A stretch of 64,000 bases of DNA, taken from contig OZ017755.1 in NCBI GenBank assembly GCA_963969365.1, positions 1,922,001-1,986,000 on the forward strand. Reading direction: 5' to 3'. The stretch is from Asterochloris sp. CNOR1 (Eukaryota; Chlorophyta; Trebouxiophyceae; Trebouxiales; Trebouxiaceae). Positions 1 through 64,000 of this stretch are shown here, piece after piece. The translations under genes and the position numbers were made by a program. How positions within the stretch are numbered: the first letter of the stretch is position 1; every line of letters begins with the position of its first letter. Under the pieces are notes generated by a model. That model was given only the letters and a program-made list of their open reading frames with translations, was not told the origin of the DNA and searched no databases.

Positions 1-974
1 CAGCTCAAAGAGGAGCCGCGCCATGTCAAGACGCACTCAAAGTTGGAGGCATACGGTCGCTTGTGGCAGTCCAGGTCCAGATCAGGCTGCAAGCAGCAGA
101 CAGCAGCATGTTTGCTGCCGTTACGCATCAGCCAGCGCTTTAATCAGTTGCAGGAGCGGTTTGACAGTCTGCAGAGGAGTGGGGAGCTTTCCATGTAGCC
201 ACTTACCTCATAATCCTGGTCTGCCCGCAGCAGTGTGACTGCCAAGTTTTGGATACTCTGCAGGGATGCTGTTTGTCTGACACACGCTCCGTCAAGCAGT
301 TGCGGGCAGTGCAGGGCAGCGACTCTTGACACAGCCAGCAGGATTATGTAGCAGAACACCAAGCAAAAATGCCAGGTCCGTCAGTGTACTTTGCACTGCG
401 CAGCTGCAAGGCTGGCTCTTTGTGTAGTACAGCCAAAAGTTCTGATTAGACAACTCTTGCTAAAGCAACTTGTTGCTAGTGATGCGTAACACAGCAACAG
501 CAGCCAATCAGGGGCCAAGGTGCTGGATGCTGGCGCCACCTTGCAGAAACTTTATCTCTGGGATCCCAGGTCAGTTGGCAACTGCTGCAAACCACTTTGA
601 TCCAGCACAATGTGGCAAAGTGCAGGCTGGCTGATCGCAAAGAGCAGTTGCACCTGCTCAAGTTGCAAGCTGCCACTGTGTTGCATCACTAAGCTGTTTT
701 ACTCTGTGAGCAGAAGTGCTTTGCATGACTAGTCCTCACCAGACTCTCTTGTTTGAACCAGCTGGTTCAAACAAGAGAGTCTGCAGACAACTCAACATCT
801 TGGGCGCCAGCTCACCCCCAGCTGTAGCTCCTGTACAGATGTCAGCAAAGGAGGAGTCTGGTCGCCAGGCTGAGCTCATTGTGCACTGGTATTGGTTGAC
901 ATGTGTTTGCTTGATTTGCTGTATCTCCTCTCAGAGGCCCTCAATCAGTTGTGGTGTCAAAAAGACTTTTTGAA
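1..974 (+). CDS. 3' part of an unrecognised, probably coiled-coil gene (cut by left edge)
   Basis: I do not recognise this gene. The first 198 bases are open in frame 1 and read as a charged, Gln-rich helix (for example NQLQERFDSLQRSGEL). Exon-like stretches of the same character follow: about 516-566 (LQKLYLWDP, ending at a GTCAG donor), 606-690 (LADRKEQLHLLKLQAA), about 838-875 (SAKEESGRQAELI) and 926-974 (EALNQLWCQKDFLN, then stop). Each is preceded by a plausible AG acceptor. The composition suggests a coiled coil. Exon joins are not proven, and some segments may belong to intron. A perfect 44-bp palindrome lies at 740-783, inside what would be an intron. The 5' part is outside the window. 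Confidence 0.35.
740..783. repeat. Perfect 44-bp palindrome (22-bp arms, no spacer)
   Basis: The left arm CAGACTCTCTTGTTTGAACC plus AG is followed at once by its exact reverse complement. No base is mismatched and there is no loop spacer. It lies between exon-like segments of the left-edge gene. In RNA it would fold as a long perfect stem. It could be an inverted-repeat footprint, a cruciform site or an RNA hairpin; nothing in the sequence decides between these. Confidence 0.9.
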
Positions 975-1065
975 CTGACCCATAGCAGTAACAAGTGTGT
1001 TTTCATACTAAGACATTCATAGCCCCTTTGAATGGATGTTGGTACTGAACGGACGGTAGAACACC

Positions 1066-1956
1066 ATGTCTGGCATGCTCTTGCGTCACCTCTGCACAGT
1101 GGCTGCCCTCGTCGTCAGATCAATTTGGTGGTAAGTCGGGCGCCCTCAAAGGCTTCAAGCTGTTAATTTGTGCAATGACTGAGAGAAATGGGGCAGTGGC
1201 ACAACATGTGTACATGGCCAGCAGCAATTATCAAATCCAGCTTCTGCCCTGATGATCTGGCAGCATGAACAGCTAGCTACCAGGCTGACTTTAGGCAGAT
1301 GAAGAATAAGCAAGCTCAGGCAAATCCTTAAAGCTGGAAATTGTGACGCCTGGCAGAATTCAAGGGGCGGCACAGCATTTTGTTTGGCAGGCTGCAACGT
1401 CCTGAGACCAGCTTCCTTGCCACACTTGCTATTGGAGAACTTGACAAGATTTTAGATCTCGACAGAAGTGCTGCAGCATTGCCTCGCACCTGCTTTGCAC
1501 TTGTTGTGTTCTGTTTCATGAGCAAGTATGACGCAACTGCAAAGCAAGGATGCAGCAAACAGCTATCATACCCGTCAGCAACATGATTTGAGGGTGCACA
1601 GAGTGCTGAGGGTGACATTGCAAGTATCACTCTGGCTCATGTCAAGGGGCCAGCGGCAGCCTGTGGCCCATCCCTGGATCTTCGCTCTGAGTTGCATGCA
1701 TCATGCAGGCATGTTGCTCTTGAAGTGCAAGTGCAGGCAGACTGGTACCACGTAGCCGCCGGTGAGCATGAGTCCGGCTCCCATCTGCTGAACGTTATAG
1801 CATGCAGGCTTCACATGACAAGTCAGTGGGCAGCATGAAGTATGGATGAGTCTGTGACTGGCATACAAGCGTTCAGGTGCCTGGCGTGTGGCTGATGCAC
1901 TGTTACACAAATGCAGATACATAAATGCAGAGCCAGCAGACAAGGCCAGAGGGTGA
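1066..1956 (+). CDS. Small spliced gene of unknown function
   Basis: Four exon-like segments. Exon 1 (1066-1130) starts in an ACCATG context, encodes a hydrophobic N-terminus (LLRHLCTVAALVVRSIWW) and ends at a consensus GTAAGT donor. Exon 2 begins at 1391 after TTTGGCAG and continues in phase (LQRPETSFLATLAIGELDKI); its end is not fixed. Exon 3 (about 1600-1761; EGDIASITLAHVKGP, VQVQADWYHVAAG) ends at GTGAGC. Exon 4 continues in phase (WRVADALLHKCRYINAEP) to TGA at 1954-1956. The hydrophobic start could be a targeting peptide or membrane anchor. I do not recognise the family. The phase match of exons 1-2 and 3-4 argues for a real gene, but the 2-3 junction is uncertain. Confidence 0.45.
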
Positions 1957-2176
1957 GGGATGTGATCACTGAGGGTGTGATCACTGAAGGGTGTGATCAG
2001 TGTGTCTATATGATGGGCCAGCTCCTGGAACGGCACACCAGTATTCATGTCAGCCCAATTAATCAAAAGGGATCTCTGCGTCCACCAGTACCACATTGAT
2101 CGGGGCCGTGATGCAGTGAGATATGTCTGCCTCGAGCTCTGAGAATCATCAGCCCTATTTTGCATGTGCATTGCAT

Positions 2177-2281
2177 GTCGAATTAGTATAGTGGTTAGTA
2201 TGGCCCCTTGTCACGGGGCAGACCCGGGTTCAATGAATTCTTGATGCTCCCGGATTTATGCATGGCATACCGCATTCGGCG
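2177..2281 (+). tRNA. tRNA-Asp(GTC)-like locus with an interrupted 3' quarter
   Basis: From 2177 the sequence matches a eukaryotic tRNA-Asp as far as the T-loop: 7-nt acceptor strand GTCGAAT, TA at positions 8-9, D-arm (GTATAGTGGTTAGTAT), anticodon stem GCCCC/GGGGC around TTGTCAC, and T-stem CCGGG followed by TTCAA. Instead of closing normally it reads TGAATTC. CCCGG, which can close the T-stem, appears after a 20-nt loop. A strand complementary to the acceptor (ATTCGGC, one G-U pair) ends at 2280, followed by G, the usual Asp discriminator base. It may be a tRNA gene with inserted segments, a pseudogene, or the head of a tRNA-derived SINE. Confidence 0.4.
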
Positions 2282-2726
2282 CTCGAATCCCCACCATATT
2301 GACTACGGCTCTTTTTGTGGCGTGCTACATTTGGCCTGGGGATCTTTTGCGTTGTGAGGGCCGCCAAGTTGGGCAGCAGGGCCAAGGAGGCTGTTCTTTG
2401 GCTGCCATGGAGAGTGAAGACGTGGCATTACTTCCACGCCTTAAAAGGGACGTGTATAGAAGATCATCACAAGAAGTCGTGGAGGCTGCCGGCAAAGATC
2501 TCAACATCATCTAGATCATGATCACTAACAATTACTGTTGTAGGTGCCAACTTCCCCCAACCTGGTTCCTGTTGGACATCGAATCTGGCATGGTGTCTAT
2601 GTGAAACTGCTGTTTGCACCTTCCCCTCCATTCCCCTGAATGGCCCATCAATTATGAGGTTGCAAAGCAAACTACAAATTCATTCTCCACCCTGGGCGGT
2701 CAACATTGGCAAAAGCAATGGTGTGA

Positions 2727-2855
2727 TGGGATTTCATCGGTCTTGTCGTACTGACGAACGGGCCTACCAAACACTCCATTGTTGGTAATGGAATTCATCG
2801 AACCATGGACCTCAGCATCTTCAGTGCTGCGCTCTCCCAACTGAGCTAAAATCCC
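2727..2855 (-). tRNA. tRNA-Phe(GAA)-like locus with an interrupted T-arm
   Basis: On the minus strand from 2855: acceptor GGGATTT, TA, D-arm (GCTCAGTTGGGAGAGC), anticodon stem CAGCA/TGCTG around CTGAAGA (anticodon GAA), variable AGGTC, T-stem CATGG and TTCGA, all typical of nuclear tRNA-Phe. Then TGAATTC interrupts, as in the Asp-like locus 550 bp away. The perfect acceptor complement AAATCCC is found at 2734-2728, followed by A, the expected Phe discriminator. Directly before it CGATG pairs 4 of 5 with the T-stem. An insertion of roughly 55-60 nt in the T-loop would explain this. A degenerate copy or SINE head is the alternative. Confidence 0.45.
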
Positions 2856-4035
2856 AATCGAGCCACGTTGGAAACTTGTAGGCCCATTTCCCCACATGAA
2901 TTTTGTGTTTTGATGTCGACAGGGTTGCATGGTGGAGTTGTGAGGGCTTTGAAAAGACTGGTTGACAGCTATCATTACACTGAAGCCAAAGCCAGCAGCA
3001 CCTCAGAGCCTATGTCTGGCATATAACAGCTCCTTCAGGCAGGCGCAAGACATGGCAGGTAGGGCCTCACCTCTTTCAGCGTTGCCTCGTAGATGCAGTA
3101 CGCCCACATCGCATTCAATACCAGGGAAGGGTCTTTGCCTACAGAGCAGCCCCTTGTGGCTGGTTGAGTGGCCAGCAGGGTCCAGACTTACTGATTCAGT
3201 GCTTCTGTATACTGGCCCTTGTCTAGCAGGCTGACAACGGCTGTATCTGCAAAGGCGGTGCAGGACTGCCTGGGATGCATGCCATGGACTGGCAGGAGCC
3301 TGGGCAAGCAGCCTGTGCGGCTCAGTTGTGCTCTATTGACTTAGTGACAGGTGGTGCCGCAAGAGGTACAGTGCAGGCCAGAGGCTGCCAGCAAGCCCCA
3401 GCAAAATGAACTGGCAGCTGTCACAAGCGTAATGCAGCCAGCAGCCGGGCAGGCCATGAAGCTTCCAGCTGCAAATATAATGCAACCAAGCAAAACGCAG
3501 ACTTGCAGTGCAAAGCAGGGGACTTCACCAGATAGCCAGGCTGCTATTGACAGAAATCGCATGGCAGCTGCAAGCAGGCGTGCAGGGTTGCCTCCGTCCC
3601 TGCCATGCAAACTGACTGGTGCTGTAACAAGCTTATAAGTTAGTTAACGCAGCCCGCAGACGCACATATTGAGCAACACAGCAGCATGCAAGCAAGCAAC
3701 GCAGTGCAAGTGCCATGGAGGGGCCTGATGGGACAGGTCAGGCACCAATTGCACATGGGACATCAGATTTTTAATAGTTGACATACATGCGCGCATACTT
3801 TCCCATGTGTGCTGAGCCTTTGTGTGCTCTGCCATGGACTCAAAAGGGAGAGTGCTGTCTGAATGGGCAGGGCCAAAGCTACTAGGAGGCAAAACATGTG
3901 AGGCATGGTTGCTTGACAACTGCTTCATCTGTGAAGGAGGTGCTGCCGGTGTGGCAGCCCTAGGCCTCCCTCAGGAGTCTTCCTGTTATGGACTGGCCAA
4001 TGTAGCAATAAGATATTCAATTGAGACAGTGCGCA

Positions 4036-5981
4036 TCATACATTCAGGCTGCAATTCCAGGCAGGTGTCAGCTGCACGACGTTTGAGTGCTGTTCAAGCA
4101 ATGCTGTATCAGGCTGATGTGCAAGACGGAGGACAACTTCAGCTGTGTCCTTCAGAAACTTGCGGGCCAGCAATGCACATCCCTTGGGCAAGAGCAGTGG
4201 GCCAACATGCGGCTGCCAAAAACATCTGCCAAAAATTAATTCAGAGATGGACAAGAGGCCTTGTGAGCTTGCATGCATGGCAGCTGGGTACTGAGCGCAT
4301 GAGGCTAGATGTTGTTCACTAGCAGCTTCATTCTGCTGAGCAGATGAGGGCACAACAAATCCAGTTGACTCAGATGTTCTGAGCTGTTGCAGCTGCTGAG
4401 GTGTGACCTCATCGACCGTGTACTCTTTGGGGTGGGCGGGGGGCCACTCATCCTTTGTCCGGTCCCACTCCCAGACGTCTGATGTGATGACACCAGGGCA
4501 GTCGGTCTCATGCTCCAGCATCTTATAGGCCAGGAAGCTGGGAATGTAGTGCTCATCGGTGAGACAGATATGCATGCGGCCATCTGTGCCCACAGCCATG
4601 CGGCAGTGCTCCTTGAACTTGCCCCAGATATAGGTGTCTGCAATGACAGCCTCGGCATGCTTTCGCACGAGCATGAAGAACTGAGAGCTCTTGCGCCACA
4701 TGCTGACGTCGAAATCCTTGCCCATCATGACGGGTTGCATCCTGCATTAAGTACAGTTGGGCCACTGCTTGCATTCATGCAGAGAGCTTGGGAAGTCTGT
4801 CAAGCTGCGAACACAGCTTTACAGCAATCCTGCCTACAGGAATGCTCTACAGATGCCCTGACGCACAGCCATCAAGTGGCGCCTCTGGGCAGCAACGCAA
4901 GCAGGGCGCAGCAGCTCAAGGAACAGCAAAGCGCACCTGTGGGGTTCATAGCGCTCATCGGGGGCACGGCAGGCATTGACCCTGCTCTTGCTGGTCCTAA
5001 TGAGCTGGCTGTACAGCGTCGAAGGGGGGTACAGGGGGATGCAGGACTCTGAGATCTGCAGAAATCTCTGATTGAGGGGGTTGGCCAAAGCAGCGGCCAA
5101 CAAATTGCGTGCTGCCTCTGTCCCTGAGGGCTCGCCCCACTGCACTGCCACGCGGTTGGCAATGTCATGGCCATGGAACGGGCTGCTGGCGGGGAAGCCC
5201 TCAAAGTCTGGTGCTGTGTGTAGGTACACAGTGAACAGGTGCTGCTGGGCAATGGCAGGCTTGCTTTCATGACCATGGCATGCCCTGCCCAGCTGCATGG
5301 CATCGTCAATGGGCCAGCGACTGCGGCTGCTGGCAGTGGCGTTGGCTGTGTGTGCCGGCACCTGCTTGCGGCTCAGGAGGTCCCGTTCCCCATGCCAGTG
5401 CTGGCACAGCCTGGCAGCAACACAGCTGCCAGCCACCAGGCCTCTTGCGCTGTGCAGCCAGTCCTCCCAGAGCTGCTCATGTGGCAGGTGGCCGCGTGTG
5501 AGAAAGAGGAGAGCCACCTGCAGCACAGAGTAGGTTGATGTCGGCTAGGCACAAGCCCCTGTCTAGTGCCTGCCAAGCATGCCATGCAGGCAGGGCAACT
5601 AAGGCAGAAAGCCTCGCCTAAAAGAGTAGCTACCTGTGGCATCTGCAGCGCAGCAGCACACTTGTCTGGGTGCTGCTCAAGCTGCTGCTGCAGCAGCTGG
5701 GTGGCTGCAGCAGGGCCTGCTCTGCTGCCAGTATGCCCCAGCTGATGCAGCCTTGGGCACCAATCCAAGGCTCCACCAACCACAGCGGCCGGCCTGCAGA
5801 TCCTCTCCCAGTGGCTGCTGTCCAGAGACATGGAGGGAGTGCTAGCTTGGGAGCTCTGTGGGCTCAGGGACCTGCCTTGCAGCAGTTGCAGGGAGCTCGG
5901 CCATGTCAGCAGCACAAGGATGCTGGTGCACAGGCCTAGGGCAAGGAGCAGCCTGCGGCGTTTGCAGAACTGGCGAGTCAT
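4036..5981 (-). CDS. GT14 (core-2/I-branching-type) glycosyltransferase, type II membrane protein
   Basis: The plant GT14 family consists of Golgi type II proteins that add sugars to glycans, for example in arabinogalactan synthesis. Exons: 5981-5634 (N-terminal RRR then a hydrophobic anchor, ALGLCTSILVLLTW), 5520-5437 (VALLFLTRGHLPHEQLWEDW), 5244-4937 (FTVYLHTAP, GHDIANRVAVQWGE, NQRFLQISESCIPLYPPSTL) and 4741 onward (MWRKSSQFFMLVRKHAE, CLTDEHYIPSFLA, DVWEWDRTKDEWPPAHPKEY, then CALLARKFL). The first three joins are exactly in phase. Motif order matches the family: LFLTRG, SESCIPL, the W-[RK]-K-S-Q-F block, DEHY, ARKF. One more intron probably lies between the PKEY segment (about 4400) and the ARKFL segment (about 4150), although the frame happens to stay open. 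Stop at 4036-4038. The acceptor sugar cannot be told from sequence. Confidence 0.88.
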
Positions 5982-6361
5982 GATTGGCTACCTGCTGTGG
6001 CCTGCAAATGTTGATTCAACAATGAGATGCAAGAAAGTGGGGCACAAGCATGTGGTGCAATGCTTGTATACCTACAATCATAGATTGCCAGCAGTATTCG
6101 CCGCATGGCAGGTTGTCTTTCGAGACTTGTCGCATTTACCCAAATCATCAGATAGGATTGACCACTTCAGGGCAACACTCTCAGATCTGAAGTGCCATGC
6201 ATCAGAGTTATCTAGAAGCGCTCGTATCTGTCCCTGCATTGCAGCGGTGTGGTCAGGAGGGCGATCAGCAACACCACTGGCCATGTGCAGCACGCGGAGC
6301 ACATGCTTGCAGCCATTTGTTGCCTGAGTGGCCTTGCTGTGTGCGAGGGGGGGTCATGTCT

Positions 6362-9300
6362 TCACCTATAGCCGTAATCCCTGCTGCTCCCGCCCCTGCA
6401 CACATGTGACCGGCTGTCAGCATGTGTATGGTGATGGCGGTCCAGCAATTCAGTGCACAGCAACACTGACGCATGGCGCACCTCTCATATCCCCCTCCAT
6501 AGCCTCCACCATAGCCTCTGTCATAACCTCTGTCGTAGCCTCCTCTGCAGAGGAGGGCAACAGGTGCCTCAGCCACACAGCAGCTCAACAGCGGTAGCTG
6601 GTTGGGTAGCACGCACTCCCAAGAGGCACCTGTCATAGCCGTAGCCACCACCCCTGGCTGGGGGCATGTAGGGATCCCGACCACCATAGCCATAGCCACC
6701 GCCGCCACCACCACCGCCATAGCCCCTGTCATAGCCACCGTAAGCTGCAGCTCAAACAATAACTCAATGTCAACCCACACAAGCGATGCAGAGGCAGCAG
6801 CACTCAGACCAGACGCTGACCTGCTGGGGGTGGCTCCCGCAACCGCTTCACAATGCTGATCTGCACAGCGCAGCTGGCAGTTCTCAGTGCCGGCTGAACA
6901 GCTCCAGATACTACCCAGTGCGGAGCAAAACTAAATAGCTTGGTGCAGCACGCCATGCCGTGATGTTCAGTCTAAGACAACTCCTTCACTCCCCAGCAAT
7001 GGGCGCATCTAGCTGCACCATTCCAGGGGAAAAAGCGCGCAGGGACGGCCCTCACCATGAAGCCAGTCTTGTTGCGTACATCCTCAGAGGCTGCCCGCCG
7101 CTCAAAGGTGTCCAGAGCTTCCAGCCCCTGACTGGTGGGCAGGTTCGCCAGTGCATCACACATGTTGACATGCAGGTCCTCCTTTGCCAGCAGGCCCTGC
7201 AGTGGGGGGGGGAGCAGGTGGACACACCAAAGGTGGACACACCATAGGTGGACTCCCGCTGAAGCTCTGATCTGCGCAAAAGGCTGCATCTCAATTCCAG
7301 CACAGCCGTGAGATCACTGAATCATCTGCTCAGACCCCAGCCAGATGGTGCAGCAGGCTGATCAGCCTGCTTCTTTGGGCCCCTGCGACATACGCTGAGC
7401 CTTGTTTTGCATGCAGCATCAGACAAGAGTGCTAAGTCTGCGTGACAGCGCCAGCTACGACAGCGCAGTCCCGTTCGCTGTGCAGTTGCTTACAAGGCCA
7501 GCAGTACGGTCCCCAGTACACAGGCCTCCAGTCCCCACCATACACTGTCTTCCAGGAGAGCATGGCACATCAACCTTGCTGGGACCCACAACAAGACATG
7601 GAGGCATACCATGCCCACCAGCTTCAGCAGCTCGTGCCCAAGAGTGGCAAGCAGCAGGTGGGGACAGAAGGCCGCTCAGAGCGCACAAGCTGAGGCAGGG
7701 GACCCGGCCCCACCTTTTCAGGCAGCTGCAGCATCGGCACTGAGATAGCAGGTCACAGCAGCACTGCAGCCTGAGCAGCCCAGCAGGACAGGATGCAGGG
7801 CTTCTGCCAACAACCCTGGCAGTTGGGCCCATCTCACACAGCCTCACTCACCTTCTCCAGCAGGTCCATTCACCATGCAGAAGCGCGGTGCAATACAGTC
7901 CCAACCCGTCTGCGTCACCAGGTCCCAGCCTCACCTTCTCCAGCAGGTCCAGCAGCTTGTGCCTGACATCACGCGACATGCGGTCCAGGTCAGAGGAGCG
8001 GTGCGTCCTGTCTGGTCCCTCGATTTTGACGCGCCGGATGATGCCGTTGAGAAAGGCAGGCTTGTTGTGCACCCGCCGGAAGTCGCTCTTGGCAAAGCTC
8101 TCCACTGCGGACATGGCGTCAGCTGGGCCGAGGTCTGCAGCAGGGCAGCAGCCACACAGGTTGCCTTTTTCAATGGCGCTACAGGGCACCCTCCATGCAA
8201 TCACCTGCAGCGTGGAAAGTTGACACCACAAACATTTCGGCAGGTGCCTCACAGGTTGATGCCAAGGACACGCTTGATGCATTGCCCTTCAGCCAGGCTG
8301 CAGTACAGGCAGCAACGGTCCCTCACAGGCCAGCTGCAGCCCAGAAGCTCAAAGGGCCCCTGCATCACTGCCTGCATTGCCTGCCTGCTGCAAGAATGAA
8401 CAAGGCAGGAATGCCGCCAGCAGCTTGCTCGCCTTTCAGGGCCTCCAGGATGGAGCGTGACTGCACATCCTCCTTCTCCAGCTTGCCCTCCTCCACCAGC
8501 TCATTCAGGCGGGCCTGCATGTGGGAGATGCAGGGCCATTCAGCTCCCCAAGCATTAGGCAGAGCTCACTGCTGCCACCAATCCGCCCGCCCCTCAGCCA
8601 AAATTGCCACTGACCAGAGGGAAAGCAGCCGGATGCTCCCCATGCCTGGCTCACTCTGCGTTTGATGTGGAACCATACCTGGCAGCTGGGCTCTGTTCAC
8701 TGCCCTCCAAGGGCCTCCTGAGCACACAGCCGTCACGATCAAAGCACCCCGGCCAACCTCCCAATCTTCATTCCCGCCGTCCCTGCTGCGACTCCTGTGG
8801 CGCAACTTTGAGCGTGAGCGTGACCTGCCCCTGGGGCTGGGCCCACGAGACGTGGTGCGCCTTCCATTCCTGTCATCCCTGCCACGAGAAGGGTTGAGGC
8901 GCTGGTCAGCATCTGTGCAGGAGGCTTGTGCTCAAGCGGAAGGGCGTCTGAGCATCTGTGCAGGAGCCACAGATGGTGGCCACGGCTGCTGTGCAGGGCG
9001 CTTGGTGGGCAGTCTGTGGCTAAGGCAGGCGCGAGCAGAGGTACTGCAGCGCTGTGCATGCTGTGCGCTCGAGTGGGGACGCTGGCAGCGACTGAGGCGC
9101 ATGGCGTGGGCAAAGCTGGTCTGAGGCAGCGGCGTGCTGGCAACTGGGCTGTCAAGCTCTGGGCTGGGCGGGGTGCATACCTCGGGCTCATGCTTGCCTC
9201 CCTGTCTCTTGGAGACTCTGCAGCACAGCATACAGGGCCACAGATCAGACCAGATCAGAGGGTGCTGCAGGCATGGGGGTGCAGCCAGCGAGAAAAGGCT

Positions 9301-9378
9301 CATGCCCAAACCTGCTGCACGAACAGCAGCCTCAGGTGACTGTCCATCCCGCAGGGGAGAGCCGGGAGGCGAAGACAT
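6362..9378 (-). CDS. RS-rich protein with tandem hnRNP-Q/R-type acidic (NURR-like) domains and a GY-rich tail
   Basis: Nine exons, all in phase, give a 298-residue protein: 9378-9312, 8912-8758, 8514-8433, 8134-7935, 7196-7056, 6860-6821, 6744-6630, 6544-6482, 6395-6362. The N-terminus holds an Arg/Ser segment (RGRSRSRSKLRHRSRSRDGG). Then come two repeats resembling the N-terminal acidic domain of hnRNP R/Q (SYNCRIP): LNELVEEGKLEKED...ILEALKDL...VESFAKSDFRRVHNKPAFLNGI, and LLAKEDLHVNMCDALANLP...LDTFERRAASEDVRNKTGFM. The tail repeats GYDRG and GYGGG. No RRM is present, unlike animal hnRNP R/Q. A role in splicing or mRNP assembly is an inference from the RS and GY segments. The third intron uses a GC donor. 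The start codon lies 86 bp past the stop of the pyrophosphatase gene. Confidence 0.72.
7201..7258 (+). repeat. Nine-G run and three-copy GGTGGACACACCA-type repeat inside an intron
   Basis: On the plus strand a run of nine G is followed by three near-copies of AGGTGGACACACCA. On the coding (minus) strand this is the 3' end of the intron before exon 7196-7056, so the C9 run acts as the polypyrimidine tract next to CTGCAG. Confidence 0.8.
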
Positions 9379-9464
9379 TGCAGGTTATTGCAGCAATCTA
9401 TACGGAGAATCTAAATGGCTCTGTTAAACACTCAAATTTGAGGCAGCCTATTTTCAATCCATGT

Positions 9465-11679
9465 TCATGCAAGGGCCAGTTTGCCCTCGTTGCTGGTCTT
9501 GCCCTCTCTGAGGTTATTGTAGTGCTGGTGTGTGTCATCAATAACAGCCCTGGCAAACTCGCTGTTGAGGGGCTGCAGCACACATGCATGAGGGCCATCA
9601 GCTGAGCAGCACTTGATGAGAAGAACGGCAGCAGCGGTTTACAAGGCACTGCACCTCTGCATTGTAGCCGTACTGGTTGGCAGGCTTGCCATCAGGGATT
9701 TTGTAGTCCCTGCAGCACAGCGCATCCATTTCAACACATCACAACAGAGTGCAGGTCACAGTTCGCACCTGAACCACACCATCACACGCTCCAGCTCGCC
9801 GGGCATCTCCCTGCAGGCCAGCACTGTCAGACCTAGAACAAGACACCACCAGCATTGTCACGCAGAGGCACCTCTGATGGTGGCGAGGGTCTGCTGAGAG
9901 CCCTGTGGCATTTCTCAAACACTGCAGCAATGGCAACACAGGCTGCATGTCCTGCTCTGCTGAGTGCCTCACCTTTCTACATCCTCAATGTCGTTGAGCA
10001 GGTGCGCCCTGGGGTCGTCTGCCTTAATGCAGACAATCTTCCAGTCCAACTCCCCATCGTCGATCATGGCGTATGCCCCCAGGGGCTTGACCTTGTACAC
10101 GCCACCCCCGCTCACATTGCTCGCTGCCAATCTCCACAACATCCACTGGGTCATTGTCGCCCTGCACAGGGCCAGGAACTGCTGACAAGCTCTTCAAGCA
10201 ACCCCAAGGGATGCTGTGCCAGGCTGCCTCCAGCTGGGAAGAGCCCCGGCCGGCCTAGAGTGAGACTGGGAACACGGAGACATCCAACCTTGACGCCCCC
10301 CAGCTCTGGGTTGGCATGCTCTGGGTCCTCCCAGGTCTGTGGCAGCATGCCATAGTTCCAGAGGATGTTGTAGGGGTAGAAGCGGAGCTTGTCCTTCTTG
10401 ATGTCTTGCTTGATGGGGTTGGACTCCTCCTTCTGCAGGCCAGGTGGGCAGCTTTGAGATCCTGCTGGCAAGCTGGCTGTTACGGGACGTGAAGTGCTTC
10501 TGCAGTTCAGGCTGCAAAGCTCTGCAGAGAAGGCTGTTGGTGGGCTGCATGGCTGCACGGTCTGGGCTGCAAGGTGGTCCGCCTCACTGTGGCAACCTCC
10601 ATCTTGGCTGATGTGTCCTTAGGGATCTCGCAGACAAAGTTGAAGGTGCCTGCACAGCCAGCAGCCTTGTTCAGGTGCAGAGAGCCAGCAGGGGGACAGC
10701 CAGCATTGATCTGAGCTGTAGTGCCCACCATCGTCATTCCTCAGCGCCCACATCATGCCAGGGGGACACATCCTTGCCCTCCTCTGTCACAAACATCCGG
10801 TACTCCTTGGTGCTTGTGTCACCCTGCAGGCAGCTGTGCATGTGGCACACTGCACCATCAGCATCAGCTGAGGGGGCAGTGCAAGGAGCTGACTGGTTCA
10901 AGGTTTATATTCAGGTCTGAGCAGGCAGAGCCGCATCTGACAGGATTTTTTGGGCACACCTGCTCCCTGTTAGCGAAGCGACTCTTTTTGTGCTCATTAT
11001 GATGTGCCGGCTGCACAAAGTAGACACCCGAGTATGTTTTCTGCAGCTCCTTGGGGGTGTTGGGGTCTGTGGTCACGTCATCCATGGGCAGGTCCAGCAG
11101 CTCTGCTAGGGACTGGCTCCTGCACGCAGCATGTGGGGTGACCTCCACAAGGCATCTGGTGTGCCAGTCCCCCTGACAGACATGTGCTTCATTGCAGATG
11201 CCCATATTCTGCAGCGGCAGGCGCCTGACTTGTGCAGCAGCACTCCGCTGGCGTGCACACTGTGCTGGCTTACTTGTTCACAGCCGCAATCTTGGGGCTC
11301 TGCACCTGCTCCCATGCCATGGCATTCTGCTCTGCAAAGGCCTTGTCCAGGGCCTGGTCGCCAACAGCTACCCTGTTGAGGGCGCCGCTGTCATACTTGT
11401 ACAGTCTGAAGCTGAGCTCCACCCCGCTGTCCAGACTGCCATGCCTAGCATGGCGTGCAGGGGCAACGCCAGCAATGGCCAGCACAACCTGCATGCCCAA
11501 CAGATGTGGTGTGCTGCTGTCCCACCCTGTCCAAGAAGGGGCTTGGTTGATGCATGCAGGCAGCTGTGCAGAACCTGGGTGGGGGTGGAGACACTGCTCT
11601 GCTTGGTAAGGCTGACAGTCTTCGGCACAGCGCCGATGCTGATGCTCTTCAACAGGGTACTATGCATATTGGGATGCAT
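9465..11679 (-). CDS. Family I inorganic pyrophosphatase, probably organellar, with a ~150-residue N-terminal extension
   Basis: Hydrolyses pyrophosphate to phosphate, pulling biosynthetic reactions forward. The catalytic part shows [118 protein letters not shown] and [11 protein letters not shown]: Mg-binding acidic residues and family order intact. Exons 11679-11575, 11488-11274, 11119-10960 and 10823 onward join in phase, so the N-terminus (transit-like [19 protein letters not shown], then about 120 residues unlike known pyrophosphatases) belongs to this gene. A very short intron (about 41 nt) seems to follow SPWHD. Between DVVEIGS and GGVYKVK the frame is broken by one extra base in a C5 run (10105-10109), likely a sequencing error. 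The last exon ends [14 protein letters not shown], with the stop at 9465-9467. Confidence 0.92.
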
Positions 11680-12033
11680 GGCTGGTCACTCCTCTGTCAG
11701 GTCTGACAGGCTAGAACAGGGTATTGTCGGAATGGTTTGCCGGCAGCAGAGGTCAAATTATTAAGGAGGTCAAATTTTTGAGAAGAATCAAGATACCTCC
11801 TCACAGTCAGTTGCCCAATGATGCAACGAGATCAGTGATTCTGGTGTCCTGCAATAATTGACATTTGCAGCGCCTGAACTCAGCGGCACAAAGCACGAGT
11901 TGGGAAGGCTTGCAGACAGATTGATCAGGCTGATGACAACAATCTGCTGTATAGCAGCGTTGACAGGCTCTGGAGGACCACAGCCAGCAGGCGCTGACTG
12001 CTGAGCAGCCTTGCTGGGTGGCGTGCCGCTCTT

Positions 12034-13468
12034 TCAAGAGTGTGTCGGTGTTGGGCTTGCAACTTCAGCCTCAGCTCTAGCCTTTTCCGGCAGCTTGATG
12101 GAGCTGGCGGCTCGGTGGAACAAGGGAAGCAGCTTGGTTTTCTGCAGGATAGCAGCACTTCTGTGCCCAAAGGCACATTCCTCGGCCTGCTGCAAACTTG
12201 AGCAGCATCTGCTTCCAGCAAATACTTGAGTGTCCACATCACTAGCGCCTGCCAGCCTGCATGGCCCCCATGTGCTGTACTCAGAGTGAAAAGCGCTCCA
12301 GAGCATGGTGTCATGCAGACCCAAGATCTGCTGAAGCCCGGCAATTGGGGTTGATGGGGCACCAGTGTCAGCCGTATGGGCAATGGTGGCTGTAAGGAGA
12401 GGTGCACTGCAAGGCAGATGCCCAACAGAAGCCAAGAAAGCTGCCTGCATGTACTGTCGTGAACCTGGTCACCCCAAGCAGACCATTTGAACAGCATGAA
12501 AGACTAAATCTCCCGCTGTGCATGTATTGCATGCCCAGCGCCGGTCAGCGACGTCCTGGCCTGGTGCACAACCTGGACCTGGGCCAGGACCTGCCCTTCC
12601 TGGGCTGGCAGCAGCATCGGGTGTATAGAGCGTCTGACCTGATAACAGCTGGCGTCAGAGTTGCAACTTGCTCACCGAAGATGTGCCCATGAGGGGTTGC
12701 AGGACAGATGTCAATAATAGTCTTGAGAGAGGTCTGGTCAAGGTCTTCAAAGCACCCAGCAATGGAGCTGGCCGCACCCACCCTCTGCAAGGCAGATACT
12801 CAGCATGATGCCTCCACACACAGCTGGCTGATGCTGCGAGAGAGATGCCACCAGCCTACCCTCCATGTCATAAGGCCTGAGCTGCAGCCCACTCTCGTGC
12901 ACCGCAGCAGCAGTGGCCCAGCCCTGCACACAGGTCATGTGTCCGTTGTGGGGCCTTGTAACAGTGCTTGCAGACACCTGGCATCAACTTGTGGCCTCTA
13001 CTGCACTGGGCCAGGCCTCCTCATGAAAGCAGAGGCGAGCCCCAGAGCAAACGGTGACGATGGCCACCTCCATAGAGACCATCTGCCAGCGTAACGTGCC
13101 CATGTGTGCTGCTATGGACTTCCCTTGCCTTTTGCATCTCAGCCCACCTGACAATTGCTTGCTGACTCCTTACTTGACGGTCTCTGTGTACTTCAAAGGG
13201 CCAGTACTCCAAGCATGGCCTCACAGTAAGGGGCAGAATCAGCCTGTGCACATTCAGCTTCACTTCTCAAGCCGTTTTGTGAGGCCCAGGAGGGAAAACT
13301 GTCTTCTCCTAGTTCATTGCTGAGCAAGAACTCAGCCAGATCATCAGCTTGCTGCCTGTGCTGACTCTGCATGCTCCACTGTATCTGTGCTGCTAGTGCA
13401 ATCACAGCACCGCCAAATTGTGTGTCAAGTGGCCGCCGGCAATCTGCCTTCTGCCCATCAGGGGACAT
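12034..13468 (-). CDS. Uncharacterised multi-exon gene (possibly the continuation of the upstream USP gene)
   Basis: I do not recognise the product. Exon-like segments in order: 13468-13290 (ALAAQIQW, QQADDLAEFLLSNELGEDSF), a segment ending EYWPFEVHRDRQ at a strong GTAAGG donor, then MVSMEVAIVTVCSGARLCFHE in phase, SIAGCFEDLDQTSLKTIID to ATPHGHIFG (about 12780-12675), and a C-terminal exon FHRAASSIKLPEKARAEAE with stop at 12034. The first ATG overlaps the stop codon of the USP gene. Removing one base of the run at 13461-13464 would fuse the two in frame, so they may be one gene. The minus-strand stretch 11800-12030 also looks partly coding (DTRITDLVASLGN) and may be an alternative 3' end. Confidence 0.4.
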
Positions 13469-14105
13469 AGATGACGGGCTGTGTTATGAGGTGCTGACAC
13501 TGCTCTACGAGCAGCCTGTTGTGCAGCAAGATTGCCTCTGCCTTGATCTCCAAGGCCAACCTCGAGATGATCTTGGCCACATCAGTATCAGTGGCATTCC
13601 TGACATCAGCCTGCAAGACCAAACAAGCGGCCAAATGCGATCCTGGCATCAGAGCAGAGTAGCAAGGGAACACCTGGAGAGGGCAGGCTCACAAACATGT
13701 GGAGATCCCACTCTGCCTCTGCAGGTCCCAGCACATGCTCGACACAGCCTCTGAGGGCCTGCCTGGCTGCAGCCAGCTCATGCCGCTCCTGGTGAGCACT
13801 GCCGTCAGCGCCTGGACTGAATGACATGCCAGCCGCTGCCCCATGGAAGACCTCCTCTGCAGGCTCCAGGCATCTGCACACGTGCACCTGCAGACATGGC
13901 TGCATTGAATCAGAATAGGTGCACTTGATGAGCAAGGCTGAAGGCTGCAGCAGGCACCACATGAAACAACATCCTCCTTGGGCCTCAGCATGTGCTGCTG
14001 CAGCCAGATCAGCGCAGCAGGATGCTGATCAACATCCAAGGCCAGCAAGATGGCTCTGCGGCCGGCATGTCTGCCTGCAAGTGGGGTCACCTCCTGTGCA
14101 GACAT
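13458..14105 (-). CDS. Universal stress protein (USP)-domain protein
   Basis: Three exons, all in phase: 14105-13968, 13887-13693, 13610-13458 (161 residues). The start RRAILLALDVDQHPAALIWL is the first beta-strand and nucleotide-binding helix of the USP fold. LRPKEDVVHVCRC is the second strand. The C-terminal ATDTDVAKIISRLALEIKAE and AILLHNRLLVE...PVIYVP correspond to the usual helix and last two strands. The Gly-rich ATP-binding loop typical of ATP-binding USPs (G-2x-G-9x-G-S/T) is not evident, so nucleotide binding is doubtful. Likely role is stress-related, by family only. The start codon is 134 bp from the divergent phosphatase gene. The frame may continue past the stop if the G4 run at 13461 has one base too many. 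Confidence 0.72.
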
Positions 14106-14239
14106 GTGCTATCTTTGCTGGAAAGGTGTGCAAGCTGTTAGTCGTTGCTCACCTAACCGTTCAACCCCACCTGACCAGCTGCGCAATGTTCGGTGCAATC
14201 GCATTGACATAGATCCCATGTCTGGTGCCTGAGCGGGAG
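14106..14239. promoter_or_regulatory. 134-bp shared upstream region of two divergent genes
   Basis: The minus-strand USP gene and the plus-strand lipid phosphatase gene start 134 bp apart. Both 5' UTRs and core promoters must fit here or overlap. No TATA box is obvious. Confidence 0.45.
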
Positions 14240-16336
14240 ATGGCTGACCACCTCCTGCAGCAAGCCCAGATTTGGCTAATATCAACTCCACTACATGTGC
14301 TCAGCCTGACCAGCGTGTCATGCCTGATCTTGATCAGCTGCATCCCACCTCTGCATCAGCCAGTCAGGAAGGTTGTCAGGCCATGGGTGCTTTACCACGT
14401 CAGTTTGAGATGTGGTCTATACCTTCCTCCCCTGCATCAGGCTGTGCTTGATATTGTTCCCAGCTTCAGGAGTCCTGCTGCAGGTGGAGAGGGGCCTGGA
14501 GCGGGTATGTCAGGTTAGCAGGGCACAGCAAAGCACAGGTTGCCATTGCCGCATGGCGTGCTGATGTTTGGTGGCTGCTTTGTGCTGCAGGTGCAGAAAT
14601 TTGAGAGCCCTGCCCTAACAAGTGCCTTCACACTATCATCAACAACAGTGTCAACAGCCTTCTGTGAGTTGACACCCAGGCCTGGGTGCATTGAAAATCA
14701 ATACATCTTGCTGGATGAGATCTGAGCTGATCCTCGCTGTTTCCTGCAGATGCCATCTTCCTGCCACTGCTTGTGTGGGTGGGCGCCTCTCCTTTTGTTG
14801 ACCCAGAAAGGTTACCCTGCAGTGCCTGGAGGCAGCATGTCCAGCAATGACCTGCTGTTCTGCCAGGTGGGGGAGGGGCAGCTCTGTCATCGTTTGTCAA
14901 TGTTGATGGCCCTCTGCATTTACTGCGGAAATGCCACAAAGGATCTGGTATCTGCCCCCCGGCCTTTCCAGGTGAGAAGCTGCACCTGCTTCGCTGCTGC
15001 AGGCATCAGTTCCAAGCATCTAGCTGGCGCATGGCGGTCTGCAGGTGTCATACAAGTCGTTCAAGCCTCGCCTGGTGGGGCACAGCCACCTTGAACTCCA
15101 GATAAACTCTCAGGTCTGGCCCAATAGGGTTTGCTCCTCTGCACTGCCCTGGCACAAGGCTCACGTTCAAATGCTGAGCGCAGGAGTATGGCCTGCCGAG
15201 CAGCCATACAATGAACTCCCTTGTCCTTAACTGCTACATGATTTACTATCTGACACAGTTTGGCGTCGTGCAAAGCTACTCGATCTTGCTGCTTTTATAC
15301 TTCGTGGCAGCTGTGTGGGTGGCATGGATTGGTCTGGCAAGGGTGAGTGCAACTGCACCAGCATGGAGCAATAAAGACATTGCCTTCTTGTGTTTGGGCA
15401 CCTTCTGCTGTAGTCACACATGTGTCTACTGCCATGACATGCAGGTCTACATGGGTCTCCACACGCCAGTGGATATTCTTGGCGGAGTTATTTCTGGCCT
15501 GCTGGTGCTGACATTTTATGCTTCCTTTGATGGTGCGCTAGCCACAGTTTGCACCTCATGGTGCTCACAATATGACATCGCCTCAATGGTCTACCTGCAG
15601 CCTCCTTTGAGCGATGGGTCTTGACTGCGCCATATGCAGTTCTCACACATGTAGGTCTGCTGTGGTGTTGCACAGCTGGGAACTGCATGGCACCTGCCTG
15701 CGAACAGGCTACATGTGCGCGTCCTCACGCTGAGCGGGTTGTGGCCTCCCCTGCAGCTCATGGCGTGCACAGTGCTCCTGCGCCTGCACCCCAAGCCTCT
15801 GGTGCACACTCCCTCATATGAGTTCACAGCCAGCTTCTTTGGTGTGTGCTGGGGCCTGATTATTGGGCTCTCACGTTGCGGCATCCCCTGCCAGACGGAG
15901 TACCGCCCAGGAGCCTCCCTGCAGCTGCTGTCCACCGTCCCAGGATGGCTGCTTGTGCTCAAGCGTACCCTGCTAGGTGAGCTCTGCTGTCAGGCCCTCT
16001 TCTTTTGAAGCTGCATGGTTGTGATGTAATGCAGTGCCCACACATGCTGCAGGCTTGGCAGTCATCGCGGCTAATAAGGAGGCCTCCAAGGCCGTGCTGC
16101 TGAAGCTGCTGCCACTGGTGTACTGGGTGATCCCGCTGCCCATTAGGAGGCTGTGGCAACCGCCACTGCACAGCCTGGCAAAGGTGCACCCCAGAAAGTA
16201 TGCAGGCATGCCTCTAGATGAGAAAGGTATCCCCTGGGATGTGCAAATCACAGCCAGATTTCTTTCGTACAGCAGCATAGGCCTGAGCGTGACCTACTTC
16301 TTGCCACAGCTGTTCGTCCTGCTCGGCCTTGACTAA
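14240..16336 (+). CDS. LPPD: Long-chain-base (sphingosine) phosphate phosphatase, PAP2 superfamily
   Basis: Multi-pass ER enzyme that dephosphorylates long-chain-base 1-phosphates, countering sphingolipid signalling. Start chosen at ATGGCTGAC (14240): exon 14240-14398 gives MADHLLQQAQIW and then VRKVVRPWVLYH, matching the plant delta-type N-terminus. Later exons: 14591-14663 (VQKFESPALTSAF), 14750 onward (AIFLPLLVWVGASPF), then MALCIYCGNATKDLVSAPRPF (PAP2 motif 1, K...RP), EYGLPSSHTMNSL (motif 2, SxH) with a long hydrophobic helix, VYMGLHTPVDILGG (motif 3, G...H..D), a TM-rich segment at 15720-15976 (TLSGLWPPLQLMACTVLL), and the last exon at 16053-16336 (YAGMPLDEKGIPWDVQITAR). All three catalytic motifs are intact. 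Some middle splice sites are unresolved. Confidence 0.85.
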
Positions 16337-16669
16337 ATGTGCTGCTGCTGATGATGATGATTGCATTTAGAGTCCGTAGCCTCAATGAACGGGCTTAGGA
16401 CTATGACTAGGCTTTGCTTCATATCAGTGTGCCTGGCCTCCAGCACATCATTAGTTAGCTTCAGTTCAGTTTGAGCATCAAGTTCTTGCAGTCAGCTCGG
16501 TGCTGATACGTGTTCGCTCATGTGAGCAAGTCCTTAGGTGTCTGGTCGAAATCTGAGTCAAGTCTAGTTAGAAGAAGTTTATCTGATGGTACTAGCGGCC
16601 TTCTTGAGCACATGGTCGCATTTGGCATGCCAACTCCTCCTGCTTCCCAATTTATACCCTGGGTGGGGG
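16337..16669. other. Intergenic, no gene seen
   Basis: Lies between the phosphatase stop and the tRNA-Cys gene. It begins with a (CTG/ATG)-rich tract. No ORF with coding character was found. Confidence 0.5.
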
Positions 16670-16741
16670 TGCAGCAACCAAGGAATCGAACCTGGGTCCC
16701 CAGATTTGCAGTCTGGTGCTTTACCACTAAGCTATTGCTGC
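16670..16741 (-). tRNA. tRNA-Cys (GCA anticodon), no intron
   Basis: Full cloverleaf on the minus strand: acceptor GCAGCAA (16741-16735) pairs 7/7 with TTGCTGC; TA at 8-9; D-arm GCTT/AAGC; anticodon stem CCAGA/TCTGG around CTGCAAA; T-loop TTCGATT between CCAGG and CCTTG, with one mismatch in a 5-6 bp T-stem. Unlike the two tRNA-like loci near 2.2-2.9 kb it is contiguous. It lies just upstream of the WDR60-type gene, in the opposite orientation. Confidence 0.9.
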
Positions 16742-16814
16742 TGTAACCACATTGACCACATGGCCAGTCAACGATATCCAATTGTGCTCGCCCCTGCCCT
16801 CATAATCAAGTAAA

Positions 16815-19800
16815 ATGTCGGACGACTACGAAGATGATTTTGAGGCCTATGAGAGTGACTTTGAGGTGTCGTTCACTCCCCTGCATGCATGTGTTAACAG
16901 TGAACAGGTAATGGGTTTCTCTGATCGAGAATACTGCACTGCAGAGTGAGCCTGATCCGGACCTGGATCCTCCTGCCATGCTCCCCATCATACAGGCTGA
17001 CAAAAAGCTGTACTTCCCAGCTCCAGGTCAGTCTCCAGCTTGTGCACCTGCCTGCAGCAACCGCAAAGCACACGATGCCATGATTCAGTGCCTGCAGCGT
17101 GTGCTGGCAGTCAGATGCTGCCATCGCGCCAGGCCATGGGCCTGTCAGATGCCCAGAGGGCTTTGCTGGCCAGTCGATGGCACAGGTGGCTTGTCATCAG
17201 GAAAAGGGTGAGCTGGACGCTCCACCTTGTTGCTACCAGTGCATGCCTCAAAGATCAGCTTGTTTGGCTTCTGCAGATTGTGCTGTCAGAAACTGTACAG
17301 GACGCGCTGTTTGTCATGGAACCTTTGAGCCAGCACGAGCTGCTGCAGATGGGACGGGGCCGTTATAGGTGAAAGAGTATACCCCACAGCTGATGAGGCC
17401 TGGTCCACAGAAGCAGTCCAATATATATATCATGTCAATTGCTTTGCCCAGAGAAGCTCAGTCTGCTCAGCCTGCCTGCAGAGGCAGCATCTGCAACTGT
17501 ACTCAGACTGGGGCTGATGAACAGGCAGCAGAGTGCCAGACAGATGCAGTGAGCATCAGCATGGCTGCCTGTCAGGTGCCTGATGACCTCAGCCGGCAGG
17601 CAAACCCTGCCGGGCAGCAGCCTGCCCCGCTCAGGTGACAAAGCTGACGGCCACCACGTCCCCAGGTAGCAGTTTGATGGCATCATTCTGTCAAGGTTGT
17701 GTGTCCAGGGTGGTCATTGCAGGAGTCTCAGGCGTCTTCTGGACGCCCTGTCATGCCGGCAGACGGCTGCGAGAAGGTTGGGGCAGCACTGGTTGGCCCC
17801 CTGTCCTGCAGGGGATCTCTGGCTGCAGACACGGGAGCTGCAGGCAGGGCAGGGGCACAGGTCAGCAGCATGCAGGGGCAGCAGCTGGCTGCCTTTGTCA
17901 GGAGCGCCGGCACGACAGTGATGAAGCTGCTGCTGCAGCATGCCCACCGCCAGCGAGCTGTCTTCAGCACTGGACCTTCCCGGAGCCTGGCAGGTCAGGC
18001 TCCTGGGCTCAAGCATTCACGGCTACACCACGCTGGCCATGGACCTGCCTGCATGGGCCCGACCTGTGAAGCCCAGGTTCTTTCCTGCATGGTCGTCCTG
18101 ACCTACAGCCTGACATTTCTCTTGTGCTGGACAACAGAGCACTACACATGCCTCCCTGTGTGCTTGCAGGCCTCAGTGCAGGGCAATCCACTTGCGCTGG
18201 ATGGGCCTGGACCAGGCACACCAGGCAGCCTGCCTGGCGTACGACACCGCAGGAGCTGGGCTGCTGCTGGTTGCATATGCAAAGGATCGGCTGGCAGAGG
18301 TACTAAGGGCTGGCTGCTGCAGTCCTGCCGGGGACACTTGACACACCTTAGTGCGATAGGGCAGCTGTGCAGCACTTGATACAAACTCCCACCCAGCACA
18401 CTGGTCCCCATGGGATGCAGGGCTGTACATGGGGCGAGCAGGGCTATGCCTGCGTGTGGAGCCTGGAGCGGCCCGCAGAGCCTGAAGCCGTCTTGCTCAG
18501 CGAGGGGCAACCGGCTGCATGCTGCCTGCACAGCCAAGCCAAGCTGGCCTGCATAGGTATGTCAACTGCTGTTGCTTTGGTGCTGACGGGCTTGCCCCAC
18601 ACATTCTGCTGGTGCCGATGGCTGCAGCTTGACCTGTCGTGACCAGGGTACTGCTCAAGAGACAGGAGGCTAGTGCTGGACTACAATGTTGCCTGCTATA
18701 GGAATGCAGGAGGGAGGCATTTGCTTGTGGGACCTGACTGAGTCAGAGGACCAGCACAGTGTGCAGCAGTCTGGGCAGGGCAGCGCAACACTGCGGCGCC
18801 CTTCCTTCACAACTGAGGCTGCAGCAGAGGGGGCCACGGCGGGCGCCATCACTGGGCTGCAGTGGCTGCCAGCCACAGGTATGGCTGGCCGTGCATGCCT
18901 GCAGCCACACGACCCCACTCTGCGGCCGCGCAACTGCCTGCTTGCTCACAGCGATGCCCCTGCGCCAGCAGGCATGGCAGCACGCCTTCTGGGAATGTAG
19001 ACAGGTGGACCGCCAGGCATGGCAACCCTTGTCTGGATGGTGCTACAGGGTTGGGTGGTGCTGTAGGCTCCAAAGGTGCCCAAGGAGGGGCGTCAGCAGC
19101 AGCAGCAGCTGATCAGCCTGACGGCTTGTGGCCATGCCTGCCTGTGGGCAGTGGCGCGTCCTGCCGGCGCCACAATGCCCTACAGCTGAGGCAGGACTGC
19201 GCATCGGCAGCATTGTGCAGCTGCTGTGCATTGCCCCCGGGCTGCAGCTTGGCAGGCGGCCGCCACCAGAGGGCCGTCTGTCAGAGGGGAAACGCCTGCT
19301 TCAGCAGACTGCAGCCCTGGCCTTGCTGCCTGGCAGCAGTGGCGCTTTCTGGCTGGCTGCAGCGACGGGCGGGTGCTGGGAGGGTGCTGCACTGGGCAGC
19401 ACACTGCACCCCAGGTATGGATCTGCCAGTCTGCTAGGGCAGCAACAAGTGCTGCGCCTCCGCCAGGGTGCCATCCAGCAGTGGTCCAGCCTCAACCTTG
19501 TGGCCCCTACAGGAGTGGCGCCTGGAGGATCCTGCGCTCCGCCCCCGGGCAGCTGCAGGATGCAGACCCTGTGACCTGCCACACGGGGGGTAACAGCTGT
19601 GGCCTGCTGCCCCAGCCTGCCAGGCACATTTGCCAGTGGGGATGACGCCGGTCGCGTGGCCGTGTTCAACACCCGCACGTCCGTTGCAGTTTTGTCAATT
19701 CAGGTGCATGACAGGCCCTGCGTTTCAGCCCTGTATATGTGTGATGCAGTTCAAGACTGGCTGCCTGGTCGCTGGTGCATGACCAAGGCTGGTTGCTCAG

Positions 19801-20206
19801 CCACTCGTTCCTGTCTTGTGCGCAGGTGTGCCAGACAGCAGTCGTCAGTATTCAGTGGGTGCCAAGCTGCTCTGCACTGCTGCTGGTGCTGGATGTCCAG
19901 CAAAATGTGTTCCTGTGCAACCTGAGGAGCCGCAGTCTTTCGGCAGTCTTGAAGTTCAAGCTGTCCGCAGCCACCAGCCAGCCTCTTCTGCAGGTGTGTC
20001 TGCTTGCACCGCTTTTGGTAGGCCAGGGATGCCACTAGGAAGCCCACTTCCTGCCTGGTCTGCAGGTTTCTTCTGGCCCAGTGCAGTGCAGTTTCGCTGT
20101 GTCATTGGGGGGCGCCTCCATTGCCTGCCATGCTTTTGCCAGCAGTCTCTTACAGTCTGACAAGATCAATCAAAGGGATGTAGACAAAGCACTCTGGGAG
20201 GTGTGA
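16815..20206 (+). CDS. DYNC2I1: WDR60-type cytoplasmic dynein-2 intermediate chain (retrograde intraflagellar transport motor)
   Basis: Dynein-2 intermediate chain 1 (WDR60; FAP163 in Chlamydomonas) carries dynein-2 for retrograde IFT in cilia. Exon 1 (MSDDYEDDFEAYESDFE) is the acidic N-terminus seen in this family. Next come DKKLYFPAPG, then LSETVQDALFVMEPLSQHEL (family block ahead of the WD repeats), TQTGADEQAAECQTDAV, and the propeller: QGYACVWSLERPAEPEAVLL, AACCLHSQAKLACIGMQEGG followed by ICLWDLTESED, FASGDDAGRVAVFNTRTSVA, LLLVLDVQQNVFLCNLRSRS. The C-terminal CHAFASSLLQSDKI...VDKALW matches the family's last helix. Stop at 20204-20206; two TGTAA motifs (20313, 20348) downstream are candidate poly(A) signals. 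About a dozen exons; internal borders approximate. The gene is meaningful only in an alga that can make cilia. Confidence 0.82.
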
Positions 20207-20467
20207 GTTGGTTGGTCTGAAGACACACTGAAGCCCTGACTAGATGCAGATGCCTTGATTCCAGGCAGTAACAGGAAGAGATCAGTTGCAGACAGAAAAC
20301 GGCCCCCCCCTATGTAATGTTTGCATAAACAATTGCATCTGTCCTCGTGTAACTGGCCTCTCATGTTACTGCTGTACAGTATGGCCATGCCCGCTGCAAC
20401 TTACTGTGCTAATTGAAGCCAGCTAACTTTCCACTGGAAGGGGCCAAAGTCAATGCAGATGCTGAGC

Positions 20468-23400
20468 TCAGAGCTCGGAGTTGCGGCTGGCCTCCACAGC
20501 ACGCAAGTATGCGGTAAGAAACTCTTTGATGCCCTGGAGGATGCTCTCCCGGTGCCCAAAGGAGGAGATGCCAAAGCCTATCAGATCCCTGGTGTCCCAT
20601 GTTGACCAGCATGTGCAGCTGCACGTCCTGGACCTCAAAGTTGCGCGCATACACCTGCAGGGCAGTAGGCAGCAGCAGGGTGACCACAGGCACCGCACAG
20701 AGCAGTGCGGCTGCTGCTTGCGACCTCAAAATAAACTGCTGTCAGCCGTGGGGCCGGCACAGAGACTGCTATGCAGTGCAGCACAGCCAGTACAAACAGC
20801 CTCAGGCACAGCAAGCTAACATGGCGAAGGGTCCAGATCCCACCTCCAGGTTGATGTCCCTGAGCAGGCCGCGCACACTGTAGGTCACAGAGGACGCAGG
20901 GCCTGGCAAGGCCAGCGTGGTGATGGGCATGGGCACAGGCGCTGGCCTGGGCGACCGCTGAAAGCTCAGAGCTGCCTGCTGCGCCTTGGACTCCGCCAGA
21001 GCTTGTTGGGCCTGAAGCCCACACAAAAGTGGTCAGCATGCAGGGCTTTCAGCCAGGCAGCAGCCATGCATGACACGGCAGTGCCCACATGCATGTACTG
21101 AGTCTCCATGCCGTCTGGCATGTTGGCACGTCGGCACGTCACAGCGCCTTCAAAGGCCACATTGATATGATCAGGAGCATGGTGGTATGATGGCCTGGCA
21201 CCCTTTGCCATCTCAGCCATGGCTTGCCTGCTGCAGGAGGGCCCCCCTCGTTCATCAGGCTAGCCTGCGTAGCCTTGAGCTGCGTCTCAAGCTCGTTCAC
21301 CCGCGAGGCATCCACCTGATGGGCCGTCTTCTCCGCCTGCTAGGTAGCAGAGTGTTGCATGTGACTGTGGCCCTGCCTAAGTGGCACGATGCATGCAAAG
21401 CCTGCCGGCCCCTGCAGTCCCTGGCATGCAGCACATCTCACAGATAGCAATGTCTGTCTTGGCTTGCACATTGTGTGTTTCATGCAGTACATCTCACAGA
21501 TGGAGGCACAGAGCACGAACTTGCAGGATGCTCCAGAAAGGCTGCAAGGCTGGGCTCCTAGCAGCCTTTGTGGAGCACTTTGGACAGGCAGAGCCAGAGT
21601 CTAACAGCCCATGCAGCAATGCAGTTTGCAGGCAGCTCGGCCTGCCTTGCTGGGCCGCTGCAGTGGCAGGCATGATGTCGCCCACCTCCAGGCTGAGCTT
21701 TGTCCTCGGCCACCTGCGCCTCCATGGCCGCCAGGGCTTCTGCCCGCTTTGCAGCGGACTCTGAGATGGCGGACGACACCTCCCGCGTCAGTTTTGCGCG
21801 AAGGGGGCGCCCGTGGGGGCAGCTCTGCCTGCTGCACCTGCAGGGCAGTCATGTGCTGGGTTTTGTGCGACTCAACAATGTCTTGTGGAATGTCTGCAGG
21901 CATGGGCAGCAGTCTGGGAGGCAGTGTGCACTGCAGTATGGCAAGCACCTGAACAAAAACCCTGGCTGAACCAGGATGCGTCATCGAAGCAGCCTGGGCA
22001 CCAGGGGCTGCCCAGTCTAAATCTGGGCACCTGTGGGTTGGCAACAGCTGGCAGCAATCTACCTGGGCGCAGGTCGCCCAAACCAGTCAAGCAAGCAGGC
22101 CAGTGCTGGACTCTGGACCGAAAAGGCTAACCTCTCACCTCAAACCAGCTGGACCACAATTGATGCAGCAATGCAGGCTGTTCAGCCGTTGGTGCAGCTC
22201 ACCAACAGGCTGGCAGCACGCTCATGCAGTTCCTGGCGGTCCTGCCTATCTTGCGCCTCTGCCCTCTGCTCCTCCTGGAAGCGCTTCATCCCATTCTCCC
22301 AGTCACCCACCTGCAGGCAGGACAACCCTAGCGACTCACTGTCCCAGTATGAGCCTGCCCTCAGGCAGCTGCCTGAGACGCCAAGCTTGCAGACTTGGCA
22401 CCAATGCCTGTAAGAGAGCCTTACCCCACAGACATCGGAGTTTGAACAGGATGAGGGCACTGCGAGCACAGGCATGCAGGGCCTCTCCATCAGGCGTGTG
22501 CAGGCAGAGCGCCCTCCAGCAGAGCACTGTGCGGCGGGGCATGCAGAAGGATGGAGCAGCGCGCTTCGACCTGCCCGTATCCTCAGCACAACACTGTGCC
22601 AGCCGGACAGGCAGATGAGCACGCAGCAGAAGAAGAGCATGCTGCCCACCTTGGCGAGGTATGTCACCATCTCGCCCTTGCCCTTGATGGCCCGCTTGCC
22701 CATGCTGACAGCCTGGCTCATGTGGGCTCCCCAGGTTCTTGTAGGCCACCTCGCTCAGGTGGATGCACATGGGAAGCTGTTGCTCTCCATGCGGCTGGCC
22801 ACATTGACGGTGTCCCCAATGAAACAGAATCGCGGGCACTTGGACCCAATCACGCCCGCATACACAGGCCCGCAGTGCACGCCTGCAGGCGAAGGAGGAA
22901 GCATAGGCCTGGCTTCCTTGCTGCCAGGTCAGGGGCTGGGGGCAGCACCAGCGTCAGCCTGCTCTGACCGCCTGCTGCCGACTGAGGGACAGGCAGCTGG
23001 AGACTAGGAAGGACCCCGCAAGCTTCCAGCAGCGAGCCAACCCAAGGACGCCGTCGGCAGGACACGGGGGATGCTCACCGACGCGGATCTGCAGTGCAGC
23101 CCCGTTGTTGGTCCGGAACTTGGCAGCGCAGTCCAGCATGGCCTTGGCCTGCACAGCAGTGTCAACCTGGCAGGCTGCCTTTGGGGGGGAGACCTGGATG
23201 CAGATGTGGCATGAGTGCCACCAGGGAGTAACTGGCTGCAGCTAGGAGGCCCTGCATTTGCCACATTGAGGTTCACGCCACACAGGCGCCACCCCACGCA
23301 ACAGGCTCCAGCTCACCATCATCATGAGGCGCTCTCATGGGAGTGCCGATACGCGCCTTGTCCTTGTCCTCGTCATGCCCAGCCGCCAGCATGTAGCCGT

Positions 23401-26400
23401 CACCTGCAGGGGGCAGGGGCACCCTGTCAGCAAGACAGCACTCTCTCTGCTGTGCTGCTCTGGAGCCTAGTACTGGGATGAGCTTCAGAGACAGGCAGCC
23501 TGAGCTGCCAGTCTTGTCAGGCTCACAGGACAGCAGTGGTGGGCTGCCTTGAGGCAAGAGCAACCAGGTTTGCAGGAAGGCACCTCAGCAGTGCAGACCC
23601 CACCAGGGCAGGCAGTCTGCACGCCCAGCCTGACATCAATACAGGCAGCCCTGCTGCAGTGCAAGGCACGATTGGCCCAGGGAATGCATCAGCAAGCAGG
23701 CAGGCAGTGTCACAGAGACAGTGCTCACCAATGGTCTCCACCTTGTACACTGCGTACTTGTCCACCAGGCGGTCAAACTGGGTGTACAAGCTGCAAGGAG
23801 GCACAGGAAGCTTCTCAGCGGCGTGCTGGGGCTCCTGTGAGCAGGGTGCCAAGCAGCAGAGCAGGCTGAGCGTGAGGAAGGGGCTCAGCAAGCCAGCAGA
23901 GGTGGTCAGAGTAGCTCCTCCCGTCCCATCTGGTCACTGGAGCAGACACAGCTTCTCTGGTAGAGGTGTGCTGTGCGTCGGACAGAGCCCCCTTCATGTG
24001 GTGACCAGCAGGATCAGATGAGGCACCGCTCTATCAGTGGACGTACTGCCTCTCCCTCAAGGCCCTTCACCAGAGACTCACTTGGTCAGCAGCAGGAACA
24101 CCTCCACGGCGGACATGGTGGAGGCCATGGTTGAGAAGCCCACAATGTCGCTGAACAGGATGGCCACATTGTCGTACGAGTCCCCAATGTATGCATGGCC
24201 ATCCTGCACCACAGGGGCAGGCAGTGTGGTGAGGGGCCTGCTGGCAAGTCCCTGTACCCGCTGTGCAGCAGGGGAGGGGCTCAGGGGCAACCAATGCACA
24301 GAGGTCTGCAGCTGCGTGGCTGCTCATTGAGGCTGCTGGCACAGCAGCTCCCCCAACTGCTCCATACGCACTTGCATGCTGCCTCATGCAGCTGCGCAGC
24401 ACGCTGCCAAGACATGCTGGTGACTCGAGCCCGATATAGCGCATGCTGGTGAGCTGCTGGGCGAAGCGTGTGTCCCCACACCTGCATGCGAGCGATGATG
24501 CACTCCGCAGGATGCTCTTCAGGATCTGCATGGCCTCTGTGTCCTCCTGCAGGACCCCATTGACGATGCTGGTGACCCAGGTGGCATCCTCCTTGACCCG
24601 CAGGTGGGTGCTGATGCGTGCCAGCAGCTCTGACCTCTTCAATGGCTTCCTGCAGGGGGGGGGGGGGGGGGGGGGGGCACGCTGCAGCGGTCAAGTGTGC
24701 TGCGTCTGCAAGGGTGCTGCAAGGTGCTGCAAGGCCTGTAGCTGCAGCCCTCAAGTGCACAGCATGCTGCAGCAGCCAGCCACCGGCCACAGGAAAGCTC
24801 AGCAGTGATGCCACAGACTATCTGCGCAGCAGCAGGGCTCAGACTAGAGGGGGACAACTCATGCCATCATGTAGTGTGACAGTTGTTGCTGGGTGAGGCG
24901 TATCCATGCATTGCCCTTATTGCCAGCAGTGCAGCTCCTGGAGCCATCCAGCCTCTCTAGCCCCCAAGCACAGCCCACTTCGGGTGATACATCACAGTGT
25001 GCCCCAGACTCACGAGAGGAAGTCGTTGCAGCCGTGCGACAGGCCCTCCACCACGTTGTCCTCATTGTTCTTGGCACTGATCATGATGACCGGCACCACT
25101 GCCTGGGGCACTGTCTTCCTCAGCTCTATGCAGAACTCATGCCCTGCAGAGACAGGAGGCACAAAGATCTCAGGACATGCTGGGCCTGGACGTCTGCATG
25201 AAGAAAGCACCAGCACCCTGCTATATCATTGAGTTTCCTTCAGCAAGGGTCCATGCAGGGCAGCCCTTGTGACAGGTGACAAGCCCGTGCTAATGCCAAC
25301 CTCAGGTCCTGTTAGATCCCTGGAAACTTTGAGTGCAGGTGAAGCCATACTCTGGCAACCTGGGTGCCCAGCTTGTTTCTGTGCAGACAGGCAGCAGGCT
25401 CGCCTGTCATGTTGGGCATCATGCAGTCCAGCAGGATCAGGTCCGGCAGGACCTTGCTCCCATTGATCCAGGCCAGCGCATCCTTGCCGTCTAGCTCGCT
25501 GTGCATCTGCAGCAGCAGCACCAACACCAGCCATCAGCAGCCTGCCAGCGCAACACCTCTCTCGCTAGATGGGCCTTCAAGCACCAACCAGCGCACATCC
25601 TGTCTCCAGGCACAGGGCAATCGCATCAAAGACAGACTGAAGCTTGGGGCAGAGCACAACTTGCTTGAGCCCGATGACTGCCACAGTCATTCACTGGAGG
25701 CTGCGCCAGTTGCAGCAGCCTGCAAAGCAGATCCTTGCAGCGGCCACTTTGTAGAGTGGCCTGCTCACAGCAAGAATGCAATGCAAAGCAGGACTTGTGT
25801 GCATGCTGACCCCAGCAGCGTCCACCATATAGTCCACAGACTGCAGGGTCGTTCTCCAACTGGGGTCTTCGCAGAACTGTACTCGAGGGAAGGTGACTAG
25901 AGCAGCAGCAGCCCACCTTGTAGCCTGCAGACTCCAGGGCCTCCTCAATGACCAGGTGGTTGGTGGGCTCATCGTCCACACTCAGGATGAGTGTGTTCCC
26001 ATACTCCTCCATGTGGGTGGGCTTGCGCTCTGTCAGGCACTTGCCGTCCCGCAGGCTGCAGGGCATGCCAGGGGCAGCCTCTGCACCGCCACTGCGCAGC
26101 GTCAACTTGCGGGGGACCTGTGCACACGCTCGTGCGTCAGTACAATGGTGCACCATGTAGGGCAGGCTTTGAGATGATGGCCCTGTGCTGCAGGCAAGTC
26201 AAAGTGCAAGATTCACACAGGCCTTGCTTGTGAACTGCAAGTCTCTTGCCTCTGCATACTGCCTTGGCACTCCATCAAGCATGTCAAGGCATGCAGAGCT
26301 CAGGGGATGAGTGCTTGCAGCCAGCACTGCAAACTGCTGGGACGAACTGCTGGCACGCTGCCATCATTTCGAGCCAGGTGTATTCTGTCAGCAGCTTGAA

Positions 26401-29400
26401 GGCGGCGGCTGGGCGCCTGTGTTGTGCACCTTGGGGGCGACACCGCCAGCGATATCGCCAACACCCTCCCATGCCGGGCCGCCTGTCCACTCACTCACCC
26501 TCCGATTGTTCAAGGCAACTGAGGACAGCGCAGCATGCGCCTCCAGCAGCTTGGCCTGCGCAGACAGCGTCTTCTCTGGGCCAGTGCCCACCCCGCCCTG
26601 GCCAGCCATTTCATGGGTCACTCTGATCAGACGGTAGGAGGGGGAGCTGGCCAGCGGGTTGACCTCGCCCTTGCTCATGTTCTTGTTGGTGATGGGGGTG
26701 GAGGTCACTGACACCTGGTTCTCCGGCTGCAGGGCGCAATAAGGGCACCTCTGACCACCAAGCCTCACTGGCGCGCTCATGGCAATGCAGGAGAAAGCAG
26801 CCAGCCACAGGAGACTTGCAGGCAGCCATGATGGCAGACGGCCAAGCAGTAGTCCTGCAGGCAGCCCCAGGAGCACAGCAGTGCTTGGGACCGGGAGCAA
26901 GGTCAAAGCTGGGTGCCTGGGCAGATTGGCACACCAGTGGGGGATTCGGGCAGGGAACGGTGACACCACTGGACTGAATTGGTCACAAAACACAGCAGGG
27001 GCCGCCCTCTACACCTTGGGGCTGTCACTAGCTGACCCTGCTAGAGGCTGGCGGGCCCTCACCTCCTCAACAACTGTCACATTGGCTGTCACGCCTGAGG
27101 AGTGGTGCAGGCGGCTGCCGCCGTCCATGTCAAAGGAGTGAGACACCCGACCAGTGGGCTTGCCCATTCGCTCCCCCAGGTCGAAGGAGCTCTCCTGCCT
27201 GTTGCCCTGCACATGCGCAAGGGACGTCAGCCTGGCTGGTGCTTGGCATGAGGTTCACCACAGCTCAGCGAAGGGGACACAACCCAGACACCGCATAGTG
27301 CTGGGGCGCGTCCAGCAGCAGCCCATGCAGAAGGGCAACAGTGCAAGGGATGCATTCAACCCATCTCAAATTGTACTGCTGCATCCAGTGCCGCACTCCC
27401 AGACGCTCACAGAGCAAGCTGCAGCCAGCGCCCTTCATGGAGCACCACTGTACATAATGCTGGCCAGGCCAGCTGTCAGCAGTGCTTTGCTGTGATGATG
27501 AATGAAAGAAACTGTGGAGGGTTCCCAGCACAGCTGTATACATTGGAACAACACCAGCAATCAGCAGAGCAGTACGGGAGAGCCTACATCAGTGGACCGC
27601 TGGTCCTCGCCACCAGAGTTGCGAGGGGTGGACTGCTGCATGTTCTTCCTGTTGCTCCAGTCACCAACTGAGCCCTCAGCCTGCTTCTGGGCCTGGCTCT
27701 CCGGCGGCTTCACAGGCAGGCGCACGGTGAATGTGGATCCCACCCCTGGGGTGGACTCCACATTGATGGTCCCCCCATGGGCCTCCACCAAACGCTTCAC
27801 AATGTTCAGCCCCAGGCCTGTGCCGCCAAATTTGCGAGCTGCCGTCATGTCACCCTGCAGGCAGAAGGGCTTGACCTGCAGACTATGCAGACAGACGAGG
27901 TGTGCCTCCCCTCAGGGATAGCAGTGCACAGGCTTCATGCTGAAAGCATGCAGCAAAAGGATTGTCATCCCAGCAATGGCAGCAGCACTTCAACCGGTGA
28001 AGTGCACAGGCAGCAGCTGCAAATCTGCTTGAAGCAAGGCAGTGGCAGACGCTGCCAGCAGCAGGGCACATGAGGTACAGTCCCAGGTGCCAGCACACCT
28101 GCCCAAAGGCGTCAAACACAAGTTTCTGCTTCTCCTTGGGAATCCCGCAGCCAGTGTCCTGCACTGAGAGCTGCAACATCTCCATGCCTGGGAGGCTGCC
28201 GGGCATGGGCTTCACAGACACTGTGATGCGCCCCTCTGTCGTGAACTTCACTGCAGCATGGCAGCACAGGCTGCTTCAAGGCAGACAAGCACTTGCTGAA
28301 CAAGCCCAGAGCTAGAGCACACTAAGATGCATGGCGTTGAGCACAGCTTGTCACAAATCACCTGAATTTCCCAAAAGATTGTAAAGCACCTGGAACAAAG
28401 ATCAGATGTTCAGTGTGCTGGCAGTTGGCACAAGCAACAGGCATGACATGCTGTTTGATAGCCATGGACAGCACCGACACGGCTGCCAAGGCAGGACAGC
28501 TTGCCTGTACTACGCGGCTGCCGTCTGCAATGATGTGGGGCAGGTCAGGCGCCAGGTTCTTCTCCAGGGTGACCTTCTTTTTCACCAGGTGCCCCATGAT
28601 GTCAAAAACATGATCCACGACCTTGTTTAGGCTGACCTGCACTAGCACTTGGAAGCAGTATGAATAGTTGTCATTGTTCTGGGCGCACTTCCATGCTAAA
28701 GCTGCCTGTCTTCCTGCATAGCAGTAGACCTGTTCAGGTGCTGATGCCCTGCAGCCGCCAAAGTTGCTGCTTCTAAGTCTGCTTGCAAGCAGCTGCTGAG
28801 CGCCCTGCTGCAGGGAATTAAGCTGAGACGTCCCACTGTGTCCAGGTGCTGCAGGCAAGCCAGCACAAGGGGCATGCCTCTGGCCATCCTCCAGCTCTGT
28901 GCTAAACTGTCTGCGGCCACTATTGCCCGTTTGGTGTGCAGCCTGTGATGCTCTGCCGCTGCACGCTAAGCCAATGCCAGTCTTTGTACTACGATCATGC
29001 CGCCCTGTACCAACCCCCCGAACCCTCACCCGCTCGGTCTTGAGCACCAGCTTTCCCTTGGCCATGGAGGCTGCATCCAGGATGTCGTTGATGATGTTGC
29101 TCAGGTGGTGGGAGGAATTCTTGATGGTCTTGATGTAGTGCAGACCCTTCTCGCCCAGTTGCCAGGGCCCGGGACGCAGCAAGGCCTCTGACAGGCCTGC
29201 ATGATGGATGCAGCCGCCCTGATTGATGCGCATCTCAGAAAAGGCACTGGTGTATACTGAAATTTTTGTCTGTGCAGATATCAAATGAGTGCTGGCAGCC
29301 TCCCCTGCAGCTGCATCTGCAGGCAAATCTTAATCTGCATCACAAAAGGAACCCGCTGCTCGGATTGGCTTGAGGGACGCTTGTCTTGCTGGCAGATTGA

Positions 29401-32400
29401 CATCTTGGGTTGGGCTCACCTATGACACCATTGAGTGGTGTGCGCAGCTCATGCGACACCACCGACAAGAACTCTTCCTTGACCTTCATGCTGGCCTTCA
29501 GGTCCTCAATCAGCTTCAGCCTGCAAGCATCGGGGCCCAGCTGCTCAGCTATCTTGATGCCATGTCACGCAGAGGTGCATGCTTTGGTGCACATGGACAG
29601 GCTTGCAGTGTGCTCTGTGTGCCTCCAGAAATGGCAGCTGAGTTGCTGCTGGCGACCTGTTGGGGTCACCAAACACTGTGTCAGCAGCACCCACAGGCAG
29701 CATCTTTAGGGCAGCACTGACCCACACCTGTTGGCATGCTCAGCAGCCTCCTTGGCCAGGGCACGCCGCTGCGCAATGGTCAGGAAATTGCCGTACATGA
29801 CTGAAGATGAAAACAGCACCTGCAGAGCAGCAGCAGGCAAACTTGTGTGTTCACTAGTTCTTAGTGCAGCACAACCAGGGCAATATGCAGGCTGCACCGG
29901 CATGTCCTGAAAGTACAGCAGGCGCAATAGTCAAGCCACCTGCGGCCCCAAGCACGTTGCTGAGTGTTATCGTAAAGCATGACCATAGCACACAGTAGTA
30001 GGCTCAACTGCAGCTCACCACAGCAAGCAAGCTGCAGCCTGAAACCTAGCAAGCTGCTGCGTGACCTGGCACTGTCAGGCCCTGGCAAGCTGTCAGGTGC
30101 CTCTGGTTGTGCGCAACTGAATTTGGCTGCAGCACGACCACCAGCTGAAGCTGGACATACTGTTCTGCGGGCAGCCCACCTTGGCCACAAAATTTGCCAC
30201 CAGCGTGCCCAACTCGCAGTTATAGACGGACAGGATCCCCAGCTGCTGGCAGCACCAATATATGGGGAAGGCTAGCCACACCACCACCGTGCTCCAGAAG
30301 ATGAAGAGCAGCCCTGAGCGGGCCTCTGAATTGCTCTCCTCTGTGAGAACACTGCCCACCATCTTGCCCATTTCTATCATAACGAAGACATAGAAGAAGA
30401 AGGACATGCAAATGTACAGCCCTACACGGCAGAGGAGGGTGGTCTGAGGTTGCCGACTAATGGGGAGGCAGGAGGAGCTAGCAGTCAGGTGCCACTGGCC
30501 AAAAGTGCATTGCAAATCTGCTGACCCTGCACCTGCTTGGGGACGCCCTTTGAGCAACAGGTTTTGGTGTAGGCACAGCAAGCCAAAGCCATGATGCAAA
30601 GCAGCCAAAGATGGCCAGCTGTGCAGGCTTGCGCTGTAGCACATATCAGGCTTACACTCTGAAGACCCAGAGGAACCATTTACCTTCTGCCACTGCTTCA
30701 AAGAGTGCACAGCAGACTGCCAAGTTTGGTCACCAACACACTGATGGGAACCATAAGGCAACACAAAAGGGTGCCTCACATCCAGGACTGCCTGCCACAC
30801 AGGTGGGGCTTTGCACTCACAGAAGAAGATGCCCGGAGACAACTGTGAGAGTAGGCCCGTGACAATCACCACGACCTGAGCCCCCACCGCCAGGGCCACC
30901 CTTTTGGTGGAGAAGGACGAAATACGCGAGATGACATACACCAGTGTGGGTGTGGTTAGGGCCCACTGGATGTAACGATTAACCACACACCTGCAGGCGG
31001 GCATGTCAGCACCTGATATCCAGTGCTGGACTGACCTGCTAAGCTGTCATCTGTGCCGCACACAGGCAGCATGTTTCATCTGATGCTGGCTGGCCTGATC
31101 TGCTGAGCTGCCAACTGCCGCAGTCTGCACAAGTCCAATCACAACAAACAGACATGCACAGGCCCAGAGGTGACTGGGCGGCTGCCTGGGCAGTCAGGAT
31201 TGTGTTCTAAACATATTAGGTGCAGGCCTTCGTGTGGCTTTGCTGCCTTTGAGCACTACTTGACAGCAGGCTGCAGCTGGTCAATACAGGTCAGGTGCAC
31301 AGGAAACATCACAGCCGGGCTACTCGCTGCTGGTCAGCACAGGTCAGACGCACGCGTACCAAGAAAGCAGGGCTACTCACGGGGTGCCGTTGGGGTCCAT
31401 CAGGATGATACCCTGCCCCGTGCCAGTCACGAGGTCCGCATAGGCGGCTGCACCCTTGATGAAGCAGGACAGCAGGGCTAATTGTTTCTGCAGTGACAGC
31501 AGGGCATATCCGTAATCCTACTCTGCAAGCTGCTGCTGCAACAAGCAGCAGCAGGCAGCTCAAGGCCATGTTGGCTGCAGTGCAGCTGCTGCAGACAAAG
31601 GAGGCAGAGACCTCAGAAGCTGCCTTGCATGGAGTATCCCAGCTGGTCCTGGTTTTGTAAGCTGCTGCACACAGCCAGGCAGCAGCAGGCCTGCAAACAA
31701 GCAGCGCAGACAGGTGGCCCACCTTAGTGGCACCAGCCTCATACAGAAGGGAGGTAAAGTTGATAACCAGCGCCGACAGAAACGACGCCACACTGATCTG
31801 GTAGTGCTGCTTGGGCACCTGTGACAGCCCATAAGCCTCTCTGAGCAACAAGTTGGGTCAAGGGGGTTGTCAGCGCCAGGCTGCCCAGTGGTGGGCTCTG
31901 AGAAGAGTAGTGCAGTCACATGGCGTAGATATGGCTGGCGAGCCAGAATGTGCAGCTGCTCTGCAACAGCTGGCACCCCACCTGGGAGAAGAGCAGCTCT
32001 ACTGCCTCAGGGTCGGACTTAATGCCAATGTAGGGCAGGCCATGCTGCAAGCCAATCAGCATAGCTGTCCCCACCCTGCAGCACAGCTGTCCTCACAAGG
32101 CAGGACAATGCTGACAGGAGTGCATCAGCGCTACGCCTGAGCACATGCTCTGTGTGTCAGCAGTGAGCCAGCAAGTGACGTAATGCGCATCGCCCCGAGT
32201 CAAGCCATGCATATGCAAGCAGAGCTCACATGGTCCAGATGACAGCGATTCTGAAACCAGCATGGTCCTCCTCATAGGGCTGAAAGAATGTCAGCTCCTC
32301 TTTATGGGCTGCATCTGGCGCTGCTGTGCTGGCAGGGGCAGCGCCCGCTGGGGACAGCAGGCGTTTTGTCTCCTCTGAGGGGAGAACCTTGGGGGCAAGC

Positions 32401-32420
32401 TTGGTGAAGAAAGGGGCCAT
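20468..32420 (-). CDS. Two-component cyclase opsin: rhodopsin, histidine kinase, receiver, guanylyl cyclase, coiled coil
   Basis: A 12-kb gene for a light-regulated enzyme of the 2c-Cyclop class (light-inhibited guanylyl cyclases known from Chlamydomonas and Volvox). Opsin exons 32420-32230, 32075-31982, 31818-31723, 31487-31381, 30990-30821, 30421-30180, 29819-29728 join exactly in phase. Helix C reads [10 protein letters not shown], helix F WLAFPIYW, helix G NFVAK (retinal Lys). Kinase: [10 protein letters not shown] (His), [23 protein letters not shown]. Receiver: [17 protein letters not shown] (phospho-Asp), SAKN, FLSKPL. Cyclase: [36 protein letters not shown], with both metal Asp, guanine-selecting Glu and Cys, and catalytic Asn/Arg. 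TYLAK joins in phase to a Gln/Glu-rich coiled-coil tail ending ASRNSEL. Several single-base shifts in the cyclase and tail (near 24506, 22772, 22730, 21805, 20597) look like run-length errors. Confidence 0.9.
24655..24677 (+). repeat. 23-G homopolymer forming an intron polypyrimidine tract
   Basis: Twenty-three consecutive G on the plus strand. On the coding strand of the cyclase-opsin gene it is C23 followed by TGCAG, directly at the acceptor of the exon carrying [12 protein letters not shown] (receiver-cyclase linker). Its length is unlikely to be exact and may vary between individuals or reads. Confidence 0.95.
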
Positions 32421-33523
32421 TCTGGTCTGTCACTGCTGACAGGGGCTGAGGCTGGCCAGGTCTTAAGTGTGAGTAAGTGTGATATCGTGGTGAGCCTGGC
32501 CTATCTCTGGGCCCCACAAGTACTGCCCTGGCGCTAGAGCCTGGCGAGGTGCTGTTTTGTTGTCTGACGCTGTGGTGGCGGGCAGGCAGTATTGCCACCC
32601 CTTTCACCAGGCTGCATTCAGGCCCTACGACCACTCTCACAGGTGCACGAGCCTGTGTCGTGCCAAGAAAAAGTTGGCGTTGCCAAATCAGGGTTTTGCC
32701 ATTCCCCTAAACCCATTCTAATCTCCATATTTTGCGGGCCCACGATTCCGGCTGTATCAAGGCTCCTGCTCCCCAAGGACTTCTGCCACAGCTCCTCCTG
32801 GTTTCGAAAGTGAGTATCGCTGCAGTACTGCCAGCGGCTGCCTGCCTATGCTGTGCTGCTTCCCGGGAGGCAGTCAATGCCCAGCAGAGCTAAGGCATGA
32901 AGGGATGGCGCCGTCAAGGGTGGAACGGGGGCTTGTGCCAGCTGCTGACGGGGCTCTCTTTCAGAACTAGTGGCCTGCCTGATCTGCATGCCTGGGCAGG
33001 CTTCCAGATTGAGCTGGGCCCGAAATGCAGCTGAAGTGCGTGATGGCGCTGGCAGCGCTGCAGCAAGGCAGCCAGCTTGCTCCAAGGAAGACATGTGCTC
33101 TGACCACAATCTCAATGCTGACCAGCTCAGCCTAAATCCCTGTTGCCTGTCTGAATCTCAGCAGCTGCACAGTTCATTATCAGCTGGTGTGTGGCCGGTC
33201 AAAGCAGCTGCCAGGAATCTGGCTTCTCAGACGCGTGCTGAGAGCCTGCAATTGACTTTGAGAGCCATGCAGGCCTCCAGGAGGTAGCAGAGAGGAGTGA
33301 AAGCCAGCGCAGGCCAGACCAGCCCACGTTTCAAGATTGTTGTTGAGTCAAGCCAGTGCCCTGCTACAGGAAGTGTCATGCTCTGTTCAGGCTGCACTGC
33401 CTCACCCCGTCTGCCGCAAAGGCAGCGCATTGCCCTGCTGCAGGCTTCGTACAACGCCTTGACCAGGCCGCACCTGATTCCACCTCTGACCCCTGCCTGG
33501 CCCCTGCTGCAGGCCCCTGCACC
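32421..33523. promoter_or_regulatory. 1.1-kb divergent intergenic region, cyclase opsin / OEP24
   Basis: Separates the start codons of the minus-strand opsin gene and the plus-strand OEP24 gene, so it must contain both promoters and 5' UTRs. I see no ORF with homology and no recognisable light-responsive element. Pyrimidine-rich stretches occur close to the OEP24 start. Confidence 0.4.
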
Positions 33524-36003
33524 ATGTCCGGACCAGGCTTCCTCACCCTGAAGGGCTTTGTCAGTGGCAACGACCTGGGCGGGCGCCAGGGCAACAGCGG
33601 GTACAGCCGATTCGGGGGCCGTGCTGACTTGCGCAAGGAGATCAATGATATCCACTTCACAGCAAGTGTCACTGACAACAGCCTGCGGGACTATGAGAAC
33701 GCCCCCCAGATCAGGGATGGCGTCATCACTGCTGAGAAGCGCATCAACAGTGAGTGCTGCGCTGCACTGATCGTCCAGCCGTGCTTGACTTGCATAGCGC
33801 GACTCACTGTCAGCTGTCCTTGGAGGTACTTGTACTGTCGTGATGCGATCGCAGCATTGCAGGCTGGGCAGAGGTGTCGGGTTGTCTGCTTACTGCTGCA
33901 CAATTGGCATTTTGGGGCTGCACTGAGTTGGCGCTTTGCAGACCTGCTCTGCTGCACTGTGATTCCCAGGTGAGCTTTTGATTGTGTGGCCAGCAAGCCA
34001 CTAACCTAGGAGCAATTTGGCTGCAGAGCTGTCAGGTATGCCCTTGTCTGTAGCACATGAACCTTGATCATGGCTGTGCTAAGTGCCAGAGACTGCACCT
34101 CTGAATGCCCTGCTGCTGGAGCTCCAGTAACATAATGCACTGCCACTGTATGCAGTGCAGTGCCTTTGCGGCTGCTGCAATCACCACTTTGAGCTGTATG
34201 AGGTAGCCTCTGCCAGGGTGCATCTGCCTGTGCTCATGCTTGCTGCCGCCTGTCTAAGGCTGTCCCTGCGCTGCACTGCAGACAAATCCAACTTTGGCGT
34301 GGGCTACGACCTGGGAGCACAAAATGTGTTTGCCAGCATCTCTGGCGACACCAATGTGTCCAACAAGCCGATCTCAGCCAAGGCCATTTGGTTCCAGAGG
34401 GGCAATGCAGTGCGCACAGAGGCAGACGTGAAGCTGGACCACCGGCAAAAGCTGTGGGGCACGTGAGTCACACTCCGCTCAATGATGCACATGCTGCCAG
34501 CCTGCTGCGCTTCTGCACCGGTCTGAGGTGATGGAGGGGGGGCCAGCAGAGTGCTGCTACCTGGCATGAGAGCCTTGCCTGTGCCTCTGCCGAGAAGCTG
34601 CCTGCAAACACCCTGAGCCCTGCGTTTGGCCTGTTTTGGTCTGCAATCTTAGCAGAGACCTGCAGCTGAGCACAAGACTCAGCTTTCCTAAGTGCCCACT
34701 GACCCACAGGGGAATGCATTCTGTTGCCAATGCAGCCCACTTCGCTTGAGAGCTGCAGAGGGGCCACCCGCAAAGTCACCCTTATAGTGTCTGACACCAC
34801 TCCTGTGCCCTGCAGATACACCTTCAACACTGCTGCCAACGCAGCCAACTCCACCTTCACCAACCTGAAGGAGCGGTCGGGCTTCATCATCGAGCCCTTC
34901 ACGGTGCCCATCGCCACTGCGGCAGCCGCGTACAAGTTCAAGCATGATGACTACATCATTGAGCCCCAGTACGACTTCCACAAGAACTCCGCGTATCTCT
35001 CAGTGCAGAGGGACAGGTGAGGGAGGTTCAGGGAAAAGCGCTGCTGCAGGGGGGGGTACTGCTGGTGCCCTGCCAGGGCAGGCTGAGCGCATGTGGAGTG
35101 CATGTGCTGTTTGGGCAGGTGCTGCTGAGTGTGTTCTAGGAATGTGCTGGTGCTGGAGAAGTCAGTGCAGAGGGACACATATGGCGTTGCCAGACTGTGC
35201 TGCAGGCAATGCTGCACATGCACGTATACCGACTGTGCTTGGGCACATGCTGCATGTCTATGGACAACCTGTGAATGCTGCCCGTACTGCCAGGCCATGA
35301 GCTGGAATGGTGGCAGCTGTAGACCTCCAGGCATGCTTGGGGCAGACAAGCTGCAAGTCAGCAGTCTGCATGCTGCTACTGTTGCCTGCCCTGCCAAGAT
35401 GTATGGTCATGCGCTGCAGCTTCTTCCGCAACAACAATGTGAAAGGCCACTATGCCTTCAAGGAGGAGACCGCAATGTTGGAGTTTGGCTACCAGCCTAA
35501 GGATGAGTACGTCCCTCTGGGCAAGGTGAGCTCCCTGCCCAGCTTGCCGGGCGTCAAATAGCCCTCAAGGCGCTTACCTGTGCACAGGAACGCACTCTGC
35601 CCGGTTGCTGAAAGGTGAAACATACTGCAAATGCACATGGTCTGGTGCAGCTGAAGCTGGTACTGACCTCAGGAAATGGCACGTGAACCTGTGCCGTCCA
35701 GCAGAAGTCTGTGTCCAGCGAGTGTCAAAGGCCTCGTGGACGCTTCGCTCTGTACTGCAAGGCAGGCTTCTTAGCTGGGTGTGCTTGGTGGTGCAGGTGT
35801 TTCTGAAGGGCAAGGTTGGCAGGCGCGGCGTTGGCCCCGCAAGCGTGGGCTTCATCGTTGACAAGCAGGTGGGCCCTCTGCCTTGTGGCACCTGTTCTAT
35901 GCTTGGTGATTCTGCTCCCATGCACTGCTTCACAAGGTGCTAATCACGAGCTCGTCAGCCTTGTTTGACTCCTTGCGGTATTGTGTTGCAGCTCAACCTC
36001 TGA
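33524..36003 (+). CDS. OEP24: OEP24-like chloroplast outer-envelope pore protein
   Basis: OEP24 is a beta-barrel solute channel of the plastid outer envelope. Six exons, all in phase, give 265 residues: 33524-33749, 34282-34462, 34816-35016, 35420-35525, 35797-35868, 35992-36003. The order of amphipathic strands follows plant OEP24: FTASVTDNSL, FGVGYDLGAQNVFASISGD, PISAKAIWFQRGNAVRTEAD, KLWGTYTFN, IIEPQYDFHKNSAYLSVQR, NNNVKGHYAFKEETAMLEFG, KVFLKGKVG. The FEPxYD...K-like block and the following strand are the best match. As expected for a beta-barrel there is no signal peptide or hydrophobic helix. The last exon codes only three residues and the stop. Other small barrels are conceivable, but a VDAC fingerprint is absent. 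Confidence 0.72.
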
Positions 36004-36248
36004 GCAGCAGTCCTTCGTTTACATTGAGATAGAATTGAGACACAGACATTCACGTGCAGAGGTCCTAAGTGCATAAGCCATGTCAAATCTCATCCTGACA
36101 GTTTTGAAGAAGCCATGTGCTTTTGAGCTTTCAAGCATGCGTACAGATGAGGCTAGACAATTCACCATGCAAAAGAATCGTTTCATAGGAAAGAATTGTA
36201 TAACACGTCAATGTCAGCAAGTTGATGACCCTTTAAGCCACCATCCTG

Positions 36249-39200
36249 TCATCTGTAGATGTGCATGCGCCCTGAAGCAGTGCCGGCCGCCAAGATAGGG
36301 TGTGCGGGATGGACTGCATGCCTGCTGCTGATTGCAGTTTGAAACTCGCTGCTTACCTGCATTTGCTCCTTCCCGGTGGCATTGATGATGTCCACCTGCA
36401 GAGCGGCAGCTTGTAAGATGGCAGGCTGCAAGACAAACATGCCACCCAAGATTCAGCCTCTCAGGCACCCTCCTATCTCAGGCACACACTCACGCTGCGC
36501 TTCATGGAGCCACAGATGACAGCATCGCTCCTTGGCCCCCAGATTGCCCTGAAGGGCACCACCCAACGCCCTGTGTTGTTGTAGTGGTCAAAGCTCTGCA
36601 TCTCTTCGAGATCTCTCTTGCTGTCCCACACCTTCAGTGTGTTATCCCGGGAGCAGGTCAGCACCCTGCCGGAGCCTGCAGGCAGCCCAAGGCCAGGAGC
36701 AGTGACATGCAAGTTAGCTCTTGTGGCAGCTGACACAGCATCTGTGGGGCAACCTTGTACCATTCAGAGTGCAAGGCGCACCATCTGGTGCAAAGAACAA
36801 GGCGAGGCGGAGTGACATGCAAGGTTCCTGCTTGATGGCAGCTGCCCAACACTTGAGGGGCACCTTAAATCGTACAAAGTAAAAGGCGCACCATCTGGTG
36901 CAAAGAAGGCGCTCTGGCACGTCAAGCTGTGCATGGCCGTGGCAGCTGGCTTGGACCCCTTGCCCATCTTGCGCAGGTCAAACATGGCGATGCTGTTGTC
37001 GCTGCAGCTGGTGACGAAGTAGCGCTCCTCCCCCGGTTCGACCTGCAGGTCACAGAGCACCCCGCTGGTGCTTCGGTCCACTCATCTAAGGTTTGCCCGA
37101 CCCAGACAAGGGCTGGTCATGGCACTGGGCGTCTGTGCATTTAGAAGCACTCTGAGATCGACCATGCTGCACCAGAGTGCTGCCCTCTGAGGCGCAGGGG
37201 CCCTGCAGGCTCCAGCGGTGAGCTGCCCTGCAAAGTACAGCAGGGCTGCACGCTGCAGCACCAGCGAGCTCACATGGATTGTGTTGATCTTCTTGTCGTG
37301 CACATTGACCGCCTCCTGCCTGCCCTCTTCACGGCGGTCCCACACCTCCAGATTGCCATCATTATCCCCCAAAATGCCACAGTTGCCATCTGCAGGGGCG
37401 CAGGCTCATCTCACAGGCGAGCACAGGCACTCTGGGTAACAGAGTTCTGCAGTTGTGGCCTGTTGATGCCATTCACGACAGGCACGGGCTGACCAGATGC
37501 AGGCAAACAAGCCTTCCACGTGGCTCCAGCCAGGTGCACCACAACACAGCCAGCCTCCACCCACAGCAGGTCGTATCTGCACCCCTTGCCTCCATACAGG
37601 CAGTCAAGCCCTGCACGCTGTTGACTGCCGCCAACTTGCAAGCGCCAAAGGCCACCACCTGCTGGAGAAAGAGGGGCACCTACCTGACATGCAATCCATG
37701 GCAGAGTACTCTGCATCCTCATCAGTGATGAGCAGCTCAAAGCGCCCCGCCTGCGCGTCCAGCATGCGCAGGGAGCCATCGTAGGACGCCGTGAACAGCT
37801 TGCAGGCCGCGCCAGACCCACCAGCCCACCTGCGGCGCACCAGCAAGGAATGCCAGAGTGTGCAGCAGCAGCGCTCATCCAGGGAGCCCAGCACCTCGCC
37901 AAGCACCTCCTCAGCAGTTGACAGTCGCTCTGCAGCTACCATGCCAAGCGCCCTGGCAGGCTGACCTGAGGCCTGGCACATGTGGCCGGATCAGCTGCAC
38001 TTCCTGACCCCCGTGGCAGGCCGAACCCTGGTGCCTGACACTTGCTGATGGTGCACTCACCTGACCCACCACCCTTCCCTGACGGAGGCGTGCACCACCA
38101 TGCTGCCTGACCACATAGCAACTCACCTGAGGCCTGAAACGTACTGGAAGTGCGGCTGCAGCTCAAGGACTCCGTCGTCATCACCATCCTCCTCCGTCAC
38201 TTCTGTCTGGCCGCCAGCTCCTTTCTTCACGCCTGCAGCAAGACGACACCAGCCCGGTGAGGTGGCTGCCAACCAGCCGTCGTCACCTCCTCGGCCGCAG
38301 AGGTAACCAGCCATCAAGGGAGGGGACTCAGACTGCAGGACCAGCCTGCAGTCTGCCCACAGGCAACAACACAGATCCTTGTTGCCAAAGGCTATCAGGC
38401 AGGCTCCGCATAGCCCCCACATGGACCCCGTGCCATGGCCTGCAGTGGCCACCGGCGGCTGCACTCAGCTGCAACGCACCGCCTGGCAAGGCGATTGCAG
38501 CATGCAGCTCCTTGATGGGTGGCCAAGGACTTGCCTGTGGTGACGCCTTTGACATCGTCCCCCTCCCCCCGGGCAGGCGAGGCTGCCCGGTTTTCCTTGC
38601 TGGCGCTGGCGCTGGGCCGCGCGCCCAGGCACTCATCCACACTCCACAGCCCGACATGGCCCGACTTGTCAGCTGCCGCAATCACGAGAGCGGAGCTGCT
38701 GGGATGGAAGGCCAGGTGCACAATGCCGTTCCTCGTCATCTGCAGAGCAGGTGCATCTACGGCTGAGGTCGGCCTCACTCCCACTACCAAGCTGGGTCGT
38801 CATGCATGGCAGCAGGCAGCATGCAGCACCCAGCCTGGCCAGCACCATGGCCGTCGTGCAGCCTGCAGCAGCTCCCCAAAAGAGTGCAGCACTGTGCAAC
38901 TCAGAGGAAGCACCAAGCCTGACGATGTGCTGCCAAATCTCCTTGCCCACCTTGGCCACATCTCGTTCCTCCAGCTGCAGCCGTGTCAGGGCAGAAAAGG
39001 TCGGTGACGCGGCCTTCTTGCTCTTGGCTCTGCCAGACGCTGACTGGGTCAGCAGCTGCAGGAAGGCCTCATCGCTGCTCTCTTTCCCATTCTCGCTCTT
39101 GAAGTCAACTGGGCCTGCACACCACAGTGGTCAGACTTTGCAACTGTCCACTCCCTTCAAGAGGTGCCTGTGACACTCATCTTGGGGTGTCGACTATAGT

Positions 39201-40933
39201 TTCAGAGTTGCTGGTGAACAGTGTTGCCTGCTAGGCATGTGCAGCAACCCATATTTAGGGGTTCAAACGCAGTGACCAAAAATGTAAAATGTTGTCAGCC
39301 ACAAGCTCCATTGCAGATGGCTGACAGGATCAACCGACCCTCAGCACCGTGGACACCCAACAGATTACTGCAGCAACCAGGTCTGCGCTGCACATTCAGA
39401 CATGACCAGCTGCAAGATGCAAGCATCACACGTCCTGAAATTGTCTGCCCTCCCCGGCACTGCAAAGGATCAGCAGAATAGCTGCAACACAGCTGCCCAG
39501 TCCCTTACGGTCCCCTGCCACCACAATTACAGCAGCAAAAGCAGCCCCATGGCCTGCAGCTGCAGCAGCACAACATTTCAGCGGCTGACTTGAGCTGAGT
39601 GCATCTCCCTGTCCCCTTCAGGTGCAGCCCTGTCAAGCTGCACTGCTTGTGACCTGCTGCACCCGGCCTGACTGGGAACACACCTTTGATCTTCTAGCGT
39701 TTGTGCTGTTGCCATGAGCTTGCTGTCCCTGAAGACCCAAAGGGAAGACCTGGGCTTTGCCGAGCTCCCCTACAAACACCAACAAGACCAATCCCCACCT
39801 TATTTCTGCATTCTTTACGGAACGCGAAACTGGCTTTGCCTAGACGGGCACCCAGCCTAATCCCCTCTCCCAACAGCAGCAAAATTCCGCAAAACCTAAC
39901 CTCCAGGGTGCCGCTCCTTGGGCGCCCTCTGCTCAGGCTCCTCCAGGTGCGCCCCCTCGGGCCTGACGCCGTTCTCATACTGGACCCGGAACCGCCCGTT
40001 CAGGTCATAGTCCACTGCCATGACCGCTGGACTTGACCCCCCGCTGCCGCAGGCTTGCGCGCCGCGGCACATCAGCAGCCTCCTGCAGGGGAGTGCCCGC
40101 TGTCATTTGTGAAATGAGGGACAGCAAAGCTGTTGTTGAACTGACCTGCCACATGTGGATGAGTACCAGGCAAGTGCCCTTGACAGTTTGGCATGACAGT
40201 GCAGCAAAGCAGGCAGGGCGTTCATGGTCCCTAGGGACAGAAGCAAGCGTTTTGGTTCTGGTGCATTCACTGAGACCAGATCGTGCCACAAACATGACAG
40301 CCTCACAGTGCATATGAAGACAGCCACACCACATCGACGCAGACAGGAAACAGCAGCACATCAAACAGCAAGCATACCAAACACAAGCAGCAACGTTTGC
40401 TGCGTGGTGCTCACCATCTTCTTGCGCTTGGCAGAGATACCTCGCTGCTTGGCCTCCCTCCTGGGCTTGTCAGGCACAGCCTGCTGGGCAATACTAGGCA
40501 GCTGCAGGGCCTTCATACGTTCCTGATTGCGCAGGATCTGTGCTTGCCTGGCCCTTTCATATTCGCTGGCAGGCTCCTGCAGGCAACGTCAACCCGGCCA
40601 GTGTGCCTCTGCACCAAAGCCGACCAGCCAGCAGGCCAGAACAGGTTCTGGTAGATCAGAGGTGGGGTGCTGATCCACTGAAGGGAGGCACATGCAGGAT
40701 CCAGAGGCAATGAGGGGCCACATAGTCCATTGGGACAGCATGAAAATGGCACAGCACATTGTTGTGGTGATGCAGCAAGCACAGGCTAAGCTCACTTTAT
40801 GCTTTGATGTGGCTGTGAGCAGTCCAGCCCTGTCACTGTCCTGAGGCTCTGGCTTGACAGTGAGCACTTCAGCCTCCTCACTCTCCTGACCCACCTCTGC
40901 ATCCTCCTTCACTGCAGCCTGCAGGAAGCACAT
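36249..40933 (-). CDS. WDR76: WDR76-like WD40 protein (DNA-damage/CUL4-type propeller)
   Basis: WDR76/Cmr1 proteins are nuclear seven-blade propellers linked to CUL4-DDB1 and replication stress. N-terminal exons are acidic and basic: EDAEVGQESEEAEVLTVKPE, then YERARQAQILRNQERMKAL...RGISAKRKKM (family-type basic helix), MAVDYDLNGRFRVQYENGV and EERDVAKVGKEIWQ. Blades follow: GIVHLAFHPSSSALVIAAAD, KSGHVGLWSVDE, KLFTASYDGSLRMLDAQAG, MGDNDGNLEVWDRREEGRQE, YFVTSCSDNSIAMFDLRKM, RVLTCSRDNTLKVWDSKRD, GRWVVPFRAIWGP...AVICGS, and a last exon AGTASGRMHIYR with stop at 36249-36251. Start at 40933 is tentative because CTTCCTGCAG just after it could be an acceptor. A tandem duplication lies at about 36690-36908. 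It ends 245 bp from the convergent OEP24 gene. Confidence 0.75.
36690..36908. repeat. Diverged ~110-bp tandem duplication spanning an exon-intron border of WDR76
   Basis: Two adjacent copies end in the identical GGCGCACCATCTGGTGCAAA GAA (36775-36797 and 36886-36908) and share CAGTGACATGCAAG-type starts with scattered differences between. On the coding strand each copy encodes FFAPDGAP followed by a possible donor region, so the duplication copied the end of a WD-repeat exon. Confidence 0.8.
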
Positions 40934-41299
40934 GCTGCCTCAATGCATGTACATGAGAAGGCACAGTACCTGCAGCGTGCTGGGAGTGCTTGCCTGTCTC
41001 AGAGCAATGAGTACATGAAGTCAAGGTGTGGTGGTGCTACTCAGATGCACAATGAGCTGCACAATCCCTCAGAAACACACTCCAAGAAACACACAGCAAC
41101 TGGCTCACAGAGACAGCTCACGAGGCATTGACAGAGCTTGTCTGTGCCATGAAGTGACGACAGTATGGATCACACTCTGATTAGCAACAGCTTCAACTCT
41201 TGAAACCCAGCACAGAAGATGTTACAAGCAGCTTTCAGTGACAATCAGCAACAGGGGAGTGACACTAGTCACTGTTGTCTGGTTCCCGATCCTCAGCAA

Positions 41300-42854
41300 C
41301 TTTTGCTGCCACGGCATTCCCTCCTTGCTGCCCCGCTTGCTGCTGCTGGGTGAAGCTGCACCCTTGCCCTTGCTCCCCTGCTTGCTGCTGGCAGGGCTGC
41401 TGGTGACACTGCACTCCCACTGTCGCTGCCCACCCCTGGCTCCTCAGCAGCCTCCGCTTTCTTTACCCGCTTTTGCTTCTTCTTGGGCTGCTCTTCCTCC
41501 TCAGCAGGCGCCTCAGGGGCAGGGTGCTCCTTGTCAAAAGGCATGTGCTTCCTCCTCTGGGACTCCAAACAGCTCATAGAACTGCTGACGCTCTGCCTCT
41601 CGCAGGTCCTGCACCCCCTGCATGTGCACAACGCCGCCAACTCAGAAGGTCACAACAGGAGCAATCAGCAGCTCATGAGGGCTGACATGTGTCCTGGGCA
41701 GCATGTGGACTCACAGACTGCTGCAGGGAGGTGAAGTTGACGGGGCCGGGCAGCACTGCACCAGGGCCTCCCAGCACAGTGCTGCTATTGAGCGCCGTGC
41801 AATGCATTGCAGGAAACCACAGCCGTCGGGCTGCAACGCAATACAATGAGCAGAGCCCAGACTTGCCTGGAGCTTGAGGGGGCCCCACTCCTTGGCCTGC
41901 TCCAGCACAGGCTTCAGCTCCAGTCCAGCAGACTTGAGGCTGAGAAACTTCTTCTGGTGGCCACAGGTGATCTGGAAACGAACATCCCCCTGCAAAACGG
42001 GCAGGGGTATGCATCAGCTGTCACAACCCTGTCTGCATGAATGGTGGCACCAAGCAAGATCTGGCTGAAGAGATTCCGTCCCTGTGCGCCATGTTGGCAC
42101 CATCTTCTGCAACACCTGAGACGCATGCCTGCCAAAGTTGCGGCTACAGATGCTGGACATGCGTGCTGGTGCCCATGCCCAGCTTGCACCAGCTGAGACT
42201 CTTGTCTGTTCAAGTATGGGGGTTAGCATGATTGCCCTGCACATTTGATAGCAGCGTTTGCCGCCCACCTTCTTGAACTTCTCCCCTGTCCGCTTGTCCA
42301 TTCCGAAGCCGGCCTTCTTGCCTTCACAGTACTCCAGCTTGCAGCCTTCTAGGAATGCCTGCATCTTCTGCACAGGGGGTAGCACCTCATCGTCAGGGCA
42401 GCCCTTGGCCAGCCAGACCATGCAGGTGCCATGCTGCACATTGCACATCCACTCAGCAGCTGCATGCTTGACGGTCAACCCTATGGAATCTGTATTCTAA
42501 CTCGCTGCCTATGCAGAGCCTCAGATACATGTCACCTGCCAGCCTGGATGGAGCTCAACTTCCAAGCAGGATGCAGCCATGCCCTGCCTTGCCCAGCTTG
42601 ACCCACCCCTGCCACCCTGTGGAGACACGCCCACCAGCATATATTTCCATGCCAACCCTCCACTCTCCTGCATGCAATGCCCATGTTTTGACCTCTAGTC
42701 TAGTCCCTGGGGCGCCGGGCTGGTGATGAGAAGCTGTCAACCTCACCCTTCTCAATCTTGTCCCCTGTACTTTTACAAGTTGAGCGCCCACTCTTGGCTT
42801 CCTCAACTTGAGGACATTCTCTTTTTTCTCCTGCTCATCTGCACCATCCCCCAT
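41300..42854 (-). CDS. Lysine-rich protein of unknown function
   Basis: I do not recognise the family. Exons 42854-42747 (MGDGADEQEKKENVLKLRKP), 42466-42269 (WMCNVQHGTCMVWLAKGCPD, LEGCKLEYCEGKKAGFGMDK, TGEKFKK) and 41989-41867 (GDVRFQITCGHQKKFLSLKS, PVLEQAKEWGPLKLQ) join exactly in phase. The third ends at a GC donor (GCAAGT). Exons near 41780-41710 (PGPVNFTSLQQS) and 41617 onward (LREAERQQFYELFGVPEEEA) follow. Then comes an acidic/basic tail (EEEEQPKKKQKRVKKAEAAE) reached after an apparent one-base shift in the A4 run 41536-41539, and a Ser/Lys-rich end (SSKQGSKGKGAASPSSSKRG). Scattered Cys pairs could bind metal. The basic tail suggests a nuclear protein. The 3' end is approximate. Confidence 0.55.
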
Positions 42855-43027
42855 GATCTTATTCTGGGTGAATGCCCTGCTTGAATGGAGTGATGAACGG
42901 CGTCAGCAAGGACTCTGACCAGGGGAACCCTCCGAAAGTCCAGACGAAACTCTGACCACCGGACATGCCGCCACGACAGACTCACACTAAATAATGAAAA
43001 TTCACACTCATGCATGTGACCCTCGTG

Positions 43028-46000
43028 CTACTCAGCAGTCACATCAACTCTGTGCCAGGCATTATTAACGACCCCTCTTAGATTCCAAAGTGGTTCTGTA
43101 TTGTCTGGCTGGGTGTTGTAAGCTGCATCTACCGCTCGGGCTGACAAGCTGGATGGTTCCTGACTGGGGGATCAACACCTCAGCTTTCCACAGGGTCCAG
43201 GCCCAAGCTCTGCATTCACAGCAGCAGGACACTGGCCAATCACGCTCGCTGCCAGACATGCATGACAAGCATGGCAGGGCCTGATGGGCATGGCAGGCTT
43301 GTGACAGCAGATGTTCACAGCAGCTACGCGGGAAGGCATGCTCACCTATTCCGCTTGCCACCCTCCTTTATGAGCTCAGCTGTCTGCCAGGTCTTGCCGC
43401 CATCAGCAGACACATCAACCCTCACGATGGCATGGCCGCCTCCACTGAATGCGTACCCCCTAACTGTGGGCAGAAGCAGAGCTGGCATTCAGTACTTGTC
43501 TGCCAGGAAGACTCAGCAGCAGGGTAGTCAATGCAGGGGTAGAACAGGGGCCTCCGGGACCAGCGTGGACTGGCAATGTGCAAAATGCAAGTGGACTGGC
43601 AATGTGCAAAATGCAGGGAACCTTGCAGCCTCCTGAGCTCCCCTCTCATGTACGGCCCAGACCAGAGCATATGATGAACATCAAGCCCTGAGCAACCGTC
43701 ACCTGACATTGGAGGCCGGAGAACATTTACATGGGACGCTGCTGCCAACCCGTACCGCATTGATGGGCAGGCAGGCCAATTGACCAGGAAGCTGACCTGG
43801 GACTTCATGGCCTGCATCCACTTTCTCGCCCGGCTTGGGCTCACAGATGGCTGATGTCACAGGGGTCTCCTGGATGGCTGGTGCACTGTTCCAGTCCACG
43901 TTGTCCCAGTCCACACTGGGGCTGAAGGATTTGTAGTCTGACTGCAGGACCACGCACTTCTATTGAAGCTTCTGCACGCTAGTCTTGGCTCAGTCGTCAT
44001 CAAGGGCTGCGGGTGTTTGTGGGCTGGCTGCAAGGGAAAGCATACTATACAGGCCTTTGCAGAGCAGCGCTGTCACTCTGCATGCTGAGGCAGACAAAGT
44101 TGTGTCTGCAGGAGACTGCAGGGGCCAGCATCGCCTCAACCACATGTATATGAATCATGCAGCACATGTTACCTCAGCTTGCCTGCCTTGGCCAGTCTGC
44201 TGTCACAGTCTGCAGCTCATGTTGCCCGCCAACCTCCCAGCATCAAGCAGCAGCTCTGCTACAATGTGCCAGAGTTGATCAATGTGGGCCACATTGGAGT
44301 GGCAAAGCCCAGAGGTGCAGGTGCCTGCTGACTCACCTGCTGCCAGTGGCTCTGGCTCTCGTCCTTGCTTGCAATGATGCGGGAGAGCCACTTCACGCTG
44401 CGAGCCCCAGTGATACCAGGCACCACCACACGCAGGGGAAAGCCGTGGTCAAATGGCAAGGTCCTGCAGGGGACCAAAGGAAGAATGGTAAGCTGGACTC
44501 CACTAGTCCATGACTTTTGCCTTGGTCATAGAGCCAGGCTCTGGCTCAGCAGCATGTAGGCTGACGTATGACAAGGTATACCTGCTGGGAGCAGGCTCCA
44601 AAACTTGACAGCCACCTGCCAGGCTGCTGAGCAGGCCAGGCTCTGATGCTGGCCCTGTGCAGGGTGTATGCCCCAGCCTTACCGGCCATTCATCTCGTAG
44701 GCCAGCAGCACATCGCCAAAGGGCCCAGCAGCCTTCTCCACCGGGATGGACGCGCCATAGCAGGTCCCGCTGACATCGCTATCCAATCCCTCAAACTGCA
44801 CATGCTCCACCTGCAAATGCAGGCGTAGCCATACACATCTGGTCCTAGCCAGGTGTGCTTGAGTCAGCCCTGCTGGCAGCAGCTCCACAGAGTGCACATG
44901 CTCCACCTGATGGATGGCACAAGGAGGGGATGTTGCAGGAGAACCAGGTAGAAGGTAATGGTACTGATTGTCTGCGGTGGATTCCAAGCATGTCACATTT
45001 GCAGACAGTGCCTGGCAGCTTGTCTGGAGCACCAGAAGCAAGCGCATTCTGACATGTTTCAGTTCAGCCTGTACATCTGTCCAGCATGTGTCACCTCGTT
45101 GGCCGTGCGCTCGTCAAAGCCAGCATACTCAAGCACATCCCTCAAGCGGACGCCTGCCCACTCCGCATTACCGATGGCACCTGGAGGCAGGCAGGCCAGC
45201 AGCTGGGTAAGTGTTTGACTGCAGTACAGTATCTGCCCACTTCCCGCTGGCACAGGGACGCAACCAGGATGGCAGCTTGATCCGGGGAACAGGTACCAAA
45301 CAGTCACTTCACCCCTCAGGCAAAGCTAGCCTGCCTGACCGTCAACACATTGTTGGCGAGGCAGTGCAGCTGCTTCCTGCAGCCAAGTGCTTGACTGGGC
45401 GCTGATCGTGGCTGTGACTCTACTGTGCTAGAAGCAGCTGGCTCAGATGCTATGTGCACTGCTCATGCTCCTACGCTCCCAAAGGTAAGTGAACAGGCAA
45501 AGCACCGCACGAGGAGCACTGCAGGACAGGACAGTGCGCTGATGCCATGCAGGCTGTGCAGCTTGAGCTCAGCTGCTGCGTGCACCCACCAATGCTCCAG
45601 TCCAGCCCCTTGATGGGCTTGACGGCTGACAGCTCGTGCCGCCGATTGCCAGAACACTGCAGTGTGGCCGAGAGGGAGTGCTTCTTGAATTTGGTCTTCA
45701 GGTCTTGCAGCGACAGCTCCACTGTGCGTAGGCCCTCACCCTCCACACGCAGCTGCACCACAGCAGTCAGTACTGGGTGGGAACTGAGAACCACTCTCCT
45801 GTCCTTCGCATTCTGGTAGCATGGCCGGCCCAGGTTGGTAGCACACAGCCATGGCTGGCAGCGGCACAGCAGAGGAGGCTCCCCAGACCTCTTGCCTGCA
45901 TCTGCAGCTGACAGGTCCCGCAACACGTGGAACGCAACACAGTCTCAGGGAGCTCTGGCAGGGAGGGGGAACTGCAGCCCCGTGTGATTGCTTCCAGCTT

Positions 46001-47683
46001 TGCAGCAGCAGACCAAATGTGACATTTAGGGCTGCCAGCCCAGCAGCAGCCCAAGTCAGTCTGCCCAGGATGGTCCAGACACAAGCATGTCCACGCACTC
46101 ACGCTGTAGTTGGCTGAGTCCACATGAGGGGTGGGCAGGTGGTTTCTGACATAGAAAAGCTCATTAGGGGTGTGCATGGCAGTAGCCAAGACATCGTTGG
46201 GCGTCTCTGCATTGAAGGGCTTCTGTGAGGCAATGCGCAGCGCTGGGTGTCGGCTGGGCTCATTGGCATATGGGTCTTCAACCTGCTTGTTGGTGCTGCC
46301 CCCTTCCTGCAGCGGGAGTCAGAATTCAGTTTGGCCTTGGCAGAGAGAAGGAAGGGCTGGCACCATCAGCACAGCCTTGGGACAAGAGACAGGCTGTCAC
46401 AGAAATTCAGGATGGAAGCAGAGGCACAGGCTGACGCCAGCAGCCAAGCACATCATGTGAAAGCTCCCCCATTCCAGGCTGAGGGCTGAACATCAAATGG
46501 CTGAAATGGGTACCAGCACAGCTGGGCTCCAAATAAGAGCTCTTTGTAAGCTGGCAAGCTCACCAGATTGCCTATTCTGTAGCCCTCCAGGAGGTTTTTG
46601 ACCTGCTGCGTCTGATGCTGGGCATACCTGCAAAATAGTCTCGCAGCTTTACTTTAGAGCCTTCTGCCTGTGCTAAGAGCAAATGGGCTGGAGCTTCAGA
46701 AGGTCAAGGTATGCAGGATGGGATGCATGAGTCGGACTGCTCGTGCCAGCAAATGGCCTTACATTGCCCAGAAGGGGTCAAGGGCTCCTCCAGCAGCCAG
46801 CATTATGCGAGCTCCTCCTCCTGGGTGCTGATCTACCCAGTCTGTCACCTGCAGGCATCTTTCGTCAACTCACCAGCTTGCATCACGGATCCATCCAAGC
46901 TTCAGGGGTCCCAGGAGTGAACTTTGCAGCATACTGCGCATAGCATGACCAGCTGGCGGCCACTCATGAAGGGCAGCACCGCTGGTGTTGCCAGTGATGC
47001 TCTGGAGGTTGGCTGATGTTGCCCATTGCACTGTGCATGGCATTTGCTAAGTTTGTTCACATTCATGGGAATGCTCACATCGTAGACACCTTCTTTGTAG
47101 GTTACCCAGACACGTTTGTCCTTTGTATTGTGCTGAGCCACCTCTGCTGCAGAGATGATTTTGAGCGGCGGCTTGGCAGAGGTCTGCATTGATGCAGGAT
47201 GAAACATTGCAGGACACTGGCAGCTGCCACATTTAGCACACAGTATGCAGCAGCAGAGGGCCAGCAAGCCATGCCGCAGAGTGGTCAGCTGCTCACCGTC
47301 TGACCAGCAGCAGCTTTTTGTTGCTGCTCTGCATGCGCCTGTGGCATGCTGCAGTGTGCTGCTGAGCCTGCAGCAATGCCTGCTGCAGCTCCTGCCATGA
47401 TTTGCAGCCATCTTGACAGTGTTTGGTCACTGCCTATGGCATTGTGCTGAGATGCTGTGCTGGCTGCCCTTACCAAGCTACTTGGACAGGCAGCATGTTG
47501 CACTGCTCTCAACAGGGTATCTTGATGTTTGCCTTTCAGCAGCTGCAGCAAACACTTTCGACCACTCAGCATCTGCCAGTATGCAGGTTCCGGCGGCACT
47601 GGCCTGCCCCAATTGATCCACAGCACGCAGGTGTTTCTCAATGGCCTCACGTGCCAGATTCCGTCTAGCCTATCTGATAGCAA
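43028..47683 (-). CDS. SUOX: Sulfite oxidase with N-terminal cytochrome b5 haem domain
   Basis: Oxidises sulfite to sulfate using molybdopterin. Start 47683 is the most upstream ATG of an open N-terminal region with a targeting-like stretch and a hydrophobic segment ([16 protein letters not shown]). Cytochrome b5 domain: [45 protein letters not shown] (haem His in HPGG), FWAMYAQH (second His). Moco domain: [28 protein letters not shown] (Mo-binding Cys), [54 protein letters not shown]. Dimer domain: [51 protein letters not shown], then [12 protein letters not shown]...[14 protein letters not shown]. The last part needs one base fewer in the G3 run 43138-43140 to stay in frame. This is the animal-like haem form; flowering-plant sulfite oxidase lacks the haem domain. 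Confidence 0.93.
43560..43615. repeat. Two-copy ~31-bp tandem repeat in a sulfite oxidase intron
   Basis: GTGGACTGGCAATGTGCAAA ATGCA occurs twice head to tail. It lies between coding segments of the sulfite oxidase gene and shows recent slippage-type duplication. Confidence 0.75.
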
Positions 47684-47945
47684 TGCAGGACCCCTTGTCT
47701 CATGTTGACTTATTCAGTTCATGCATGATCGTGAGCTGCTGGCAAAGGGCTGCTTCGCCCAAGAGAGGGCAGATCTGCACTGATTGTTTCTCTCTACACT
47801 CATGCAAGTTGGTTGGTTTTCAGTGACCCTCCGAACGTCAGCAAGGGGACGGCATGCATTCAAGTCGGTGAGTGGCAAGCGTTTGCAGCACTGGCGTACA
47901 AAGCAGCCAGGCGTCCTGAATGCCAGGAGCCTTGCCGGGGTGGCG

Positions 47946-50900
47946 TCAAAGGAACATCTCGTGCACCTCGCAGTTGCGCAGGCGCTTCCCGCCCAGGAAC
48001 TCATTCCAGAAAGAGCTGTGGCCAAAGGCCACGATCACCTTCTCTGGGCGGTCTTGCAACCACTTCCGCAGCTTGCCTACACGCTCCTGCAAAAGCAGGG
48101 CAGCCACGTGATGGCGCAACAATGCAGCAGCTGCTGTGGACAGCACAACAATTGATTCCATTGCTAGCACTGTTTAACATGAAGCATGCTGACCTAGCCT
48201 TGACTGCCAGGACAGCAGGGGGCTGTGATCGATCTGGTTGCAGTGCCGGCCAAGGGGTGCGCATGGGGAAGCCAGGCATTCTGCATAGACACTCAATGCA
48301 GAGCCGCAGCCTACACAGGCCTGCACCTTCATTTGCTTCTTGGGCTCACTCCTGCCAAAGCTCTTGTCTGGTACACTGTTGTAGCCGGGCTGCCACCACC
48401 ACAGCTCCTTTAGCTGTGTCATGCCTCCAGCAAGCTGCAGGTGCATCAAGCTAAACGTGAGCTAGAAACACATTGGGCCTGAAGGCGCACCAAGCTCAAC
48501 ATGAGCCGAGCTGCCGAGCGATGCAAACTTGACATCCTGAGACCTAGCCTCACCTGAGGGTAGCGTTCTCGCAAGAGAGAGGTGGGCAGTCCAATGTCTC
48601 CTGTCGTCACGACATGCTCTGCGAGCTCACTGCACCAACAAGAGTTCATGCACTTCTGCTGTTGGGTGCTGCATGCCCTGGGCAACTACATGCTAAAATG
48701 GGGGGTCACGAGCAGCACTATCCAGCTGCCTGCCTGGTGCAGCACCTGGGGGCTTGCCAGGGCCCTCTGCGGCTGCTTTCAGAGGCGCTGCAGCTACCCT
48801 GGGCCTGTTGTGCCATCTGTAGCTGCGTCAGAGGCACTGCAACCTCTGGGAGCACCACCAGGCATACTGCCTGCCATATGCAGCATGGCTGGACACACAA
48901 GGCTGCCATTGAGTGCTGCTCTGGGGAAGGGCGCTGTGCTCACCTGCGGACCTCCACCTTCAGGGGCTTGCAGGCAGCTCCCATGCGCTCTGGCTCTGGG
49001 CAGGCCAGCATCATGGTGTCGATGGCGCGAGTCAGCGGGGAGGTCAGCCAAAGAGCGCCCGTGGGGATCTTGCGCATTTTCTGCCGCAGAGCAGCGGCCT
49101 GCAGGGTGCAGACAATGCAGGCCTCTGAGGGACGCAGTCAGTCTGGCAACAGAGACAAGTGCATTACAAAAGCCATCTGAGGAGGGTGCAGCAGCCAGCA
49201 AGCAGCCTCTTTTGTCAGAGAGCAGTGGCCTGCAGGGCACACAGTGAACCCGGGCCTCTCTCAGAGGGGTCCACCAGCCTGGCAGGAGCAGGTAACTGCC
49301 GATTTTGTAGGCAGGCTATTGACCCCAACTCTGAGGGAAAGCCGGCCCCAGCAAGCTGCAGCACACTGTGGGGCGGTATGTGCCACCTACACTTGTGCCA
49401 CCCGCAGTCCCGACACAGCATTGTGCAGCTGCCGGCCTGCATGCAAGGATGGCACTGGGCTCTATTGCTGCTCCACGGCTGAGCTCGCTGCAGAGAACCC
49501 CCTGATGGCGCAGCAGCCAGCACGCTGCAGATCCACACCTGCCGCCTGCCCTTTTCCGTCAGCTTAGGGTCAAAGATCTGGGGGTCAGCAAAGCCCTTCT
49601 GGAACTGGGTGGCGGCGTTGTACTCTGACTCGCCATGACGAATGATGTGGATGATCCTGCGCTCTCCTCGTGGCCTGAAGATGGGGAATAGCTTCTGCTC
49701 TGCACACCAGAGGGGATGAAGTGAGCTGCTGTTTGCTGATGCATCTAGGGGGGTATCTGCATCCCTGATCTATTGGTGGAAAAATGCTTCTGCTCTGCAC
49801 ATGACAGGAGGGCATGTTGCTGTGGAGGCTGCAGGTCTGTGGGGGACTGTATCTGAAGGCTGCATGTGGTACAGCATTGGCTGTGCTTCTGGAAGCCGTC
49901 TGCTTAATGTCAGACAGTAATACAACGCGCCAATGCAGTCCTAGATTGCACGTGAAATATACCAAGGAATGTGAACAGCGCCCACCTTGATTCGGCGACT
50001 GGTTCGAAGAACCCACGCAGCTGTTGGTGGCCAGTTCTGGCGTCGAGCTGGACACAGGAGCGGGGCATGGCTGTGGCACTGTTGCCGCTGCAGCTCGCTG
50101 CGCTGGGCCGGCTGCCAGAGCCACTACAGGCACAGGCGCCTGGCAGTCCTCCATACCATCATTGTCAGCCACTGAGCTCACAGTCAATGCCTGCAGGGGC
50201 AGCCACTGATAAGCCCAGCACAACACAAAAGCACACACCTTCTCAAGAGATGCCTGTAGGTGTGTCGCAGGCTGAAGTCTAGCTGAGGGTGTCCGCCTGT
50301 CGGTGCGGCAGCCAGCATTCAAGCGTGCATCAGCACACCGCGCTGTATGCAGCTGTTGCAGGAATGCAAGGCGCCTACAAGAGCAGAAGGAGCAACAGCC
50401 TGCATCTGCAAACATGCATACCCCAATGCAGTCAACTTATGCAGTTATGCAAAGAATAACGCAACCCACTGAGTAGGGTCAAACGCACCCCGGGGCTGCC
50501 AGCCTCCACCTGAGATGTGTCCCGTGTGTAGGTCTGGCTGCAGTGGATGACAAAGCCACCGTCATCATCAGTGATGGCACTCTGCTCCAGAGTCCGCTTG
50601 GCACCTGCAGGCACACACACAAGGCTGAACCTGAGTGGCTAAGCTTGACTGGCACTGCCATCTCAGGTGGATCCAGGTCAATAATTTTCAAGCACACAGA
50701 GAAAAATCGGCTTGTGCCATTGCTGCGTGCCTGTTCAACATGTCTGCAATGCAGATTGAGCCTGAAGAAGGCTCACAAGGTCTCGGCTTATGCAGCTAGC
50801 CCTGGTGAGCTTTCATGCATCGCAGACAGTCCATTCATTGCTCCTCTCTGGACTCACAACGATTAGCTGGAAGAGCATTCACATCTGCAGGAGCCCTTAT

Positions 50901-51488
50901 AGCACTGCAACCTCGCTGGCCTTCAACAGGACTAATCTGCTTGGCTGCTTGCACGACCACTGAACGGCTTGGGCACAGCCTGCCGAAAACAAATGCTCAC
51001 CAACAACAATTGTGGGAGTCGCCAGGGTCTGGCTGCAGAAGACCCTCTCCATGCTGTGCAACCGCAGCTCAGTCTCTGCACCTCCCACATTGTCATTCAT
51101 GCTGCAGTCGCCGTTTTCTGCTGCAGCGCAACACACTGATGGGCACGGCAAAAGGCAGACACCTCTGCAGACGAGACAACACAATCCCATGCACAGGTTG
51201 TAGCAATGAGATCTAAAGCAGCTGCTCGGGGGCTGCACAGCACACTTGAATCAGACCCACCTGGCGTTTGCGTTTCTTCCACCTTTACATTCTGGCGCCA
51301 TGGTGCATCTGCCTGCAACAAGTCAAAGCAGCAGGTCTAATGAGGCTGTCATGCAGCCATGACATTATGCAGAGCATGGCTTGGTGGGCCACATGGCAAT
51401 GGTTTGAAGCTTGCATGCCCACATTAGGCAACGTGCGCCTCTTCTTAGCAGGTGGGTTGATGTCACAGGGCTCCAAGGTCTGCATCAT
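47946..51488 (-). CDS. Histidine-phosphatase-superfamily protein with long low-complexity N-terminus
   Basis: The phosphoglycerate-mutase-like fold carries RRIIHIIRHGESEYN (the RHG motif with the catalytic His) at about 49650. GALWLTSPLTRAIDTMMLAC (second Arg region), ELAEHVVTTGDIGLPTSLLR and EKVIVAFGHSSFWNEFLGGK (the C-terminal catalytic GHS) follow, ending CEVHEMFL with stop at 47946. N-terminal exons join in phase: 51488 (CDINPPAKKRRTLPN, a nuclear-localisation-like cluster), ADAPWRQNVKVEETQTP, ENGDCSMNDNVGGAETELRL, GAKRTLEQSAITDDDGGFVI, then an Ala/Pro/Ser-rich stretch (about 50190-49985). All three catalytic landmarks are present, so activity is expected. The substrate cannot be read from sequence, and a glycolytic mutase is unlikely given the extension. 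Confidence 0.78.
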
Positions 51489-51858
51489 AGTCTGTGCATG
51501 CCCGAGTTCAACCTCTCTTCTGCCTTGAGAGAGCTCTGGTTGAGCTGGCTGTCATGCACCAGGCCAGGTGCACACTTTGGAGGGCAACAAGCGGCTGCAG
51601 CTCGATGTTGAGGGCGTGTTATGCTCGCCAAGGTCGTCCGAAAGCACCGCAGGCCTTGGAGAGACTGAGGGGCATGCTGACTAGCCGTCAGCAGCAGCAA
51701 CAGGGGCTTGCAGCTGGCAGAGCTCACCACATGGCATTGGCCTGCTCTGGTACAAATCGCATGATTGACCATGAAAATACAGCTAAACACTGTCGTGCTG
51801 TGGTGCAGATTTACTGACGGGTCCTTCAATGAACTGGGAGCCGCACTGTGCTGGCATG

Positions 51859-54800
51859 TCAATGTGCCCCTTTGGACTGCTCACTGATCATGGCAGCAAT
51901 GAGGCACCCTTCAATGCCTTGGGGCAGCTGCAGGCCGAACTTGTACAGGCGTTCAGGTGTGGAGGGGAACAGGTACATGGTGTGGCCGCCATGCAGCGCG
52001 CTCGTTTGCAGGTCATTCGAGGTGATGACACCAGCCCTCTTCTTCTCCTCAAAGCCTTGGCAGAAGGCTTGGAACTCATGGGCATCTGCGGCAGTGCTTT
52101 CCGGCACAATGACCTGCAACCATCTGGACAGGATTTTCTGATGCTCATACACGGCACGCCGTGAAGCCAGCTAGAGACAGCAGGGTGCAGTTGAGGTACG
52201 TCAGGCGTTTCAAGGGGCCTAAGGTGGCAAGATAGAAAGACCCAGATGCTGAGTACAAGGACCTCACCTGCAGCGGGCCAATTCTCTTGGTGAGCGCCTT
52301 CTGCTCGCAGTGGGTGATTTCAAGGCGGCTGTTGACCATCAGCACGTCCGGCCAGCCCAACACTTCGCGGCCAGCCAGAGCCAGGGTATGCACATGGCAC
52401 AGGACCTTGCGGGTCTTGCCCAGCCTGCCCCGCCAGGCGGGCTGGGGTGGACCAGGCAGCACACCCTCACCGCCAGGAGCGGCAGCAGGCTGAACCACCG
52501 CTCGTGGCTGTGCTGCTTGAGGCACATCTGCGACGGTGACGCGAGGGTCAGGCACTGCCACAGCAGCTTGGAAGCCAGACACTGCTGCAGCGTTCCGGGG
52601 GTCAGGCCCTGCTGCCATAGGGTCAGGCCCTGCCACGGTGGGCTGGGCTGCCGCTGGTGGACGGGGCAGGGCAGGGCACCCAGCCGCCTGGCTGGCAGCC
52701 GCCTCCCTTGCTGCCAGGTCAGCCTTGGTGTCAGCGTACCGCAGTGCTGCACCATCCCTGGCTGGCGCCCAGCCCCCAGGCGCTGCATCCTGTGCCTCCA
52801 TAGGGGGCAGAGGTGGAAGGGGGCTGTCCGTGGCTGGCGGCGGGGGGAGGTCAGAGGCTGAAGGTGCAGCAGACAGGGTCTGGTCGGGGGGGCAATTCCT
52901 AGACGGTGACAAGTTGTCCAGCTGCAGCATCATGAGGCCATCAATCAGCTGCACTGTGCCTGCTGCTGGCTGTGCAACAAAGAGGCGTCTGGCAACCATT
53001 CATGCACCTCAGCCCCCTGCCAGCCAACTCGGGAGGATGCGTGCTCAATGGCCCAGGACCCTGCAGGATGCCATGCAGCCGCAACAGAGCTCAGCATGAG
53101 TTGCAGCTCACCGGCCTGCCGTCCCAGTGCCCAGGGGACGCTGTGCAGCTCCATTACAGACAGCCCAAGTGTGTCCGCACAAGTCCCCCAGGATGATGCA
53201 GAAGCTCGTGGTGCAGCTGTCCTGCATCTGAAAGATTCCTTGCGGCTTCATGGGAAGCAGCTTAAGCGCCCGCAGGGTCTCCCCAGGCTGCCATCCTGCC
53301 ACCTGGGTGATGCCATGCAGCCTTGCTTGCACCGTGCTCACGTGTCTCCCATCACCAGCCCCAGCTTTCCAGAAGAGGCTCACCGGGCTGCTGTCCCGGC
53401 GCCTGGGAGATGGCGACAGGTGCCTGCGGGATCGCTTGGGGTCTTGGCCCCTCCGCTGGCGCAGGTGCGGCCCCTCCTCAGTGTCAGATATTCGCCGCTT
53501 GGGACGGCCCTCAGCATGGGGTCCCCCTTGCCTGTCCCTGGCAGCATGCCTGGGCTCATCCCGATCCCTGTGCCACAGTGCAGCATGACGCCTTGCGCTG
53601 CTGACCTGACTGTGGTGACAGTCTCCCCTGGGAGATGCACAGACCAAGCACTGCCATGCAGCTGCCACACCCGAACCAACAAACGATGGCCTGGCAGCGC
53701 CCAGTACTCTGTGCAGGATGGCACACACACTTTCAACAGCACCAGAAGCTTGAACAGCGCACAGCAACAGCTTGCTGGAAGAGATCAGGCACCACTACAT
53801 GCTGAACACTCAGCATGTCTTGCTCAGTGACGACACTGGGCTGAAAGCTGATGTAGTGCAGGATTGCAGACCAGGTGTAGGCAGCACCCACAAGCCAGGC
53901 TGCCCGCAACGGCCAGAACAGCAGGCAGCCACAACAATGCTGTGGAGTCGACGCGCCTGCCTCTTGGCCGCCTGTCTGCATCGACAGGCCTCCTGCTGGA
54001 CACATCCCCATGAGCAACAGGCTGCCTGCCAGGAGGCGGGCTGCCATAGCTGGGGGATCCCCGCATGGGCGGTGCCTCAGGGGGAGAGAAATGGCGCCGC
54101 GCATCGAAGCCAGGGCCCGGCCGCCTGTCGCGGGCAAACATGGGGGGTTCGTGTGGGACAGGCCGCCCCTTGGCCATGAAGCCTGGGCCAGGCGGGCCCC
54201 TGTTTCCAGATTTGTCCAGGTTCTGCAGGCAGCGGCGGTCATGCTCACTCCTGGGATGTCCATCAAACACTGAAAAGTGCCTGGGGCCAAGACCTGCCCA
54301 GGAAGCCTGGGCAGGGTGGTTTGCACTGACCTTAAAAACATTCTGCAGGCAGTGGCAGCCACCCTTAGATGTGCAGCAAATACTACGAGATGCAGTGTGA
54401 GCTGAGCAAGGTTCTGAAGCACGGCAGGGGGGGCTGGTCCCTGAGCGTGTCCTGTTGGAGGCAGGCTCAAACAAACAGAGAGACTGCACGACCCATGTCT
54501 TCAGTAGAGTGTGGGAATGATACATGATGAATCCGCCAGCTGCTGCACAGCAAGATGTGCTTCTGCACGTAACCAGGTCAGATTGCCTGTGCACAGCTTG
54601 CCCGTGAAGCAAAGCCATTGCCTCTGCTTGCGACTACTTGGAATGATGGCCAGTCAGCAAGGCCAGCACTGCATGCTCAGCCCACCTTGTACACAGTCTG
54701 TAAGCAATGCCCACGTTGCTCCACCCTCTGCAGCCATGTGTTTTTCTTTTATGGTGTAGCCCAGGTGCAGCCTCTTGCTGCATCTCACCATGGGCACACC

Positions 54801-57800
54801 CAGAGGCAGTTCCCAGGGTTGCTGCACCACCTGGAGCTGTCCATATCATTCAACGCTGCAGCCCTGCGTCACCCAGTGCTCTAGCATACCTTGTACACAA
54901 CCTTAAGGCGGTACTCAGGGTTGCTGCACACCCTGTAGCCATCCAGGCCACCCAGCGCAGCCACCCCCTCCTCCTCGGAGGCAAAGTCCAGGTAGCACAT
55001 GTCCTCGTGCATCCTCTTGAAGCCTATGACACGCCCAAACTGGCTGGCCCGGTGCAGAACAGCCTCGTCGGGGATGAACCGCCAGAACTGCAGGGCAGCA
55101 AAGGTGTGCTCTGTCGCGAGTGCGTGCTGGCAGATGGGCCAGCAAATGCAAGCAATGCATGCACTGCCAGATAGGCCATTGAGTGCTATGCAGCAGCTGC
55201 ACGGTGCAGAAAGCGCAGTCTCTGAATTGGTAACAAGTGCATGGCCACTGTGGTAGACAACATAGGTGGCGCACTGCAACAATGCAGCTTAGGCCACCAC
55301 ATTTGTTCTGGAGTTCACAGACTCTGTCTAACAGTGCAAATCCTGCACTCTGCCTGGCATGTGGGCAAGAGGGTGGACTGCCCATGCTGCAACACTGCCC
55401 GCAGTGAGCACTCTCTGGCTCACAGGCAGGCGTGATGCTGCGGTGAGAGTTCCCAGAGCAGCAGCTGCTGAGAAAGCGCAGTCTCCATGTCTGGTCATCT
55501 CCTAAGCCGCTACATCTGTCAGGTGGGGGGCCTCGTGCAACTAGCTAAAGCCTGTGCACTATTGTCGCGCAGCTAGCCGCATGTGAGGAGCCTAAAAGAG
55601 CAGCTGATGCACCCACCTCGCGGATGAAGAGGACGCTGCGATCCTCACGAGGGTTGCCTCGGCCCAAGGGTCGCCGATCCCCAGCACGAGGGTCTGGTCC
55701 AAAGCGCCCGCCAAAGGCAGGGCCTATAGGTCTTACACCTGTAGGCGGCAGCTTGTGGTGCGTTGCTGCGGGCATGTATGACGCAGCTGCTGCCGCTGTT
55801 TGCAGCAAGCACTTCATGTGGCTGATTGCTGCTGCACACATCACTTGCCTTGGGGCAGCAGCACAAGGTCTAGCCCATTCTTGAGCACTATTTCCCGCAT
55901 AATTGAGTGTCCTGTAACAGCAGCAAGTGCTGCAAGCAGCATGCTGTAGAGCATGCAGAGCATGCAGTGTGCACCCTGGGGCGACAGCATGAACTCGGGC
56001 GGGTTCTTCAGCAGCGTCTCCCGAATGAGGGGCAGGGCCACATCATCGAGGCACTCTATGAGCACTCCAGCACGCGTCCTGGTGGAGTTGGTGATGATGC
56101 TGGACTGGTTGTGCACTGGGCAGCTGGGAGCCTGCAGCAGCACCACAAGGCAGGGGCGGTCCTGATGATGCTGGGACTGTCGGTGCACAACGTGGCTGCA
56201 GCAGTGGCTGTGCCCTCTCAGCAACAGCTGCTCGTACTTGTGCTGTTCCTGGCCTGATTGTGCACAAGGCAGCTGGGGGTCAGTAGCTGCACTTTGGCAA
56301 GCACGAAGTGATATTACTGGGTGGCTCAGCAAGCGTGGTACAGGTTTCACAACAGCCATGCAGCAGGGCTGCTGCAGGCAGTAGCACTGGTGCACATGCC
56401 ATGCAGACACCAGTGGCCAGCTGGAGCAGAAGACCAAGGCTGCCTTTGTCATGTGGCTCACGTTCCGCAGTACTCGAATGATGTCTGCCTCAAACTTGTG
56501 CAGAAGCGACTCCAGAGGGCCTATCGGCACTGGAATGGCCACAAAGAGTCTCGTGAGCTCAGGTGGCTCCTGCCTGCAGGCACTCATGTCTTCTGGAGGT
56601 TCCCTCGTGGGGTGGCATGCCATGCCAGCGGCAGGACACCCTGGCCCGCCGCGAGCAGACAGCTGCCAGTGGGCTCCTGCCATTCAAAACCCAGCAAGAC
56701 ATGAATGTCTGTGTCTAGCCAATGATACATGAGTTTGCACGCATCCCCTTCAAGCTCTTTCTCTGCTTATATGGATGCTCTGGCCTTGCGCTGCAGGATG
56801 TCAGGCACACAACATGGAGCGAGCTGGTAGCTGCATATGCATTCACATCAACCCAGGTGCGCATGAGCGTGCAAGCTTCCACCTCTTGCTGGGTTGTGGG
56901 TGCTCTGGCTCCTTGCCACAGAACTCCAGGCGCAGGACCTGGCCTTCATACAACTCCCCATCATGCTGCTCCCAAGCCCTGATGGCGTCCCTGCACCAGC
57001 CCAAACTTCAGTATGTAACAAGATACAGCACTGTGTGCGGTGGCCACAGCCTCTGAGGCACTCGCAACTGTGTTCTCTGCGCATGCACCGTGCCGCAGCA
57101 GCACACAAGGCGTCTGGCAGCTTGTCTGTGATACTGCCTTGCTGGCCATATTCCTCGACTGTGCACCGCTTCATCCAGGCCGCCAGTGCTCAGCCACTTG
57201 ACCAATGATGTGGATGTCAGGCTGCAGTGAGGCATTGGGCTCTCCTGTCCCAATGCACTGCACCCACAGGTGCTGGCAATTCAATGCTCAGTCACCCACA
57301 GAATCATGTGGAAGACAAGCTGCCGTGGCGCATGGCGCTCCCCCAGGATGGAGAAGTCGGCCTTCAGGTATGTGCGCAGCTTCCTTTCTGGCACGTCAGC
57401 ATGCACACCACTGACCAGCAGGCAGCGGCTGACAGGCGTGATGTGGGGTTCGGGTCCTGCATGGAGGCAACAACACATCTGGCCCAGACATGATTGCGGA
57501 GCAGCCCACTGGTCGGTCGGCAGCCACTGACGGGGATGACGTGGGGCCTGGGCTCTGCATGGAGGCAGGGCATCTGCCTGGGCACACACACACACACACA
57601 GGTCTGCAGGCAGTCCTTCTCAGCTGTGCTCCGCCAACACAGGCTGCCCAGGGTGATATCTGGCCTGGCCTCTGCTGTCTGCATGCACAATGTTGTGGGC
57701 AAGCAATCTTCCAGCAGCAGTCAGCTGTACAGGTATGAACTGCATAATGGCACACATGCAACCATGCAGCACCGTCTGGCTGTCAGGCAGAATCTTGCAG

Positions 57801-58140
57801 GGGTACAGAGGGGCAGCCAACATGGGGAGGTTGGTCAGTGGCAGAGTGAATGAACACTCTGCGCATGTAGATATGTCACCCGCACAAGATTCGCAGGCAG
57901 CAACCTGGCCAGCAGGTTGCGGGATGGGCAGCAGCAGCTGTCAGCAGACAGCTTTGCCCCAGGTGCCTTGCTCACCAGCAGGCCTTGCCTCCACCCTTCG
58001 GGGCGGGGATCTGCTGTCAAATCGCCGGCGCTCTGGCCTGCCCGGCAGCTGCCTCCCCTCGACGTCGTCCTGCTTCAAGCCCCTGCAATGAGGAGCCCTG
58101 ACATCTGGTGGCAGCCCTCAACCTTGGGTAGAGGCAATAA
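51859..58140 (-). CDS. SPEN/FPA-like protein: several RRMs, RS/Pro-rich linker, C-terminal SPOC domain
   Basis: FPA/SPEN proteins bind nascent RNA through RRMs and recruit 3'-end or silencing factors through SPOC. N-terminal exon at about 58080-57965: LKQDDVEGRQLPGRPERRRF then SPPRRVEARPA. RRM-like pieces: HLWVQCIGTG (57270), DAIRAWEQHDGELYEGQVLR (57000), ELTRLFVAIPVPIGPLESLL (56560), RSVLFIREV plus FGRVIGFKRMHEDMCYLDFA (55630-55000). A long Arg/Pro/Gly linker follows (RRHFSPPEAPPMRGSPSYG; RSRRHLSPSPRRRDSSP), then a Pro/Ala tract and the SPOC domain: WRGRLGKTRKVLCHVHTLAL, GWPDVLMVNSRLEI, FQAFCQGFEEKKRAGVI, HTMYLFPSTPERLYKF. Stop at 51859. The start codon and several exon borders are not resolved, and a ~98-bp tandem duplication occurs near 57.45-57.56 kb. 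Confidence 0.78.
57583..57600. repeat. (CA)9 microsatellite
   Basis: Nine CA units inside the SPEN-like gene, next to one copy of the ~98-bp tandem duplication. Confidence 0.95.
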
Positions 58141-58470
58141 AGCGTTCAGCAGCGTTGCTCTGGGTCTGAGATGCGCGCCATGAGCAACCAAGGAACCTTG
58201 GCACCTTTGATGGGCTGCTCTGACCAGCGCACATGGCATGACACAACTGGCGATCCAAATACCCTTGGAGGCTTGCAATGCCATCTGAGATTCAACACAC
58301 CATGCTGAGCAGACCGACAACCCTTCCAAGTGGCGTTCACAACAGGAGAGGAATGCACCAGCACTACCTAGGCTGGCTGGCCGCCCAGAGAGGACGGCAG
58401 CAGGATGCAAGAATGCAAAGCCAGCTCCCTTGCTGGGAAGAGCCAAAGCGCGAAGGGAGACTTTCCTAAG

Positions 58471-60979
58471 TCAAAACCACCTGCTCTCGTCGAAAGCTGG
58501 GCCCGCAGCGTCCTCTGTGCCATTGTTGTTGGCCAAGTAGCCAGGGCCATCTGAGGATCGTGCACGCTTCCTTGCAGGCGCCCTGGGCAGCTGCGGGCGT
58601 GGCAGGCACTCATTGCAAGCACAGCACAGGCATCTGGTGGCTGTTAGGACAAGCTCACGAATCAGCAGAGCAAAGGCACATGCTACATGCCTGGGGCAGT
58701 TGGTGTGCAGGGCAGGCGCGTCTCCTGTCAGCAAAGCACAGGTGCAGGCTTGCCGCTGTTTGGCGTCTCCTGTACAGGCTTCAGGACACACCCAAGCCAT
58801 CCCAAAGCTTGCCACTCAGCAAACATTCTGAATTGCTGCAATTGGGATGCGCACTCACCAGGTCTGTGAAGGCTTCTGCAGCCGGTGCAGCAGTAACCGC
58901 AGGAGGCGCTGCTGCCTCCAGCGGGGCAGCTGGCACCTCTGGCAGGCGTGTCAGCAGACTCTCCAGCATTTCCTTGCTGCCAGGCCCCTGGTCAAAGGTG
59001 CCACCTGCAGCAACACCAGGGTGGCTAAGCACCCAACCCGGTTGAAAAGCATGTCATCTTGCTTCCAGGTGAGCCAGTGTTACTCAGGCAGAAGGCTTCT
59101 GCCCAAGCCTGGGAGTCAGGATTGCTGCTGGGACGATGAGGATCTGGCAGTGGACGTCCAGAGTTGTGCAGAACATAGGATTGTCCTGTTCGCCAGCCAG
59201 GCTTGAGCTGTGCAGAAGCGCACCAGTCCCGCCAGCTTTGGTGCCTGTGTGCGCAAGCTTCCTGCAGTGCAGCTGGTGTCGGTGTGCCTGTGCCCACACA
59301 CAGAAGCCAGGTACCAGCCTCACTTTGCAGCGTCGTCTGAATGGCAGCAGCCAGGAGCTTGCCCTCCTCCTCATGCAGCTGCACAGCATCGCTGACCAGC
59401 AGCTGCAGCTCCTGAAGCCCGGCAGGGATGTTGGCCGCTGGGGCTTCGATGGGCAGGCAGTCAGCCAGGAACCTGCATGGCAAGGGTCATACGCTTTATT
59501 TCATGAAACAAAGGGATTGGCCACCTTCGCATTTATGGGCAGGCAGTCAACATCGACCTGTCAGGGCAGCTCTCTTCAGGGCTGCCACCAGCTGAGGGAC
59601 AGGTTTGTGGCGCAGCCAGGCTTGCAAGGCATGCAGTGGTCACACATTTGCGGCGCAGCAGCGCTCAGGGGTGGGCGTCTGTAAGGTGCATGGGTGTCAT
59701 CCATCTGTTACTTCTCGGCGGGCAGGCAGACAGCCAGGACCCTGCAGAGCAGCAGCGCCTGGAAAGGGATTTAGCAATCTGCGCTTTGCTGAGTGACAGT
59801 CTGCCGGGGTTCTGCAGACCCGAAGCAAAAATGCGTGATTACCTGCAGCCGTGTGATGCTTGGTGCAGGGTCCCTGCACCTGGTAGCAGGCTCCAGCGTG
59901 CAAGATCTTGACCAGACCCAGACTTGGCATGTGTATGCAGTAAGCAAGACAGCGGCGTCACCTTGCAGCAACAGCCTTGCTGGCCAGAGCAGGACCTTTG
60001 AAGACCTCGCCGAACAGGAGCAGCATCAGGGCAGGCTCCTGCTCCCAGAGCTCTGTCACTGCCGCCCTCAGCTGCTCTGCTTGGCTGCTGTCGCCTGCTG
60101 GCTCCTGCGCCTGCTGCCATCGTCTACAGCAGTGATACATTTTCAGACATGTACAGGATGTCTGTGCCGAAAGGCTTAATGCACTACAGGTTTGCCCATG
60201 CAGTGCTGCAGCAACGCGTCTAGTGCAGCATGCAGGGCCGCCTTCAGTCGCTGCCAGCACTTACGGAAGCAGTCGCTTCTGGCAGTTGGAAGGTGCTTGT
60301 GCTGCTCGCTACAGGCTTGGCAGCCCCACAGCCAGGTCCAATTGCAGGAGCAGTCACCTGACCAGCTCCAGGGCAGCCCTGCCCTGGGGTGCCCTGCACT
60401 CTGGTGCCCTAACTGTGGACAGGCACAGCTGCAGCAGCCCCTGCAGGGCCTGCTGCTGCACGCGGGGCACCATCTTGGCCGTCCTGCTGTCCTTGCGCTC
60501 CTGGCTGGCCAGCTTGAGGCAGATGTCAAAGGCCTTGGCCCGCCGAACCGGGTCCAGGTGCAGGAAGCGAGGGAGCAGGTAGGCGCACAGCAAGCGCTCC
60601 TCCATCGCACCTGCAGCACCACGCGATTTGCTTCAGGGGATGGGCGGATGGACAAGTTCTGGTCAGGACAAGACTTGGTCAGGGCAGCAACGAGGGCAGC
60701 AGCAGCTCATGGCAGTGCACCTTGACATTTTCTGGGATGCAGGCAAGGCACAGAGAAGCGTAAGAAGGAAGGGGCAAGAGCAGCATTGGCTGCGTGGAAG
60801 GCCTGAGTCCTCTCACCCCTGGCAGCATCAGCTACAATGCCAAGCGCCTTGTCAATGGAGCCATCTCCCTGCTTCTGCAGCACATTGTAGGCCTGGTACA
60901 CCTGTTTGATCAGGGTTTGCTGCTTCTTCAGCTTCTCCTGTGAAATAGGTCTGGTGGGCACCCCACTTGCTGTGCTCAT
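58471..60979 (-). CDS. Uncharacterised alpha-helical nuclear protein
   Basis: I do not recognise the family. It starts at 60979 (MSTASGVPTRPISQEKLKKQ, then QTLIKQVYQAYNVLQKQGDG). Next comes EERLLCAYLLPRFLHLDPVR followed by AFDICLKLASQERKDSRTAK (60600-60440), a repeat-helix texture like ARM/HEAT proteins. Then AAVTELWEQEPALMLLLFGE (60070), GLQELQLLVSDAVQLHEEEG (59420), and KEMLESLLTRLPEVP with an Ala/Pro linker (59030). The tail has the nuclear-localisation-like ARKRARSSDGPGYLANNN and ends ESRWF with stop at 58471. The RS/SPEN-type gene follows on the same strand. Function is unknown. Exon borders are only partly phased. Confidence 0.55.
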
Positions 60980-61201
60980 GGCTGCAGGTGGGTGCTCAAG
61001 CTCTGCTTACATGCCAGACAAGCAGATTGGCAGGCATGCACATCTGCAGGGCCTTATCCAAGCTAATTGGTTGAGGGATTCAAAAAGCAGCAGACTCCCT
61101 TTCTTTGGAATTTGATCTGGGCGGTGCAGCTGTGTGTTAAATATGAAAATAAAGGAGCAGGAGTCAGGTCGGAATTGATGCCAGGTTCAGTGTCACCTCA
61201 G
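60980..61201. promoter_or_regulatory. 222-bp shared upstream region of two divergent genes
   Basis: Separates the start codons of the uncharacterised helical protein (minus) and the MAPK kinase (plus). Both promoters must lie in 222 bp or extend into neighbouring introns. No clear core elements seen. Confidence 0.4.

Positions 61202-64000
<2,799 letters not shown>

Follow-up and report, generated by a model that had tools for sequence, protein, structure and literature searches.

An AsRh3-like two-component cyclase opsin in Asterochloris sp. CNOR1 with both usual counter-ion carboxylates replaced and a cyclase reading frame broken in the assembly

Opsins without a carboxylate at either of the usual counter-ion positions have been described among the modular rhodopsins of algae. 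By the count of Awasthi et al. 2020 (PMC7693036), Gln occupies the position equivalent to bacteriorhodopsin (BR) 85 in 17 of 47 modular rhodopsins and Asn occupies position 212 in 6, and the pairs Gln/Asn or Asn/Asn are tabulated for six modular algal rhodopsins, with Gln85 and Asn212 given in Table 2B for Cop6, Vop6, GpRh3, and AsRh3 and Asn at both positions for AsRh1 and AsRh2. Cop6 and Vop6 are recorded there as lacking Asp85, Asp96, and Asp212, yet they are working light-inhibited guanylate cyclases. These two proteins are Cr2c-Cyclop1 and Vc2c-Cyclop1, respectively, for which action maxima of ~540 nm and ~550 nm are given (PMC6284317). According to a review by Broser (PMC8815786), the common counter-ion positions of HKR2 hold no carboxylate, and the protein is still most sensitive to green light, likely via water and ions; since Tian 2018 is the source that the review gives for HKR2, we equate this protein with Cop6. 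Cop5/HKR1, which has Met at 85 and keeps Asp212, is described as bistable between UV and blue (PMC8815786, PMC7693036).

We analyzed a window of 64,000 nucleotides from Asterochloris sp. CNOR1 (contig OZ017755.1, positions 1,922,001 to 1,986,000), in which a multi-exon gene runs on the minus strand from ~31.8 to 20.5 kb and encodes an opsin, a histidine kinase, a receiver, a guanylyl cyclase, and a possible SAM tail (Table 1). The gene model was spliced by hand from splice sites and is partial at its 5' end, with the opsin part modeled from helix A to helix G. Sixteen consecutive exons of this model, reaching from helix A through the third exon of the receiver and totaling 2,390 bases, form a single open frame, with AG acceptors throughout and GT donors except for two GC donors, whose introns lie at window positions 28504-28390 and 25403-25144 on the minus strand. 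Pfam matches on the spliced stretch of 844 residues comprise Bac_rhodopsin (1e-24), HisKA (2.3e-17), HATPase_c (8.1e-31), and Response_reg (3.2e-26), and the minus-strand open reading frame at 30093-31046 matches Bac_rhodopsin on its own (1.2e-17, two stretches matched). The separate piece of cyclase that lies between the first two of the frame breaks described below contains no stop codon and matches Guanylate_cyc at 1.2e-41. The protein thus combines features of a 2c-Cyclop: a microbial-type opsin with the retinal Lys, a histidine kinase with both a phospho-acceptor His and an ATPase domain, and a receiver with a phospho-acceptor Asp in LLDCMMP. The extra eighth transmembrane helix typical of 2c-Cyclop proteins was not found by eye upstream of the modeled opsin. 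A run of 23 C, an error-prone kind of sequence, stands at window positions 24655-24677 (minus strand), immediately ahead of the acceptor for the final receiver exon and ~150 bases from break 1.

Table 1. Features of the window gene (window coordinates) and its two paralogs elsewhere in the genome.
Feature	Position	Strand	Evidence or remark
Opsin helix A exon	31723..31818	-	Hand splice model, AG/GT ends
Helix B exon (IKGAAAYAD)	31381..31517	-	Hand splice model
Exon from helix C onward, Gln at BR85, Val at BR96	30821..30990	-	Splice model, Pfam, alignment to solved rhodopsins
Exon reaching helix G: helix F W..P..W, NFVAK, Asn at BR212, retinal Lys	30180..30421	-	Splice model, Pfam, alignment
Opsin-kinase linker exon	29728..29819	-	Splice model; 42% identical in both paralogs
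Histidine kinase exons, introns included: HELRTP phospho-acceptor and ATPase boxes	27588..29520	-	HisKA 2.3e-17, HATPase_c 8.1e-31
Receiver exons, introns included: VDDE, LLDCMMP, SKP	24511..26117	-	Response_reg 3.2e-26
Frame break 1, between LKSIL and ECIIARMQ	24505..24510	-	One base fewer than in either paralog
Guanylyl cyclase exons, catalytic residues kept, unbroken frame limited to the part between breaks 1 and 2	22650..24505	-	Guanylate_cyc 1.2e-41
Frame breaks 2 and 3	22701..22773	-	One base fewer, then a net five fewer, than in either paralog
C-terminal SAM-like segment with probable frame break 4 near 20597-20594	20468..20660	-	SAM_2 E 0.0011
Paralog with Asn at BR85 and BR212, AsRh2-like	C1:4433001-4450800		Intact at the three window break sites
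Paralog with Asn/Asn, AsRh1-like	C14:1873001-1889800		Intact at the three window break sites

The sequence-only reading of this locus had proposed a two-component cyclase opsin with both counter-ion carboxylates replaced, and the domain order and an alignment to solved rhodopsins bear this out. In a phmmer comparison, RYIQW aligns on RYAEW and VANFVAK on VADYAAK of the rhodopsin phosphodiesterase 7cj3 (RhoPDE, 3.1e-11), which places Gln at BR85 and Asn at BR212, and so answers the concern that the counter-ions might lie at other residues; counting on from Arg82 gives Val at BR96. The assignments of Gln, Asn, and Val made earlier from the letters are therefore confirmed, as is the retention of the retinal Lys, of the helix-C Arg (Arg82), and of the helix-F W..P..W (W182, P186, and W189). 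Although 7cj3 is the closest solved opsin domain by sequence, its two counter-ion sites are occupied by Glu and Asp and its output is a phosphodiesterase, whereas the window gene combines Gln/Asn with a cyclase. By eye, two acidic positions recur across the window opsin and its two paralogs, an Asp in helix B and a Glu at BR205, which may or may not face the Schiff base. The Lys and Asp of the helix-B motif are also present in the C14 paralog, and the helix-B Asp of the C1 copy was read across a splice judged by hand.

The window protein agrees with AsRh3 at all eight of the tabulated positions, with Q, T, T, V, N, L, C, and K at BR 85, 89, 90, 96, 212, 194, 204, and 216, listed for AsRh3 as Q78, T82, T83, V89, N203, L187, C195, and K207 (PMC7693036, Table 2B). 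The spacings from Gln to Asn (125) and from Gln to the retinal Lys (129) are likewise identical, as is Leu at tuning position 105, and AsRh3 is printed with a cyclase in a kinase-receiver-cyclase architecture (PMC7693036). The Gln of AsRh3 is numbered 78 in that table, whereas the partial window model already has at least 86 residues up to its Gln, so the two gene models differ at the 5' end. We conclude that the window gene is very probably the same gene as AsRh3 or a very close ortholog, a match made on tabulated residues and spacing, and that it encodes a Cop6/2c-Cyclop1-like two-component cyclase opsin that, by analogy, would bind all-trans retinal as a green-absorbing protonated Schiff base and be inhibited by light. 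Two presumptions enter here: we take the prefix As to stand for Asterochloris, the main text of the tabulating paper leaving it unexpanded, and we take its tuning position 105 to be BR93.

This match also bears on how unusual the residue pair is. The idea that Gln/Asn might be unique to this opsin is rejected, since the same residues and spacing are already in print for AsRh3, and, compared on tabulated residues, the pair recurs in Cop6, Vop6, and GpRh3 (PMC7693036, Table 2B). Base errors at the Gln or Asn codons are rejected as well, because the independent AsRh3 record agrees in both residues and spacing. Counter-ion replacement is thus already known for this family, and the AsRh3 type of gene is already tabulated.

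What the genome adds is a set of three opsins in one alga that lack both counter-ion carboxylates, one Gln/Asn and two Asn/Asn, which could aid comparative spectroscopy. The two further two-component cyclase opsins lie on C1 and C14; they were not listed in the first opsin-profile search of the genome, but a search with the window opsin returned the C1 copy at E 0.00126 and, weakly, the C14 copy at E 0.288. Both were also recovered with the cyclase and HisKA profiles, and the C14 copy is supported by kinase and cyclase exons. Read by eye, the C1 paralog has N85, T89, T90, L96, N212, L194, S204, K216, and Ile at 105, and agrees with AsRh2 at eight of eight tabulated positions (PMC7693036). The C14 paralog has N85, T89, T90, N212, L194, T204, K216, and Met at 105 and agrees with AsRh1 at seven of the seven readable positions, position 96 lying beyond an intron and hence outside the readable set. 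With all three tabulated As cyclase opsins recovered, we infer that the tabulated proteins come from this alga or from a close relative of it.

Cop6 and Vop6 share with the window protein Gln85, Asn212, Thr89, Thr90, the retinal Lys, and the order opsin-kinase-receiver-cyclase, and differ in having Ile rather than Val at 96. Light-inhibited cyclase activity has been demonstrated for them; the window gene has its cyclase frame broken in the assembly. Domain order and residues are read from the window gene itself; its color, light inhibition, and phosphorelay would follow those of the relatives. By analogy with Cr2c-Cyclop1, all-trans retinal would be bound as a protonated Schiff base absorbing in the green, its proton probably held by water, by the Gln and Asn side chains, or by a bound anion. 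In the dark, the kinase would autophosphorylate and pass the phosphate to the receiver, which in its phosphorylated form would keep the guanylyl cyclase on, and light would stop this relay.

The earlier suggestion was of exceptional photochemistry instead, a pigment absorbing in the UV or blue or unprotonated in the dark, on the ground that neither BR85 nor BR212 carries a carboxylate. Cop5/HKR1 lends this some plausibility, since it shares the opsin-kinase-receiver-cyclase architecture and the lack of Asp at 85 and switches between UV and blue. Cop5 is not the closer analogue, however, because it retains Asp212. It is Met85/Asp212 where the window protein is Gln/Asn, and its cyclase showed no activity and is missing conserved residues. 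Since Cop6 and Vop6 are without these carboxylates and yet are best inhibited at ~540 to 550 nm, a UV/blue or unprotonated pigment is not the default expectation, and we regard it as very improbable. The plainest prediction is the green-absorbing protonated Schiff base. How such a Schiff base is maintained with no carboxylate at either counter-ion site is a fair question that Cop6/HKR2 already pose.

Downstream of the receiver, the reading frame of the cyclase is broken at three places in the assembly, each of which is intact in both paralogs. At break 1, LKSIL and ECIIARMQ fall in different frames, with 8 bases in the window against 9 in both paralogs, where the site reads LKSILPDKIIARIQ and LRSILPDRIIRRMK; the frame as modeled past this break meets a stop within the first cyclase exon. 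An intron at break 1 was considered and rejected by inspection, because it would remove the LKSIL stretch, which has a similar form in both paralogs. At break 2 (near 22773-22771), the frame shifts after MESNSFP, the window having 17 bases and each paralog 18, and at break 3 (22744-22701) it has 43 bases where each paralog has 48; a TGA (22757-22755) interrupts the original frame between these two breaks. A fourth break probably splits the SAM-like segment, the second half of which matches SAM_2 below the curated cut-off. This segment has no match in the paralogs, and the comparison with them covers the three cyclase sites. The cyclase itself contains the motifs FSDIVGF, VETIGDGY, RFC, and NVASR. 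We take their catalytic residues to be the metal Asp of FSDIVGF, the Glu and Asp of VETIGDGY, the Cys of RFC, and the Asn and Arg of NVASR. The earlier statement that kinase, receiver, and cyclase have full catalytic sets thus stands as to the motifs, and its corollary that selection on output seems intact is weakened by the frame breaks in cyclase and tail.

These breaks may be errors of the assembly, in which case the protein is a complete 2c-Cyclop, or they may mean that the cyclase half is decaying or lost and that the gene product now works through opsin, kinase, and receiver, either by itself or partnered by a paralog. The position of the damage speaks for decay: all of the modeled exons upstream are in one open frame, whereas three breaks fall within ~1.8 kb of cyclase at sites where neither paralog has any, the modeled frame past the first ends in the first cyclase exon, and a probable fourth lies in the tail. 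The character of the damage speaks for error. The indels are small, and by eye three of the four adjoin short runs of G or C. The cyclase keeps its catalytic residues and its strong Guanylate_cyc match, which would fit either an error or a very recent loss, and AsRh3 is listed with its cyclase (PMC7693036).

A frame control was made on three conserved gene families. It comprised 74 HSP70, 67 Cpn60, and 146 kinesin match segments, 287 in total over 49,095 bases, drawn for HSP70 and kinesin from 73 of 82 and 122 of 151 candidates of the first-look set. None of the 287 segments showed a close frame split, and no consecutive matches lay nearer than 59 bases, the smallest gaps being 59 bases in HSP70, 168 in Cpn60, and 95 in kinesin. 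This absence favors decay and counts against error, but the control is blunt: a break leaving a short piece would escape detection, and internal stops, which may be read-through introns or further breaks, occur in 24 of the 287 (4 of 74 HSP70, 4 of 67 Cpn60, and 16 of 146 kinesin). The completeness of the catalytic set makes us lean slightly toward assembly error, which we hold to be the rather probable reading, with decay a possible but somewhat doubtful one. If the breaks are real, the locus would show how a receptor can lose its output domain. In one version of such a loss, which we consider unlikely, the AsRh3-type receptor of this strain recently lost its own cyclase frame with opsin, kinase, and receiver intact, and its carboxylate-free light input would signal via a different protein, perhaps an AsRh1- or AsRh2-type paralog with which it pairs.

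The genome also contains two pump-like opsins, on C10 and C4, with RYIDW and an Asp in helix G (DIVAKV and DVAAKI); the C10 opsin additionally has Asp at BR96, as tabulated for AsRh4 (PMC7693036). A further opsin-like match at C4:4061001-4070900 has a stop inside the matched stretch and reads WSFYPLIW in helix F.
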